From positions 1 to 37,560 of IMG/VR virus record IMGVR_UViG_3300044695_004454: a stretch of 37,560 bases of DNA. One strand, 5' to 3'. The DNA comes from a virus. The notes under the pieces were generated by a model. It saw only the letters and a list, made by a program, of their open reading frames with translations. It had not been told where the DNA came from and ran no database searches. The position numbers and the translations under genes were made by a program. Below, one piece after another: positions 1 to 37,560 of the stretch; position 1 is the stretch's first letter; each line of letters opens with the position of its first letter.

Positions 1-2829
1 GGCAGCAAGTCCACAAGGGACTTTTTCGACAACCTTGTAGCCAAAGGCGGCATCGACATCGCATCTTCGTTTGATCCACAAGCCTCGCCAACGCTTGCTG
101 GCGCATGGGAGAAGTACAAGCAGGAGATGGAGCCTTCCTTTTTTGGAGCAATGGCGCGTGGAGCCGAAGAGCAGGTAATCCCTGCACTCGGTGGTATGGC
201 TGGAGCTTTTGTTGGTTCGCCTTTGGGGCTTGCTGGCAGCATTCCTGGAAGTATCGCTGGTGCAGTAGGTGCCGCAGAACTTCAGCAAGAAATCTTCCCG
301 CCAACCGAAGCGGAGTTGGCTCAGCGCCGGTTCGATGAGGCAGTAACCGGCGCCAGTATAGGAAGAACCATTGGGAGTTTTGTGCCGTCACTGGCCACTG
401 GTTACCCGTCACCTTCGCGCATTGCAGGGATTGCTGGACGTGGATCGCCAGCCGCTGTTACAGCGGCGCGTAAAGAGGCGTTGATAGAAGGCGCTGCCAA
501 CGCTGGAGCGACGTTTGCAGCAACATACGCAACTCAGGGCAGAATGCCGACACCGCAGGAGATAGCAGAAGGCGCTATCATGGGTGCTATCACGCGCCCA
601 ACGAAGTTTGGGACGGCAATGATGATGCCGCGCAAACAACGCACCCAGCTTGCTGGAAGAAGAAGTGCCGAGCAAACGATGCAGGAGTTTGCCGGCGGTA
701 AGGCACCAGCGGAACTGGCCGCGACTGCAATCGAGCAAGGTATCCCAACGTCCCCAGGGGCGACGTTCTTCGCCGGTGAGATTTCAGGCAACGAAGGGCT
801 GCTTGGGTTGCAGGAAGCCTTGGCGACAACCAATGCTGGCCTGCGCAACATCCGCCAGCAAACGCGCGAAGCGGTTGCTTCTGATTTGGGAGCAACGCTC
901 CAGCCGCAGGGAGGCGCCGGTATTGAGGCCGCTCAAGGCGTTATCCAAGCCCAACACGACAAACTTATCAGAGCTGCTGAAGCCGCCAGAGACAGCGCCA
1001 TTGAAAAAGGCAACCGCGAAGCGATAAGCGCCTTCAACGATGCTCTCTCCGAGTCCAGAAACAACCTTAAGGCAGCCCAGCAGGGGGCGATTGCCGCTGA
1101 TGCTGCTCTTGAAGCCAGCGCGGCGCGTCTAACGCAGGCCGGTCAGCAGTTTGCTCAAGCGCAGAGAGGACGGTCTCGGTCGGACTCAAGCAAAACCGTT
1201 GAAGAGGTGCTGCTGAGAAACGCTAAGGAGGAAAAGGCGCTGCACGATGAGGCGTATGCAAAAGCTCGCGAGGAGGCCGGTGATCTTGTCGTTGACTACA
1301 CGAACACCATCGAGGCACTAAAACGTGTTCAGAAGGAGGCTGGAAAGCGAGGACAGATTCCAGACTACCTCTCGAAGATGATTCGAGATTTGATTAGGAA
1401 ACCGGACAAAAACAGGGTCAACAGGGTTGAGGACATTGATTCCGATTACCGGAACATTTCTGGAGAACTCTCGGACACCGACAACCGAACCTATCAACGC
1501 TGGCTGGGGATGGTGAAAGATTCGCTTAAGGCAGACCTAGAAACTGCCGGTAACGCTTCTCCGTTGTTTGCGAGGGCCAACAGGCTGTTTTTTGATTACG
1601 CACGCAAGTACATCGACGGTCCTGCTTCAGGTGTTGTTACGAGCGCGGCCAACAAAAAGACATCTGCAAGCAAGACAATCGACGCGTACACGTCCGACCT
1701 TGAATCCTTAATGCAGCTTAAGGAGTCAGTCAAAGGAGACCCCGCTGCGCAGCAGGCCATCGACAACTGGTTTGTTGACAAGTTCTCCGAAGAAGTTGGG
1801 TCTGCGCCGACTGTCAAGAGCATGGAAAACTGGGCCATGCAAGGGAAGAACAGGGAGTTTTCCAGAGTGTTTCCATCTGCAAGGGCTGCTGTCGATAAAG
1901 CTCAATCGGACATTCGTACAGCGGAAGCTGGCGTTGAGCGTGCGCAGCAAGAGAAAACACTTGCCAGCGAACTTGCCGCCGAGGCAAAAGCTGAACTTGC
2001 TGCAAAAGAAGTCGGCGCAAAACAGCGCGAAACGGTTATTGAAAGAGAGAAGAGGCAACAGGCCAAGGAAGCGTTCAAGAACGAGCAGGAGCGCATCCAA
2101 GGCATGGCTGTGAACAAGATTCTCGGCAAGGACGCTAAAATGGCTTTAACCAGCATTTTCAAGTCCGACGACCCTGTTGGAATGACCTCTGAAATCATGG
2201 CGACTCTGCGTGGCAACAAGCAGGCTGAAGAAGGGTTCAAGAATGCGCTTAGCAGCTATCTCAATGAAAATCTGCGGAGCAATTCACGGGTTGAGACAAC
2301 GCTCAACAAAGCGGAGCCGGTAAAGCCAGACGAGTTTGCTGCCCTTTTCGGAAAGCTGAACGACTTCCTTATTGAGGGATTAAGAGAGCGAGCCGTGCTG
2401 GAGAAGGTGTACGGCAAAAATTCCAAGGAGATGAAAGCCTTGGACATCATTCGCAAGCAGTACGAACTGCTCGCTCGTCCGACAAGAACGACCCAAGGCC
2501 AATCCCAGACAGCTCTCAGAACCTCGATTGGCAGCAATCTCTCCGACATAAACAAGAACAACTCACTCGGGGCGCTGCAACGCATCGCTGCTGGTCTTGA
2601 TGAGAAAGTCGGAGCTGGGGCAAGGTTCTTCACCGCTGTTTCGTCGCTGCTTCGATTCGCTTCAAAAGGAGACCCGTCTAAAGTTGCTTTGAACATCCTT
2701 GTTGAAGCGCAAACCAACCCGAAATTAGCCGCTGAGCTTCTCAGGGGCCAAACACCTGATAGTATCAAGAAACTACGCCCCTACGCTAAGTTCTACGGCC
2801 AGAAACAATCCGAAAAGGAGGAAAAGTAA
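1..2829 (+). CDS. Large ejection / internal virion protein, 3' part
   Basis: The frame is open from the first base, so the N-terminus lies outside the window; about 942 residues are present. Roughly 55-90 residues in (bases 180-290) there is a glycine/alanine-rich stretch resembling a glycine zipper or membrane-inserting segment. This is followed by long Ala/Glu/Gln-rich coiled-coil regions (about bases 940-1180 and 1870-2100) and a Lys/Glu-rich C-terminus. There are no cysteine clusters and I recognise no enzyme motif. Size, composition and position (just before the tailspikes, and after the gp7-like gene if the genome is circular) fit the DNA ejection proteins of P22-like phages (gp16/gp20 class), which leave the capsid and help DNA cross the envelope. 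The family assignment is inference. It stops 6 bases before the tailspike start. Confidence 0.7.
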   Translation, partial: GSKSTRDFFDNLVAKGGIDIASSFDPQASPTLAGAWEKYKQEMEPSFFGAMARGAEEQVIPALGGMAGAFVGSPLGLAGSIPGSIAGAVGAAELQQEIFPPTEAELAQRRFDEAVTGASIGRTIGSFVPSLATGYPSPSRIAGIAGRGSPAAVTAARKEALIEGAANAGATFAATYATQGRMPTPQEIAEGAIMGAITRPTKFGTAMMMPRKQRTQLAGRRSAEQTMQEFAGGKAPAELAATAIEQGIPTSPGATFFAGEISGNEGLLGLQEALATTNAGLRNIRQQTREAVASDLGATLQPQGGAGIEAAQGVIQAQHDKLIRAAEAARDSAIEKGNREAISAFNDALSESRNNLKAAQQGAIAADAALEASAARLTQAGQQFAQAQRGRSRSDSSKTVEEVLLRNAKEEKALHDEAYAKAREEAGDLVVDYTNTIEALKRVQKEAGKRGQIPDYLSKMIRDLIRKPDKNRVNRVEDIDSDYRNISGELSDTDNRTYQRWLGMVKDSLKADLETAGNASPLFARANRLFFDYARKYIDGPASGVVTSAANKKTSASKTIDAYTSDLESLMQLKESVKGDPAAQQAIDNWFVDKFSEEVGSAPTVKSMENWAMQGKNREFSRVFPSARAAVDKAQSDIRTAEAGVERAQQEKTLASELAAEAKAELAAKEVGAKQRETVIEREKRQQAKEAFKNEQERIQGMAVNKILGKDAKMALTSIFKSDDPVGMTSEIMATLRGNKQAEEGFKNALSSYLNENLRSNSRVETTLNKAEPVKPDEFAALFGKLNDFLIEGLRERAVLEKVYGKNSKEMKALDIIRKQYELLARPTRTTQGQSQTALRTSIGSNLSDINKNNSLGALQRIAAGLDEKVGAGARFFTAVSSLLRFASKGDPSKVALNILVEAQTNPKLAAELLRGQTPDSIKKLRPYAKFYGQKQSEKEEK

Positions 2830-2835
2830 CACACC

Positions 2836-5118
2836 ATGCCATACATCATCGAGTCACCTTTCCCGTCGTTCAACGACACCGACGGCTCTCCGCTTAACAA
2901 CGGTTACGTCTACGTTGGCTCCGCCAACCTGAACCCTGTCACGGACCCGATACCGGTCTACTGGGACGCGGCCCTCACCCAGCCGGCCGCACAGCCCATC
3001 CGGACCATCAACGGCTACCTCTCGCGTAACGGTTCCCCAGGGCGCATCTACACGAGCTTCATCACCTACTCCTTCCGTGTTACCAACAACAAGGGCGAGC
3101 AGGTGTTCTCAGACCTCAACTACACCGACCCGACTTCCAGCGCCGGTAGCACCTACCAGCAGGTCATCACGGCGATTGCAGGACAGACAGTGTTCAACTT
3201 GAGCCGCACCTACATCCCTGGGACCAACAACCTATTTGTCTACCGCAACGGTCTTCGCCTCATCGTTGGCCAAGACTACAGCGAGACCGGCTACAGCCAA
3301 GTCACGCTGACGGCTGGGGCCGCTAACGGGGACGAGTTCGTGTTCGACATCGGCTACAACTACGACAGCGCAGCCAGCGTTGACGCGCAGGACGTCACCT
3401 ACAAGCTGCCTGCGGTTGACTCGGTGTTCACCAACGTCGAAGCAAAGCTGGCGGAGACCGTCAGCGTGAAGGACTTCGGTGCGGTCGGGGATGGTGTCAC
3501 GGACGACACGGCGGCGTTTACCGCAGCAGCAGCCTACGGCTCACCAGTGCAGGTTTCTGTTCCTGTTGGCACCTACCTGCTCAACTCTTCTCCGGTGGCG
3601 TCCTCGAGCGTTTCTTGGCTTGTCGATAGCGGCACCACATTCACCGGTGCAGGGAGCCTGACAGCTTCAGGAGCAAAGTATCTGCCATTGGTGAATATCG
3701 GCGCATTTGTAACTGTCACGCAGTTCGGCGCGGTCGGGGATGGCACTACGGACGACACGGCGGCGATTCAGGCTGCTATTGACTCTCTGGGGACAGCTGG
3801 TGGAACCGTAATGATTCCAAACAGCATGATGTGTGTTTTGGACTCCACATTGGTTGTAAAACCAAATGTAAGTATCAAAGGGCCAAATATATACGTTGGC
3901 AGCCCAAAAGACAATTCGTCTGCAAACTACAGTCTTGTTGGTGGATCGCTTATTTTGAGCGGAACACAAACGATTACAATGAAAGGCGGTTCATCTTTGT
4001 CTGGACTGTTAATTTACAGGAAGGGAATGACGTTTCCGCAGACAAGCGTGGCAGGGTGGACAGGAACGGCCATAACAGCAGATGGAGATGATGTTGCGGT
4101 AGAAAACTCCATGATTCTTGGTTTCAATAAGGGCTTTTATTCATACGGATTCCAGCGTGCAAGGCTAACCAGCCTTTACATGGACAACATCAATGGGATT
4201 GAAATCGCAGCGTGTTACGATATTGCCTATCTTTTTCAGTGTCACTGCTGGCCATTTGCAACCATTTCTGCGGGAAGCCCAATTTTAATTCGGTCTGGGA
4301 ATGCGTACTATTTCCGCGATGGTGGAGACTGGAATAAAATCACAAATTGTTTTTCGTATGGATATTTTAGAGGACTAACAATATCTGCGTGCAATTCAAT
4401 TACCGCGCTTGGATGTGGTTTTGATAATGTTCCTGGAGGTCATCCAAATTCCATTGGAATTCAAGTCATAAACGGATGTGAGGACATCAAACTGATTGAT
4501 TGTCAGACAGCAGCTCAAGCTACCGCTGGAGTCTTCATTGACAACGTGTCTGGTTCAATTCCGCTTTTGACAATCATTCAAAATCACAGTGCATGGGGAG
4601 GATCTGCTCACGGCATTTTGATTTACAATGGCGATGCAATAATTAACGGATGTTCCATTCGTGATGTGACAAATGTTGTTAGCGTTACAAGTTCAGCCTC
4701 AAGGGTAATTTTTGATGATTCGTGGGTAAAAAATATTACGGGAACAATTGTTAATGCCACAATTCCTACTGCTGATATTTGTTTAGGAAATAACAACATT
4801 TACACAAATTTTGGAGGCGATCCAACTGGCAATTTGACACTAAAATCTATTGCGAGTGCTTCTGTTGTCCTACTTGCAAATACAGGATCTCAGTTTTATA
4901 TCAGTGGAACAACAAACATAGGAACACTGCTTCATGCTTGGGCGGGCCGTGTTGTTACCTTGGTTTTTCAAGGCGCATTAACAGTATTGGCGGCAGGAAC
5001 TGGAGTTGGATCAATCAGGCTAAACAACAACGCAAATTTCACAACTCAAACTGGAAGCACATTGACACTGCTAGGAGTTGGAGGTGAATCGTGGATTGAG
5101 ATAGGCCGATCGCTATAA
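2836..5118 (+). CDS. Tailspike with P22-type head-binding domain and pectate-lyase fold
   Basis: The 760-residue protein has recognisable parts. Residues 1-105 match the P22 tailspike head-binding domain pattern (NGYVYVG, PIPVYWD, QPIRTINGYLSRNG, YSFRV). Residues 110-175 form a beta-rich linker with the pattern GTNNLFVYRNGLRL. Two copies of the pectate-lyase-superfamily opening motif FGAVGDGxTDDTAA follow, near residues 214 and 297; the first beta-helix start is cut short after about 80 residues and the second runs on into the receptor-binding helix. The protein would bind the tail hub and recognise or cleave surface polysaccharide. DNA composition changes inside the gene: one 60-base line near 2941 is 72% GC by hand count, while one near 4621 is 35%. 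This points to a swapped receptor-binding half. The start follows an A/C-rich leader without a Shine-Dalgarno sequence. Confidence 0.92.
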   Translation: MPYIIESPFPSFNDTDGSPLNNGYVYVGSANLNPVTDPIPVYWDAALTQPAAQPIRTINGYLSRNGSPGRIYTSFITYSFRVTNNKGEQVFSDLNYTDPTSSAGSTYQQVITAIAGQTVFNLSRTYIPGTNNLFVYRNGLRLIVGQDYSETGYSQVTLTAGAANGDEFVFDIGYNYDSAASVDAQDVTYKLPAVDSVFTNVEAKLAETVSVKDFGAVGDGVTDDTAAFTAAAAYGSPVQVSVPVGTYLLNSSPVASSSVSWLVDSGTTFTGAGSLTASGAKYLPLVNIGAFVTVTQFGAVGDGTTDDTAAIQAAIDSLGTAGGTVMIPNSMMCVLDSTLVVKPNVSIKGPNIYVGSPKDNSSANYSLVGGSLILSGTQTITMKGGSSLSGLLIYRKGMTFPQTSVAGWTGTAITADGDDVAVENSMILGFNKGFYSYGFQRARLTSLYMDNINGIEIAACYDIAYLFQCHCWPFATISAGSPILIRSGNAYYFRDGGDWNKITNCFSYGYFRGLTISACNSITALGCGFDNVPGGHPNSIGIQVINGCEDIKLIDCQTAAQATAGVFIDNVSGSIPLLTIIQNHSAWGGSAHGILIYNGDAIINGCSIRDVTNVVSVTSSASRVIFDDSWVKNITGTIVNATIPTADICLGNNNIYTNFGGDPTGNLTLKSIASASVVLLANTGSQFYISGTTNIGTLLHAWAGRVVTLVFQGALTVLAAGTGVGSIRLNNNANFTTQTGSTLTLLGVGGESWIEIGRSL
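3475..3516 (+). repeat. 42-bp direct repeat, copy 1 of tailspike recombination module
   Basis: This segment encodes the FGAVGDGVTDDTAA motif. It matches bases 3724-3765 at 37 of 42 positions by hand alignment, and 5330-5371 more loosely. The three copies sit at the starts of beta-helix modules, where homologous exchange would swap receptor-binding domains. Confidence 0.85.
3724..3765 (+). repeat. 42-bp direct repeat, copy 2
   Basis: This is the second copy of the FGAVGDG-coding segment, 249 bases downstream of copy 1 and in the same frame. The drop in GC content of the tailspike gene begins shortly after it, consistent with this copy being a recombination joint. Confidence 0.85.
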
Positions 5119-5151
5119 TCAAATTGCACGCAGTCAACATCATTAAGCAAC

Positions 5152-5217
5152 ATGAACGCCCAACACAACCCTCCGCCAATCGACATCGAGCTTCTTTGGT
5201 TCGACCCACGCAGCTAA
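5152..5217 (+). CDS. Possible 21-residue microprotein between the tailspikes
   Basis: A short frame in the 118-base gap between the two tailspike genes encodes MNAQHNPPPIDIELLWFDPRS. The translation is not low-complexity, and the reading frame fills over half the gap. The leader ends AAGCAAC and lacks a Shine-Dalgarno sequence, as do the leaders of the neighbouring tailspike genes. I recognise no family. If translated it might bridge or chaperone the second tailspike, which lacks a head-binding domain; that is speculation. It may equally be chance. Confidence 0.35.
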   Translation: MNAQHNPPPIDIELLWFDPRS

Positions 5218-5236
5218 CACAACAAACAGATACCCT

Positions 5237-6832
5237 ATGAGCAGCAAAGCATTTCAGAACGCAGACAAGCTGAACGTCGGGACGATTCAGCAGTTTGAAA
5301 ACATACCGTTGGTTGTCACTGTAAAGCAGTTCGGTGCCGTTGGAGACGGTACTACAGACGACACCGCAGCCATTCAAGCGGCGATTAATTACGTTGCTTC
5401 GCTTCCAAGAGGCGGAAGCGTTTACTATCCTTCAGGAAGGTATCTGGTAACCTCCCCGCTCACGGTTCAGACGCCTTACGTCAACCAGCGTGGTGACGGA
5501 ATCTTCTCTTCGCTGATTGTCACAAACACTGATATCAACACGATGATTATCGGGTCAAACCCGATTGAGTCTCTTGAAGGAGTCGATGTTGTTGGGATTG
5601 GATTTTACCATTCCAATGCCGTTGGGAAAACCAAGCCGCATCTCACGCTTATCTCTGTTGAGCAATCTGTTTTCAACGTGTGGATTAGCAATGGTCGATA
5701 CGGGATTGCGACCTACGGCGGTCAGGGAATCACATTTGACCGTGTTTTCGCCCCAGGCAACTACGTTTCAGGCTCACCCACTTTGAACTCTGCTGAAGGC
5801 ATCATGCTTCGGTCGGCATCAGAAGCGGTTGGGTACACCTTGGGAGCAACGGCAGTTGACTTGCCCACTGAGGTAAACTTCAACAGCATTTACATCAACG
5901 GCCCTTCAATGGCTGGGTGGCAGTACGGTGTTTCAATCTACGCTGGAGAACACATCACGTTCTCTGGCGACTTCTACGTTGGGCAGTCAACGGTCAACAA
6001 TGTCCACATCGAACAGCAAGCTACGAACAAGCTCATTCTTGAGGTGAAACTTGAGAAGGGTGGATACATTGACGCCGCTGGAACGGCTGGTATTTGGATT
6101 GGTGGCCCTTCTGGGAACGGAAGTCAGTACATTGGATCGGTCAGCATCGCTTGCGACGTAAAAGGACAGAGCGGAGACGGTCTAAAGGGCATCTACGTCG
6201 ACGGAACTTCACGAGGAGGTAGTTTCCCTCAAGCTGTTCGCAACCTGTCTTTAACGGGCAACGTGAGCGGTTTTAGAGGCAATGGCATTGAGATTGGCGG
6301 AGGCGTGAATATTGACATCACTGGGGTCAAGGCTTGGGGCAACTCTTTCCTTGCCGCAAACCAAGGCTCGGGCCTTGTGCTTGGCCCAAGTGTAACCGTG
6401 TGCAATGTTACCGGAGGGCATTTTGGAGGCGGCACATACGGAGATGGCACGGGCAACCAAACATACGGCATCAGCGTGGACAATGCTGCCTTTCGCGTGA
6501 CGCTCAATGGCGTTGACTTGAGAGGGAACCAAGCCGCCTTAAACTGGACCAACAATGCTGACACTCGGCAAAACCAAGTGTTCAACTGCGCTGGATTTAA
6601 CGGTGGAAGAGCTGCCGCCGCTCCGTCCATGGCAGCTTCAGCTACCAACTACACAAATCCCTTTGGGTCTCCTGCTGCTGTGCTCATATTCGGAGGCACC
6701 GTTTCTTCGATAAAGCTCAACGGAACGCAGATGTTTTCAACGACCGTCAACGCTCCCATACCTGTTGGAATAAACGATGTGCTGAATGTGACATACACAG
6801 TCGCGCCATCGTGGGTATGGTGGCCTCAGTAA
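5237..6832 (+). CDS. Second tailspike / depolymerase lacking a head-binding domain
   Basis: The 531-residue protein starts with only about 28 residues before the pectate-lyase-superfamily motif (QFGAVGDGTTDDTAAIQAAI, residues 32-51). A long Gly/Asn/Ser-rich beta-helix follows, with a beta-rich C-terminal domain near residues 450-531. The P22-type head-binding domain of the upstream tailspike is absent. It is therefore likely to attach through the first tailspike or another adaptor, as in branched receptor-binding systems of other podophages. The gene follows its paralogue in the same direction and its codon composition is more even than that of the first tailspike's C-terminal half. Catalytic residues cannot be assigned by eye. 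The start has an A/C-rich leader (ACACAACAAACAG). Confidence 0.88.
   Translation: MSSKAFQNADKLNVGTIQQFENIPLVVTVKQFGAVGDGTTDDTAAIQAAINYVASLPRGGSVYYPSGRYLVTSPLTVQTPYVNQRGDGIFSSLIVTNTDINTMIIGSNPIESLEGVDVVGIGFYHSNAVGKTKPHLTLISVEQSVFNVWISNGRYGIATYGGQGITFDRVFAPGNYVSGSPTLNSAEGIMLRSASEAVGYTLGATAVDLPTEVNFNSIYINGPSMAGWQYGVSIYAGEHITFSGDFYVGQSTVNNVHIEQQATNKLILEVKLEKGGYIDAAGTAGIWIGGPSGNGSQYIGSVSIACDVKGQSGDGLKGIYVDGTSRGGSFPQAVRNLSLTGNVSGFRGNGIEIGGGVNIDITGVKAWGNSFLAANQGSGLVLGPSVTVCNVTGGHFGGGTYGDGTGNQTYGISVDNAAFRVTLNGVDLRGNQAALNWTNNADTRQNQVFNCAGFNGGRAAAAPSMAASATNYTNPFGSPAAVLIFGGTVSSIKLNGTQMFSTTVNAPIPVGINDVLNVTYTVAPSWVWWPQ
5330..5371 (+). repeat. Third copy of the FGAVGDG-coding segment
   Basis: This segment encodes QFGAVGDGTTDDTAA near the N-terminus of the second tailspike. 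It is the homologue of 3475-3516 and 3724-3765, but more diverged in DNA than those two are from each other. The protein motif is closer to copy 2 (both read GDGTTDDTAAIQAAI). Confidence 0.75.
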
Positions 6833-6884
6833 CCAACCCCATGCACCACCTAGCCCACCCACTCATCGCAACACACACACACCC

Positions 6885-7052
6885 ATGAAATACATCCTCG
6901 CTCGTTTAATGGAGCCGTCCACATGGCGCGGCATTATCAGCCTGCTCACGGTCTTTGGAGTTCGTATTGCGCCCGACCAAGCAGACGCTATCCTCACCGC
7001 CGGTGTGAGCGTGTACTCCGCCATTAACATCTTCAGAAAGGAAAAGCCGTAA
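6885..7052 (+). CDS. Small membrane protein, holin candidate 1
   Basis: The 55-residue protein has the layout seen in small phage holin-like proteins that precede endolysins: a short basic N-terminus, EPSTWRGIISLLTVFGV as a first hydrophobic helix, PDQADAILTAG as a polar turn, a second hydrophobic helix (VSVYSAINIF), and a basic tail RKEKP. Its stop codon abuts the ATG of the next gene (TAAATG), so the two are probably translationally coupled. The leader is a CA-repeat (ACACACACACCC) without a Shine-Dalgarno sequence. A pore-forming role in lysis is inferred from position and topology only. Confidence 0.7.
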   Translation: MKYILARLMEPSTWRGIISLLTVFGVRIAPDQADAILTAGVSVYSAINIFRKEKP

Positions 7053-7220
7053 ATGGACAAGATGGTCGATGCCATTATTTCACAGGGGCCGCTTGCAGCG
7101 GCCATGGGTATCGCCATCTGGTGGCTGGCCAGCAAGATAAAGGACTGCGAGATTGACCGATCGAAGCTGTGGGAAAAGGTTTCGGAGCTGGCGGAACGCG
7201 TTGGAGGCGAGCGGCACTGA
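7053..7220 (+). CDS. Small membrane protein, holin or lysis accessory candidate 2
   Basis: The 55-residue protein has one clear transmembrane segment (PLAAAMGIAIWWLASKI, residues 12-28) followed by a charged helical cytoplasmic-type tail (DCEIDRSKLWEKVSELAERVGG). It lies directly between holin candidate 1 (adjacent, 0-base gap) and the endolysin (1-base gap), forming a compact lysis cassette. The N-out, single-helix form with a coiled tail resembles BhlA-like or class III-type small holins, but I cannot assign the family. Which of the two membrane proteins sets lysis timing is unknown. No spanin pair was found nearby. Confidence 0.7.
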   Translation: MDKMVDAIISQGPLAAAMGIAIWWLASKIKDCEIDRSKLWEKVSELAERVGGERH

Positions 7221-7221
7221 C

Positions 7222-7848
7222 ATGAAACTCTCTGACGCAGGGCTAAAACTCATCCTCGACTTTGAGGTGGGCGGCGGTGAGGAGTACTACCGCAAGTTCC
7301 TTCAGAGTCCGACATGGCCTGGGGAGCAAAGCGGAGTGACCATCGGTATTGGCTACGACTTGGGCTACACGACGCCGCAACAGTTCCAAGAGGCGTGGGA
7401 GGAACTTCTCCCCGAATCTGACTACCTTGCGCTCACCGCCGCCCTAGGAGTCAAAGCCAAGGCTGCCCGCGAGCTTCTGCACGCTTCTCCAGCCATGCGA
7501 AGCATTGTGATCTTGTGGACGAAAGCCGTTGAGGTCTTCCAGAACAACACGGTGCCGAAGTTCTACCTCCAGATGCTGCGCATCTACCCGCAAGCCGAAG
7601 ACTTACCGGATGAAGCGCGGGACGCACTTATCTCGCTGGTGTTTAACCGCGGGACGGCGCTATCAGGAGATAGGCGCTCCGAAATGCTTGGAATCCAGAA
7701 CGCTATGCGTGATAGGCGCTTCTACGACGTACCTGCGCTTATCCGGTCGATGAAGCGGTTGTGGCCTGAAACCAAGGGGTTACAACGTCGGCGTGATGCA
7801 GAAGCCGAGTTGTTCGAGAAGGCACTTGAGCCTAAGCGTAAGCGATGA
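7222..7848 (+). CDS. Endolysin, lysozyme-superfamily
   Basis: The 208-residue protein has a lysozyme-like architecture. Residues 8-15 (LKLILDFE) place the probable catalytic glutamate at position 15. TIGIGYDLG at 40-48 corresponds to the active-site beta-hairpin of phage-type lysozymes, and DEARDALISLVFNRG (about 130-144) corresponds to the conserved helix of the lysozyme C-lobe. The overall pattern resembles pesticin/T4-like muramidases more than classical GH24, so I name only the superfamily. There is no signal peptide, so export would need the holins. An upstream in-frame start at 7153 would overlap the preceding gene; 7222, one base after that gene's stop, is preferred. The extreme C-terminus is basic (KRKR) and its last 17 bases overlap the convergent leftward gene. 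Confidence 0.85.
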   Translation: MKLSDAGLKLILDFEVGGGEEYYRKFLQSPTWPGEQSGVTIGIGYDLGYTTPQQFQEAWEELLPESDYLALTAALGVKAKAARELLHASPAMRSIVILWTKAVEVFQNNTVPKFYLQMLRIYPQAEDLPDEARDALISLVFNRGTALSGDRRSEMLGIQNAMRDRRFYDVPALIRSMKRLWPETKGLQRRRDAEAELFEKALEPKRKR

Positions 7849-8065
7849 ATTCAAGACCTTTGCCTTTAATGGTTGGAAGCATCCCGTTTTCATCGTAAAT
7901 CCCTGCGCCCTTGGGGATAATCGTGTCCGGCGGCATGGCGCTTCCCATGGTCGCAATCGGGCCTGATTCTGAGTAAACCTTCGGGGCGAGGACAAGCAGC
8001 CCCGCTTGAATGCCGTGAACGCCAGTGAAACGCTGAACGAGAATGTCGGAAGAGACAGGTTCCAT
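7832..8065 (-). CDS. Conserved-looking hypothetical protein, leftward
   Basis: This encodes 77 residues starting MEPVSSDILVQRFTGVHG. It is balanced in composition, with no cysteines and no low complexity; codon choice (ATT, GGC, CTT, AAG mixtures) looks like real coding rather than a shadow. The frame is open upstream to a possible TTG start at 8128, but that start would sit on the palindrome at 8122-8138, so the ATG at 8065 is preferred. It is a lone leftward gene between rightward ones, convergent with the endolysin (17-bp overlap) and divergent from the HTH gene. The later half, GAGIYDENGMLPTIKGKGLEF, looks like part of a small beta protein. I do not recognise the function. Confidence 0.65.
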   Translation of the reverse strand: MEPVSSDILVQRFTGVHGIQAGLLVLAPKVYSESGPIATMGSAMPPDTIIPKGAGIYDENGMLPTIKGKGLEFIAYA

Positions 8066-8112
8066 GCGCTCAAGACGTTGCAAGGAAGCAGCTTGCGACA
8101 AAAGGAAAAAAG

Positions 8113-8451
8113 ATGTTGCGATACGCAAAAAATGCGTACATCTTCATCCCCGCCATGAGCTACCAAATCGATGCGAGGCACATGGTCTTCCGGTTCGGGG
8201 GAAAGAACCTGCTCTGGAAGAAGTTGGTGTTGGCGGGTGTACTTGTGCAGCCGCGAACAATATCAACATGGATTCGCAGACGGAAAATCCCGCTGGAGAA
8301 GTTTGCGGCGCTTGTGGCGCTTGCACACCGCGAAGGCTGGGTGCTTCGACTCGAAGACGTGTGCCATAAACTGAAACGTGAACTAGAAAATGAACCTGAA
8401 AAAAATGCGGGAGGAGATAGCCAAACGGCTCACAAAAATCTCCGCCCTTGA
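8113..8451 (+). CDS. Small helix-turn-helix DNA-binding protein, Cro-like regulator candidate
   Basis: The 112-residue protein has a core, FGGKNLLWKKLVLAGVLVQPRTISTWIRRRKIPLEKFAALVALA (residues 28-71), that fits a lambda-repressor-like HTH. QPRTISTWIRRRKIP corresponds to the turn and recognition helix, and LEKFAALVALA to the following helix. The ATG at 8113 has a good Shine-Dalgarno (AGGA, 6 bases upstream). In-frame alternatives at 8155 and 8182 would place the palindrome 8122-8138 upstream of the gene rather than in its first codons. The gene diverges from the 7832-8065 gene and heads the replication region, the usual place for an early-gene regulator. Its last 62 bases overlap the next gene in another frame. 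Confidence 0.75.
   Translation: MLRYAKNAYIFIPAMSYQIDARHMVFRFGGKNLLWKKLVLAGVLVQPRTISTWIRRRKIPLEKFAALVALAHREGWVLRLEDVCHKLKRELENEPEKNAGGDSQTAHKNLRP
8122..8138. promoter_or_regulatory. Palindromic operator candidate TACGCA-A5-TGCGTA
   Basis: Perfect 6-bp arms flank a five-A spacer, at the divergent boundary between the leftward gene (start 8065) and the HTH gene. The central 13 bases, CGCAAAAAATGCG, recur exactly at 22697-22709 in the other divergent control region. This two-site pattern fits an operator for a dimeric HTH repressor, most simply the adjacent protein. Confidence 0.6.
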
Positions 8452-8791
8452 AGAAGAAATCCAAACGCTGGAGCAGGCCGTCATGCAAGAGCATGGGGCG
8501 AACCTCCAGAACCTGCTAGCAGAGTCGGGCCGTGGATACGGCTCACTCACAACGGAAGTGGACGGCGTAAAGCTGACGTACGAAGTCAAGGCGACCTACC
8601 TGTGGGATCAGGGCAAGTTGCAGGCTCTGTACGAGTCGCTGCCACTTGCTGACGCACGGGAACTTGTCACCACCAAGATGTCGGTGTCGTCCAAGACCAT
8701 CGAGCGCATCGGCAACGAAGACGTGCTGCGGCGCGTTATGGAGGCGCGTACCACCAAGTTCAGCGAACCCCGTATCACCTTCATCAAATGA
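8390..8791 (+). CDS. Hypothetical protein upstream of the Sak4-like ATPase
   Basis: The 133-residue protein has an N-terminal coiled coil (residues 1-33, LKKMREEIAKRLTKISALEEEIQTLEQAV), then a short alpha/beta domain. The segment VDGVKLTYEVKATYLWDQGKLQAL is followed by LVTTKMSVSSKTIERI. It overlaps the HTH gene by 62 bases and the next gene by four (ATGA), so it is read within the same transcript. Small proteins of this layout often precede Sak4-type recombination ATPases in phages, which suggests a partner role in recombination; this is inference from neighbourhood. No Shine-Dalgarno sequence is visible. Confidence 0.8.
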   Translation: MNLKKMREEIAKRLTKISALEEEIQTLEQAVMQEHGANLQNLLAESGRGYGSLTTEVDGVKLTYEVKATYLWDQGKLQALYESLPLADARELVTTKMSVSSKTIERIGNEDVLRRVMEARTTKFSEPRITFIK

Positions 8792-9633
8792 GCCTGCGCA
8801 TCATTAAGGCAGACGAGCGCCTCAAGCGCACCTCGGACTGCATTAAGGCGGTTGTGTTCGGCCCTGCCGGTGTTGGTAAGACCTACCAAGCACGCACGCT
8901 GGACGCGAAAAGCACCCTGTTCGTTGACCTCGAGGCCGGTACGCTGGCGCTGGGCAAAGACTGGAAGGGCGACTGCCTCGACATTCGCGGTACGTCAAAC
9001 GAGATGGGCGCTCACCCGTGGGAGCTGGCCAAGGCCATCGCCCTGTGGTTGGGTGGGCCGGACCCTGCTGACGCCAACGGTTCATACTCCAAGTCGGCGT
9101 ACGAGTCGGTTGTGAAGGCGTTCGGGCCGGCGTCCGGACATGAGCAGTACGAGACGCTCTTCGTTGACTCCATCACCGTCGCATCGAGGATGTGCTTTGC
9201 GTGGTGCCAGACACAACCGGACGCGTTCAGCGAGAAGACCGGTAAACCCGACATCCGCGGAGCCTACGGGCTCCTTGGGCGCGAGATGATTCGTTGGGTG
9301 ACCCAGCTCCAGCACTGCCACAAGAACGTGGTGCTGGTGGGGATTCTGGAGCAGCAGGAGGATGAGCTAAAGAGGAAGTACTGGGACGTTCAAATCGAGG
9401 GCTCGAAGACGGGCCGCGAGTTGCCTGGTATCTTTGACCTCGTTCTGACGCTTCAGAACTTCGAGGCAGAGGACAAGTCGCAATACCGCGCCTTCGTCTG
9501 CCACCAACAAAACCCGTGGGGCTACCCCGCAAAAGACCGCTCCGGTACGCTGGAGCTTCAAGAACCCGCTGACCTTGGGAAGGTGCTCGCCAAGATCCGC
9601 GCAGGTAAACGCATCGACACCGCAAAACACTAA
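8788..9633 (+). CDS. Sak4-like RecA-fold ATPase (single-strand annealing protein)
   Basis: This is a 281-residue AAA_24-type protein. Walker A is GPAGVGKT (residues 25-32), an acidic strand FVDLEAG follows at 45-51, and Walker B is LFVDSIT (124-130). A later segment, NVVLVGILEQQED, fits the RecA-core strand carrying a sensor residue. In phages this family (Sak4/UvsX-related minimal RecA domains) anneals single strands with the help of a phage SSB, and the next gene is indeed SSB-like. The start codon overlaps the stop of the previous gene (ATGA), implying coupling. The C-terminus (RAGKRIDTAKH) is basic and lacks the P-x-W tail of its neighbours. Confidence 0.85.
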   Translation: MSLRIIKADERLKRTSDCIKAVVFGPAGVGKTYQARTLDAKSTLFVDLEAGTLALGKDWKGDCLDIRGTSNEMGAHPWELAKAIALWLGGPDPADANGSYSKSAYESVVKAFGPASGHEQYETLFVDSITVASRMCFAWCQTQPDAFSEKTGKPDIRGAYGLLGREMIRWVTQLQHCHKNVVLVGILEQQEDELKRKYWDVQIEGSKTGRELPGIFDLVLTLQNFEAEDKSQYRAFVCHQQNPWGYPAKDRSGTLELQEPADLGKVLAKIRAGKRIDTAKH

Positions 9634-9660
9634 AAACACTAAAAACAAAAATCAAAAGTC

Positions 9661-10230
9661 ATGTTCAATTCACAGTCAACAAACGTTGGGTCAACAGAGA
9701 TACTCATTCCCAAGGGGACAGTGGGTAAAGCCATCCTTGTGGTGAAGGAGCGCAAGAGCAGCCAGTCAACCGGTGGCGACTACCTCTCCATCGAGCTCGC
9801 CATCCAAGGGGGTCAGTACAACAACCGGCGCGTGTTCGGGATGGTTTGCAATCCCTTCGATGAGAACAACAGCGAGGCGTGGCGCCAGATGGGCATCGGA
9901 GCCATCACTCGCATTCTTGAGAGCAAGGGCGTCTTCAACTACGAAGACCCTGCCTCGTACGAGCAGTTCAACAGCGGTGATTTCAACCAAATCATCGAGG
10001 CGCTCAACGGCGCTGAGGTGGTCATCAAGGTCGGAATCGACAAGGGTAAAGACGGTCGCGCAGACCGTAACTCCATCAGCGACTGGGGTTCACCCAACCC
10101 GAGCAGCAACGGGCACAAGCTCTGGAATCAAGCGCATGAGAGTGCGCCTGAGGCGAAAGCACCGGTGCCAGCAGCAAAGACCGCCGCGCCTACGGCGACG
10201 GTTGGCAAGAAACCTGCTTGGCTGAAGTAG
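9661..10230 (+). CDS. DUF669-type single-stranded DNA-binding protein
   Basis: The 189-residue protein has a beta-rich N-terminal domain. The stretch STGGDYLSIELAIQGGQYNNRRVFGMV (about 36-62) is the OB-like core typical of DUF669/SSB-like phage proteins, followed by a helical segment with WRQMGIGAITRIL. After residue 140 comes a disordered Ala/Pro-rich linker, ending GKKPAWLK. That is the usual SSB layout, a folded domain plus a flexible tail with a terminal peptide that recruits partners. The tail is not acidic as in bacterial SSB, and is shared in form with the Cas4-like nuclease and RusA of this phage. The leader is A-rich (ACTAAAAACAAAAATC) and has no Shine-Dalgarno sequence. Confidence 0.8.
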   Translation: MFNSQSTNVGSTEILIPKGTVGKAILVVKERKSSQSTGGDYLSIELAIQGGQYNNRRVFGMVCNPFDENNSEAWRQMGIGAITRILESKGVFNYEDPASYEQFNSGDFNQIIEALNGAEVVIKVGIDKGKDGRADRNSISDWGSPNPSSNGHKLWNQAHESAPEAKAPVPAAKTAAPTATVGKKPAWLK

Positions 10231-10251
10231 CACAGTTTGTTTGAGGTTGGG

Positions 10252-10290
10252 GGGGGCGGGGCAATAATGGTTGTCTCGCACCCCTTTTTT
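10252..10290 (+). terminator. Intrinsic terminator candidate after the SSB gene
   Basis: A GC-rich stem pairs 10252-10259 with 10276-10284 (8 bp with one bulged A) and is followed at once by six T residues. It lies 22 bases past the SSB-like stop. The run of eight G plus four G at 10249-10261 could also fold differently. Confidence 0.5.
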
Positions 10291-10298
10291 GAGGTAGA

Positions 10299-10367
10299 AC
10301 CAGCGGCATTCTCAAGCCGCATGGTGTGCAGGGAGATCCTGCAACGACGCTTTTTCATTTTTGCGTC
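10299..10367 (+). other. Row of three stem-loops in the helicase leader
   Basis: ACCAGCGGC (10299-10307) pairs with GCCGC-A-TGGT (10316-10325), leaving one bulged A. TGCAGG (10327-10332) pairs with CCTGCA (10338-10343). GACGC (10346-10350) pairs with GCGTC (10363-10367) around a T-rich loop. The helicase ATG follows at 10388 behind an AAAGG ribosome site. No reading frame with coding character covers the gap. It may be a structured leader controlling the helicase, or a replication-related site. Confidence 0.5.
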
Positions 10368-10387
10368 AGTGAAACAAAGGCACTTAC

Positions 10388-12031
10388 ATGATTTTACGAC
10401 CAAGACAGGCGCAGTTCGTTGACGCCTGTATCGACGCACTGGGCAAGTGCGGCAACACACTAGGAATCGCGCCAACTGGCGCAGGTAAGACGGTCATGGG
10501 CAGCGCGATTCTTGCGCCGTTCGTGAAGAAAGCACCGGTACTCGTCATCCAGCACCGCGACGAGCTTGTCACCCAGAACAAAGAGACCTTCAAGCGGTAC
10601 AACCCGTCGGCCAAGGTTGACGTGTTCAACGCCGAGCGAAAGGCGTGGTCCAGCGGGGCGACCTTCGGGATGGTGCAGACGCTGTGTAGGCCGCTCAACT
10701 TGGCAACGATGCCCAGCGGGATGTCGGCGCTCTTCTGTGATGAGTGCCACCACATAGCGGCTGACAGCTACATGAGGATTGTGGAAGCGTTCCGCGAGAA
10801 GTCTCCGAAAGGTGTCATCCTTGGACTCACCGCAACTCCGGAGCGCGGGGACAAGCAGGCGCTCACGGCGGTGTTCAACAACGTGGCCGACAAAATCACC
10901 GTGGGCGAGCTCATCGCAGCGGGGAACTTGGTTCAGCCGCGCGCGTTCCGGATGGACATCGGGCTCAACGACCAGCTCCAGAACGTGCAGAAGACCGGCG
11001 CGGAGTTCGACATGGGCGAAGTCGAGGCCATCATGGACAAGAGGGCCGTTCACTCGGAGATTCTGCGGCACTGGCGCGAGAAGGCATCCGACCGGTCCAC
11101 CGTGGTGTTCTGCTCGACCATCCAACACGCGCAACACTTGGCTGGGGCATTCCGTGAGGAGGGGATTACCGCCGAGGCCGTCCATTCCGAGATGTCGGAC
11201 GACGACAACGCCACCATCCTGCGCCGGTTCGACCAAGGGAAAATAAAGGTGCTGCTCAACGTGATGAAGCTGACGGAGGGCTGGGACTGCCAACGTGTGG
11301 GGTGCGTTGTTCTGGTGCGCCCGTGTAGCCAGAAGAGCACCATGATCCAGATGATTGGGCGAGGGCTTAGGCCGTGCATCGACGCGAAGCGATACCCTGG
11401 CGTGATTAAGAGCGATTGCATCGTGCTGGACTTCGGCGCCTCGCTACTCACGCACGGTGACATCGACGCTGGAGACCGATTGTTCGTGCGACAGAGCGAG
11501 ACGGGCGAGGCGCCCATGAAGAAATGCCCCGAGTGCGGCATTCAGGTGCCGGCAGCGGTCGGGAGTTGCCCCGTGTGCGGGTACGTCTTCCCCGTGCGGG
11601 TCAACGGCGTTGAGACCATCGAGTCCTTCGAGATGTCGGAGATGCAAATCATCGAGATGTCGCCGTTCCGGTGGGAGTCGATGTACAGCGATGCGGTGCG
11701 CATGGCAAACGCGCTAACGGCGTGGGGCGCGGTCATCAAGCTGGGGGAGGTGTACAACGCGATTGGCGGCGTCACCGGTGGAGTGGTCACCATCATAACC
11801 CGCACCAACTCCAAGGAGCTCGCGCTGGCTCAAGCGGACGACTTCTTGCGGCGAAACGGGGATAGAGCGAACTCGCGCAAAACGCGGTCATGGATTAAGT
11901 TGCCACCTACCGACTCGCAGCGTCAGCACATGGCGGATGTACCCATGTTCGGGATGTCACGCTACCGCGCAAGCTGCGTGCTGACATGGAAGTTCAACGA
12001 GGCACGCATAAAAAAAGCAATTCTTGGCTAA
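10388..12031 (+). CDS. SF2 DEAD/DEAH-type helicase with zinc ribbon
   Basis: The 547-residue protein shows the superfamily 2 motifs in order: PTGAGKT (residues 29-35, motif I), DECHH (118-122, motif II), TATPER (148-153, motif III), and QMIGRGLRP (321-329, motif VI). A zinc ribbon CPECG...CPVCG (Cys 380, 383, 394, 397) follows, then a C-terminal domain of about 150 residues. Related phage SF2 helicases unwind DNA or branched intermediates during replication and recombination. The gene sits between the SSB-like and DUF3310 genes and starts after a structured 157-base leader, with AAAGG seven bases before the ATG. The C-terminal domain probably sets the specific job but is not identified. Confidence 0.9.
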   Translation: MILRPRQAQFVDACIDALGKCGNTLGIAPTGAGKTVMGSAILAPFVKKAPVLVIQHRDELVTQNKETFKRYNPSAKVDVFNAERKAWSSGATFGMVQTLCRPLNLATMPSGMSALFCDECHHIAADSYMRIVEAFREKSPKGVILGLTATPERGDKQALTAVFNNVADKITVGELIAAGNLVQPRAFRMDIGLNDQLQNVQKTGAEFDMGEVEAIMDKRAVHSEILRHWREKASDRSTVVFCSTIQHAQHLAGAFREEGITAEAVHSEMSDDDNATILRRFDQGKIKVLLNVMKLTEGWDCQRVGCVVLVRPCSQKSTMIQMIGRGLRPCIDAKRYPGVIKSDCIVLDFGASLLTHGDIDAGDRLFVRQSETGEAPMKKCPECGIQVPAAVGSCPVCGYVFPVRVNGVETIESFEMSEMQIIEMSPFRWESMYSDAVRMANALTAWGAVIKLGEVYNAIGGVTGGVVTIITRTNSKELALAQADDFLRRNGDRANSRKTRSWIKLPPTDSQRQHMADVPMFGMSRYRASCVLTWKFNEARIKKAILG

Positions 12032-12037
12032 AGGACT

Positions 12038-12916
12038 ATGGAAACCCAACCGAAAGAGACAGTATGTACTCAAAACTGTGGCGCGAAATCATCCAACCCG
12101 TCCTCGACCAGCGCCGTCGATCCGCAGCACTACAAGCAGCACCCAAGTGGTGTAGAGTGTATCGAAATTGCAGAAAACATGGTTTTTCCTTTGGGGAATG
12201 CCGTGAAGTACGTTTTCAGGAATCAAATAAAGCACGAAAATCCAACACTTGATTTAAAGAAGGCTTTGTGGTACATCTCCAGATATGTGGAAACTTTATC
12301 CATCAAAGCCGGAATACGAGGTATCAATTTTTGGTCAGATAAGACGCGTTTCGAATGGAAGAATAAGAAATCCAGTGAAGATAAAGAGTGGATACATGAC
12401 GTGTATGTTCTCATCTCCGAGGCAATTACTGTATGTGCATCGAATGGTACTGGAGACATTCGTAGGGCCATGTCCGAGTGGATGCAATGCATCGCATTTG
12501 AACGGAAATCGAGAAGACAACCGGTTGGAGAATCTGAAGTGGGAAACTCATCTGGAGAACTGTCGCAGGAAATGGGTTCACGGAACATCTTATCATGGGC
12601 GACAAAATCCGATGGCAAAACTTTCGGATGCTCAAGTTCAAGAGATCAGAAATCTTGCAATGAATGGGGTATCCCAAACGAAATTAGCGAAATTATTCTC
12701 CGTATCCAGAGCAACAATATACAGAATCTTAAGTATGATATCGTGGCAATATCAAAATATTTAATGATTGAAAAGCCATGCAGTAAGTCACTTGCAATTC
12801 TTTATTTATGGAGAGCTCACAAAAGCGAAATTGAAGCTGATAAAATCAAAGAACTAAACAATGCTGCATGGCATATTCAATGCGAAATTTCAACTGCAAC
12901 AACAACAACAAAATGA
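12038..12916 (+). CDS. DUF3310 protein, apparently interrupted by a nested HNH gene
   Basis: The open frame encodes 292 residues. Residues 28-84 (DPQHYKQHPSGVECIEIAEN... LKKALWYISRYVET) are a clear DUF3310 domain, the small nucleotide-metabolism-type domain common in phages. The last 65 residues (AISKYLMIEKPCSKSLAILYLWRA... ELNNAAWHIQCEIS) look like a second DUF3310-like helical unit. Between them the frame merely reads through an HNH endonuclease gene in another frame (12285-12764) without meeting a stop, and that middle part looks like a non-selected translation. Composition is AT-rich from about 12150 on; one line at 12721 is 28% GC against 63% at 11281. Whether the product is the full readthrough protein, or two separate pieces, is unknown. 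Confidence 0.65.
   Translation: METQPKETVCTQNCGAKSSNPSSTSAVDPQHYKQHPSGVECIEIAENMVFPLGNAVKYVFRNQIKHENPTLDLKKALWYISRYVETLSIKAGIRGINFWSDKTRFEWKNKKSSEDKEWIHDVYVLISEAITVCASNGTGDIRRAMSEWMQCIAFERKSRRQPVGESEVGNSSGELSQEMGSRNILSWATKSDGKTFGCSSSRDQKSCNEWGIPNEISEIILRIQSNNIQNLKYDIVAISKYLMIEKPCSKSLAILYLWRAHKSEIEADKIKELNNAAWHIQCEISTATTTTK
12285..12764 (+). CDS. HNH homing endonuclease with C-terminal HTH
   Basis: The 159-residue protein has the standard layout of phage free-standing homing nucleases. The N-terminus (MWKLYPSKPEYEVSIFGQIRR) matches the NUMOD4-type opening. The HNH core is HRMVLETFVGPCP... ASHLNGNREDNRLENLKW (residues about 51-89). The C-terminal LSDAQVQEIRNLAMNGVSQTKLAKLFSVSRATIYRIL is a helix-turn-helix. 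It would cut an uninterrupted DUF3310 allele and promote its own copying. It lies wholly inside the DUF3310 open frame, in a different frame, starting at the codons for RYVE. The surrounding DNA is AT-rich, in keeping with recent arrival. Confidence 0.88.
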   Translation: MWKLYPSKPEYEVSIFGQIRRVSNGRIRNPVKIKSGYMTCMFSSPRQLLYVHRMVLETFVGPCPSGCNASHLNGNREDNRLENLKWETHLENCRRKWVHGTSYHGRQNPMAKLSDAQVQEIRNLAMNGVSQTKLAKLFSVSRATIYRILSMISWQYQNI

Positions 12917-13059
12917 AAAACAGACTAGAACAAGAAGCCACTGAGCTTCTGGCACTGACGGAGACGCTGCTTCAGTCGCACCCGAACCGGCGTGCGTTTG
13001 AGGCAACATTCAAACGCATCGAGGCAGAAATCATGCGCATCAGAAAGGAGTCCAAATGA
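12913..13059 (+). CDS. Small helical protein of unknown function
   Basis: The 48-residue protein is almost entirely charged alpha helix (LEQEATELLALTETLLQSHPNRRAFEATFKRIEAEIMRI), probably a short coiled coil. It starts in the ATGA overlap with the DUF3310 frame, preceded by a CAA-repeat leader (ACAACAACAACAAA) without a Shine-Dalgarno sequence. A longer in-frame start at 12868 would lie within the DUF3310 tail and is less likely. It heads a chain of small, four-base-overlapping accessory genes. I do not recognise the function. Confidence 0.65.
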   Translation: MKNRLEQEATELLALTETLLQSHPNRRAFEATFKRIEAEIMRIRKESK

Positions 13060-13229
13060 GCGGACTTCCAAGTTGGTACGATGGTTGGTTGCAAGATGCG
13101 CCAGAGCCGGCCGAGAAGGAGTGCGAGTGCGGTGCGCTCATGGATTGGGTGGACGACCATGATGGCATTGGCCCGTGCGGCAGGTGGGTGTGCGTTGAGT
13201 GTGAGCGTGAGAAGGAGGAGAGGCTATGA
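13056..13229 (+). CDS. Small cysteine-rich protein, probable zinc binder
   Basis: The 57-residue protein carries a CEC pair near residues 23-25 and a PCGRWVCVEC segment near residues 42-51, enough for one zinc site, in an acidic, Trp-containing context (WYDGWLQDAPEP). A good ribosome site (AAAGGAG) lies before the ATG, and both ends overlap the neighbouring genes by four bases. Tiny zinc-ribbon proteins are frequent in phage accessory blocks; no specific role can be given. Confidence 0.7.
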   Translation: MSGLPSWYDGWLQDAPEPAEKECECGALMDWVDDHDGIGPCGRWVCVECEREKEERL

Positions 13230-13417
13230 GCGAGTGGATTTTAGTAAAAGACCGCCTGCCGGAAGTCGGCAAGCAGGTGCTGGTCACCGGCGAGCTTGGT
13301 CTGTCCATCAGGACGCGACTGGCTGACTGCGATATGTGGAAGGCAACACACTGGATGGAGATTCCGCCGACGCCAGACCATCTCGGTGAGACCAACGAAA
13401 AGGAGGTGCAACCGTGA
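13226..13417 (+). CDS. DUF551 protein
   Basis: The 63-residue protein opens with WILVKDRLPEVGKQVLVTGE and has THWMEIPPTP near the end. These two blocks define DUF551, a small protein of unknown function very common in phages and prophages. It is preceded by a strong Shine-Dalgarno (GGAGGAG) inside the end of the previous gene and shares ATGA and GTGA junctions with its neighbours. The length is typical for the family. Confidence 0.85.
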   Translation: MSEWILVKDRLPEVGKQVLVTGELGLSIRTRLADCDMWKATHWMEIPPTPDHLGETNEKEVQP

Positions 13418-13656
13418 GCGACGACCAAATCAACGCCGCCATCTCGCAGCTATGCGGGTGGTCCGCGGACTACTGCACCGATTTGAACGCCATGCACGAA
13501 GCGGAGAAGACGCTGACGGACGACCAGCGTGAGGTGTTTTACCCTAGAAACCTTGGTGCTTGGCAAAGCCCATTCAACGTCATTTACGCCACCTCACGCC
13601 AACGCGCAGAGGCGTTTCTGCGGGTGATGGGCAAATGGGAGGAGGTGGCGAAATGA
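13414..13656 (+). CDS. Phage ABA-sandwich-type protein, paralogue A
   Basis: The 80-residue protein contains the blocks INAAISQLCGW, YCTDLNAMHEAEKTLTDDQ and RQRAEAFLRVMGKWE, in the order seen in the phage ABA-sandwich family. It starts with GTG behind a very strong AGGAGGTG site. Its paralogue at 13829-14230 carries the same three blocks plus an insertion, so the pair is a local duplication separated by one membrane-protein gene. Function unknown. Confidence 0.8.
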   Translation: MSDDQINAAISQLCGWSADYCTDLNAMHEAEKTLTDDQREVFYPRNLGAWQSPFNVIYATSRQRAEAFLRVMGKWEEVAK

Positions 13657-13832
13657 GCGATGGGCTTCCAGGTTTTATATTTGGTTTAATGTTAATTTTT
13701 CTTGCAGCGATGTTTTTTACTGTACGCCAAACGGATAAACTCAAAGAAGATGCGGTTAAACGTGGATTTGCGGAGTGGGTAGTAAGCTCCGCTGGGGAAG
13801 CTAAATGGCAATGGAAGGAGGAAGCACGATGA
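13653..13832 (+). CDS. Small single-pass membrane protein
   Basis: The 59-residue protein has a hydrophobic segment (FIFGLMLIFLAAMFFTV, residues 8-24) followed by a polar tail, KLKEDAVKRGFAEWVVSSAGEAKWQWKEEAR. A similar tail (RG-AE-...-W-W) recurs in small phage membrane proteins of unknown role. The start is fixed by a strong GGAGG site and ATGA overlap. The first half is AT-rich compared with both neighbours. It sits between the two ABA-sandwich paralogues. Confidence 0.75.
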   Translation: MSDGLPGFIFGLMLIFLAAMFFTVRQTDKLKEDAVKRGFAEWVVSSAGEAKWQWKEEAR

Positions 13833-14230
13833 CCGACGACCAAATCAACGCCGCCATCGCCGAGGTGTGCGGATGGACTGACATCCATGACAGTGGGCCT
13901 TGGCACAATCACAAGCTGTGGGGCTATCCGCCAGAACTCCAGGGACAAGGCGGGAACGCATATAAGTATATGCCAGACTACTGCAAAGACCTCAACGCGA
14001 TGCACGAGGCGGAGAATGTGCTGACGGATGACCAGTTCAAATGGTACACCTACTGGGTTGAGAAACTGATGCCGGAGACGAAATACCGTTGCTATCTCTG
14101 CGCAACCGCTCGCCACCGCGCAGAGGCGTTTGTACGGTCTATGGGTAAGTGGGCAACTGACAAGGATTCCTTGACAGTTCAACCAGTTACCGAGGATTCC
14201 TCGGTGGCTGGGAAGGAGGTGCAGCCGTGA
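13829..14230 (+). CDS. Phage ABA-sandwich-type protein, paralogue B
   Basis: The 133-residue protein has the blocks INAAIAEVCGW, YCKDLNAMHEAENVLTDDQ and RHRAEAFVRSMGKW. It has an inserted loop of about 38 residues (HDSGPWHNHKLWGYPPELQG...) after the first block and a disordered Thr/Ser/Val-rich tail. It is the larger copy of the 13414-13656 protein. The start at 13829 overlaps the previous stop (ATGA) and has a GGAGG site; an upstream in-frame ATG at 13805 would sit inside the membrane-protein gene. Confidence 0.8.
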   Translation: MTDDQINAAIAEVCGWTDIHDSGPWHNHKLWGYPPELQGQGGNAYKYMPDYCKDLNAMHEAENVLTDDQFKWYTYWVEKLMPETKYRCYLCATARHRAEAFVRSMGKWATDKDSLTVQPVTEDSSVAGKEVQP

Positions 14231-14478
14231 GTGAGTACTGCACATCCTGCGGAGTTGCGTGGGAGAACCACTTCGGGCTGGCATACACCTGCCGGTCTTT
14301 GAGCGAAGCCGCTGAAGAGCGCGACGAGTACAAGGCGCGGCTAAACACCGCGACCGAAACCATCAAGCGCCTCGAATCCGAGATCGCCGAATGGCAGCTA
14401 GCCAGCGGCGTTGAGGGCCCTCTATTCTTGAAACATGAAACTGCTGGCAACCCTGTTCGCAGCCATAGCCATAGCTGA
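14227..14478 (+). CDS. Small CxxC and coiled-coil protein
   Basis: The 83-residue protein starts with GTG behind a strong AGGAGGTG site. A CTSCG pair at residues 5-8 and a further Cys at about 22 suggest a metal site, followed by a coiled coil (LSEAAEERDEYKARLNTATETIKRLESEIAEWQL). The last 44 bases overlap the next gene in another frame. I do not recognise the function; the zinc-plus-coil arrangement is common in small phage accessory proteins. Confidence 0.65.
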   Translation: MSEYCTSCGVAWENHFGLAYTCRSLSEAAEERDEYKARLNTATETIKRLESEIAEWQLASGVEGPLFLKHETAGNPVRSHSHS

Positions 14479-14596
14479 CACCGTGAAACTCTACCAACAG
14501 GAGGACAAAGCCTCTGTAACCGCGTATCTGCTGGTGTTGCTCTTGGCAATCTTCGGCATCTTCTACGCCCTTAAGAACGACGATGAGCATCTTTAA
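14435..14596 (+). CDS. Small two-helix membrane protein
   Basis: This encodes 53 residues: LLATLFAAIAIAD (residues 3-15) and VTAYLLVLLLAIFGIFYAL (residues 28-46) are hydrophobic helices separated by KLYQQEDKAS. The acidic tail is KNDDEHL. It overlaps the previous gene by 44 bases and the Cas4-like gene by 14. It is shorter than most annotation cutoffs, but the two clean helices and tight packing support it. Possible roles (superinfection, membrane stress) are speculation. Confidence 0.55.
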   Translation: MKLLATLFAAIAIADTVKLYQQEDKASVTAYLLVLLLAIFGIFYALKNDDEHL

Positions 14597-15380
14597 GCCA
14601 GAGACCAAGAAGGTCATCGGAAACGAGCCAGCACAAGCCGCTATCGCAGCCGTCATCGACGGCGCGATTTTGGCGCGTCAGGCAAACCAAGAGAAGCGGG
14701 ACTATCTCGGTGCTTCGCGCTGGGGAGAGGCGTGTGAGCGCAGGCTCCGGTACGAGTACGAACACGCTCCCGAGGACGAAGGCGCCGGCTTCCCACCGGA
14801 GGTGCTGCGCATCTTCGACATGGGGCATGACGGCGAAGACCGCATGGCGAAGTACATCCGCGCTGCTGGCTTCGACCTGCTCACCGAGAAGAGCGACGGT
14901 AAACAGTTCGGCTTCCGCGCTGCTGACGGTCGCCTCGGTGGACACATCGACGGCATCATCGCCGGCGGACCCATCATCACCGGTGTTGAGTACCCGCTCC
15001 TTTGGGAGAACAAGGCGCTCAACGATAAAAGCTGGAACGACACCAAGAACAAGGGCGTGAAGGCATCAAAGCCGGTGTACTACGCCCAGATGCAAATCTA
15101 CTGCGCGTACCTCGACATCCCCGCAGGCGGGATGTTCACGGCGCTGAACCGCGACACCGGTGAGGTGCTTGTTGAGCTTGTGCCCTTTGATGCGCTAGCA
15201 GCCCAAGAAGCCTCGGATCGCGCGGTGCGCGTCATCGAAGCTCAATCTCCCAAGGAACTCCCGCGCCTCGGCAAAGACCGCACCGACTTTCGGTGCAAGT
15301 TCTGCTCGTTCAAGAACACCTGTTGGGAGGACGCTCCCACTCAGGCCACCAATACCACGAAGCCGTTCTGGCTGAAGTAA
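14583..15380 (+). CDS. Cas4-like PD-(D/E)XK exonuclease
   Basis: The 265-residue protein shows the RecB-family nuclease order: an early Cys 51 (GEACERRLRYEY), a helix with GHDGEDRM (81-88), GGHIDGII with Asp 123, WENKAL with Glu 142 and Lys 144 (E-x-K), and QMQIYCAYL (169-177). A C-terminal cysteine group CKFCSFKNTC (238, 241, 247) follows. With Cys 51 this makes four cysteines placed as in the Fe-S cluster of Cas4/AddB-type nucleases. A 5'-end-resecting role feeding the Sak4-like annealing protein is likely. The tail NTTKPFWLK is separated by a flexible linker and resembles the SSB-like tail. Confidence 0.87.
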   Translation: MSIFKPETKKVIGNEPAQAAIAAVIDGAILARQANQEKRDYLGASRWGEACERRLRYEYEHAPEDEGAGFPPEVLRIFDMGHDGEDRMAKYIRAAGFDLLTEKSDGKQFGFRAADGRLGGHIDGIIAGGPIITGVEYPLLWENKALNDKSWNDTKNKGVKASKPVYYAQMQIYCAYLDIPAGGMFTALNRDTGEVLVELVPFDALAAQEASDRAVRVIEAQSPKELPRLGKDRTDFRCKFCSFKNTCWEDAPTQATNTTKPFWLK

Positions 15381-15403
15381 GACAGACTACTACCCCAAAC
15401 AAA

Positions 15404-17917
15404 ATGCAGCCATTGACAGACCGTCGTGGCTTGGTTGACCTACACCAAGCCCAAGAGCATCTTCGCCTCATATTCGGAGAGCGAGACTGGAAGGAGAACG
15501 AGTTCATCTGCGTTCGCGGTATCGGAGAGAAGGGCACCGAGCAAGAAGGCGTCTTCCGTGAGGACATCTTCGTTGAGCCAGCCAAGGAGGGCTTCGCCCC
15601 CGTGCTATCAGCCACCGAGCGGTGGGCGCAGTACAACGTGGCGACCTTCGTTGTCCCAGGCATCTTAAGCGATAGGAGGGCAACAAGCGCCAACGTGGCG
15701 CGGATGCGCTCGCTAGTCGCAGACCTTGATGCGGGGGACACTGATGCCAAGATGCGCGAGCTCACCGAACAGTTGGGTGAGCCGTCGCTGGTGGTGTGCT
15801 CCGGTGGGACAACCGACGAAGGCACGCCGAAGCGGCACGTCTGGTACGCGCTGGATGATGAAGTGCCCGTGGAGCAGGCCATCCGGATGCGGGACGCTCT
15901 TGCCAAGGTCTCAGGCGGTGACTCCGCCATGGGACTCGGGGTGGACTCAAACCCGTACGGCCGCGCCCACCAACCAATCCGACTCGCCGGCAGCGTCCAC
16001 GCCAAGCAGGGCAGGCCCGTGCAGACCGTCATCGAGTGGCAGTCCGAGAGTGTGTACAACGCGGGAGCTCTGGGGGAGCGGCTGCGCACGTTGCTGCCGG
16101 CGGGAGAGGCCATGGTTCCGGAAGCAGGGTTGTTTGGAGTCGGCAGTGGGAACGTGCTCCGTCAGGAGCCGGCGTTCCAGCGGGACGTGTTCGAGGGGGG
16201 CGCCGGCGGGGAGACTCGGTGGGATGCGTTCAACTCGGTGGCTGGTGCGAATCTCGGGATGGTTCGGCGGGGCGTCATCACGATGGACGAGGCACGCGAG
16301 CAAACGCGGGGATGGATGCTGCAACGAATGCACCCAGCGTGGACGGACGCACGATTTGCTTCGGAGTGGCAGGGACTCGTCAACGCGGACATCCGCCGCA
16401 ACGGAAAGCCAGATGCACCGGCGTCGGCTCCGTCCCCCGTGCGCCAGCTCCCGCAGAGTTCGCCAACGGAGTCGTGGTTCTCCGCATGGGAAGCGCACCG
16501 GTGGATCAAGTACCCCAAGCCCGAGCACACCTACCTTGTTGAGGCGCTTGTCGTCAAAGGCGAGCCGCATCTGTTCATCGCCGAGGGAGGAGCGGGGAAA
16601 ACTGGCCTAATCGCCGATTTAGCGTTGAAAGTGGCCGCTTATCCCGAGTTCGGCGGGGATTTGGACTGGTGTGGGCAGCGAATCACCAACGGCGGAACCG
16701 CTGTTCTGCTCTTGTGCGAAGACAGCCAGACCGAGATGCACCGGCGTATCTTGGAGATTGACCAAGGCGGGCTCATCGCAAAGGCCGGTCGGCGCCTTGT
16801 CGTCATACCGCTCTCAGCAGTTGGTGGGGCGTTCCCGCTTGTTGAGCGCGACCCCAAGAGCGGGGCACCGGTGGCGTCTTCAAAGTGGGAGGCTGTCATC
16901 ACTGAGCTCAAGCGAGTGCCTGACCTCTGCCTTGTGTGCGTAGACACCTTCAACGCGGTCTCCCACGGGGATGAGAACAACGCGCTGGCTGTTGCGGAAA
17001 TGATGCGCGAGGCAGGGCGCGTGTGCGGGGAACTTCGGGCGGCGCTTATGATAACGCACCACATCCGAAAGCCTGGGGCCGAGCCCATCCGCACGCTCAA
17101 GGACATGAAGAACTCGATCCGTGGGAGCAGCGCCATACCGTCGTACTTCCGCATCAACTTGGGGTTCTGGCACGCCACCGATTACGAGCGCCGCATGAAG
17201 GGCATGGGCCTCGCGCCGCGTGTAGACTCCTGTTACCGGTTCGGGGTGCTTAAGGCGAATATCTCGGGCCTCATGCGCGGCGAGCGCACACTGCTTCGGG
17301 ACGCCAACGGACTGCTTCAGGACGTCACCAAGGTGGACGTCTACAGCGCCATCAACGTGACCGAGCGTCTTGCGTGGCTGGTGCTGGCTGTGCGAGAAGC
17401 AGCAGGGAACCTGCACCCGTACACGCTGGGGAACAAGAACGCAGCCAACGGGCTCTACAAGCGCCGGTCTGAACTTCCACCGGTACTGCGGGCAGTTGGT
17501 GCGAGCGAGTTCGGGCACCTCATCGAGGAGGGCCTCCAGAAGGAGCTTATCGTCTCCTGCGCGGTCAAGGGCTCAAAGTCGAAGAGCTACCTTGATGTCC
17601 CAGGCGGGGTGCTGGCGGGGGATGAAACCGGTGCCACCATCCAAGCTGGAGCGTACTCATCCCTACCGGACTGGAACGAGTACGTCTTCGATGCGGAGAC
17701 CGGCACCTGCGTAGGCAAGGCCGGTCGGGCCGCATGGGGGGCTACCTTCTCATCCACGGGGGCGCAGGCTTTTGATCAGCCGCATCCACAGGATGAATCG
17801 CCGGTGCTGCCTGAGGAGCCACCGGCGTCCCTGCCTGCAATGCGCTCTCGATTCGCTCAAGGCGAGCGCATAGGTCTCCCGAGAGCCGCTCGACCATCTT
17901 CTCAAGATGACGAATAG
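15404..17917 (+). CDS. Primase-helicase with RepB/AEP-like N-terminus and RepA-like ATPase
   Basis: The 837-residue protein has two halves. The N-terminal half has VADLDAGD (residues 105-112) and SGGT...GTPKRHVWYAL (133-150). These fit the metal-binding DxD strand and the later histidine strand of archaeo-eukaryotic-type primases. The C-terminal half is a RecA-fold ATPase: GGAGKT (395-400, Walker A), LVCVDTF (510-516, Walker B), THHIRKPG (551-558). This is close to RepA-type hexameric helicases. Together they would prime and unwind the phage origin for host polymerase. The last 45 residues are disordered and acidic at the end (SSQDDE); their DNA overlaps a leftward gene by 176 bases. The start at 15404 follows an A/C-rich leader. 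Confidence 0.85.
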   Translation: MQPLTDRRGLVDLHQAQEHLRLIFGERDWKENEFICVRGIGEKGTEQEGVFREDIFVEPAKEGFAPVLSATERWAQYNVATFVVPGILSDRRATSANVARMRSLVADLDAGDTDAKMRELTEQLGEPSLVVCSGGTTDEGTPKRHVWYALDDEVPVEQAIRMRDALAKVSGGDSAMGLGVDSNPYGRAHQPIRLAGSVHAKQGRPVQTVIEWQSESVYNAGALGERLRTLLPAGEAMVPEAGLFGVGSGNVLRQEPAFQRDVFEGGAGGETRWDAFNSVAGANLGMVRRGVITMDEAREQTRGWMLQRMHPAWTDARFASEWQGLVNADIRRNGKPDAPASAPSPVRQLPQSSPTESWFSAWEAHRWIKYPKPEHTYLVEALVVKGEPHLFIAEGGAGKTGLIADLALKVAAYPEFGGDLDWCGQRITNGGTAVLLLCEDSQTEMHRRILEIDQGGLIAKAGRRLVVIPLSAVGGAFPLVERDPKSGAPVASSKWEAVITELKRVPDLCLVCVDTFNAVSHGDENNALAVAEMMREAGRVCGELRAALMITHHIRKPGAEPIRTLKDMKNSIRGSSAIPSYFRINLGFWHATDYERRMKGMGLAPRVDSCYRFGVLKANISGLMRGERTLLRDANGLLQDVTKVDVYSAINVTERLAWLVLAVREAAGNLHPYTLGNKNAANGLYKRRSELPPVLRAVGASEFGHLIEEGLQKELIVSCAVKGSKSKSYLDVPGGVLAGDETGATIQAGAYSSLPDWNEYVFDAETGTCVGKAGRAAWGATFSSTGAQAFDQPHPQDESPVLPEEPPASLPAMRSRFAQGERIGLPRAARPSSQDDE

Positions 17918-18068
17918 TCTCATCGCGGCTTGCCAACGTCTTTTGAACGGCTGTGTTCGCCTCGAGCGCAGCCTTCAAATCTGCCTTAATGTGGTCGGCC
18001 TCGGTGGTGACTTCAGCGGCTTTTGCACGCTTCTTTGCACGCCATTCACGGTAGTATTCTGCTCTCAT
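17742..18068 (-). CDS. Basic and coiled-coil protein, leftward
   Basis: This encodes 108 residues: a basic aromatic N-terminus (RAEYYREWRAKKRAKAAE), a long coiled coil (DHIKADLKAALEANTAVQKTLASRDETIRHLEKMVERLSGDL), then a Pro/Ala-rich tail ending KPAPPWMRR. It converges with the primase-helicase gene and overlaps its 3' end by 176 bases, both frames being open. The tail again has P-x-W-[LM], as in the SSB-like, Cas4-like and RusA proteins. The composition is protein-like throughout, so I think both genes are real. It may be a DNA-binding or scaffold protein of the replication complex; function unknown. Confidence 0.75.
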   Translation of the reverse strand: MRAEYYREWRAKKRAKAAEVTTEADHIKADLKAALEANTAVQKTLASRDETIRHLEKMVERLSGDLCARLERIESALQAGTPVAPQAAPAIHPVDAADQKPAPPWMRR

Positions 18069-18130
18069 TGTAAGTTGCTGTTTTTTAGTTGGTTGTTACT
18101 GTTGCACAAAACGCGCAGATTCATGTTTGC

Positions 18131-18176
18131 AAAGTTCGCAAAGTTTGTGAAGCGTTTTTTACAGAGTATTTTGCGC
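18131..18176 (+). repeat. Iteron block 1 (AAAGTTCGC, AAAGTTTGT, TTTTACAGAG-TTTTGCGC)
   Basis: It shares the exact 15-base AAAGTTCGCAAAGTT (18131-18145) with 18302-18316, followed in both copies by TTTTACAGAG and TTTTGCGC. The second 9-mer here is degenerate. Confidence 0.7.
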
Positions 18177-18214
18177 GAGAGGTGCGCACTGTTGCGCGAG
18201 AAAATCAAAAGCTC

Positions 18215-18249
18215 AAAAAACGGCCTAAAAAACAGCCCAAAAACGGCCC
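18215..18249 (+). repeat. 12-bp tandem repeat, three units
   Basis: The units are AAAAAACGGCCT (18215-18226), AAAAAACAGCCC (18227-18238) and AAAAACGGCCC (18239-18249). A-tract plus GC-box units at near-helical spacing resemble iterons or bendable DNA. Confidence 0.7.
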
Positions 18250-18280
18250 TTGTAAGTCGTTCATGTTCAATGGGGAACAA

Positions 18281-18301
18281 CTTGCACAACACTAGTGCAA
18301 G
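18281..18301. promoter_or_regulatory. Inverted repeat CTTGCAC-N7-GTGCAAG
   Basis: Perfect 7-bp arms are separated by AACACTA. The GTGCAA hexamer is the same as in the three phased repeats at 22642-22674, so the two regions may bind the same protein. Confidence 0.55.
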
Positions 18302-18356
18302 AAAGTTCGCAAAGTTCGCAAGCATTGTGCCATGCCATTTTACAGAGATTTTGCGC
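18302..18356 (+). repeat. Iteron block 2 (AAAGTTCGC twice, TTTTACAGAG-TTTTGCGC)
   Basis: Two perfect AAAGTTCGC units (18302-18310 and 18311-18319) are followed by TTTTACAGAG (18338-18347) and TTTTGCGC (18349-18356). This is the second copy of the arrangement at 18131-18176. Confidence 0.7.
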
Positions 18357-18536
18357 CACTTTCGCACGACACTTTGCGCGATTGCGCAACAAAAATTTTT
18401 TCGCGTTGGAAAAAACAGTGAAAAAGGACGCTACGTAAGTGCTTGAAAACCGTATGATTTGCGAAAGAAAACCGATGTTTGAGGACATGAGCCCTTATAT
18501 AGAGAGTAGCGTACTCATCGCTTACGCTCTTCCTAC

Positions 18537-18593
18537 TATCCCCTCTCTCTTCTCTCAGTCTAACGCGTTGCTTGCCTGAGAGGAGAGGGGATA
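18537..18593. repeat. Large imperfect inverted repeat
   Basis: TATCCCCTCTC (18537-18547) and CTCTCAG (18552-18558) pair with 18576-18593, an 18-bp stem broken by one 4-base bulge, with a 17-base loop. No T-run follows on either strand, so it is not a standard terminator. A shorter CTGC-TTC-GCAG stem adjoins it at 18594-18604. Confidence 0.65.
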
Positions 18594-18689
18594 CTGCTTC
18601 GCAGGCTGCCTTCCTCTATATTGACCGTTGATGACCTTGTTTTTTTCTCGTTGTGTTTGCTGACCGTTTTATCCCGCCGCGCCGCTCGC

Positions 18690-18701
18690 ATTGTATACAA
18701 T
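18690..18701. promoter_or_regulatory. Perfect 12-bp palindrome ATTGTATACAAT upstream of rusA
   Basis: It is self-complementary over all 12 bases and ends 14 bases before the rusA ATG, where a repressor would block expression. No clear sigma70 promoter could be read around it. Confidence 0.5.
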
Positions 18702-18715
18702 CCCGATAGACTTTT

Positions 18716-19165
18716 ATGACGTTCACTTTCTTCGTTTCCGGTACTCCTCGCCCACAGCCAAGACCGCGCTTTGTGCGTGGGAGAGCGGTGTCCACCTTGG
18801 ATGCGGGCTCGAGTGCGTGGAAGGGGCTGTTGCGCTCGTCTGCGGGGGTTGTTTTAAGCAAGGCCGGCAAGACGGCTGAGGCGCTTGGGCTGAATGAGGC
18901 GATTTCGATGGAGCTGACCTTCCACTTTGCGACCAAGGAGGAGGCGCGTCACGGTCAGCCGCACACGCACAAACCGGATGCGGACAACCTGGCGAAGCTG
19001 GTGATGGACGCGCTGGTTGATGGCGGTATGTGGGTGGGGGATGACAGCCGCGTAGCGGATTTGACTGTTCGCAAGCGTTGGTGCGAGGCCGGCAGCGAGG
19101 GAGTCGCGGTGAGCATCTACGTTGACGCGCCGGCGGAGGAGAAGGCACCGGAGTGGCTTTTGTGA
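18716..19165 (+). CDS. rusA: RusA-type Holliday junction resolvase
   Basis: The 149-residue protein contains HTHKPDADNLAKLVMDAL and MWVGDDSRVADLTVRKRW, the family signature. Asp 88, Asp 90 and Asp 109 keep the spacing of the three catalytic aspartates of E. coli RusA (70, 72, 91). It would resolve branched concatemeric DNA before packaging. The length is slightly above the usual 120 residues because of an N-terminal insertion and a C-terminal extension ending EEKAPEWLL, one of several P-x-W-L tails in this genome. It is the first gene of a rightward operon running to 20307. Confidence 0.93.
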   Translation: MTFTFFVSGTPRPQPRPRFVRGRAVSTLDAGSSAWKGLLRSSAGVVLSKAGKTAEALGLNEAISMELTFHFATKEEARHGQPHTHKPDADNLAKLVMDALVDGGMWVGDDSRVADLTVRKRWCEAGSEGVAVSIYVDAPAEEKAPEWLL

Positions 19166-19218
19166 TTGGTGAAAGATTTTGCTAAAGGGCGGAGAGGAAG
19201 TGGCCGAAAGAAGAGCTT

Positions 19219-19620
19219 ATGAACCTGATGAAGATAAACCCAGATGAGATACGCTCCATTGTGGGCAAGTTAGTGGCGCAGGGCAGAGCGGTTGTGCCGC
19301 CTGAGAAGCCCAAGCGCGGCAAGTACAGCGGACGCACCGGTGAGCAGAACAAGCTGCGGGTCATCGCGTGTGACCAGTGCGGCACGAAGTTTATGAAGCA
19401 GTGCGCGGTGCACCTCAGGTGCAGCAAGGCGTGTTCACGCAAGGCCAACATCGAGAGCGTGCGCGTGTGGTTTGTTGCGCGAGGTCTGCGCGGCAAGCCG
19501 CTGGCGGATTATCCGTGCGATAACTGCGGCACGGTGTTCAAGAAGCTGAATGCGGGTCACCGGTTTTGCGGCCAAAAGTGCCGCGAGATCGGCAAGAAAA
19601 TCAGAAAGGCAATGAAGTAA
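19219..19620 (+). CDS. Tandem zinc-finger protein
   Basis: The 133-residue protein carries two similar metal-binding units, CDQCGTKFMKQCAVHLRCSKAC (about residues 51-72) and CDNCGTVFKKLNAGHRFCGQKC (about 100-121). Both have the C-x2-C...H-x2/3-C-x3-C look of treble-clef or McrA/HNH-like zinc fingers without visible nuclease residues. Flanks are strongly basic. It follows rusA in the same operon. It is probably a DNA- or RNA-binding accessory protein; the exact family is not recognised. Confidence 0.75.
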   Translation: MNLMKINPDEIRSIVGKLVAQGRAVVPPEKPKRGKYSGRTGEQNKLRVIACDQCGTKFMKQCAVHLRCSKACSRKANIESVRVWFVARGLRGKPLADYPCDNCGTVFKKLNAGHRFCGQKCREIGKKIRKAMK

Positions 19621-19645
19621 ACCAACCAACCAACAACAACACACC

Positions 19646-20014
19646 ATGGTCACACCAAATAACGACGAGCAGAACGAGTACACCCCCGGCATCCACGACA
19701 CCGGTCTTCCCGTGATGGAGCCCGAGGACATCATCCGAAACTTGATGCGGGCGCTGGAGCGGATGGAGAAGCGGCTCGACCGCGAGATAGCCGCTGCAAG
19801 CGACCTGCGCGAGAAGCTGATGGAGGCGGAGAAGCTGGTGGCGGATGGCACGCACGTGGTCAGCGAGCTCAAGGAGCGGCTGCTGTCGCGGGTCGTTGCG
19901 GATCTGGAGTGGAGGGGCGGGGACAAGGGGCTGCTGCTGGACGCGGACCGGTGGATGCAGGCGTGTGTGCCCACGGTGGTGCGTGTGACCATGGCCGAGG
20001 AGTTCGGGTTATGA
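19646..20014 (+). CDS. Coiled-coil hypothetical protein
   Basis: This encodes 122 residues: an acidic N-terminus, then a long amphipathic coil (IIRNLMRALERMEKRLDREIAAASDLREKLMEAEKLVADG...). The leader is a clean CCAA/CAA repeat (ACCAACCAACCAACAACAAC) and has no Shine-Dalgarno sequence. The stop overlaps the next start (TTATGA). The C-terminal RVTMAEEFGL may be a short folded piece. Function unknown. Confidence 0.7.
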   Translation: MVTPNNDEQNEYTPGIHDTGLPVMEPEDIIRNLMRALERMEKRLDREIAAASDLREKLMEAEKLVADGTHVVSELKERLLSRVVADLEWRGGDKGLLLDADRWMQACVPTVVRVTMAEEFGL

Positions 20015-20307
20015 CCGCGCATCCCCAAAACACAGCCCAAAAACATCCCAAAAGCACCGAGTTTACTCTGTTGGGTGCGTTTGAGGACGAGGGGGTAATA
20101 CAGCAGTCAAACAACCGCAGGACGCACACGCCAGCGCCAGCGCACGCAGAACATTCGCTGAGTGCAGGCGTCGCCCAAGTCGACGCACTCATCAGACTGC
20201 TACAGGCAAGAAAAGCAGGGAGCACAGCGGCGCAAGCCGCTGCCATCAGCAGCGCCATCAGCAGGCTCAGGAGAACTCTGTTGCCAGAGAACGCCATCGT
20301 GCGGTAA
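20011..20307 (+). CDS. Hypothetical protein, last gene of the rusA operon
   Basis: The 98-residue protein has a disordered N-terminal half (HPQNTAQKHPKST..., THTPAPAHAEHS) and a helical C-terminal half (VAQVDALIRLLQARKAGSTAAQAAAISSAISRLRRTLL). It overlaps the previous gene by four bases. A longer in-frame start at 19909 would be wholly within that gene and is rejected. A structured non-coding segment follows. Function unknown. Confidence 0.6.
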   Translation: MTAHPQNTAQKHPKSTEFTLLGAFEDEGVIQQSNNRRTHTPAPAHAEHSLSAGVAQVDALIRLLQARKAGSTAAQAAAISSAISRLRRTLLPENAIVR

Positions 20308-20322
20308 AGGTATCAATCTTCC

Positions 20323-20405
20323 GGCGTGCTGCTTGTACAGCAATGAACTAAACCTGAATCACGTTCAGAGCGGGTGAAACGAGAACAAGAACGAAACAGC
20401 ACGCC
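20323..20405 (+). ncRNA. Candidate structured RNA
   Basis: GGCGTGCTG (20323-20331) pairs perfectly with CAGCACGCC (20397-20405), closing a 65-base loop. Inside lies a second stem, CTGAA (20354-20358) with TTCAG (20364-20368). A strong hairpin follows six bases later. A closed multi-stem unit with its own terminator is the usual look of a small phage RNA or a structured 3' end. This is a hypothesis; no known family is recognised. Confidence 0.4.
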
Positions 20406-20410
20406 AGAAG

Positions 20411-20447
20411 CCCCGTCCCGCCGAGTGGCGGGTTCGGGGTTGATTTT
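20411..20447 (+). terminator. Terminator-like hairpin after the rusA operon
   Basis: CCCCG-T-CCCGCC (20411-20422) pairs with GGCGGG-TT-CGGGG (20427-20439) around a GAGT loop, giving 11 bp with a small internal loop. It is followed by TTGATTTT. The T-run is imperfect but the stem is very strong. Confidence 0.6.
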
Positions 20448-20514
20448 CCGCGAACGCACTGCGGGGCCAGTCCGGCTGCGAAACGGCGTGACAGGCCGGA
20501 GAGACGGCCACCAA

Positions 20515-20609
20515 AAAACCGGATCAACGTTCCAGTTTCAAAAAGGCTGACGGGATTTTCAGATTCGTGAAAAGTTTTCCCAATCCCAGAAAATCGGAAA
20601 ACCGTTTCA
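20515..20609 (+). repeat. 95-bp direct repeat, copy A
   Basis: It aligns without gaps to 20718-20812, with 72 of 95 positions identical by hand count. A fully conserved 15-base block TTCGTGAAAAGTTTT lies in the middle, and conserved ends read AAAACCGGAT and GTTTCA. Start-to-start spacing is 203 bases. Confidence 0.8.
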
Positions 20610-20717
20610 CCCACAAAACAGGACGTAAATCCGTTTGTCCGGTTGCGCAGCCCAGGCAGCTCCCGCGCAGCGGACACGCGAAGCGTGCTTCCAGGCGCCA
20701 GATCCGAATCCAGCCAG

Positions 20718-20812
20718 AAAACCGGATTAACGATCCAAATCCAAAACGGTTGGCAGGATTTTCGATTTCGTGAAAAGTTTTTGGAGAGGGAGGAAACCGG
20801 AAAACGGTTTCA
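20718..20812 (+). repeat. 95-bp direct repeat, copy B
   Basis: This is the second copy of the 20515-20609 repeat. It ends in a perfect inverted repeat GAAACCG-GAAAA-CGGTTTC (20793-20811), which is imperfect in copy A. Confidence 0.8.
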
Positions 20813-21000
20813 GGTGGAAAATCAGGGTTTCAGAGGGGTTCAGGTGTGGAAAGGCGCACTAAGTTGAGTTTGATTAGGTTGGATTTAAGGGTGAAAAGGT
20901 GAACGCGTACAGAGGAGCGGGGAGAAACATAGGCCTAGAGCGAGCGGAAAGGGGCCTAGAGCGAGAGGAAGGAAGCGGGGAAGGTAGGTACAGCGGACAA

Positions 21001-21043
21001 GGGGTGAGAAGGGCGGGAAGGGGCGAGAGGGAAGCGGGACGGG
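21001..21043 (+). other. G-quadruplex-prone G-run array
   Basis: Seven runs of three or four G lie within 43 bases, in a purine-rich stretch immediately before the leftward operon's terminator. This exceeds the usual four-run quadruplex pattern. A 13-base direct repeat (GGCCTAGAGCGAG at 20932 and 20953) lies just upstream. Confidence 0.5.
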
Positions 21044-21053
21044 AGAGGACACG

Positions 21054-21084
21054 AAAAAGGCCGCATCCAGTGAAGGACGCGGCC
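21054..21084 (-). terminator. Intrinsic terminator of the leftward operon
   Basis: Read leftward, GGCCGCGTCC pairs with GGATGCGGCC (one mismatch, 6-base loop) and is followed by TTTTT. It lies 24 bases past the stop of the last leftward gene (21109) and closes the ArdA operon. Confidence 0.85.
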
Positions 21085-21108
21085 ATAGGATAGGGAGAGG
21101 AGTGGGTG

Positions 21109-21300
21109 TCAGTGTCGGTACAGCCTGCCGTCAGAGCCGACGCGCCAAGCGTCAACGGGGGGAGGGGGAGCGGTCCGTACCTTGCAAGGTACAAGAAACG
21201 CTTTATCGGCTGCAGTCTGCGCAGACTCTAGGGTTGGCGCTTGTATCGTACCAAGGTACGCGCCGGTTGGCGTGTTGACGTATAGGTGGAAAGTTTGCAT
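21109..21300 (-). CDS. Small protein of unknown function, leftward operon
   Basis: This encodes 63 residues: FHLYVNTPTGAYLGTIQAPTLESAQTAADKAF looks like a small beta-beta-alpha unit, followed by VRTAPPPPVDAWRVGSDGRLYRH. It is the last gene of the leftward operon, 24 bases before the terminator. No Shine-Dalgarno is seen before the ATG (TTACGCACCC). The early-type position beside ardA suggests host takeover or anti-defence, but nothing in the sequence proves it. Confidence 0.7.
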   Translation of the reverse strand: MQTFHLYVNTPTGAYLGTIQAPTLESAQTAADKAFLVPCKVRTAPPPPVDAWRVGSDGRLYRH

Positions 21301-21312
21301 GGGTGCGTAATT

Positions 21313-21561
21313 TTAAAGGCCCAAATCGCGCACAATCCGCTTCAGCGCTGTGTCTAGGTGAGTGTCATTCGCGTAACGATAAATGTCTTCCAACGCTATA
21401 TTTTCGGCACCGCTTCTTCTCGCAAACGTGAACAAGTCCCAGCGGAAGCGCCTTTCTGGGTCTTTTCCGAGTTTTAGCGCTTTATACGCGAGCACTTGCT
21501 CGCGGTTGAATGAGCCGATGATGCTTTTTAGTACGGTGTAGTGTTCGGGCGTTATTTTCAT
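21313..21561 (-). CDS. Small helical protein of unknown function, leftward operon
   Basis: The 82-residue protein is largely helical, with EHYTVLKSIIGSFNREQVLAYKALKLGKDPERRFRWDLFTFA and a second helical half, LEDIYRYANDTHLDTALKRIVRDLGL. It is balanced in charge, with no cysteines. The leader reads CCCAAACCCAAACCCAAACCG, a three-fold hexamer, with no Shine-Dalgarno sequence. It lies 12 bases upstream of the next leftward gene. I do not recognise the family. Confidence 0.75.
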   Translation of the reverse strand: MKITPEHYTVLKSIIGSFNREQVLAYKALKLGKDPERRFRWDLFTFARRSGAENIALEDIYRYANDTHLDTALKRIVRDLGL

Positions 21562-21604
21562 TTCTTTGTTTCGGTTTGGGTTTGGGTTTGGGTGCGCGTT
21601 AAAC

Positions 21605-21853
21605 CTAGGCGAGTACCGCTTCGAGGTGCTCTAGCAAGTAGTTCTCAACAAGCGTGAGCGCCTTGCGCACTTGCTCGCGTTCAGCAACAGCTTCTCGCCA
21701 TTGCTCGTCGCTATAGTCTCGTGCGTTGAACTCGATTTCACGCATGGAATCCTTCAGCGCTTCCAACGCGATGTGCGCGTTGCTGAGTTGTTCCGCGAGT
21801 CTGTCGGTTGGAGTACCGAAAACTTTACTGTAGTGGGGAGTTGTGACTTTCAT
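21605..21853 (-). CDS. Small helical protein of unknown function, leftward operon
   Basis: The 82-residue protein has a short N-terminal segment (TTPHYSKVFGTPTDRLAEQL) followed by a long acidic helical hairpin (AHIALEALKDSMREIEFNARDYSDEQWREAVAEREQVRKALTLVENYLLEHLEAVLA). The shape is close to the 21313-21561 protein but I see no clear homology. The leader ACTACCAAAACAA has no Shine-Dalgarno sequence. It directly follows ardA. Confidence 0.75.
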   Translation of the reverse strand: MKVTTPHYSKVFGTPTDRLAEQLSNAHIALEALKDSMREIEFNARDYSDEQWREAVAEREQVRKALTLVENYLLEHLEAVLA

Positions 21854-21880
21854 TTGTTTTGGTAGTTAAAGGGTTCTGTT

Positions 21881-22405
21881 TTAGTGATTTCGGTTGAAGA
21901 AGAATCCGTTTTCTTCGACGAAGTCGAAGCGTAGAGTGCTATTCCAAACCGCTTGCCAGTCGATGCAAGCGCCCAAGAATGAGGGGATTGCGTTCATGTC
22001 GTAGTTTTCCGAAACATACTCTTCGGCGAAGTCTTCGGTTGAGTTAAACTGCCCGGCGCAAGCTTCTTGCGCGTGACTGAGTGAGGATTCATCGAACGAG
22101 TAACCAAAGCATTCCGCAAACGCTTCCCAAATAGCTTGTTCCGCATCATTGCAGTCAATCCAGTCCCAAAGGGCTGGAGACAAATAGCTTTCGCCATAAA
22201 AGGCGCGAGGGAAGCCTTCGAAATCCTGAAACATCAGCTCGGGGTCGGATTCGTCTTTGTGTAGTTCGAGACAAGCGTCCCTAAAGGTTTCAGCATCATG
22301 ACCTTCAAGCTTTATCCACGCTCCTTTTATGGATCCGGAGTTATATTTGGCGTAGGTGCCAACGTACACGGCGGGAGACACTTCGGTGTAGTTTTGTGTT
22401 TTCAT
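21881..22405 (-). CDS. ardA: ArdA-family antirestriction protein
   Basis: The 174-residue protein matches the ArdA pattern: VYVGTYAKYNSGSIKGAWIKLEG at residues 13-35, then ELMFQDFEGFPRAFYGESYLSPALWDWIDC (about 57-86). The overall charge is strongly acidic. ArdA proteins mimic B-form DNA and block type I restriction enzymes soon after DNA entry. The length is near the usual 165-170. The gene is transcribed leftward from the divergent region at 22.6 kb. Its leader is a repeated ACCAA (AACCAAACCAAACCAAACC) without a Shine-Dalgarno sequence. Confidence 0.88.
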   Translation of the reverse strand: MKTQNYTEVSPAVYVGTYAKYNSGSIKGAWIKLEGHDAETFRDACLELHKDESDPELMFQDFEGFPRAFYGESYLSPALWDWIDCNDAEQAIWEAFAECFGYSFDESSLSHAQEACAGQFNSTEDFAEEYVSENYDMNAIPSFLGACIDWQAVWNSTLRFDFVEENGFFFNRNH

Positions 22406-22454
22406 GTTTGTTTGGTTTGGTTTGGTTTGGTTTTACTGACTCAGGTAAAGGGGT

Positions 22455-22610
22455 TTAGGAAAGGAGTGAACGCCAGAGGAGAACGGTGCTCCATAGAAAA
22501 AGGAGCATGACGCAGAGGGCTTCGGGGAGAGAGAGGGTGAGTTGGGAGAGGGCGAGGGTGTCGACGGCGACGAGGGTGAGGAAGCCGATGGATAAGAGGT
22601 TGTGTTTCAT
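22455..22610 (-). CDS. Small two-helix membrane protein, first leftward gene
   Basis: The 51-residue protein has two hydrophobic helices, LLSIGFLTLVAVDTLALSQL and LCVMLLFLWSTVLLWRSLL, joined by TLSLPEA. The ATG at 22610 is preferred over upstream TTG/GTG-type starts, whose extra residues are basic and unlike a signal. It is the first gene after the divergent control region and lies just upstream of ardA. A membrane-level early function (superinfection exclusion, host modification) is possible but not shown. Confidence 0.6.
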   Translation of the reverse strand: MKHNLLSIGFLTLVAVDTLALSQLTLSLPEALCVMLLFLWSTVLLWRSLLS

Positions 22611-22641
22611 GAGTTTGTGGGGTTTTCGTCTCGCTTGCAAC

Positions 22642-22674
22642 GTGCAAGCTTGGTGCAATGTTGGTGCAACATGC
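22642..22674 (+). promoter_or_regulatory. Three phased 11-bp GTGCAA repeats
   Basis: GTGCAA occurs at 22642, 22653 and 22664, exactly one helical turn apart (units GTGCAAGCTTG, GTGCAATGTTG, GTGCAACATGC). An inverted copy just left makes CTTGCA-ACG-TGCAAG (22634-22648). The array lies between the divergent leftward operon and terS, where a protein bound side by side could control both. Confidence 0.65.
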
Positions 22675-22695
22675 GGGGGATTGCAATGAGAAAAT

Positions 22696-22710
22696 GCGCA
22701 AAAAATGCGC
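22696..22710. promoter_or_regulatory. Palindrome GCGCA-A5-TGCGC, second CGCA-A5-TGCG site
   Basis: It contains the same 13-base core CGCAAAAAATGCG (22697-22709) as the operator candidate at 8122-8138. It lies 59 bases before the terS ATG and 86 bases before the first leftward gene, a position suited to controlling either. Confidence 0.6.
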
Positions 22711-22768
22711 GCAGAGAGAAAAGAGTGTCTCGCTTCACTGCCTCTATGGTCTGTAGTGGATTGGTTCG

Positions 22769-23110
22769 ATGGCTCTAGGTTTCAAGACAGGCGGAAGGCA
22801 GGCGGGAACGCCAAACAAGGCATCATTGACGCTGAAGGAAGCGATCCTCGCTTCTTTCGAACGCCTGGGGGGCGCTTCGTACCTGGAGGAAGTAGGAAGG
22901 CGTGAACCGCGTACCTACTGCGCACTATTGGCAAGGGTTCTACCTCGAAACGCTACGCCTGACGCAACGGCTGCGACTGTCGCAACGCTATCAGACGCTG
23001 AGATTCGGCAAAGGGTCGCTGGTATGTTGCGGGAAGGGTTGTCTCCCGCTGGCATTGAAACAGGGGAAGTAGTTGACGCTGTGGAGGTTGGAGAGAAAAG
23101 TGGTACTTGA
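22769..23110 (+). CDS. terS: Terminase small subunit
   Basis: The 113-residue protein opens with FKTGGRQAGTPNKASLTLKEAILASFERLGGASYLEEVGRREPRTYCALLARVLP (about residues 5-59), the conserved N-terminal domain of one group of phage small terminases. The rest is an Ala/Thr/Glu-rich region that could form the ring and the large-subunit contact. It would recognise the packaging start site and hand DNA to TerL, the next gene. The stop codon lies in a perfect palindrome (23104-23120). Confidence 0.8.
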   Translation: MALGFKTGGRQAGTPNKASLTLKEAILASFERLGGASYLEEVGRREPRTYCALLARVLPRNATPDATAATVATLSDAEIRQRVAGMLREGLSPAGIETGEVVDAVEVGEKSGT

Positions 23111-23120
23111 AGTTCAAGTA
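23104..23120. promoter_or_regulatory. 17-bp palindrome TACTTGAA-G-TTCAAGTA over the terS stop
   Basis: Perfect 8-bp arms flank one central base. It starts the AT-rich 221-base gap before TerL. It could be a protein-binding site (operator or terminase-binding); no T-run follows, so a terminator is unlikely. Confidence 0.55.
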
Positions 23121-23331
23121 TACATGACTGCGATTGTAAAGACTAATGACTTAAATCATAGTGATTACATGCAATCAAAACGCGTTTAGTGTCAGTCTTT
23201 AAGGGTTCCAGCACTAGTTTGCATGTTGACTTATAAACAAATCACGAATCCAAACATACCTAAAACCCCCTGAACCCGTCCGGAACTTACAGCGGAGACG
23301 GCGGCGTCTCCGTGAATGTCGCTATTAGACC
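23111..23331 (+). other. AT-rich gap between the terminase genes
   Basis: No gene is seen in these 221 bases. There are several dyads: AAAGACT (23138-23144) with AGTCTTT (23194-23200), ATGACTTAAATCAT (one mismatched pair), and a 7-bp GGAGACG-GCGG-CGTCTCC hairpin (23294-23311) 20 bases before the TerL start. It may hold the packaging site or a promoter for the late genes. Confidence 0.5.
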
Positions 23332-24777
23332 GTGAAAGAACTCAGTCCAGAAGAGAAAGCAGAACTGGTCATGTGCCTCGAGGAACTCCAGAGGCGCAAG
23401 CGTGAGCGCCGTTTGCTCGGTTACTACCCAGACACCGGACCCCTCAGGCGGGAGCTCTACAAGAAGCACCTAGCCTTCTTCGAGGCGGGGGCGAAGTACA
23501 AGGAGCGTCTGATGATGGCAGCCAACCGCGTCGGCAAGACGGAAGGCATCGGCGGCTTCGAGATGGCGGTACACTTGACGGGCCGGTACCCCTCATGGTG
23601 GACGGGCCGCCGGTTCGACCGGCCTATCTCGGCGTGGGCGGCGGGGGACACCGGTAAGACCTCACGGGACATCTTGCAGACGAAGCTTCTGGGACCGGCT
23701 GGGAGCCACGGCACGGGCCTCATCCCGAAGGAAGACATCCTGCGGGTGTCAGCCAAGGCCGGTATTGCAGACGCGGTGGAAATCATCGTGGTCCGGCACG
23801 CGTCAGGGGGCGAGTCGCGGTTAACGCTCAAGAGCTACGACCAGCGTCGCGAGAGCTTCCAAGGAACGGAGCAGGACATCATCTGGCTGGACGAGGAGCC
23901 ACCGCTGGACATCTACACGGAGTCGTTGCTGAGGACGATGACGAACGACGGTATGGTGATGCTGACGTTCACGCCGCTCTTGGGGATGAGCGAGACGGTG
24001 ATGGCGTTCTTGAGAGACGGGGAGGTGTGCGAGCGGGCGGAGGGGACGAAGTTCGTTGGGATGGCGACGTGGGACGACGTACCGCACTTGAGCCAAAAGC
24101 AGAAGGAGGATTTGTGGTCGAGCATACCGCCTTTCCAGAGGGACGCACGGTCGAAGGGCGTGCCGCAGTTGGGGGCAGGGGCGATATATCCGGTACCGGA
24201 GAGCGAGCTTGTGGTGCCTGACTTCGAGGTACCGGTGCATTGGCCGAGGGTGTTTGGGATGGATGTGGGGTGGAACAAGACAGCGGCGGTGTTTGGGGCG
24301 TTGGACCAGCAGAGTGACACGTTGTACCTGTACTCGGAGCATTATCGCGGTCAGGCGGAGCCGGCGATTCACGCGGAGGCGATAAACGCGAGGGGGCGTG
24401 GGATACCTGGGGTGATTGACCCTGCCTCCCGTGGCAGAACGCAGGTAGACGGGCAGCAGTTGTTTGTGAGGTACCGGCAGATGGGGTTGGACTTGACGGT
24501 GGCGAACAACGCGGTGGAGACGGGGATATACGACGTGTGGCAGCGGATGTCGACGGGGCGGCTGAAGGTGTTTAAGAGCATGACGAACTGGGTGGCGGAG
24601 TTCCGGTTGTACCGGCGGGACGACAAGGGCAGGGTTGTGAAGGAGAACGACCACTTGATGGATGCGACGCGGTACTTGGTGGTGAGCGGGCTGAACCGAG
24701 CGGCGTTAAGCCTGAAGAAGCGGATGCAGAAGCTCATTGACGTGGTACCGGTGATGAACTTCTTCTCGAGGAAGTAG
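23332..24777 (+). CDS. terL: Terminase large subunit
   Basis: The 481-residue protein has the packaging ATPase motifs ANRVGKT (residues 64-70), IIWLDEEP (183-190, Walker B with catalytic Glu) and LTFTP (211-215, coupling motif). The RNase H-like nuclease follows, with Asp 311 (FGMDVGWNK), Asp 363 (GVIDPAS) and Asp 444 (LMDATRY). The N-terminal YYPDTGPLRRELYKKHLAFFEAG resembles P22-type large terminases, which cut by the headful rule. The GTG at 23332 is the only good start, because an in-frame TAG lies at 23326-23328. No Shine-Dalgarno sequence is seen. Confidence 0.94.
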   Translation: MKELSPEEKAELVMCLEELQRRKRERRLLGYYPDTGPLRRELYKKHLAFFEAGAKYKERLMMAANRVGKTEGIGGFEMAVHLTGRYPSWWTGRRFDRPISAWAAGDTGKTSRDILQTKLLGPAGSHGTGLIPKEDILRVSAKAGIADAVEIIVVRHASGGESRLTLKSYDQRRESFQGTEQDIIWLDEEPPLDIYTESLLRTMTNDGMVMLTFTPLLGMSETVMAFLRDGEVCERAEGTKFVGMATWDDVPHLSQKQKEDLWSSIPPFQRDARSKGVPQLGAGAIYPVPESELVVPDFEVPVHWPRVFGMDVGWNKTAAVFGALDQQSDTLYLYSEHYRGQAEPAIHAEAINARGRGIPGVIDPASRGRTQVDGQQLFVRYRQMGLDLTVANNAVETGIYDVWQRMSTGRLKVFKSMTNWVAEFRLYRRDDKGRVVKENDHLMDATRYLVVSGLNRAALSLKKRMQKLIDVVPVMNFFSRK

Positions 24778-24892
24778 CAAGCTCCACGACTGCCCCAGCC
24801 AAGCCCCCAGCCCCCACAACTCCCAAGCCCCCAAGCCCCCAATCCCCTTACAACCCCTGCCCAGCCCCATTGACACAAGCCCTTAAACCCGC
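24778..24892. other. C-tract spacer between TerL and portal genes
   Basis: The 115 bases are almost free of G, with six C-runs of three to five between 24804 and 24847. The leftward strand fits a G-quadruplex pattern; the rightward transcript would have an unstructured C/A-rich leader. No gene is present. Confidence 0.55.
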
Positions 24893-26941
24893 ATGATGAT
24901 GAGCATGAAGAACGATCCGGTTAAGGTCCACGCGGACGCGCTTGCGGAGTTTGACCGCATACAAGAGGTACTCAGGAACGAGCGTTTGCAGTGCCTGCAA
25001 GACCGCCGGTTTTGTTCGATCCCAGGGGCTCAGTGGGAGGGGCCGCTTTCTGAGCAGTACGAGAACCGGCCTCGGTTCGAGGTGAACAAGACGCAGTTGG
25101 CGGTAATGCGGATTATCAACGACTACCGCTCAAACCGCATCACGGTGGAGTACGTCCCCAAGGAGAAAGAGTACGAGTCACTGGCAGAGACGTGCAACGG
25201 TCTATTTCGGGCAACGGAAGTGGACTCGAGTGCGGAAGAGGCGTACGACAACGCCTTTGAAGAGGCGGTGACCGGTGGGTTTGGGGCGTTGCGGCTGCGC
25301 AACGAGTACGAGGACGAGTACAGTGGTGAGAGCGACGAGCAGCGCATCTGCATTGAGCCGATTTACGACGCGGACTCCTCGGTGTACTTTGACTTGAACG
25401 CGAAGCGCCAGGACAAAGCAGACGCGAAGCGGTGCTTTGTGATTACGGCATTAACCCGTGAGGACTACGAAGCGGAGTGGGGGGACGACCCAACGACGTG
25501 GCCGAAAGAGATTACGCGCACCCAGTTCGACTGGCAGACGCCGGACGTGGTGTATGTGGCGGAGTACTACCGCGTGGAGGAGACGACGGACTACATGGTG
25601 ACGTTTGAGGGGCTTACGGGGGATGAGGAAAAGGAGCTTTTGTCGGTGCTCAAGGAAGGCAAGATGGAGGAGATGGAGGCGCTTGGGTACAAGGAAGTTA
25701 AGCGCAAGAAGATTAAGCAGAAGAAGGTGCACAAGTGGATTATGTCTGGGGGCAAGATCCTTGAGGACTGCGGGTACATTGCGGGGCGGTGCATCCCGAT
25801 TGTGCCGGTGTACGGGAAGCGGTGGTTTGTGGACAACGTGGAGCGGTGCATGGGGCACGTTCGGCTGGCGAAAGATATGCAGCGCCTAAAAAATATGCAG
25901 CTCTCTAAGCTCGCAGAGATTTCGGCGCTCTCGTCCATGGAGAAGCCCATCTTCATGCCTGAACAGGTAGCGGGGCATCAGGTGATGTGGGCGGAAGATA
26001 ACCTCAAGAACTACCCGTACCTGCTGGTGAACGGGATTACGGACGCGCAAGGCGCGGTGCAACCGGCACCTCCCTTGGCGTACACGAAATCCCCTCAGAT
26101 TCCGCCGGCGATGGGGGCTCTTTTGCAGGTAACAGACGTCGACATGCAGCAGCTCCTTGGGAGCCAAGGCAACGGGGACAAGATGGTGTCCCACGTTACG
26201 AGTAAAGCTGTGGACTTGGTGATGCAGCGGCTCGATATGCAGAGCTACATCTACGTGTCCAACATGGCCAAGGCCATTAAGCGCGTGGGCGAGATTTGGC
26301 TGTCCATGGCCAAAGACGTGTTCGTGGAAGATAAGCGCAAGATGAAGGTGGTGACGTCCAACGGCGAACAGGACGAGATTGAGCTCATGACACCGGTGAT
26401 TAACCCTGAGAGCGGTGAGCTTGAGTACGACAACGACCTGTCTGAAGCCGAGTTTGACGTGGCGGTGGACGTGGGACCCTCTTCGACAACGAAGCGGCAA
26501 GCGACGGTGCAGGCGCTGCTCTCGATGATGGCGGTGACGCAAGACCCTGAGACGATGAACGTGCTCTCGTCCATGGCGATGATGAACATGGAAGGCGAAG
26601 GGCTTGGGGACGTGCGGAGCTACTTCCGCAAGAAGCTGCTGAAGATGGGGGCGGTTAAACCCACCGAGCAAGAGGCCCAGGAGCTCCTTGCCGAGGCCCA
26701 GAACGCCCAACCGGACGCACAGGCGCAGTACTTCGCAGCAGAGGCGCAAAGGGCAAATGCGCTCGCTACAAAGGCACAGGCCGACACGGTGCTCACGCTG
26801 GCAAGGGCCGAGGAGACGCGTGCGAAGACCGAGGAAACGATTGCAAAGGCTGGTCAGATTGATCAGGACAAGGCGATGAAGCTGGCGGACCGCATCGAGA
26901 ACGATGTGCAGAAGCTGGTAGCGCCGGTGCAAACATTTTAG
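24893..26941 (+). CDS. P22-type portal protein
   Basis: The 682-residue protein starts with a helical region and WEGPLSEQYENRPRFEVNKTQLAVMRIINDYRSNRITVEYVP (about residues 43-85), a hallmark of P22 gp1-like portals. It continues with the wing and stem (ADSSVYFDLNAKRQDKADAKRCFV). It ends with a very long helical Ala/Gln/Glu barrel (about 600-670, TKAQADTVLTLARAEETRAKTEETIAKAG), the feature that forms the P22 portal barrel. The length is near P22 gp1 (725). It would form the dodecameric ring for DNA packaging and tail attachment. Several ATGs lie at the start; the first is given. Confidence 0.9.
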   Translation: MMMSMKNDPVKVHADALAEFDRIQEVLRNERLQCLQDRRFCSIPGAQWEGPLSEQYENRPRFEVNKTQLAVMRIINDYRSNRITVEYVPKEKEYESLAETCNGLFRATEVDSSAEEAYDNAFEEAVTGGFGALRLRNEYEDEYSGESDEQRICIEPIYDADSSVYFDLNAKRQDKADAKRCFVITALTREDYEAEWGDDPTTWPKEITRTQFDWQTPDVVYVAEYYRVEETTDYMVTFEGLTGDEEKELLSVLKEGKMEEMEALGYKEVKRKKIKQKKVHKWIMSGGKILEDCGYIAGRCIPIVPVYGKRWFVDNVERCMGHVRLAKDMQRLKNMQLSKLAEISALSSMEKPIFMPEQVAGHQVMWAEDNLKNYPYLLVNGITDAQGAVQPAPPLAYTKSPQIPPAMGALLQVTDVDMQQLLGSQGNGDKMVSHVTSKAVDLVMQRLDMQSYIYVSNMAKAIKRVGEIWLSMAKDVFVEDKRKMKVVTSNGEQDEIELMTPVINPESGELEYDNDLSEAEFDVAVDVGPSSTTKRQATVQALLSMMAVTQDPETMNVLSSMAMMNMEGEGLGDVRSYFRKKLLKMGAVKPTEQEAQELLAEAQNAQPDAQAQYFAAEAQRANALATKAQADTVLTLARAEETRAKTEETIAKAGQIDQDKAMKLADRIENDVQKLVAPVQTF

Positions 26942-26967
26942 TGGACAGACCCACTAATTGAGAAAAA

Positions 26968-27840
26968 ATGGAGAACAACAACACGGCAGTAGATGCTGAA
27001 GTTGTCTTGGAAGATGAGGAAGCTCCCGTAGCGGAGGCTGTGGCTGAGGAGACCGGTGCGCCGGTGGCCTCGGAGCCAGCCAAAGACGGGGAAGCGACCG
27101 CTTCTGAAGAGATTGACGTCAGCATCGGGGATTCGCCAACCCAGAAAGAGGACGCAGAGAAAGCACCGGAATGGGTGCGTGAAGTGCGTAAAACCAATCG
27201 GGAACTGCACCGTAAGAATCGGGAGCTAGAAGAGAAGCTGAAGGCAATATCGGCAACTGAGAACAATCCGGTTGACCCTGGGCCGAAGCCGACACTTGAA
27301 GGCGCTGATTACGACACGGAGAAGTACGAGGCCAAGCTGGCAGAGTGGTTTGACCGGAAACGGAAAGCTACTGAACTCCAAGCCAAGGCCGAGGAAGAGC
27401 AGCAAGCCCAACAAGCAGAGTGGCACAAGAAGCTCGAGAACTACGCGAAGTCCAAGACTGAGTTGAAGGTTCGAGACTACGAAGATGCCGAATCTGCGGT
27501 GCAAGAGGTGTTGAACACGACTCAACAAGGGATCCTGTTGCAGGGTTCAGACAACTCGGCATTGCTGGTGTACGCGCTGGGTAAAAACCCCAAGAAAGCG
27601 AAAGAACTCTCTGAGATAAAAGACCCAGTGAGATTCGCGTTCGCGGTGGCAAAACTCGAAACACAACTCAAGGTGACAAAGAAAACTGCTCCTCCTCCAG
27701 AGAAGACCCCACCGTCCGGCGGGGCTAGGTCAACCGGTGGTTCCGACGAAGTGTTGGACAACCTACGCGCAAAGGCTGAGCGCACCGGTGACTACACGCA
27801 AGTAATCGCCTACAAACGTCAATTGCAGTCAAAAAAGTAA
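26968..27840 (+). CDS. Scaffolding protein
   Basis: The 290-residue protein has a highly acidic N-terminus (VVLEDEEAPVAEAVAEE...), then coiled coils (EVRKTNRELHRKNRELEEKLKAI and RKRKATELQAKAEEEQQAQQAEWHKKL). The C-terminus is basic (DYTQVIAYKRQLQSKK), like the coat-binding helix-turn-helix end of P22 gp8. Position between portal and coat, and length near gp8 (303), agree. It would direct coat assembly and leave before packaging. No catalytic motif is visible, so it is not a protease fusion. Confidence 0.88.
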   Translation: MENNNTAVDAEVVLEDEEAPVAEAVAEETGAPVASEPAKDGEATASEEIDVSIGDSPTQKEDAEKAPEWVREVRKTNRELHRKNRELEEKLKAISATENNPVDPGPKPTLEGADYDTEKYEAKLAEWFDRKRKATELQAKAEEEQQAQQAEWHKKLENYAKSKTELKVRDYEDAESAVQEVLNTTQQGILLQGSDNSALLVYALGKNPKKAKELSEIKDPVRFAFAVAKLETQLKVTKKTAPPPEKTPPSGGARSTGGSDEVLDNLRAKAERTGDYTQVIAYKRQLQSKK

Positions 27841-27843
27841 CCT

Positions 27844-29157
27844 ATGGCTAACTCGTTCAATAAAGAAGAGCGCGTAGCGTTTGAGAACCTCCTTGAGGGG
27901 TTCAATGACGCTCTTGTGCTGTCACGTAACGTCTCGATCTACAACACGGATCAGACGATGATGGAGCGCACCAACAACGTCATCTGGCGCCCACAGCCCT
28001 ACATTGCGACCTCGTTGTCGAATGCAGGGGTTGGGACGGACATCACCAGCGTTGGCGGCTACGCCTCCTACACCCAGCTGGCAGTTCCCGCCAGCATCAA
28101 CCAGACGCGCACGGTCGCTTTCGAGCTCAACGCTCAAGAGCTTCGTGACGCTCTGCAAGAGCAACGCCTTGGCAACTCCGCCAAGCAGAAACTCGCTTCT
28201 GACATCAACGTGTCGGTGCTGAACATCGCGGCCAATCAGGGCACGCTGGTGGTTAAGCGCACGAGCGCGGCAGGTGCTTCGAGCGGTTTCGATGACGTCG
28301 CCCAGTGCGAGGCCATCTTCAACGAGCAAGGCATCATGGATGGCGACCGCTACCTCGCGCTCAACACGCGGGACTACAACGGTCTTGCCAACGACCTCGC
28401 CAAGGCTTCGCGCTCCTTCGGGAACCAGAAGTCCGACAAGGCGTATGAGCGTGCGTATGTTGGCATGGTAGCGTCCTTCGACATCTACAAGCTGGACTAC
28501 GCGGTTCGTTTGGGTGCTGGGCTTGCTACAGCGACCATCAACACGACGGACGCTGGCGCGAACTACTACATCCCCAAAGCCATCTCGACCTCGCCAACAA
28601 CGGCAGAGCGTCTCAACGTGGACAACCGCTTCCAGTCCTTGACTGTGGCAGTTTCCGCTGGGGCTTTGGCCGCAGGCGACGCGTTCACGATCGCTGGCAT
28701 CAACGCAGTGCACCACATCACCAAAGGCGACACCGGTCAGCTTAAGACCTTCCGTGTCATCTCGGCGAGTGCGCCTGCTGCTGGTAACCAAGCAATCGTC
28801 ATCAGCCCGCCGCTCATCACGAACCAAGTTGCTAACGCCGCTTCCGCGCAGAACCAAAACTGCGTTGCGAACACGAAGGCAACCAACGCGTCAATCACGC
28901 TCCTGAACACGGCAGCAGCTCCTGTGAACTGCTTCTGGCACAAGGACGCGATTGAAATCCTCCCCGGTCGCTACTCGCTGCCCGACAACGCTGGCGTTGC
29001 GGTCATGCGCGGCTCGACCGACCAAGGGTTGGAACTCGTTATGACGAAGCGTTTCGACCAGAACACCCTCACGACCAAGTATCGTGTGGATACGTTCTAC
29101 GGGGTTGTGAACAAGCAACCCGAAATGAGTGGAATCATCCTGTTCAATCAGGTATAG
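27844..29157 (+). CDS. Major capsid protein, P22 coat family
   Basis: The 437-residue protein (P22 coat has 430) shares landmarks with P22 gp5: RTNNVIWRPQPY near residue 42, a long E-loop/spine region, and NVDNRFQSLTVAVSAGALAAGDAFTIAGINAVH (about 258-291), which corresponds to the P22 insertion-domain border. NCFWHKDAIEILPGRYSLP (about 360-378) and YGVVNKQPEMSGIILFNQ at the end are also present. It starts three bases after the scaffold stop. An excellent intrinsic terminator follows, as expected for the most abundant late product. Confidence 0.92.
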   Translation: MANSFNKEERVAFENLLEGFNDALVLSRNVSIYNTDQTMMERTNNVIWRPQPYIATSLSNAGVGTDITSVGGYASYTQLAVPASINQTRTVAFELNAQELRDALQEQRLGNSAKQKLASDINVSVLNIAANQGTLVVKRTSAAGASSGFDDVAQCEAIFNEQGIMDGDRYLALNTRDYNGLANDLAKASRSFGNQKSDKAYERAYVGMVASFDIYKLDYAVRLGAGLATATINTTDAGANYYIPKAISTSPTTAERLNVDNRFQSLTVAVSAGALAAGDAFTIAGINAVHHITKGDTGQLKTFRVISASAPAAGNQAIVISPPLITNQVANAASAQNQNCVANTKATNASITLLNTAAAPVNCFWHKDAIEILPGRYSLPDNAGVAVMRGSTDQGLELVMTKRFDQNTLTTKYRVDTFYGVVNKQPEMSGIILFNQV

Positions 29158-29169
29158 TTCCCGCTAACG

Positions 29170-29200
29170 GGGGGTGGCCCTTCGGGGCCATCCCCTTAAC
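29170..29200 (+). terminator. Intrinsic terminator after the coat gene
   Basis: GGGGGTGGCCC (29170-29180) pairs with GGGCCATCCCC (29185-29195), 11 bp with one G-U, capped by a TTCG tetraloop and followed by TTAACTTT. The T-run is interrupted, so partial read-through into the tail genes is plausible. Confidence 0.88.
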
Positions 29201-29220
29201 TTTACTGAAACCAAAGACTT

Positions 29221-29382
29221 ATGCCGCTCAAGAAGGGTTATTCGCAGAAGACAATCTCCTCCAACATCAGCAAGGAGATGAAGTCCGGTAAGCCGCAGAA
29301 GCAAGCGGTGGCAATCGCGCTCTCGACTGTCCGCAAAGCCAAGCAAGCAGCTGGAAAACCCGTCGGCAAACTCAAGAAGTAA
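29221..29382 (+). CDS. Small basic conserved phage protein
   Basis: The 53-residue protein contains [31 protein letters not shown], a block I know as recurrent in short basic phage proteins near capsid genes; the rest is Lys/Ala-rich. It follows the coat terminator and its stop overlaps the next start (TAATG). The high positive charge suggests nucleic-acid contact or packaging inside the head, but no function is established to my knowledge. Confidence 0.8.
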
Positions 29383-29693
29383 TGGAATTTCCAAGCATGG
29401 TGTACCGCTCACCAGGGCGGAATCAGGCAAGAGGTGGGACGTACGACTATTGTGGCGTCGAATCCCAAGAGGAACTCGATGAAGCCATCCAATACGGCTG
29501 GCACACCTCGGTTGAAGCAGCGGTAGACGCTTGCAATGCCGCTTTGGAGGCCGCTGAGAGGCTCAAGAACGAGCCGAAGGTCAAGATTGTGGTGACTGAG
29601 CCAAAAGTTGAGGCTGTGGCCGCTCCTGAGGCTCCTGAGCTTGTTTCTGAGGACGAAGAAGAAGACGAGAAACCGCGCCGCAGGCGCAAATGA
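29382..29693 (+). CDS. Conserved hypothetical virion-region protein
   Basis: The 103-residue protein has an N-terminal domain, VYRSPGRNQARGGTYDYCGVESQEELDEAIQYGWHTSVEAAVDAC. This GGTYD...EELDEA...GW pattern is frequent in small phage proteins encoded next to head genes. A variable linker follows, then an acidic-then-basic tail (SEDEEEDEKPRRRRK). It overlaps the previous gene by one base. Function unknown. Confidence 0.78.
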   Translation: MEFPSMVYRSPGRNQARGGTYDYCGVESQEELDEAIQYGWHTSVEAAVDACNAALEAAERLKNEPKVKIVVTEPKVEAVAAPEAPELVSEDEEEDEKPRRRRK

Positions 29694-29696
29694 CGC

Positions 29697-30173
29697 ATGG
29701 GATACACTAAACGCCAGTTTGTTGAGGCCGCTTTTGAGGAACTTGGACTGGCGTCTTACGTGTTTGACCTAACGCCTGAAGAGCTTCAGTCGGCGGTTCG
29801 CCGGTTGGATGCCATGGTAGCGCAGTGGTACGCGAAAGCCATCCAGATTGGCTATCCACTGACCAACTCGCCCGAGAACGCGGACTTGGACACCGAGACG
29901 AACGTGCCGATTACCGCGAACGAAGCCATCATCTTGAATCTGGCGATGCGGATTGCTCCGCAGTACGGCAAAGCGCCGTCTGTGGACACCAAGTTGGGGG
30001 CGATTTCGGGCTACCAGACGCTCCTTATGCAGAGCGCGAATGTCCTGCAACAACAGTACCCTTCTACGATGCCCGCGGGAGCTGGCAACAAAGACGTGGA
30101 TTGGCCGTTCCTGCCGGTGCCATCCATCGCTCCCATCGAGCAGGAACCAAACGGTCAACTTCAGTTCCGCTAA
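29697..30173 (+). CDS. gp4-like tail accessory factor
   Basis: This encodes 158 residues (P22 gp4 has 166). The N-terminal helix TKRQFVEAAFEELGL is followed by LTPEELQSAVRRLDAMVAQWYAKAIQIGYP and ITANEAIILNLAMRIAPQYGKAPS, the conserved gp4 architecture. In P22 this protein binds the portal and starts tail assembly. Gene order (coat, small genes, gp4, later gp10) is preserved. A peptidoglycan-cleaving activity has been reported for P22 gp4; whether it is kept here cannot be judged from the sequence. Confidence 0.88.
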   Translation: MGYTKRQFVEAAFEELGLASYVFDLTPEELQSAVRRLDAMVAQWYAKAIQIGYPLTNSPENADLDTETNVPITANEAIILNLAMRIAPQYGKAPSVDTKLGAISGYQTLLMQSANVLQQQYPSTMPAGAGNKDVDWPFLPVPSIAPIEQEPNGQLQFR

Positions 30174-30174
30174 C

Positions 30175-30618
30175 ATGGCTATTCAAAATCTCGATAACGT
30201 CGACAGCATCAGCCCCTCGACGTTGTTTGCTGTCAACCAGAACGGGCTCGATTATAACTGCACCGCAGCGGTGGTGGCTGACTTCATTGAGCAGAACGTC
30301 ACGGTCAACGATGGCAAAGTCATCCAGTACTCCTCGCCGATTAGCGGCTCGACGGTCGCCATCAGCGGCACGAACAACAGCGTGTGGTTGGTGCTTACCC
30401 CCATTAGCACAGTGGCCTCGCTGACGATCCAGCTCCCGCAGGTCTCGGGCTGCGTGGCAAACCAAGAGATTCTCGTCAACACCACCCAGACAATCACCGC
30501 TTTGACGGTGAACCTGAATGGGGCGGTCGGAGGCGGCGTTCCGACGACTCTCGCGGCAAACGGCTTCTTCACACTCCGGTTCGAGCCGGTCATCCAAAAA
30601 TGGTATCGCGTAGGCTAA
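30175..30618 (+). CDS. Hypothetical virion protein, beta-rich
   Basis: The 147-residue protein starts MAIQNLDNVDSISPSTLFAVNQNG and is almost all beta-strand pattern (VIQYSSPISGSTVAISGTNNSVWLVLTPISTVASLTIQLP..., FFTLRFEPVIQKWYRVG). It lies one base after the gp4-like stop. The N-terminus resembles short structural proteins of podophages near the tail hub. An in-frame upstream ATG at 29953 is inside the gp4-like gene. Likely a virion or head-decoration protein; not identified. Confidence 0.72.
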   Translation: MAIQNLDNVDSISPSTLFAVNQNGLDYNCTAAVVADFIEQNVTVNDGKVIQYSSPISGSTVAISGTNNSVWLVLTPISTVASLTIQLPQVSGCVANQEILVNTTQTITALTVNLNGAVGGGVPTTLAANGFFTLRFEPVIQKWYRVG

Positions 30619-30619
30619 T

Positions 30620-30913
30620 ATGACACTCCCATTCAATCCCTCTTACGGTAGCGGACAAACCCAGTCAGCAACTGGAACCTCCGCCCAGTACAGCATCCGC
30701 TCTGGCACCCGCAGCATTTGCGTGACCAACACCGGTGCAACCAATCCGGTGTTTGTCCGCATCGGGCAGGGCACGATTACCGCAACGACCGCTGACTACA
30801 TCGTCATGCCGAGCAGCCAAGTGTCCCTTGGCAAGTTCGAGGACGATAACGTCATTGCAATCATCTCGCCTTCTGGAACGACGGTTAACTTCATCTGCGG
30901 CGCTGGCCTGTGA
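30620..30913 (+). CDS. Hypothetical virion protein, small beta-sandwich
   Basis: The 97-residue protein has the pattern YSIRSGTRSICVTNTGATNPVFVRIGQGTITATTADYIVMPSSQVSLGKFEDDNVIAIISPSGTTVNFICGAGL. Alternating strands suggest a compact beta-sandwich as in phage head-decoration or tail-attachment proteins. It starts one base after the preceding stop, and its own stop overlaps the next GTG. No specific family is recognised. Confidence 0.72.
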   Translation: MTLPFNPSYGSGQTQSATGTSAQYSIRSGTRSICVTNTGATNPVFVRIGQGTITATTADYIVMPSSQVSLGKFEDDNVIAIISPSGTTVNFICGAGL

Positions 30914-31068
30914 TTCGTTACCTCTCAAGACGACGCTCGAAGACGCCTGCGGGGCCCACGGTGACCCCTCCAGGGCCGCCTCCCGCCGCGTCGTTCTACC
31001 TGCGCCCTGGTGGCGAAACGAACTACTATCGCCGACCAGGCGGCGTTGACCGGTACCTCAGACCCTAA
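30910..31068 (+). CDS. Small Pro/Arg/Tyr-rich protein
   Basis: The 52-residue protein starts with GTG in a GTGA overlap. Basic start (IRYLSRRRSK), proline-rich middle (TPPGPPPAASF), and a repeated unit, YLRPGGETNYYRRPGGVDRYLRP, give it an unusual composition but regular organisation. The gap before the fibre gene is only five bases, in line with real coding. It could be a flexible virion linker; I cannot say more. Confidence 0.55.
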   Translation: MIRYLSRRRSKTPAGPTVTPPGPPPAASFYLRPGGETNYYRRPGGVDRYLRP

Positions 31069-31073
31069 AGTAT

Positions 31074-32273
31074 ATGCCTGACATTACAGTATCCTCTGAC
31101 ATCGACTCCTTCATGCAGTCTGCCAATCGGCAGGCCGCGATGGATAACCTCGCCGGCGCAACTACCTCCGGTCAGTACCTTCGCGGGAACGGATCGGACG
31201 TTGTTATGTCGGCAATCCAAGCCGCTGACGTCCCAACGCTCAACCAGAACACCACCGGCACAGCGGCTGGCCTCAGCGCAACGCTGGCTGAGACGTCTGG
31301 TGGCACGGGGAAGACCAGCTACACGAACGGCCAGCTTCTCATCGGCAACGCCGCAGGTGGCCTCACCAAGGCTACGCTGACGGCTGGCTCGAACGTGACT
31401 ATCACGAACGGGGATGGCGCGGTGACGATTGCGGCCACCGGCGGTAGCGCAACGCCGACGGATGTGCAGGTGTTCACCTCCAGCGGGACGTGGACGAAGC
31501 CGGCAGGGGCTGTCTACGTCGATGTGGTTGTGATTGCAGGCGGCGGCGGAGGTGGCGCTGGAAGAAAAGGCGGCACCACAGCAACAGCCCCAGGTGGAGG
31601 CGGCGGCGCAGGCGGGTCTTATTCTGCGAGGGGCTTTCAGGCATCCCTTCTTGGGGCTACGGAAACTGTCACAGTTGGCGCAGGCGGTACTGGAGGGGCT
31701 GCTGTAACCGGAACAAACGTCAACGGAACGGCTGGATCCGCTGGAGGAGCATCTTCGTTTGGAACGCTCGTTCAAGTGTCCGGAGGAGGAGGCGCAGGTG
31801 CCACGACAACAGCAAGCGGTCCTGCTGGTTCGGCGGCATCGGCTAGGGCAATGTTCCAAGGAACATCGGGTTCAAACGGAGGAACTGGAGCAGGTCCTTC
31901 TACAACAAGTGCACTTGTCGGAGCAGGAGGCGCAGGCGCAGGCGGAGGTCTTCCTGCTTCAGCTACGGTTGGATTTGCAGGCGGAAATGGTGGAACGTCG
32001 TTATCCACATGGTTTACCGGAGGTTTAGGCAGCGGAGGCGCCATTTCCTCAAACGGAGGTTCCGCTCCGAATGTAGCGGCAAACCTTCCATTGTGTTCTG
32101 GTGGAGGTGGGGGAGGCGGATCTAGCTTCACGGGCAACGGAGGTGACGGCGGAAACGGTGGCCTCTACGGTGGCGGAGGGGGCGGAGGTGGAGCTGCTCT
32201 TGATGGAGTGACCTTCTCAGGCAAAGGCGGGGACGGATCGCAGGGCATCGTTGTTGTAACAACCTACTTCTAA
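31074..32273 (+). CDS. Glycine-rich tail fibre or receptor-binding protein
   Basis: The 399-residue protein has three parts. Residues 1-60 (SDIDSFMQSANRQAAMDNLAGA) resemble fibre repeats. The next region, about 60-125, has TLAETSGGTGKTSYTNGQLLIGNAAGGLTKATLTAGSNVTITNGDGAVTI, a phage tail-collar/fibre signature. From residue 135 there is VQVFTSSGTWTKPAGAVYVDVVVIAGGGGGG and long Gly-rich runs to the end. The last part matches the glycine-rich domains of phage adhesins that may form polyglycine-II sandwiches. A receptor contact is likely. Genes for small neighbours follow immediately. Confidence 0.8.
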   Translation: MPDITVSSDIDSFMQSANRQAAMDNLAGATTSGQYLRGNGSDVVMSAIQAADVPTLNQNTTGTAAGLSATLAETSGGTGKTSYTNGQLLIGNAAGGLTKATLTAGSNVTITNGDGAVTIAATGGSATPTDVQVFTSSGTWTKPAGAVYVDVVVIAGGGGGGAGRKGGTTATAPGGGGGAGGSYSARGFQASLLGATETVTVGAGGTGGAAVTGTNVNGTAGSAGGASSFGTLVQVSGGGGAGATTTASGPAGSAASARAMFQGTSGSNGGTGAGPSTTSALVGAGGAGAGGGLPASATVGFAGGNGGTSLSTWFTGGLGSGGAISSNGGSAPNVAANLPLCSGGGGGGGSSFTGNGGDGGNGGLYGGGGGGGGAALDGVTFSGKGGDGSQGIVVVTTYF

Positions 32274-32276
32274 ACA

Positions 32277-32465
32277 ATGAGATACGCAATCGTTGACGAC
32301 GCGAGCAAGGTCGTTTTGAACATCATCATCTGGGATGGCATAAGCCCGTACACGCCGCCGACCGGCACGACGCTTGTGAACGTCGATGGTATCCAATGCG
32401 ACATCGGTTGGATTCAACAGCCAGACGGCAGCTTCGCCCCTCCTCCTGAAGAGTCCAATGGCTAA
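32277..32465 (+). CDS. Small fibre-associated protein
   Basis: This encodes 62 residues, MRYAIVDDASKVVLNIIIWDGISPYTPPTGTTLVNVDGIQCDIGWIQQPDGSF. The YAIVD...V-N-I-WDG...C-DIGW pattern occurs next to fibre genes in many phages, often in tail fibre assembly-type proteins. It starts three bases after the glycine-rich fibre stop (leader TAAACA) and overlaps the next gene by eight bases. Confidence 0.8.
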   Translation: MRYAIVDDASKVVLNIIIWDGISPYTPPTGTTLVNVDGIQCDIGWIQQPDGSFAPPPEESNG

Positions 32466-32730
32466 GAAGCAAGTCAACCTCTCGGTCTCTCGCGGCGAGA
32501 AGCTCCCAGTGTCCCAAGGCGCTGGGCTCACCGCGAAAGGCCGTGCAAAGTACAACCGCGCCACAGGCTCGAATCTGAAGGCGCCTGCACCCAACCCCAA
32601 GACGAAGGCAGACGAGGGCCGAAAGGCGTCGTTCTGTGCGCGTATGAGCGGGATGCCTGGGCCCATGAAAGACGAGAAAGGTCGCCCCACCCGCAAAGCT
32701 GCTTCACTCAAACGCTGGAACTGCAAATGA
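32458..32730 (+). CDS. DUF6321-like conserved phage protein
   Basis: The 90-residue basic protein contains GAGLTAKGRAKYNRATGSNLKAPAP and RKASFCARMSGMPGPMKDEKGRPTRKAASLKRWNC. I associate these blocks with DUF6321, a small protein found in many podo- and myophage genomes; the label is from memory. Two conserved cysteines and the charge suggest nucleic-acid or metal contact. An in-frame ATG at 32386 is inside the previous gene. The stop overlaps the next start (ATGA). Confidence 0.8.
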   Translation: MAKKQVNLSVSRGEKLPVSQGAGLTAKGRAKYNRATGSNLKAPAPNPKTKADEGRKASFCARMSGMPGPMKDEKGRPTRKAASLKRWNCK

Positions 32731-32873
32731 AAAAAGGACTCTACGCCAACATCCACGCAAAACGCGAACGCATCGAAGCCGGTAGCAAGGAGAAGATGCG
32801 CAAGCCAGGCTCCAAGGGCGCCCCGACCGCTGCTGCGTTTAAGGCTTCTGCCAAGACCGCCAAGAAGAAGTAA
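32727..32873 (+). CDS. Small basic conserved phage protein
   Basis: The 48-residue protein is MKKGLYANIHAKRERIEAG, then KMRKPGSKGAPTAAAFKASAKTAKKK. The KKGLYANIHAKR...KPGSKGAPT pattern recurs in small phage proteins found beside DUF6321-type genes. It starts in the ATGA overlap and its last base is the first base of the gp10-like start (TAATG). Strong positive charge; function unknown. Confidence 0.8.
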   Translation: MKKGLYANIHAKRERIEAGSKEKMRKPGSKGAPTAAAFKASAKTAKKK

Positions 32874-34276
32874 TGCAAGTCCCACTGCTCAGCGGTATCT
32901 ACACGGACGGAGCCGGCGACTTTCGCCGCAGCTACCCGCGCAACTTGGTGCCCGTCGTTCAGTCATCCGGCTTGAGCGAAGGCTACCTGAGACCAGCTGA
33001 CGGGATTAAGCAGTTCGCGGTAGGCCCCGGGCTCGACCGTGGCGGTATTGAGTGGAACAACGTGCTCTACCGCGTGATGGGCACGAAGCTCGTCTCGGTG
33101 AGCTCGCTTGGGAACGTGGTGGTGCTCGCGGACGTGGGCGGCACCGGCCAAGTGACCCTTGACTACTCGGAGACGCTGCTGGCAATTCTCTCCAGCGGCG
33201 TGCTGTACTACTGGGATGGCTCTGCGCTCACCAGCCTCACGCCTGACCCTGCCATGGGGCCAATCACGGACTTCTGCTGGGTGGATGGGTACTTCTTTCT
33301 GACGGACGGGTTCTTTATCGCTACGACGGACTTGAACAATCCGACCGTCGTTCAGGCCAAGGCGACATCCGAAGCGGATCCAGACCCCATCATCTCGATT
33401 CAGAAGTTTCGGAATGAGGTCTATGCGATTAACCGACATACCATTGAGCTCTTCAACAACGTCGGTGGCACTGTTGAATCATTCCCGTTCGCTCGCATCG
33501 AAGGAGCCCAGATTCAACGGGGTGGAATCGGAACGTACTCCTGCTGCGTATATCTGGATTCTGTGGCTTTCGTCGGAGGCGGACGCAACGAGGCGCCATC
33601 GGTATGGTTGGCGTCCGGAGCCAACACCGTCAAAATCGCTACACGGGAGATTGACCAGATTCTGGCAACTTACTCTGAAGCTGCTCTGGCTTCGACTATC
33701 TGTGAAACACGTCTGTACAACGGACTTAACCACCTCTACATCCACCTTCCGGACCACACGCTAGTCTACGACGGCGCGATCTCGCAGGTCGCCGGCCAAG
33801 CCATCTGGTTCACGCTGGCTGACGGTCTCTACGGAAACAGCAGCTACCGCGCACGCAACTTTGTGTACGCTTACGACAAGTGGGTTTGCGGGGACACCTC
33901 AGCACCCAATCTCGGTTACGCGGTTCAAGACATCTCCTCGCTCTGGGGCGAGCGCATCGGTTGGCAGTTCGAGACACAAATCTTCTACAACGAAGGCAAG
34001 GGCGCCATCTTCCACGAACTGGAGCTCGTTGCCCTGCCTGGGCGCGTGGCCATTGGCATAAACCCGACCATATTCGCGAGTTACTCGACCGATGGCGTCA
34101 CCTACTCGCAACAGCGCGGTATCCTCGCCGGTAAGACTGGAGACCGCAACAAGCGCCTAACGTGGATGCGCAACGGTCGCATGGGAGACTGGAGAACGTA
34201 TCGCTTTCGCGGGACGAGCGACGCGCACTTGTCAATGGCCCGCTTGGAGGCGCGGCTTGAGCCGCTTGTGTGGTAA
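32873..34276 (+). CDS. gp10-like packaged DNA stabilisation protein
   Basis: The 467-residue protein (P22 gp10 has 472) has PLLSGIYTDGAGDFRRSYPRNLVPV at residues 3-27 and EGYLRPADGIKQFA just after. WNNVLYRVMGTKLVSV, IISIQKFRNEVYAINRHTIELFNNVGG and SCCVYLDSVAFVGGGRNEAPSVWL follow. These are features of the P22 stabilisation-protein family. It binds the tail ring below gp4 and forms the hub for the spikes and needle, so it is a partner of the tailspikes at 2836-6832. It starts one base before the previous stop ends. Confidence 0.9.
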   Translation: MQVPLLSGIYTDGAGDFRRSYPRNLVPVVQSSGLSEGYLRPADGIKQFAVGPGLDRGGIEWNNVLYRVMGTKLVSVSSLGNVVVLADVGGTGQVTLDYSETLLAILSSGVLYYWDGSALTSLTPDPAMGPITDFCWVDGYFFLTDGFFIATTDLNNPTVVQAKATSEADPDPIISIQKFRNEVYAINRHTIELFNNVGGTVESFPFARIEGAQIQRGGIGTYSCCVYLDSVAFVGGGRNEAPSVWLASGANTVKIATREIDQILATYSEAALASTICETRLYNGLNHLYIHLPDHTLVYDGAISQVAGQAIWFTLADGLYGNSSYRARNFVYAYDKWVCGDTSAPNLGYAVQDISSLWGERIGWQFETQIFYNEGKGAIFHELELVALPGRVAIGINPTIFASYSTDGVTYSQQRGILAGKTGDRNKRLTWMRNGRMGDWRTYRFRGTSDAHLSMARLEARLEPLVW

Positions 34277-35023
34277 ATGGCCAACTCCATCAAGCCCAAC
34301 AGGAATGACCTTGCCAAGTTCTTGCCTGACCAGCGCCTCATCCGCGCCTTCGAGCAACTCTTCGAGTACGTTCCAGCTGGCATCGACGCCAACACCATTG
34401 ACTCGTATAACTCTCAGACGTCTGCACAGCAGGCGCTTGACACGGTTGAAGCCCTTCGCAGCGTCATCGAACTTGCTTCTACAGCGCCTGCTCAGCAGGC
34501 TAACCAGATTGCTGAACTGGCCCAGCAGGTAGCCTTGCTCTCGCAGGCTCCACCGGCTGAGCAGAAGAAGCTGCCCAGATACGGCACGTTCTACGACACC
34601 ACAACGCAGGCCGCAGCGGCCATAAACACGGCATACGGCGTCACGTTCGACTCAACTGACCTCAGCTTCGGAGTGAGCATTGGAACGCCTGCAAGCCGCA
34701 TTTACGTTGATTCTGAGGGGGTGTACAACTTCCAGTTCTCGCTGCAACTGGACAAGACTGCTGGGGGCGTTGGCTTGTTCTACCTGTGGGCGCGAATCAA
34801 CGGCGTTGACCAAGCCAACTCGGCCACCCAGATACGAATCCAAGGCAACAACGCAGAAAGTGTTGCAGCATGGAACTTCGTGTATAAGATGGCTGCGGGA
34901 GATTATTTTGAGCTCATGTGGTCCGTGGACACCGTGGACATCGAGATCAAAGCTTTTACCGCAGCCCCACCGGTGCCTGACATTCCGTCGGTCATTTTAA
35001 GCGTCACCAACAACATCTCCTGA
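34277..35023 (+). CDS. Virion protein with C1q/TNF-like knob, tail-needle candidate
   Basis: This encodes 248 residues: a helical N-terminal half (FLPDQRLIRAFEQLFEYVP... ALRSVIELASTAPAQQANQIAELAQQVALLSQA), then a C-terminal domain of about 145 residues. SRIYVDSEGVYNFQFSLQLDK and AAGDYFELMWSVDTVDIEI fit a TNF/C1q-type jelly roll. It directly follows the gp10-like gene (0-base gap), the place of gp26 in P22. Some P22-like needles (Sf6 type) end in a TNF-like knob, so this could be the plug. The short coiled coil weakens the case. Confidence 0.65.
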   Translation: MANSIKPNRNDLAKFLPDQRLIRAFEQLFEYVPAGIDANTIDSYNSQTSAQQALDTVEALRSVIELASTAPAQQANQIAELAQQVALLSQAPPAEQKKLPRYGTFYDTTTQAAAAINTAYGVTFDSTDLSFGVSIGTPASRIYVDSEGVYNFQFSLQLDKTAGGVGLFYLWARINGVDQANSATQIRIQGNNAESVAAWNFVYKMAAGDYFELMWSVDTVDIEIKAFTAAPPVPDIPSVILSVTNNIS

Positions 35024-35024
35024 C

Positions 35025-35360
35025 ATGGCTGTAACCGTCAAAAACATCATCCCGCCCAAGCAGGCTGAGGCTGTCGCGACATCCCAGTATCAAGCGGTGA
35101 ACTGCAAGTGCATCATCGACAAGTTCACGGTGACCAACACGGCGGCTGCGAACGTGTCCATCTCAGTGAACCTGATTACGCCATCGGGTTCTGTTGCTGC
35201 CAGCAACCGCATCTTGTCCTCAAAGGTCGTCGTACCGAATGAGACCTACACCTGCCCAGAGCTTGTCGGGCAGGTTCTTGAGTCCGGTGGAATCATCTCA
35301 ACGACCGCCAGCGCAGCGACCTCGCTTACTATCATGGCTTCTGGGAGGGAAGTGACCTAG
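35025..35360 (+). CDS. Hypothetical beta-sandwich virion protein
   Basis: The 111-residue protein is beta-rich, with VTVKNIIPPKQAEAVATSQYQAVNCKCIIDKFTVTNTAAANVSISVNLITPSG and ILSSKVVVPNETYTCPELVGQVLESGGIISTTAS. This is an Ig-like or jelly-roll pattern common in phage neck and decoration proteins. The NCKCIIDKF block has two close cysteines. It starts one base after the preceding stop. Not identified further. Confidence 0.72.
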   Translation: MAVTVKNIIPPKQAEAVATSQYQAVNCKCIIDKFTVTNTAAANVSISVNLITPSGSVAASNRILSSKVVVPNETYTCPELVGQVLESGGIISTTASAATSLTIMASGREVT

Positions 35361-35362
35361 AG

Positions 35363-35809
35363 ATGGAGTTTCAGCGTGAAATCTTTACCGAGCAACTTGG
35401 CAATGAAGCAGAAGAACTCATTGGGATTCATCACGCGGAAGTTTCTGGCGAAATTGCAGATCTTCCTGCAAGGGTTCCATACGATAAGTATGGGGCTTTC
35501 GAGCAACTTGGACTGCTCCGTGTTTTCACTGCGCGACATGAGTCAAGGTTGGTTGGATACAACGTATTCGCGTTCGTCGAACATCATCAACACGGTGTCA
35601 ACTTTGCGTCCCACGACACCTTGTTTCTTCACAAGGACTTCAGAAAAGGAACAACGGGCATCAAGTTTCTTAAGTGGTGTGACGAACAGCTTAAGAACGA
35701 TGGTGCGCTTTTTGTTACACAACACTCATCGGCATCCCTTAATCTTGAGAAGCTTCTTCTAAGGATGGGATATAAACTTGCAGAGAAGATTTACCTTAAA
35801 CGATTTTAA
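35363..35809 (+). CDS. GNAT-like acetyltransferase-fold protein
   Basis: The 148-residue protein shows the GNAT order. RVFTARHESRLVGYNVFAFVEHHQHG (about 53-78) gives the central strands, ASHDTLFLHKDFRKGTTGIKFLKWCDEQLK (about 82-111) the fold's cofactor loop (RKGTTG) and helix, and LEKLLLRMGYKLAEKIYLKRF the last helix and strand. GNAT-fold proteins sit in the ejection region of several podophages, including T7 gp13-like core proteins, so it may be a virion protein rather than a free enzyme. Its DNA is more AT-rich than its neighbours. Confidence 0.75.
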   Translation: MEFQREIFTEQLGNEAEELIGIHHAEVSGEIADLPARVPYDKYGAFEQLGLLRVFTARHESRLVGYNVFAFVEHHQHGVNFASHDTLFLHKDFRKGTTGIKFLKWCDEQLKNDGALFVTQHSSASLNLEKLLLRMGYKLAEKIYLKRF

Positions 35810-35812
35810 TTT

Positions 35813-36973
35813 ATGGGAATTGAAACCGCAATTCTAGGTGCTGCCGTATTAGGCGCTGGAGCATCTGTGTATTCCGGAAACAAAGCATCATCCGCTGCAA
35901 AGAAGGCATCTGCTGCTCAGCGAAAAGGACAGGATGCTGCTATTGCAGAACAAGGTCGTCAGTTTGATGTGATGCGCGAAATACTCGCGCCATACATTAC
36001 CGCAGGGCGTCCAGATTTGACGCAGCCGTACATTGGAGCAGGCCCAGGGGCTATTCAACAAATGCAGCGCCTTGCCGGTCTTGGTGGAGAACAGGCGCGT
36101 CAACAGGCGCTTCTTCAGGCGAGGCAAACGCCACAGTTCACGCAGCTTTCTCAGATTACGAAGTCGAATATTGATGAGTACATTCGCAACAGGGATCAAG
36201 AACTTGCTCTCTTACAGGAGTCTGCGGCGTACAAAAAGCCGACTATTGCAGAGGGCCAAAAAGGGAAAGCCGCTAAAACCGCCATCAAACAGGCACAAGA
36301 AGACCTTATTGCTCAATTCCAACTTGCTACAGATAAGGGCATTCGCGACCTAGAGTCTCAAGGCTTCCAGCAGCAGCAGGCGATTCTGAATCCAATCCTT
36401 CAGGACAAGCAGTACGAGCAAATGGGCATGGAGCAGCAGCGCCAAGCCATTCAGCAAATCGAGCAGGGACCACTGTTCCAAGAGCTCGCTCGACAAGGCG
36501 AGGCTGCTCTGCTTGCGAACGCTTCAGCTACCGGTAGACGAGGCGCCGAGGACACGCAGAGTGCGCTTGCACGGTATCGTCCACAGCTTCTGAACCAACT
36601 TATTGACCAGACCTACGCCCGTCTTGGCGGTCTTACCAATGTGGGTCAAACCGCTGCGCAGAACCTGCTAAACATTGGACAAGCATCAGCGGCAGGCGTT
36701 GGTGCTGGCGCTCTTCAATCAGGGAATGCAATGGCTAATCTGATGGTTGGACAGGCAGGTGCGCAGGCAGCCGGCATACAAGGAGCTGCCGCAGGGCAGG
36801 CTGCCGGTATAAGTGGATTTGGCAACGCAATCAGCGGCGGTCTTCAGAACTATGCGCTCCTGAACGCTCTTGGGACTGGTGGTGGCGGTTTAGGGTATGA
36901 ATCGTTTGCTGGGTCTGGAGATTGGGCGGCAGGACAAGGGGCGCAGGCAGGATTTATGTCCACAAACGTGTAA
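35813..36973 (+). CDS. DNA ejection protein, gp7/DNA-transfer type
   Basis: The 386-residue protein starts with a hydrophobic Gly/Ala-rich helix (TAILGAAVLGAGASVYSG), then KASSAAKKASAAQRKGQDAAIAEQGRQFDVMREILAPYITAGRP. This is the pattern of phage DNA transfer proteins (small membrane helix, Ala-rich coil, QFDxxxxxxxPY). Gln-rich coils fill the middle and Gly/Ala repeats the end (GQASAAGVGAGALQSGNAMANLMVGQAGAQAAG). It would be expelled with the genome to build the trans-envelope channel. It is the first of the ejection genes. Confidence 0.85.
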   Translation: MGIETAILGAAVLGAGASVYSGNKASSAAKKASAAQRKGQDAAIAEQGRQFDVMREILAPYITAGRPDLTQPYIGAGPGAIQQMQRLAGLGGEQARQQALLQARQTPQFTQLSQITKSNIDEYIRNRDQELALLQESAAYKKPTIAEGQKGKAAKTAIKQAQEDLIAQFQLATDKGIRDLESQGFQQQQAILNPILQDKQYEQMGMEQQRQAIQQIEQGPLFQELARQGEAALLANASATGRRGAEDTQSALARYRPQLLNQLIDQTYARLGGLTNVGQTAAQNLLNIGQASAAGVGAGALQSGNAMANLMVGQAGAQAAGIQGAAAGQAAGISGFGNAISGGLQNYALLNALGTGGGGLGYESFAGSGDWAAGQGAQAGFMSTNV

Positions 36974-36977
36974 CATT

Positions 36978-37560
36978 ATGGCCGAGTTCAACTACACCAT
37001 CCCAATTCCTCAGCCAAACACCAATATGTTTGGTGGGAGCTTCATTCAAGGGCTGTCTGCGATTGAGCAAATCAAGTCTAACAGGGCGCAGCAAGAGTTG
37101 GCGCAAAGATTAGCTCCGCTTCAATACAAGCAGGCCGAACTTGGAGTTCGGCAGGCAGAAATGGGAGTTTCATCTGCTGAAGAAGACATGAGGCAAAAGT
37201 TGGTTGACAAGGAGATTGCTTCAGCCATTTCAAAAGGTGCTGACCCAGCAGAAATTGCCACACTGCTTCCGAATGCAAGCCCAGGGTTTGTTTCAAAGTT
37301 CCCTCAACTTGCTCAGGCCATTACTGCGACAAAGATTGGACCATTGCTTGAGCGAGGGGAGATACGTCCTGAAGACAAGAAAACGGTAAACGATGCGCTT
37401 GTTCTCTCGTATATGCTCAGTCCTCAAGAGGGCAATATGTTTCGCAGCGCGATTGCAGCAGTTCCAGATCCAGTTCGTTCCGAATTTGGAAAACAGATTT
37501 CAATGGTAACGACAGCGGGGCTTGGCGGTGACAATGCAACTGCAATCAATCGTCTTCAAA
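36978..37560 (+). CDS. Ejection-type protein, 5' part
   Basis: The first 194 residues are present; the gene runs off the window. It starts MAEFNYTIPIPQPNTNMFGGSFIQGL, then a coiled coil (EQIKSNRAQQELAQRLAPLQYKQAELGVRQAEM). A helical region (ISKGADPAEIATLLPNASPGFVSKFPQLAQAITATKIGPLLERGEIRPED) follows. Position right after the gp7-like gene and composition suggest a gp20-type ejection protein. Joining the two window ends directly does not put it in frame with the 1-2829 gene, so either DNA is missing between them or they are two genes. Confidence 0.75.
   Translation, partial: MAEFNYTIPIPQPNTNMFGGSFIQGLSAIEQIKSNRAQQELAQRLAPLQYKQAELGVRQAEMGVSSAEEDMRQKLVDKEIASAISKGADPAEIATLLPNASPGFVSKFPQLAQAITATKIGPLLERGEIRPEDKKTVNDALVLSYMLSPQEGNMFRSAIAAVPDPVRSEFGKQISMVTTAGLGGDNATAINRLQ

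Follow-up and report, generated by a model that had tools for sequence, protein, structure and literature searches.

A conserved pair of 93-bp noncoding elements between the replication and packaging genes of an uncultured phage family

What might a long direct repeat do in a large noncoding gap of a phage genome? The question is raised by the window, that is, the whole stretch of DNA that was analysed, the 37,560-bp IMG/VR virus record IMGVR_UViG_3300044695_004454. Here, an 801-bp noncoding gap (20308-21108) separates the last early plus-strand gene from a minus-strand block with an ArdA-like gene, and the repeat lies inside this gap. The paired element thus sits between the DNA-replication genes and the packaging genes of an uncultured phage family.

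The repeat pair and its surroundings

The preliminary description of this DNA reported two repeat copies aligned without gaps at a 203-bp offset, and the pair is real. The best 95-base window is identical at 72 of 95 positions, against a mean of 44.2 and a maximum of 49 in 300 dinucleotide shuffles of the 801-bp region, which served as the chance baseline. The length of 95 bp did not hold, given that conservation among relatives sets the unit at 93 bp (Table 1). An exact core, TTCGTGAAAAGTTTT, is found at 20564-20578 and 20767-20781 and nowhere else in the record. No reading frame accounts for the repeats, as had been claimed: the plus-strand gene on the left stops before them, the minus-strand gene on the right lies after them, and no credible gene overlaps. 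The dyad GAAACCG-GAAAA-CGGTTTC noted in copy B is present (20793-20811), but it is probably incidental, because the B copies of other phages do not preserve it. The motif AAAYCGGAA is kept in B copies while the dyad is lost or broken.

Table 1. Coordinates of the paired element and neighbouring features in the window
Feature	Position	Strand	Basis or remark
Primase-helicase, AEP PrimPol domain and AAA_25 helicase	15404-17917	+	Pfam, Foldseek; candidate actor at the pair
Final early gene on the plus strand, left of copy A	20011-20307	+	
Predicted intrinsic terminator, plus-strand early operon	20411-20447	+	
Element copy A, 93-bp noncoding site	20515-20607	+	nhmmer, model h3, 2.5e-24; alignment of 47 copies
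Block CCGGAT	A 20519-20524; B 20722-20727	+	GGAT invariant in 30/30 distinct copies; column counts
Core TCGTGAAAA	A 20565-20573; B 20768-20776	+	CGTGAAAA invariant in 30/30 distinct copies; column counts
Short spacer between A and B	20608-20717	.	Elsewhere a slot of 0.7-1.7 kb with minus-strand accessory genes
Element copy B, 93-bp noncoding site, oriented as A	20718-20810	+	nhmmer, 7.5e-25; alignment
Purine-rich noncoding block between copy B and minus-strand operon end	20811-21058	.	
Predicted intrinsic terminator, minus-strand operon	21059-21084	-	GGCCGCGTCCTTCACTGGATGCGGCC TTTTTCG
Minus-strand gene nearest right of the 801-bp gap	21109-21300	-	
Block of minus-strand genes that ends to the right of copy B	21109-22405	-	Includes ArdA-like anti-restriction gene, 21881-22405

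The early plus-strand operon encodes a Sak4-like annealing protein, a Cas4-domain exonuclease, a RadD-like helicase, the primase-helicase and a RusA resolvase, and P22-like head genes (terminase, portal, scaffold and coat) occupy 23.3-29.2 kb. The nearest named phage by terminase is EBPR podovirus 1 (JF412294), at 62%, and the named-phage collection gave no DNA match. Integrase, repressor and ParA/ParB families were unmatched among the proteins scanned (not every small ORF was included), and there is no evidence for the partition-like site that had been suggested.

Several features of the neighbourhood were recorded in their own right. The terminator of the minus-strand operon, a hairpin with a T-run, is present in relatives too. 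The stretch from copy B to the last stop codon of this operon (20811-21108 in the window) has a near-constant length, about 285-296 bp in nearly every relative, although the most diverged phages differ in its sequence; its plus strand is purine-rich. The minus-strand genes (21109-22405 in the window, and the slot genes of relatives described below) often start with ATGCAAAC and A/C-rich repeated leaders (CCCAAACC-like), which suggests that a common leader sequence moved along with the genes. Several direct repeats of 47-60 bp, about 80-85% identical, occur between 13415 and 14153, amid small genes that lie upstream of the gene for the Cas4-like exonuclease, and similar repeats are numerous in L186, L215, L216 and L218. 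In the stretch 27844-30913, the coat gene and the three genes compared after it match their G001 (L143-L145) counterparts at about 100% identity, whereas terL, portal and scaffold are 90-96% identical; this contrast is a sign of recent module exchange.

Conservation of the element and a second type of pair

A pattern of 18 fixed bases was used to search IMG/VR for the element (type 1). It was found in 27 contigs, always on the same strand within a contig; 23 carry exactly two copies, one (L087) carries three and three carry one. The single copies are best read as belonging to contigs cut within the region, as L100 ends 175 bp beyond its copy, and in L021 and L025 the leftward sequence to the contig end consists of minus-strand slot genes. 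Each of ten longer records, scanned over its whole length (G007 without its last 60 bases), has two copies and no others. A contig with a 71% identical primase-helicase, L178, has one weak type-1 copy near its end. The preliminary description had reasoned that relatives with one copy or none, and no sequence constraint, would point to a chance relic. Pairs and constraint were found instead, and the shuffle test together with this recurrence rules out a chance relic. A host or prophage origin was rejected as well, the 36 pattern hits in bacterial and archaeal genomes being at background by the model (best E 0.044).

Forty-seven copies from 24 loci fit one near-gapless model of 93 positions, and the 30 distinct copies align gaplessly except for one extra base in one copy. 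The blocks fixed across copies are CCGGATTA, GATTTT, the invariant CGTGAAAA and AAAYCGGAAAAC. Among the 30 distinct copies, the invariant columns are GGAT (7-10), AA (28-29), TT (44-45), CGTGAAAA (52-59), TT (62-63), AAA (78-80), G (83) and AA (85-86), with variable stretches between them. These column counts and kept blocks bear out, across relatives, the earlier claim that parts of the repeat are constrained while the rest drifts. In L034, L035 and L038, the most diverged phages, the DNA outside both copies is unrelated to that of the window and the blocks are retained; the element is therefore itself the unit under constraint. The constraint is at the DNA level, with no sign of constraint at the RNA level.

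The spacer between the copies is 110-144 bp in nine pairs of the IMG/VR pattern scan and 0.7-1.7 kb in thirteen. Long spacers hold minus-strand genes that differ between phages, and the proteins of this slot that were tested matched no Pfam family. Varied small minus-strand genes adjoining the ArdA-like operon fill the slot in L008 (1912-3325), L026 (416-1668) and L034 (5265-6913), and a cysteine-rich family, NKYPADCxxCGCRVPA, occurs among them. These small genes are candidates for an anti-defence role.

A search with the primase-helicase led to more distant phages whose protein is about 50% identical. Six of these, L187, L190, L191 (13585-13649 and 13709-13773), L193, L194 and L195, carry another, unrelated-looking pair (type 2), a noncoding direct repeat of about 65 bp (GGGTCCCCTTTTTCCGAGTAAATTNACTTTTGAGAAATGG...). 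It is also found in L056, a terminase relative that also has the primase-helicase (52%); L185 has one copy near its contig end. The type-2 copies are placed where the early genes meet the minus-strand block, or slightly within this block, a position that matches type 1. Homology between the two types was considered, as they have words that are alike with one reversed, but it was rejected because mutual profile scores do not exceed the level of shuffles; judged in this way, type 1 and type 2 are positional analogues only.

Among the 17 terminase-relative records searched, the primase-helicase is present only in L056 and in one edge fragment, and no comparable noncoding pair was found in terminase relatives without this protein in which the region is covered. 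Repeat pairs seen in the terminase relatives L004, L016, L033, L042, L049, L052, L055 and L075 were leader, coding-like, tandem or low-complexity sequences, and were rejected as analogues. The association of pair and primase-helicase is imperfect, because L196, L197 and L210 (48-51% primase-helicase, no terL match) showed no noncoding pair in the stretches examined. The group at 42-44% likewise showed none in the stretches examined.

The two copies of a genome also resemble each other more than expected from permuted partners, with an identity of 0.727 vs 0.688 for type 1 (0 of 5000 permutations) and 0.729 vs 0.676 for type 2 (P 0.0014), in a permutation test that does not remove phylogeny and is therefore inflated by shared ancestry. 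The word AATCGGAATG occurs in both copies of L034 and of L035, and in L190 TTTTGG replaces AAATGG in both copies. A shared binding protein, or patchy conversion between copies, would explain such co-divergence. A tree of the 93 columns neither supports nor rejects a single clade of A copies (AU p 0.335).

Candidate roles of the pair

Taken together, the pair is very probably a double-stranded-DNA site bound by a protein. Among the roles offered by the preliminary description, paired binding sites for a phage protein fit best, as judged by the near-gapless blocks, the two copies per genome and the co-divergence within genomes; nothing points to an anti-defence decoy, which had also been proposed. 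More specifically, and with rather less than even confidence, we propose by analogy with P4 that the pair is part of a replication-initiation region. This is our first choice because of the pairing, the place behind the replication operon, the co-occurrence with the primase-helicase and the precedent of P4 crr. The copies would be cis-acting double-stranded sites of about 93 bp each, with several fixed blocks, bound by a single protein or complex specific to the phage. Assembly on both copies would be the task of a replication protein, plausibly the primase-helicase that the phage itself encodes or one of its partners, which would then load and prime, acting much as the P4 alpha protein does at the repeats of the P4 origin region. 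Protein binding, the identity of the binder and replication as the output are what we infer here.

The candidate protein has an AAA_25 domain (Pfam, 9.8e-30), being a RecA-like helicase, and an AEP PrimPol fold (Foldseek match to 6zp9, E 1.3e-9, TMt 0.80). Its model has a mean pLDDT of 56 and is confident only in the N-terminal domain, and no origin-binding or winged-helix domain is visible in the poorly modelled C-terminal part. Of the features of an iteron plasmid-type origin (short tandem iterons, an AT-rich unwinding region and a DnaA box), none was demonstrated; there is no iteron array in 19800-21600, and the single plus-strand occurrence of TTATNCACA in the genome is at 32001. The GC skew at fourfold sites does not change sign at the pair; its peak to the right of the pair was discarded as evidence of an origin, as it also appears in phages without the pair. 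The excess of G over C at fourfold sites in terL and portal (23332-26941) is about 0.4-0.55 and is absent from the primase-helicase gene, and this terL/portal skew is also seen in relatives without the pair. For a compact origin, a spacing that varies between 173 and about 1740 bp and takes up inserted genes is unusual.

It is rather unlikely that the pair is an operator or promoter region for leftward accessory genes, with a phage regulator binding each copy and controlling the unit to its left. The unit to the right of each copy ends in an intrinsic terminator, so that a separate promoter is needed for the leftward gene that comes next, and B is there when the slot has genes; in addition, a leftward gene starts about 50 bp from type-2 copy 1. 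However, both copies are still conserved in the nine pairs with a short, gene-free spacer, and in type-1 phages the genes to the left of copy A are on the plus strand. The element has no consensus sigma-70 -35/-10 hexamers, and the only sigma-70-like match in 20200-22800 lies elsewhere, at about the number expected by chance.

An improbable reading is that the copies are the boundaries of an accessory-gene (moron) slot, with the conserved blocks serving as recombination joints for cassette exchange. It would account for the varied gene content between A and B and for the rearranged copies: copy A of L038 (from 6708) is chimeric with its joint at the core, the middle copy of L087 (from 3502) / L044 (from 687) is likewise chimeric (B/A), and L087 carries three copies. 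The chimeric copies, whose joints fall inside conserved blocks, show, as read from their alignment, past recombination within elements. Nevertheless, A and B of one genome are only 62-77% identical, intact contigs contain no single-copy A x B recombination product, type-2 pairs are mostly gene-free between the copies, and exchange alone would not hold separate blocks fixed.

A packaging or DNA-ejection site, read by terminase or another late protein, is very improbable: in the window the pair is found 2.5 kb upstream of terL, where early genes give way to late ones, but the interval from the pair to terS/terL changes in length with the minus-strand genes, and terminase relatives at 64-78% identity that have no primase-helicase have no pair. 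Least probable of all are duplicated small RNAs, also raised earlier, or structured RNA or single-stranded-DNA hairpins, to which the perfect 7-bp dyad of copy B and a small hairpin after copy A in some relatives might point, given that folding is ordinary on both strands (the window copies have z-scores of -1.98 to -0.12, a type-2 pair has positive ones and the whole region has -1.3), the dyad is lost in other B copies, Rfam gives no match at gathering scores and the region has no promoter-like match.

To our knowledge, origin choice in phages with AEP-type primase-helicases is poorly understood. A conserved paired 93-bp site with a co-occurring candidate protein in a small genome makes this question directly testable. 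If the role is regulatory or recombinational instead, the pair would still explain how these phages maintain, next to an anti-restriction operon, a slot in which accessory genes can be exchanged. It is possible, if doubtful, that such pairs form a new class of phage replication or genome-control site, namely a long direct-repeat pair, putatively protein-binding and tied to the AEP-primase-helicase replication module. Such a pair would keep its position and its paired state from one phage group to another although its sequence becomes unrecognisable, and its spacer would double as an accessory-gene slot.

Comparison with known systems

EBPR podovirus 1 (JF412294) shares the P22-like head module, but the element was not found in its record. 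Lambdoid morons are small gene units with their own terminators, placed between major operons. In the present phages, by contrast, the boundary is a conserved 93-bp site, which is paired even when gene-free.

Plasmids of the pRN1 type resemble the present case in having primase and helicase in one protein (ORF904, AEP). The candidate origin of pRN1 lies just downstream of the ORF904 gene, and its authors have described similar layouts in several phages (PMC4234260). That candidate origin is a large stem-loop, whereas folding is ordinary here and the repeats are two linear ones; moreover, the helicase of pRN1 belongs to SF3 and not to AAA_25.

In phage P4, crr is made up of two noncoding direct repeats, each about 100 bp long and separated by a short distance, and the short iterons are GGTGAACA-like. 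These iterons are not the conserved blocks of the 93-bp element, and no P4-type iterons occur in its copies; GGTGAAC has one occurrence close to the region, at 20898 and not within either copy, and is present at four other plus-strand sites in the genome. The alpha protein binds the repeats at the P4 origin via a winged-helix domain (PMC4234260). It is a Toprim primase, whereas the protein found here combines an AEP primase with an AAA_25 helicase. The likeness lies in the arrangement: two long direct repeats in noncoding DNA are found here too, and just as P4 replication is run by its own primase-helicase, this phage has a primase-helicase of its own.
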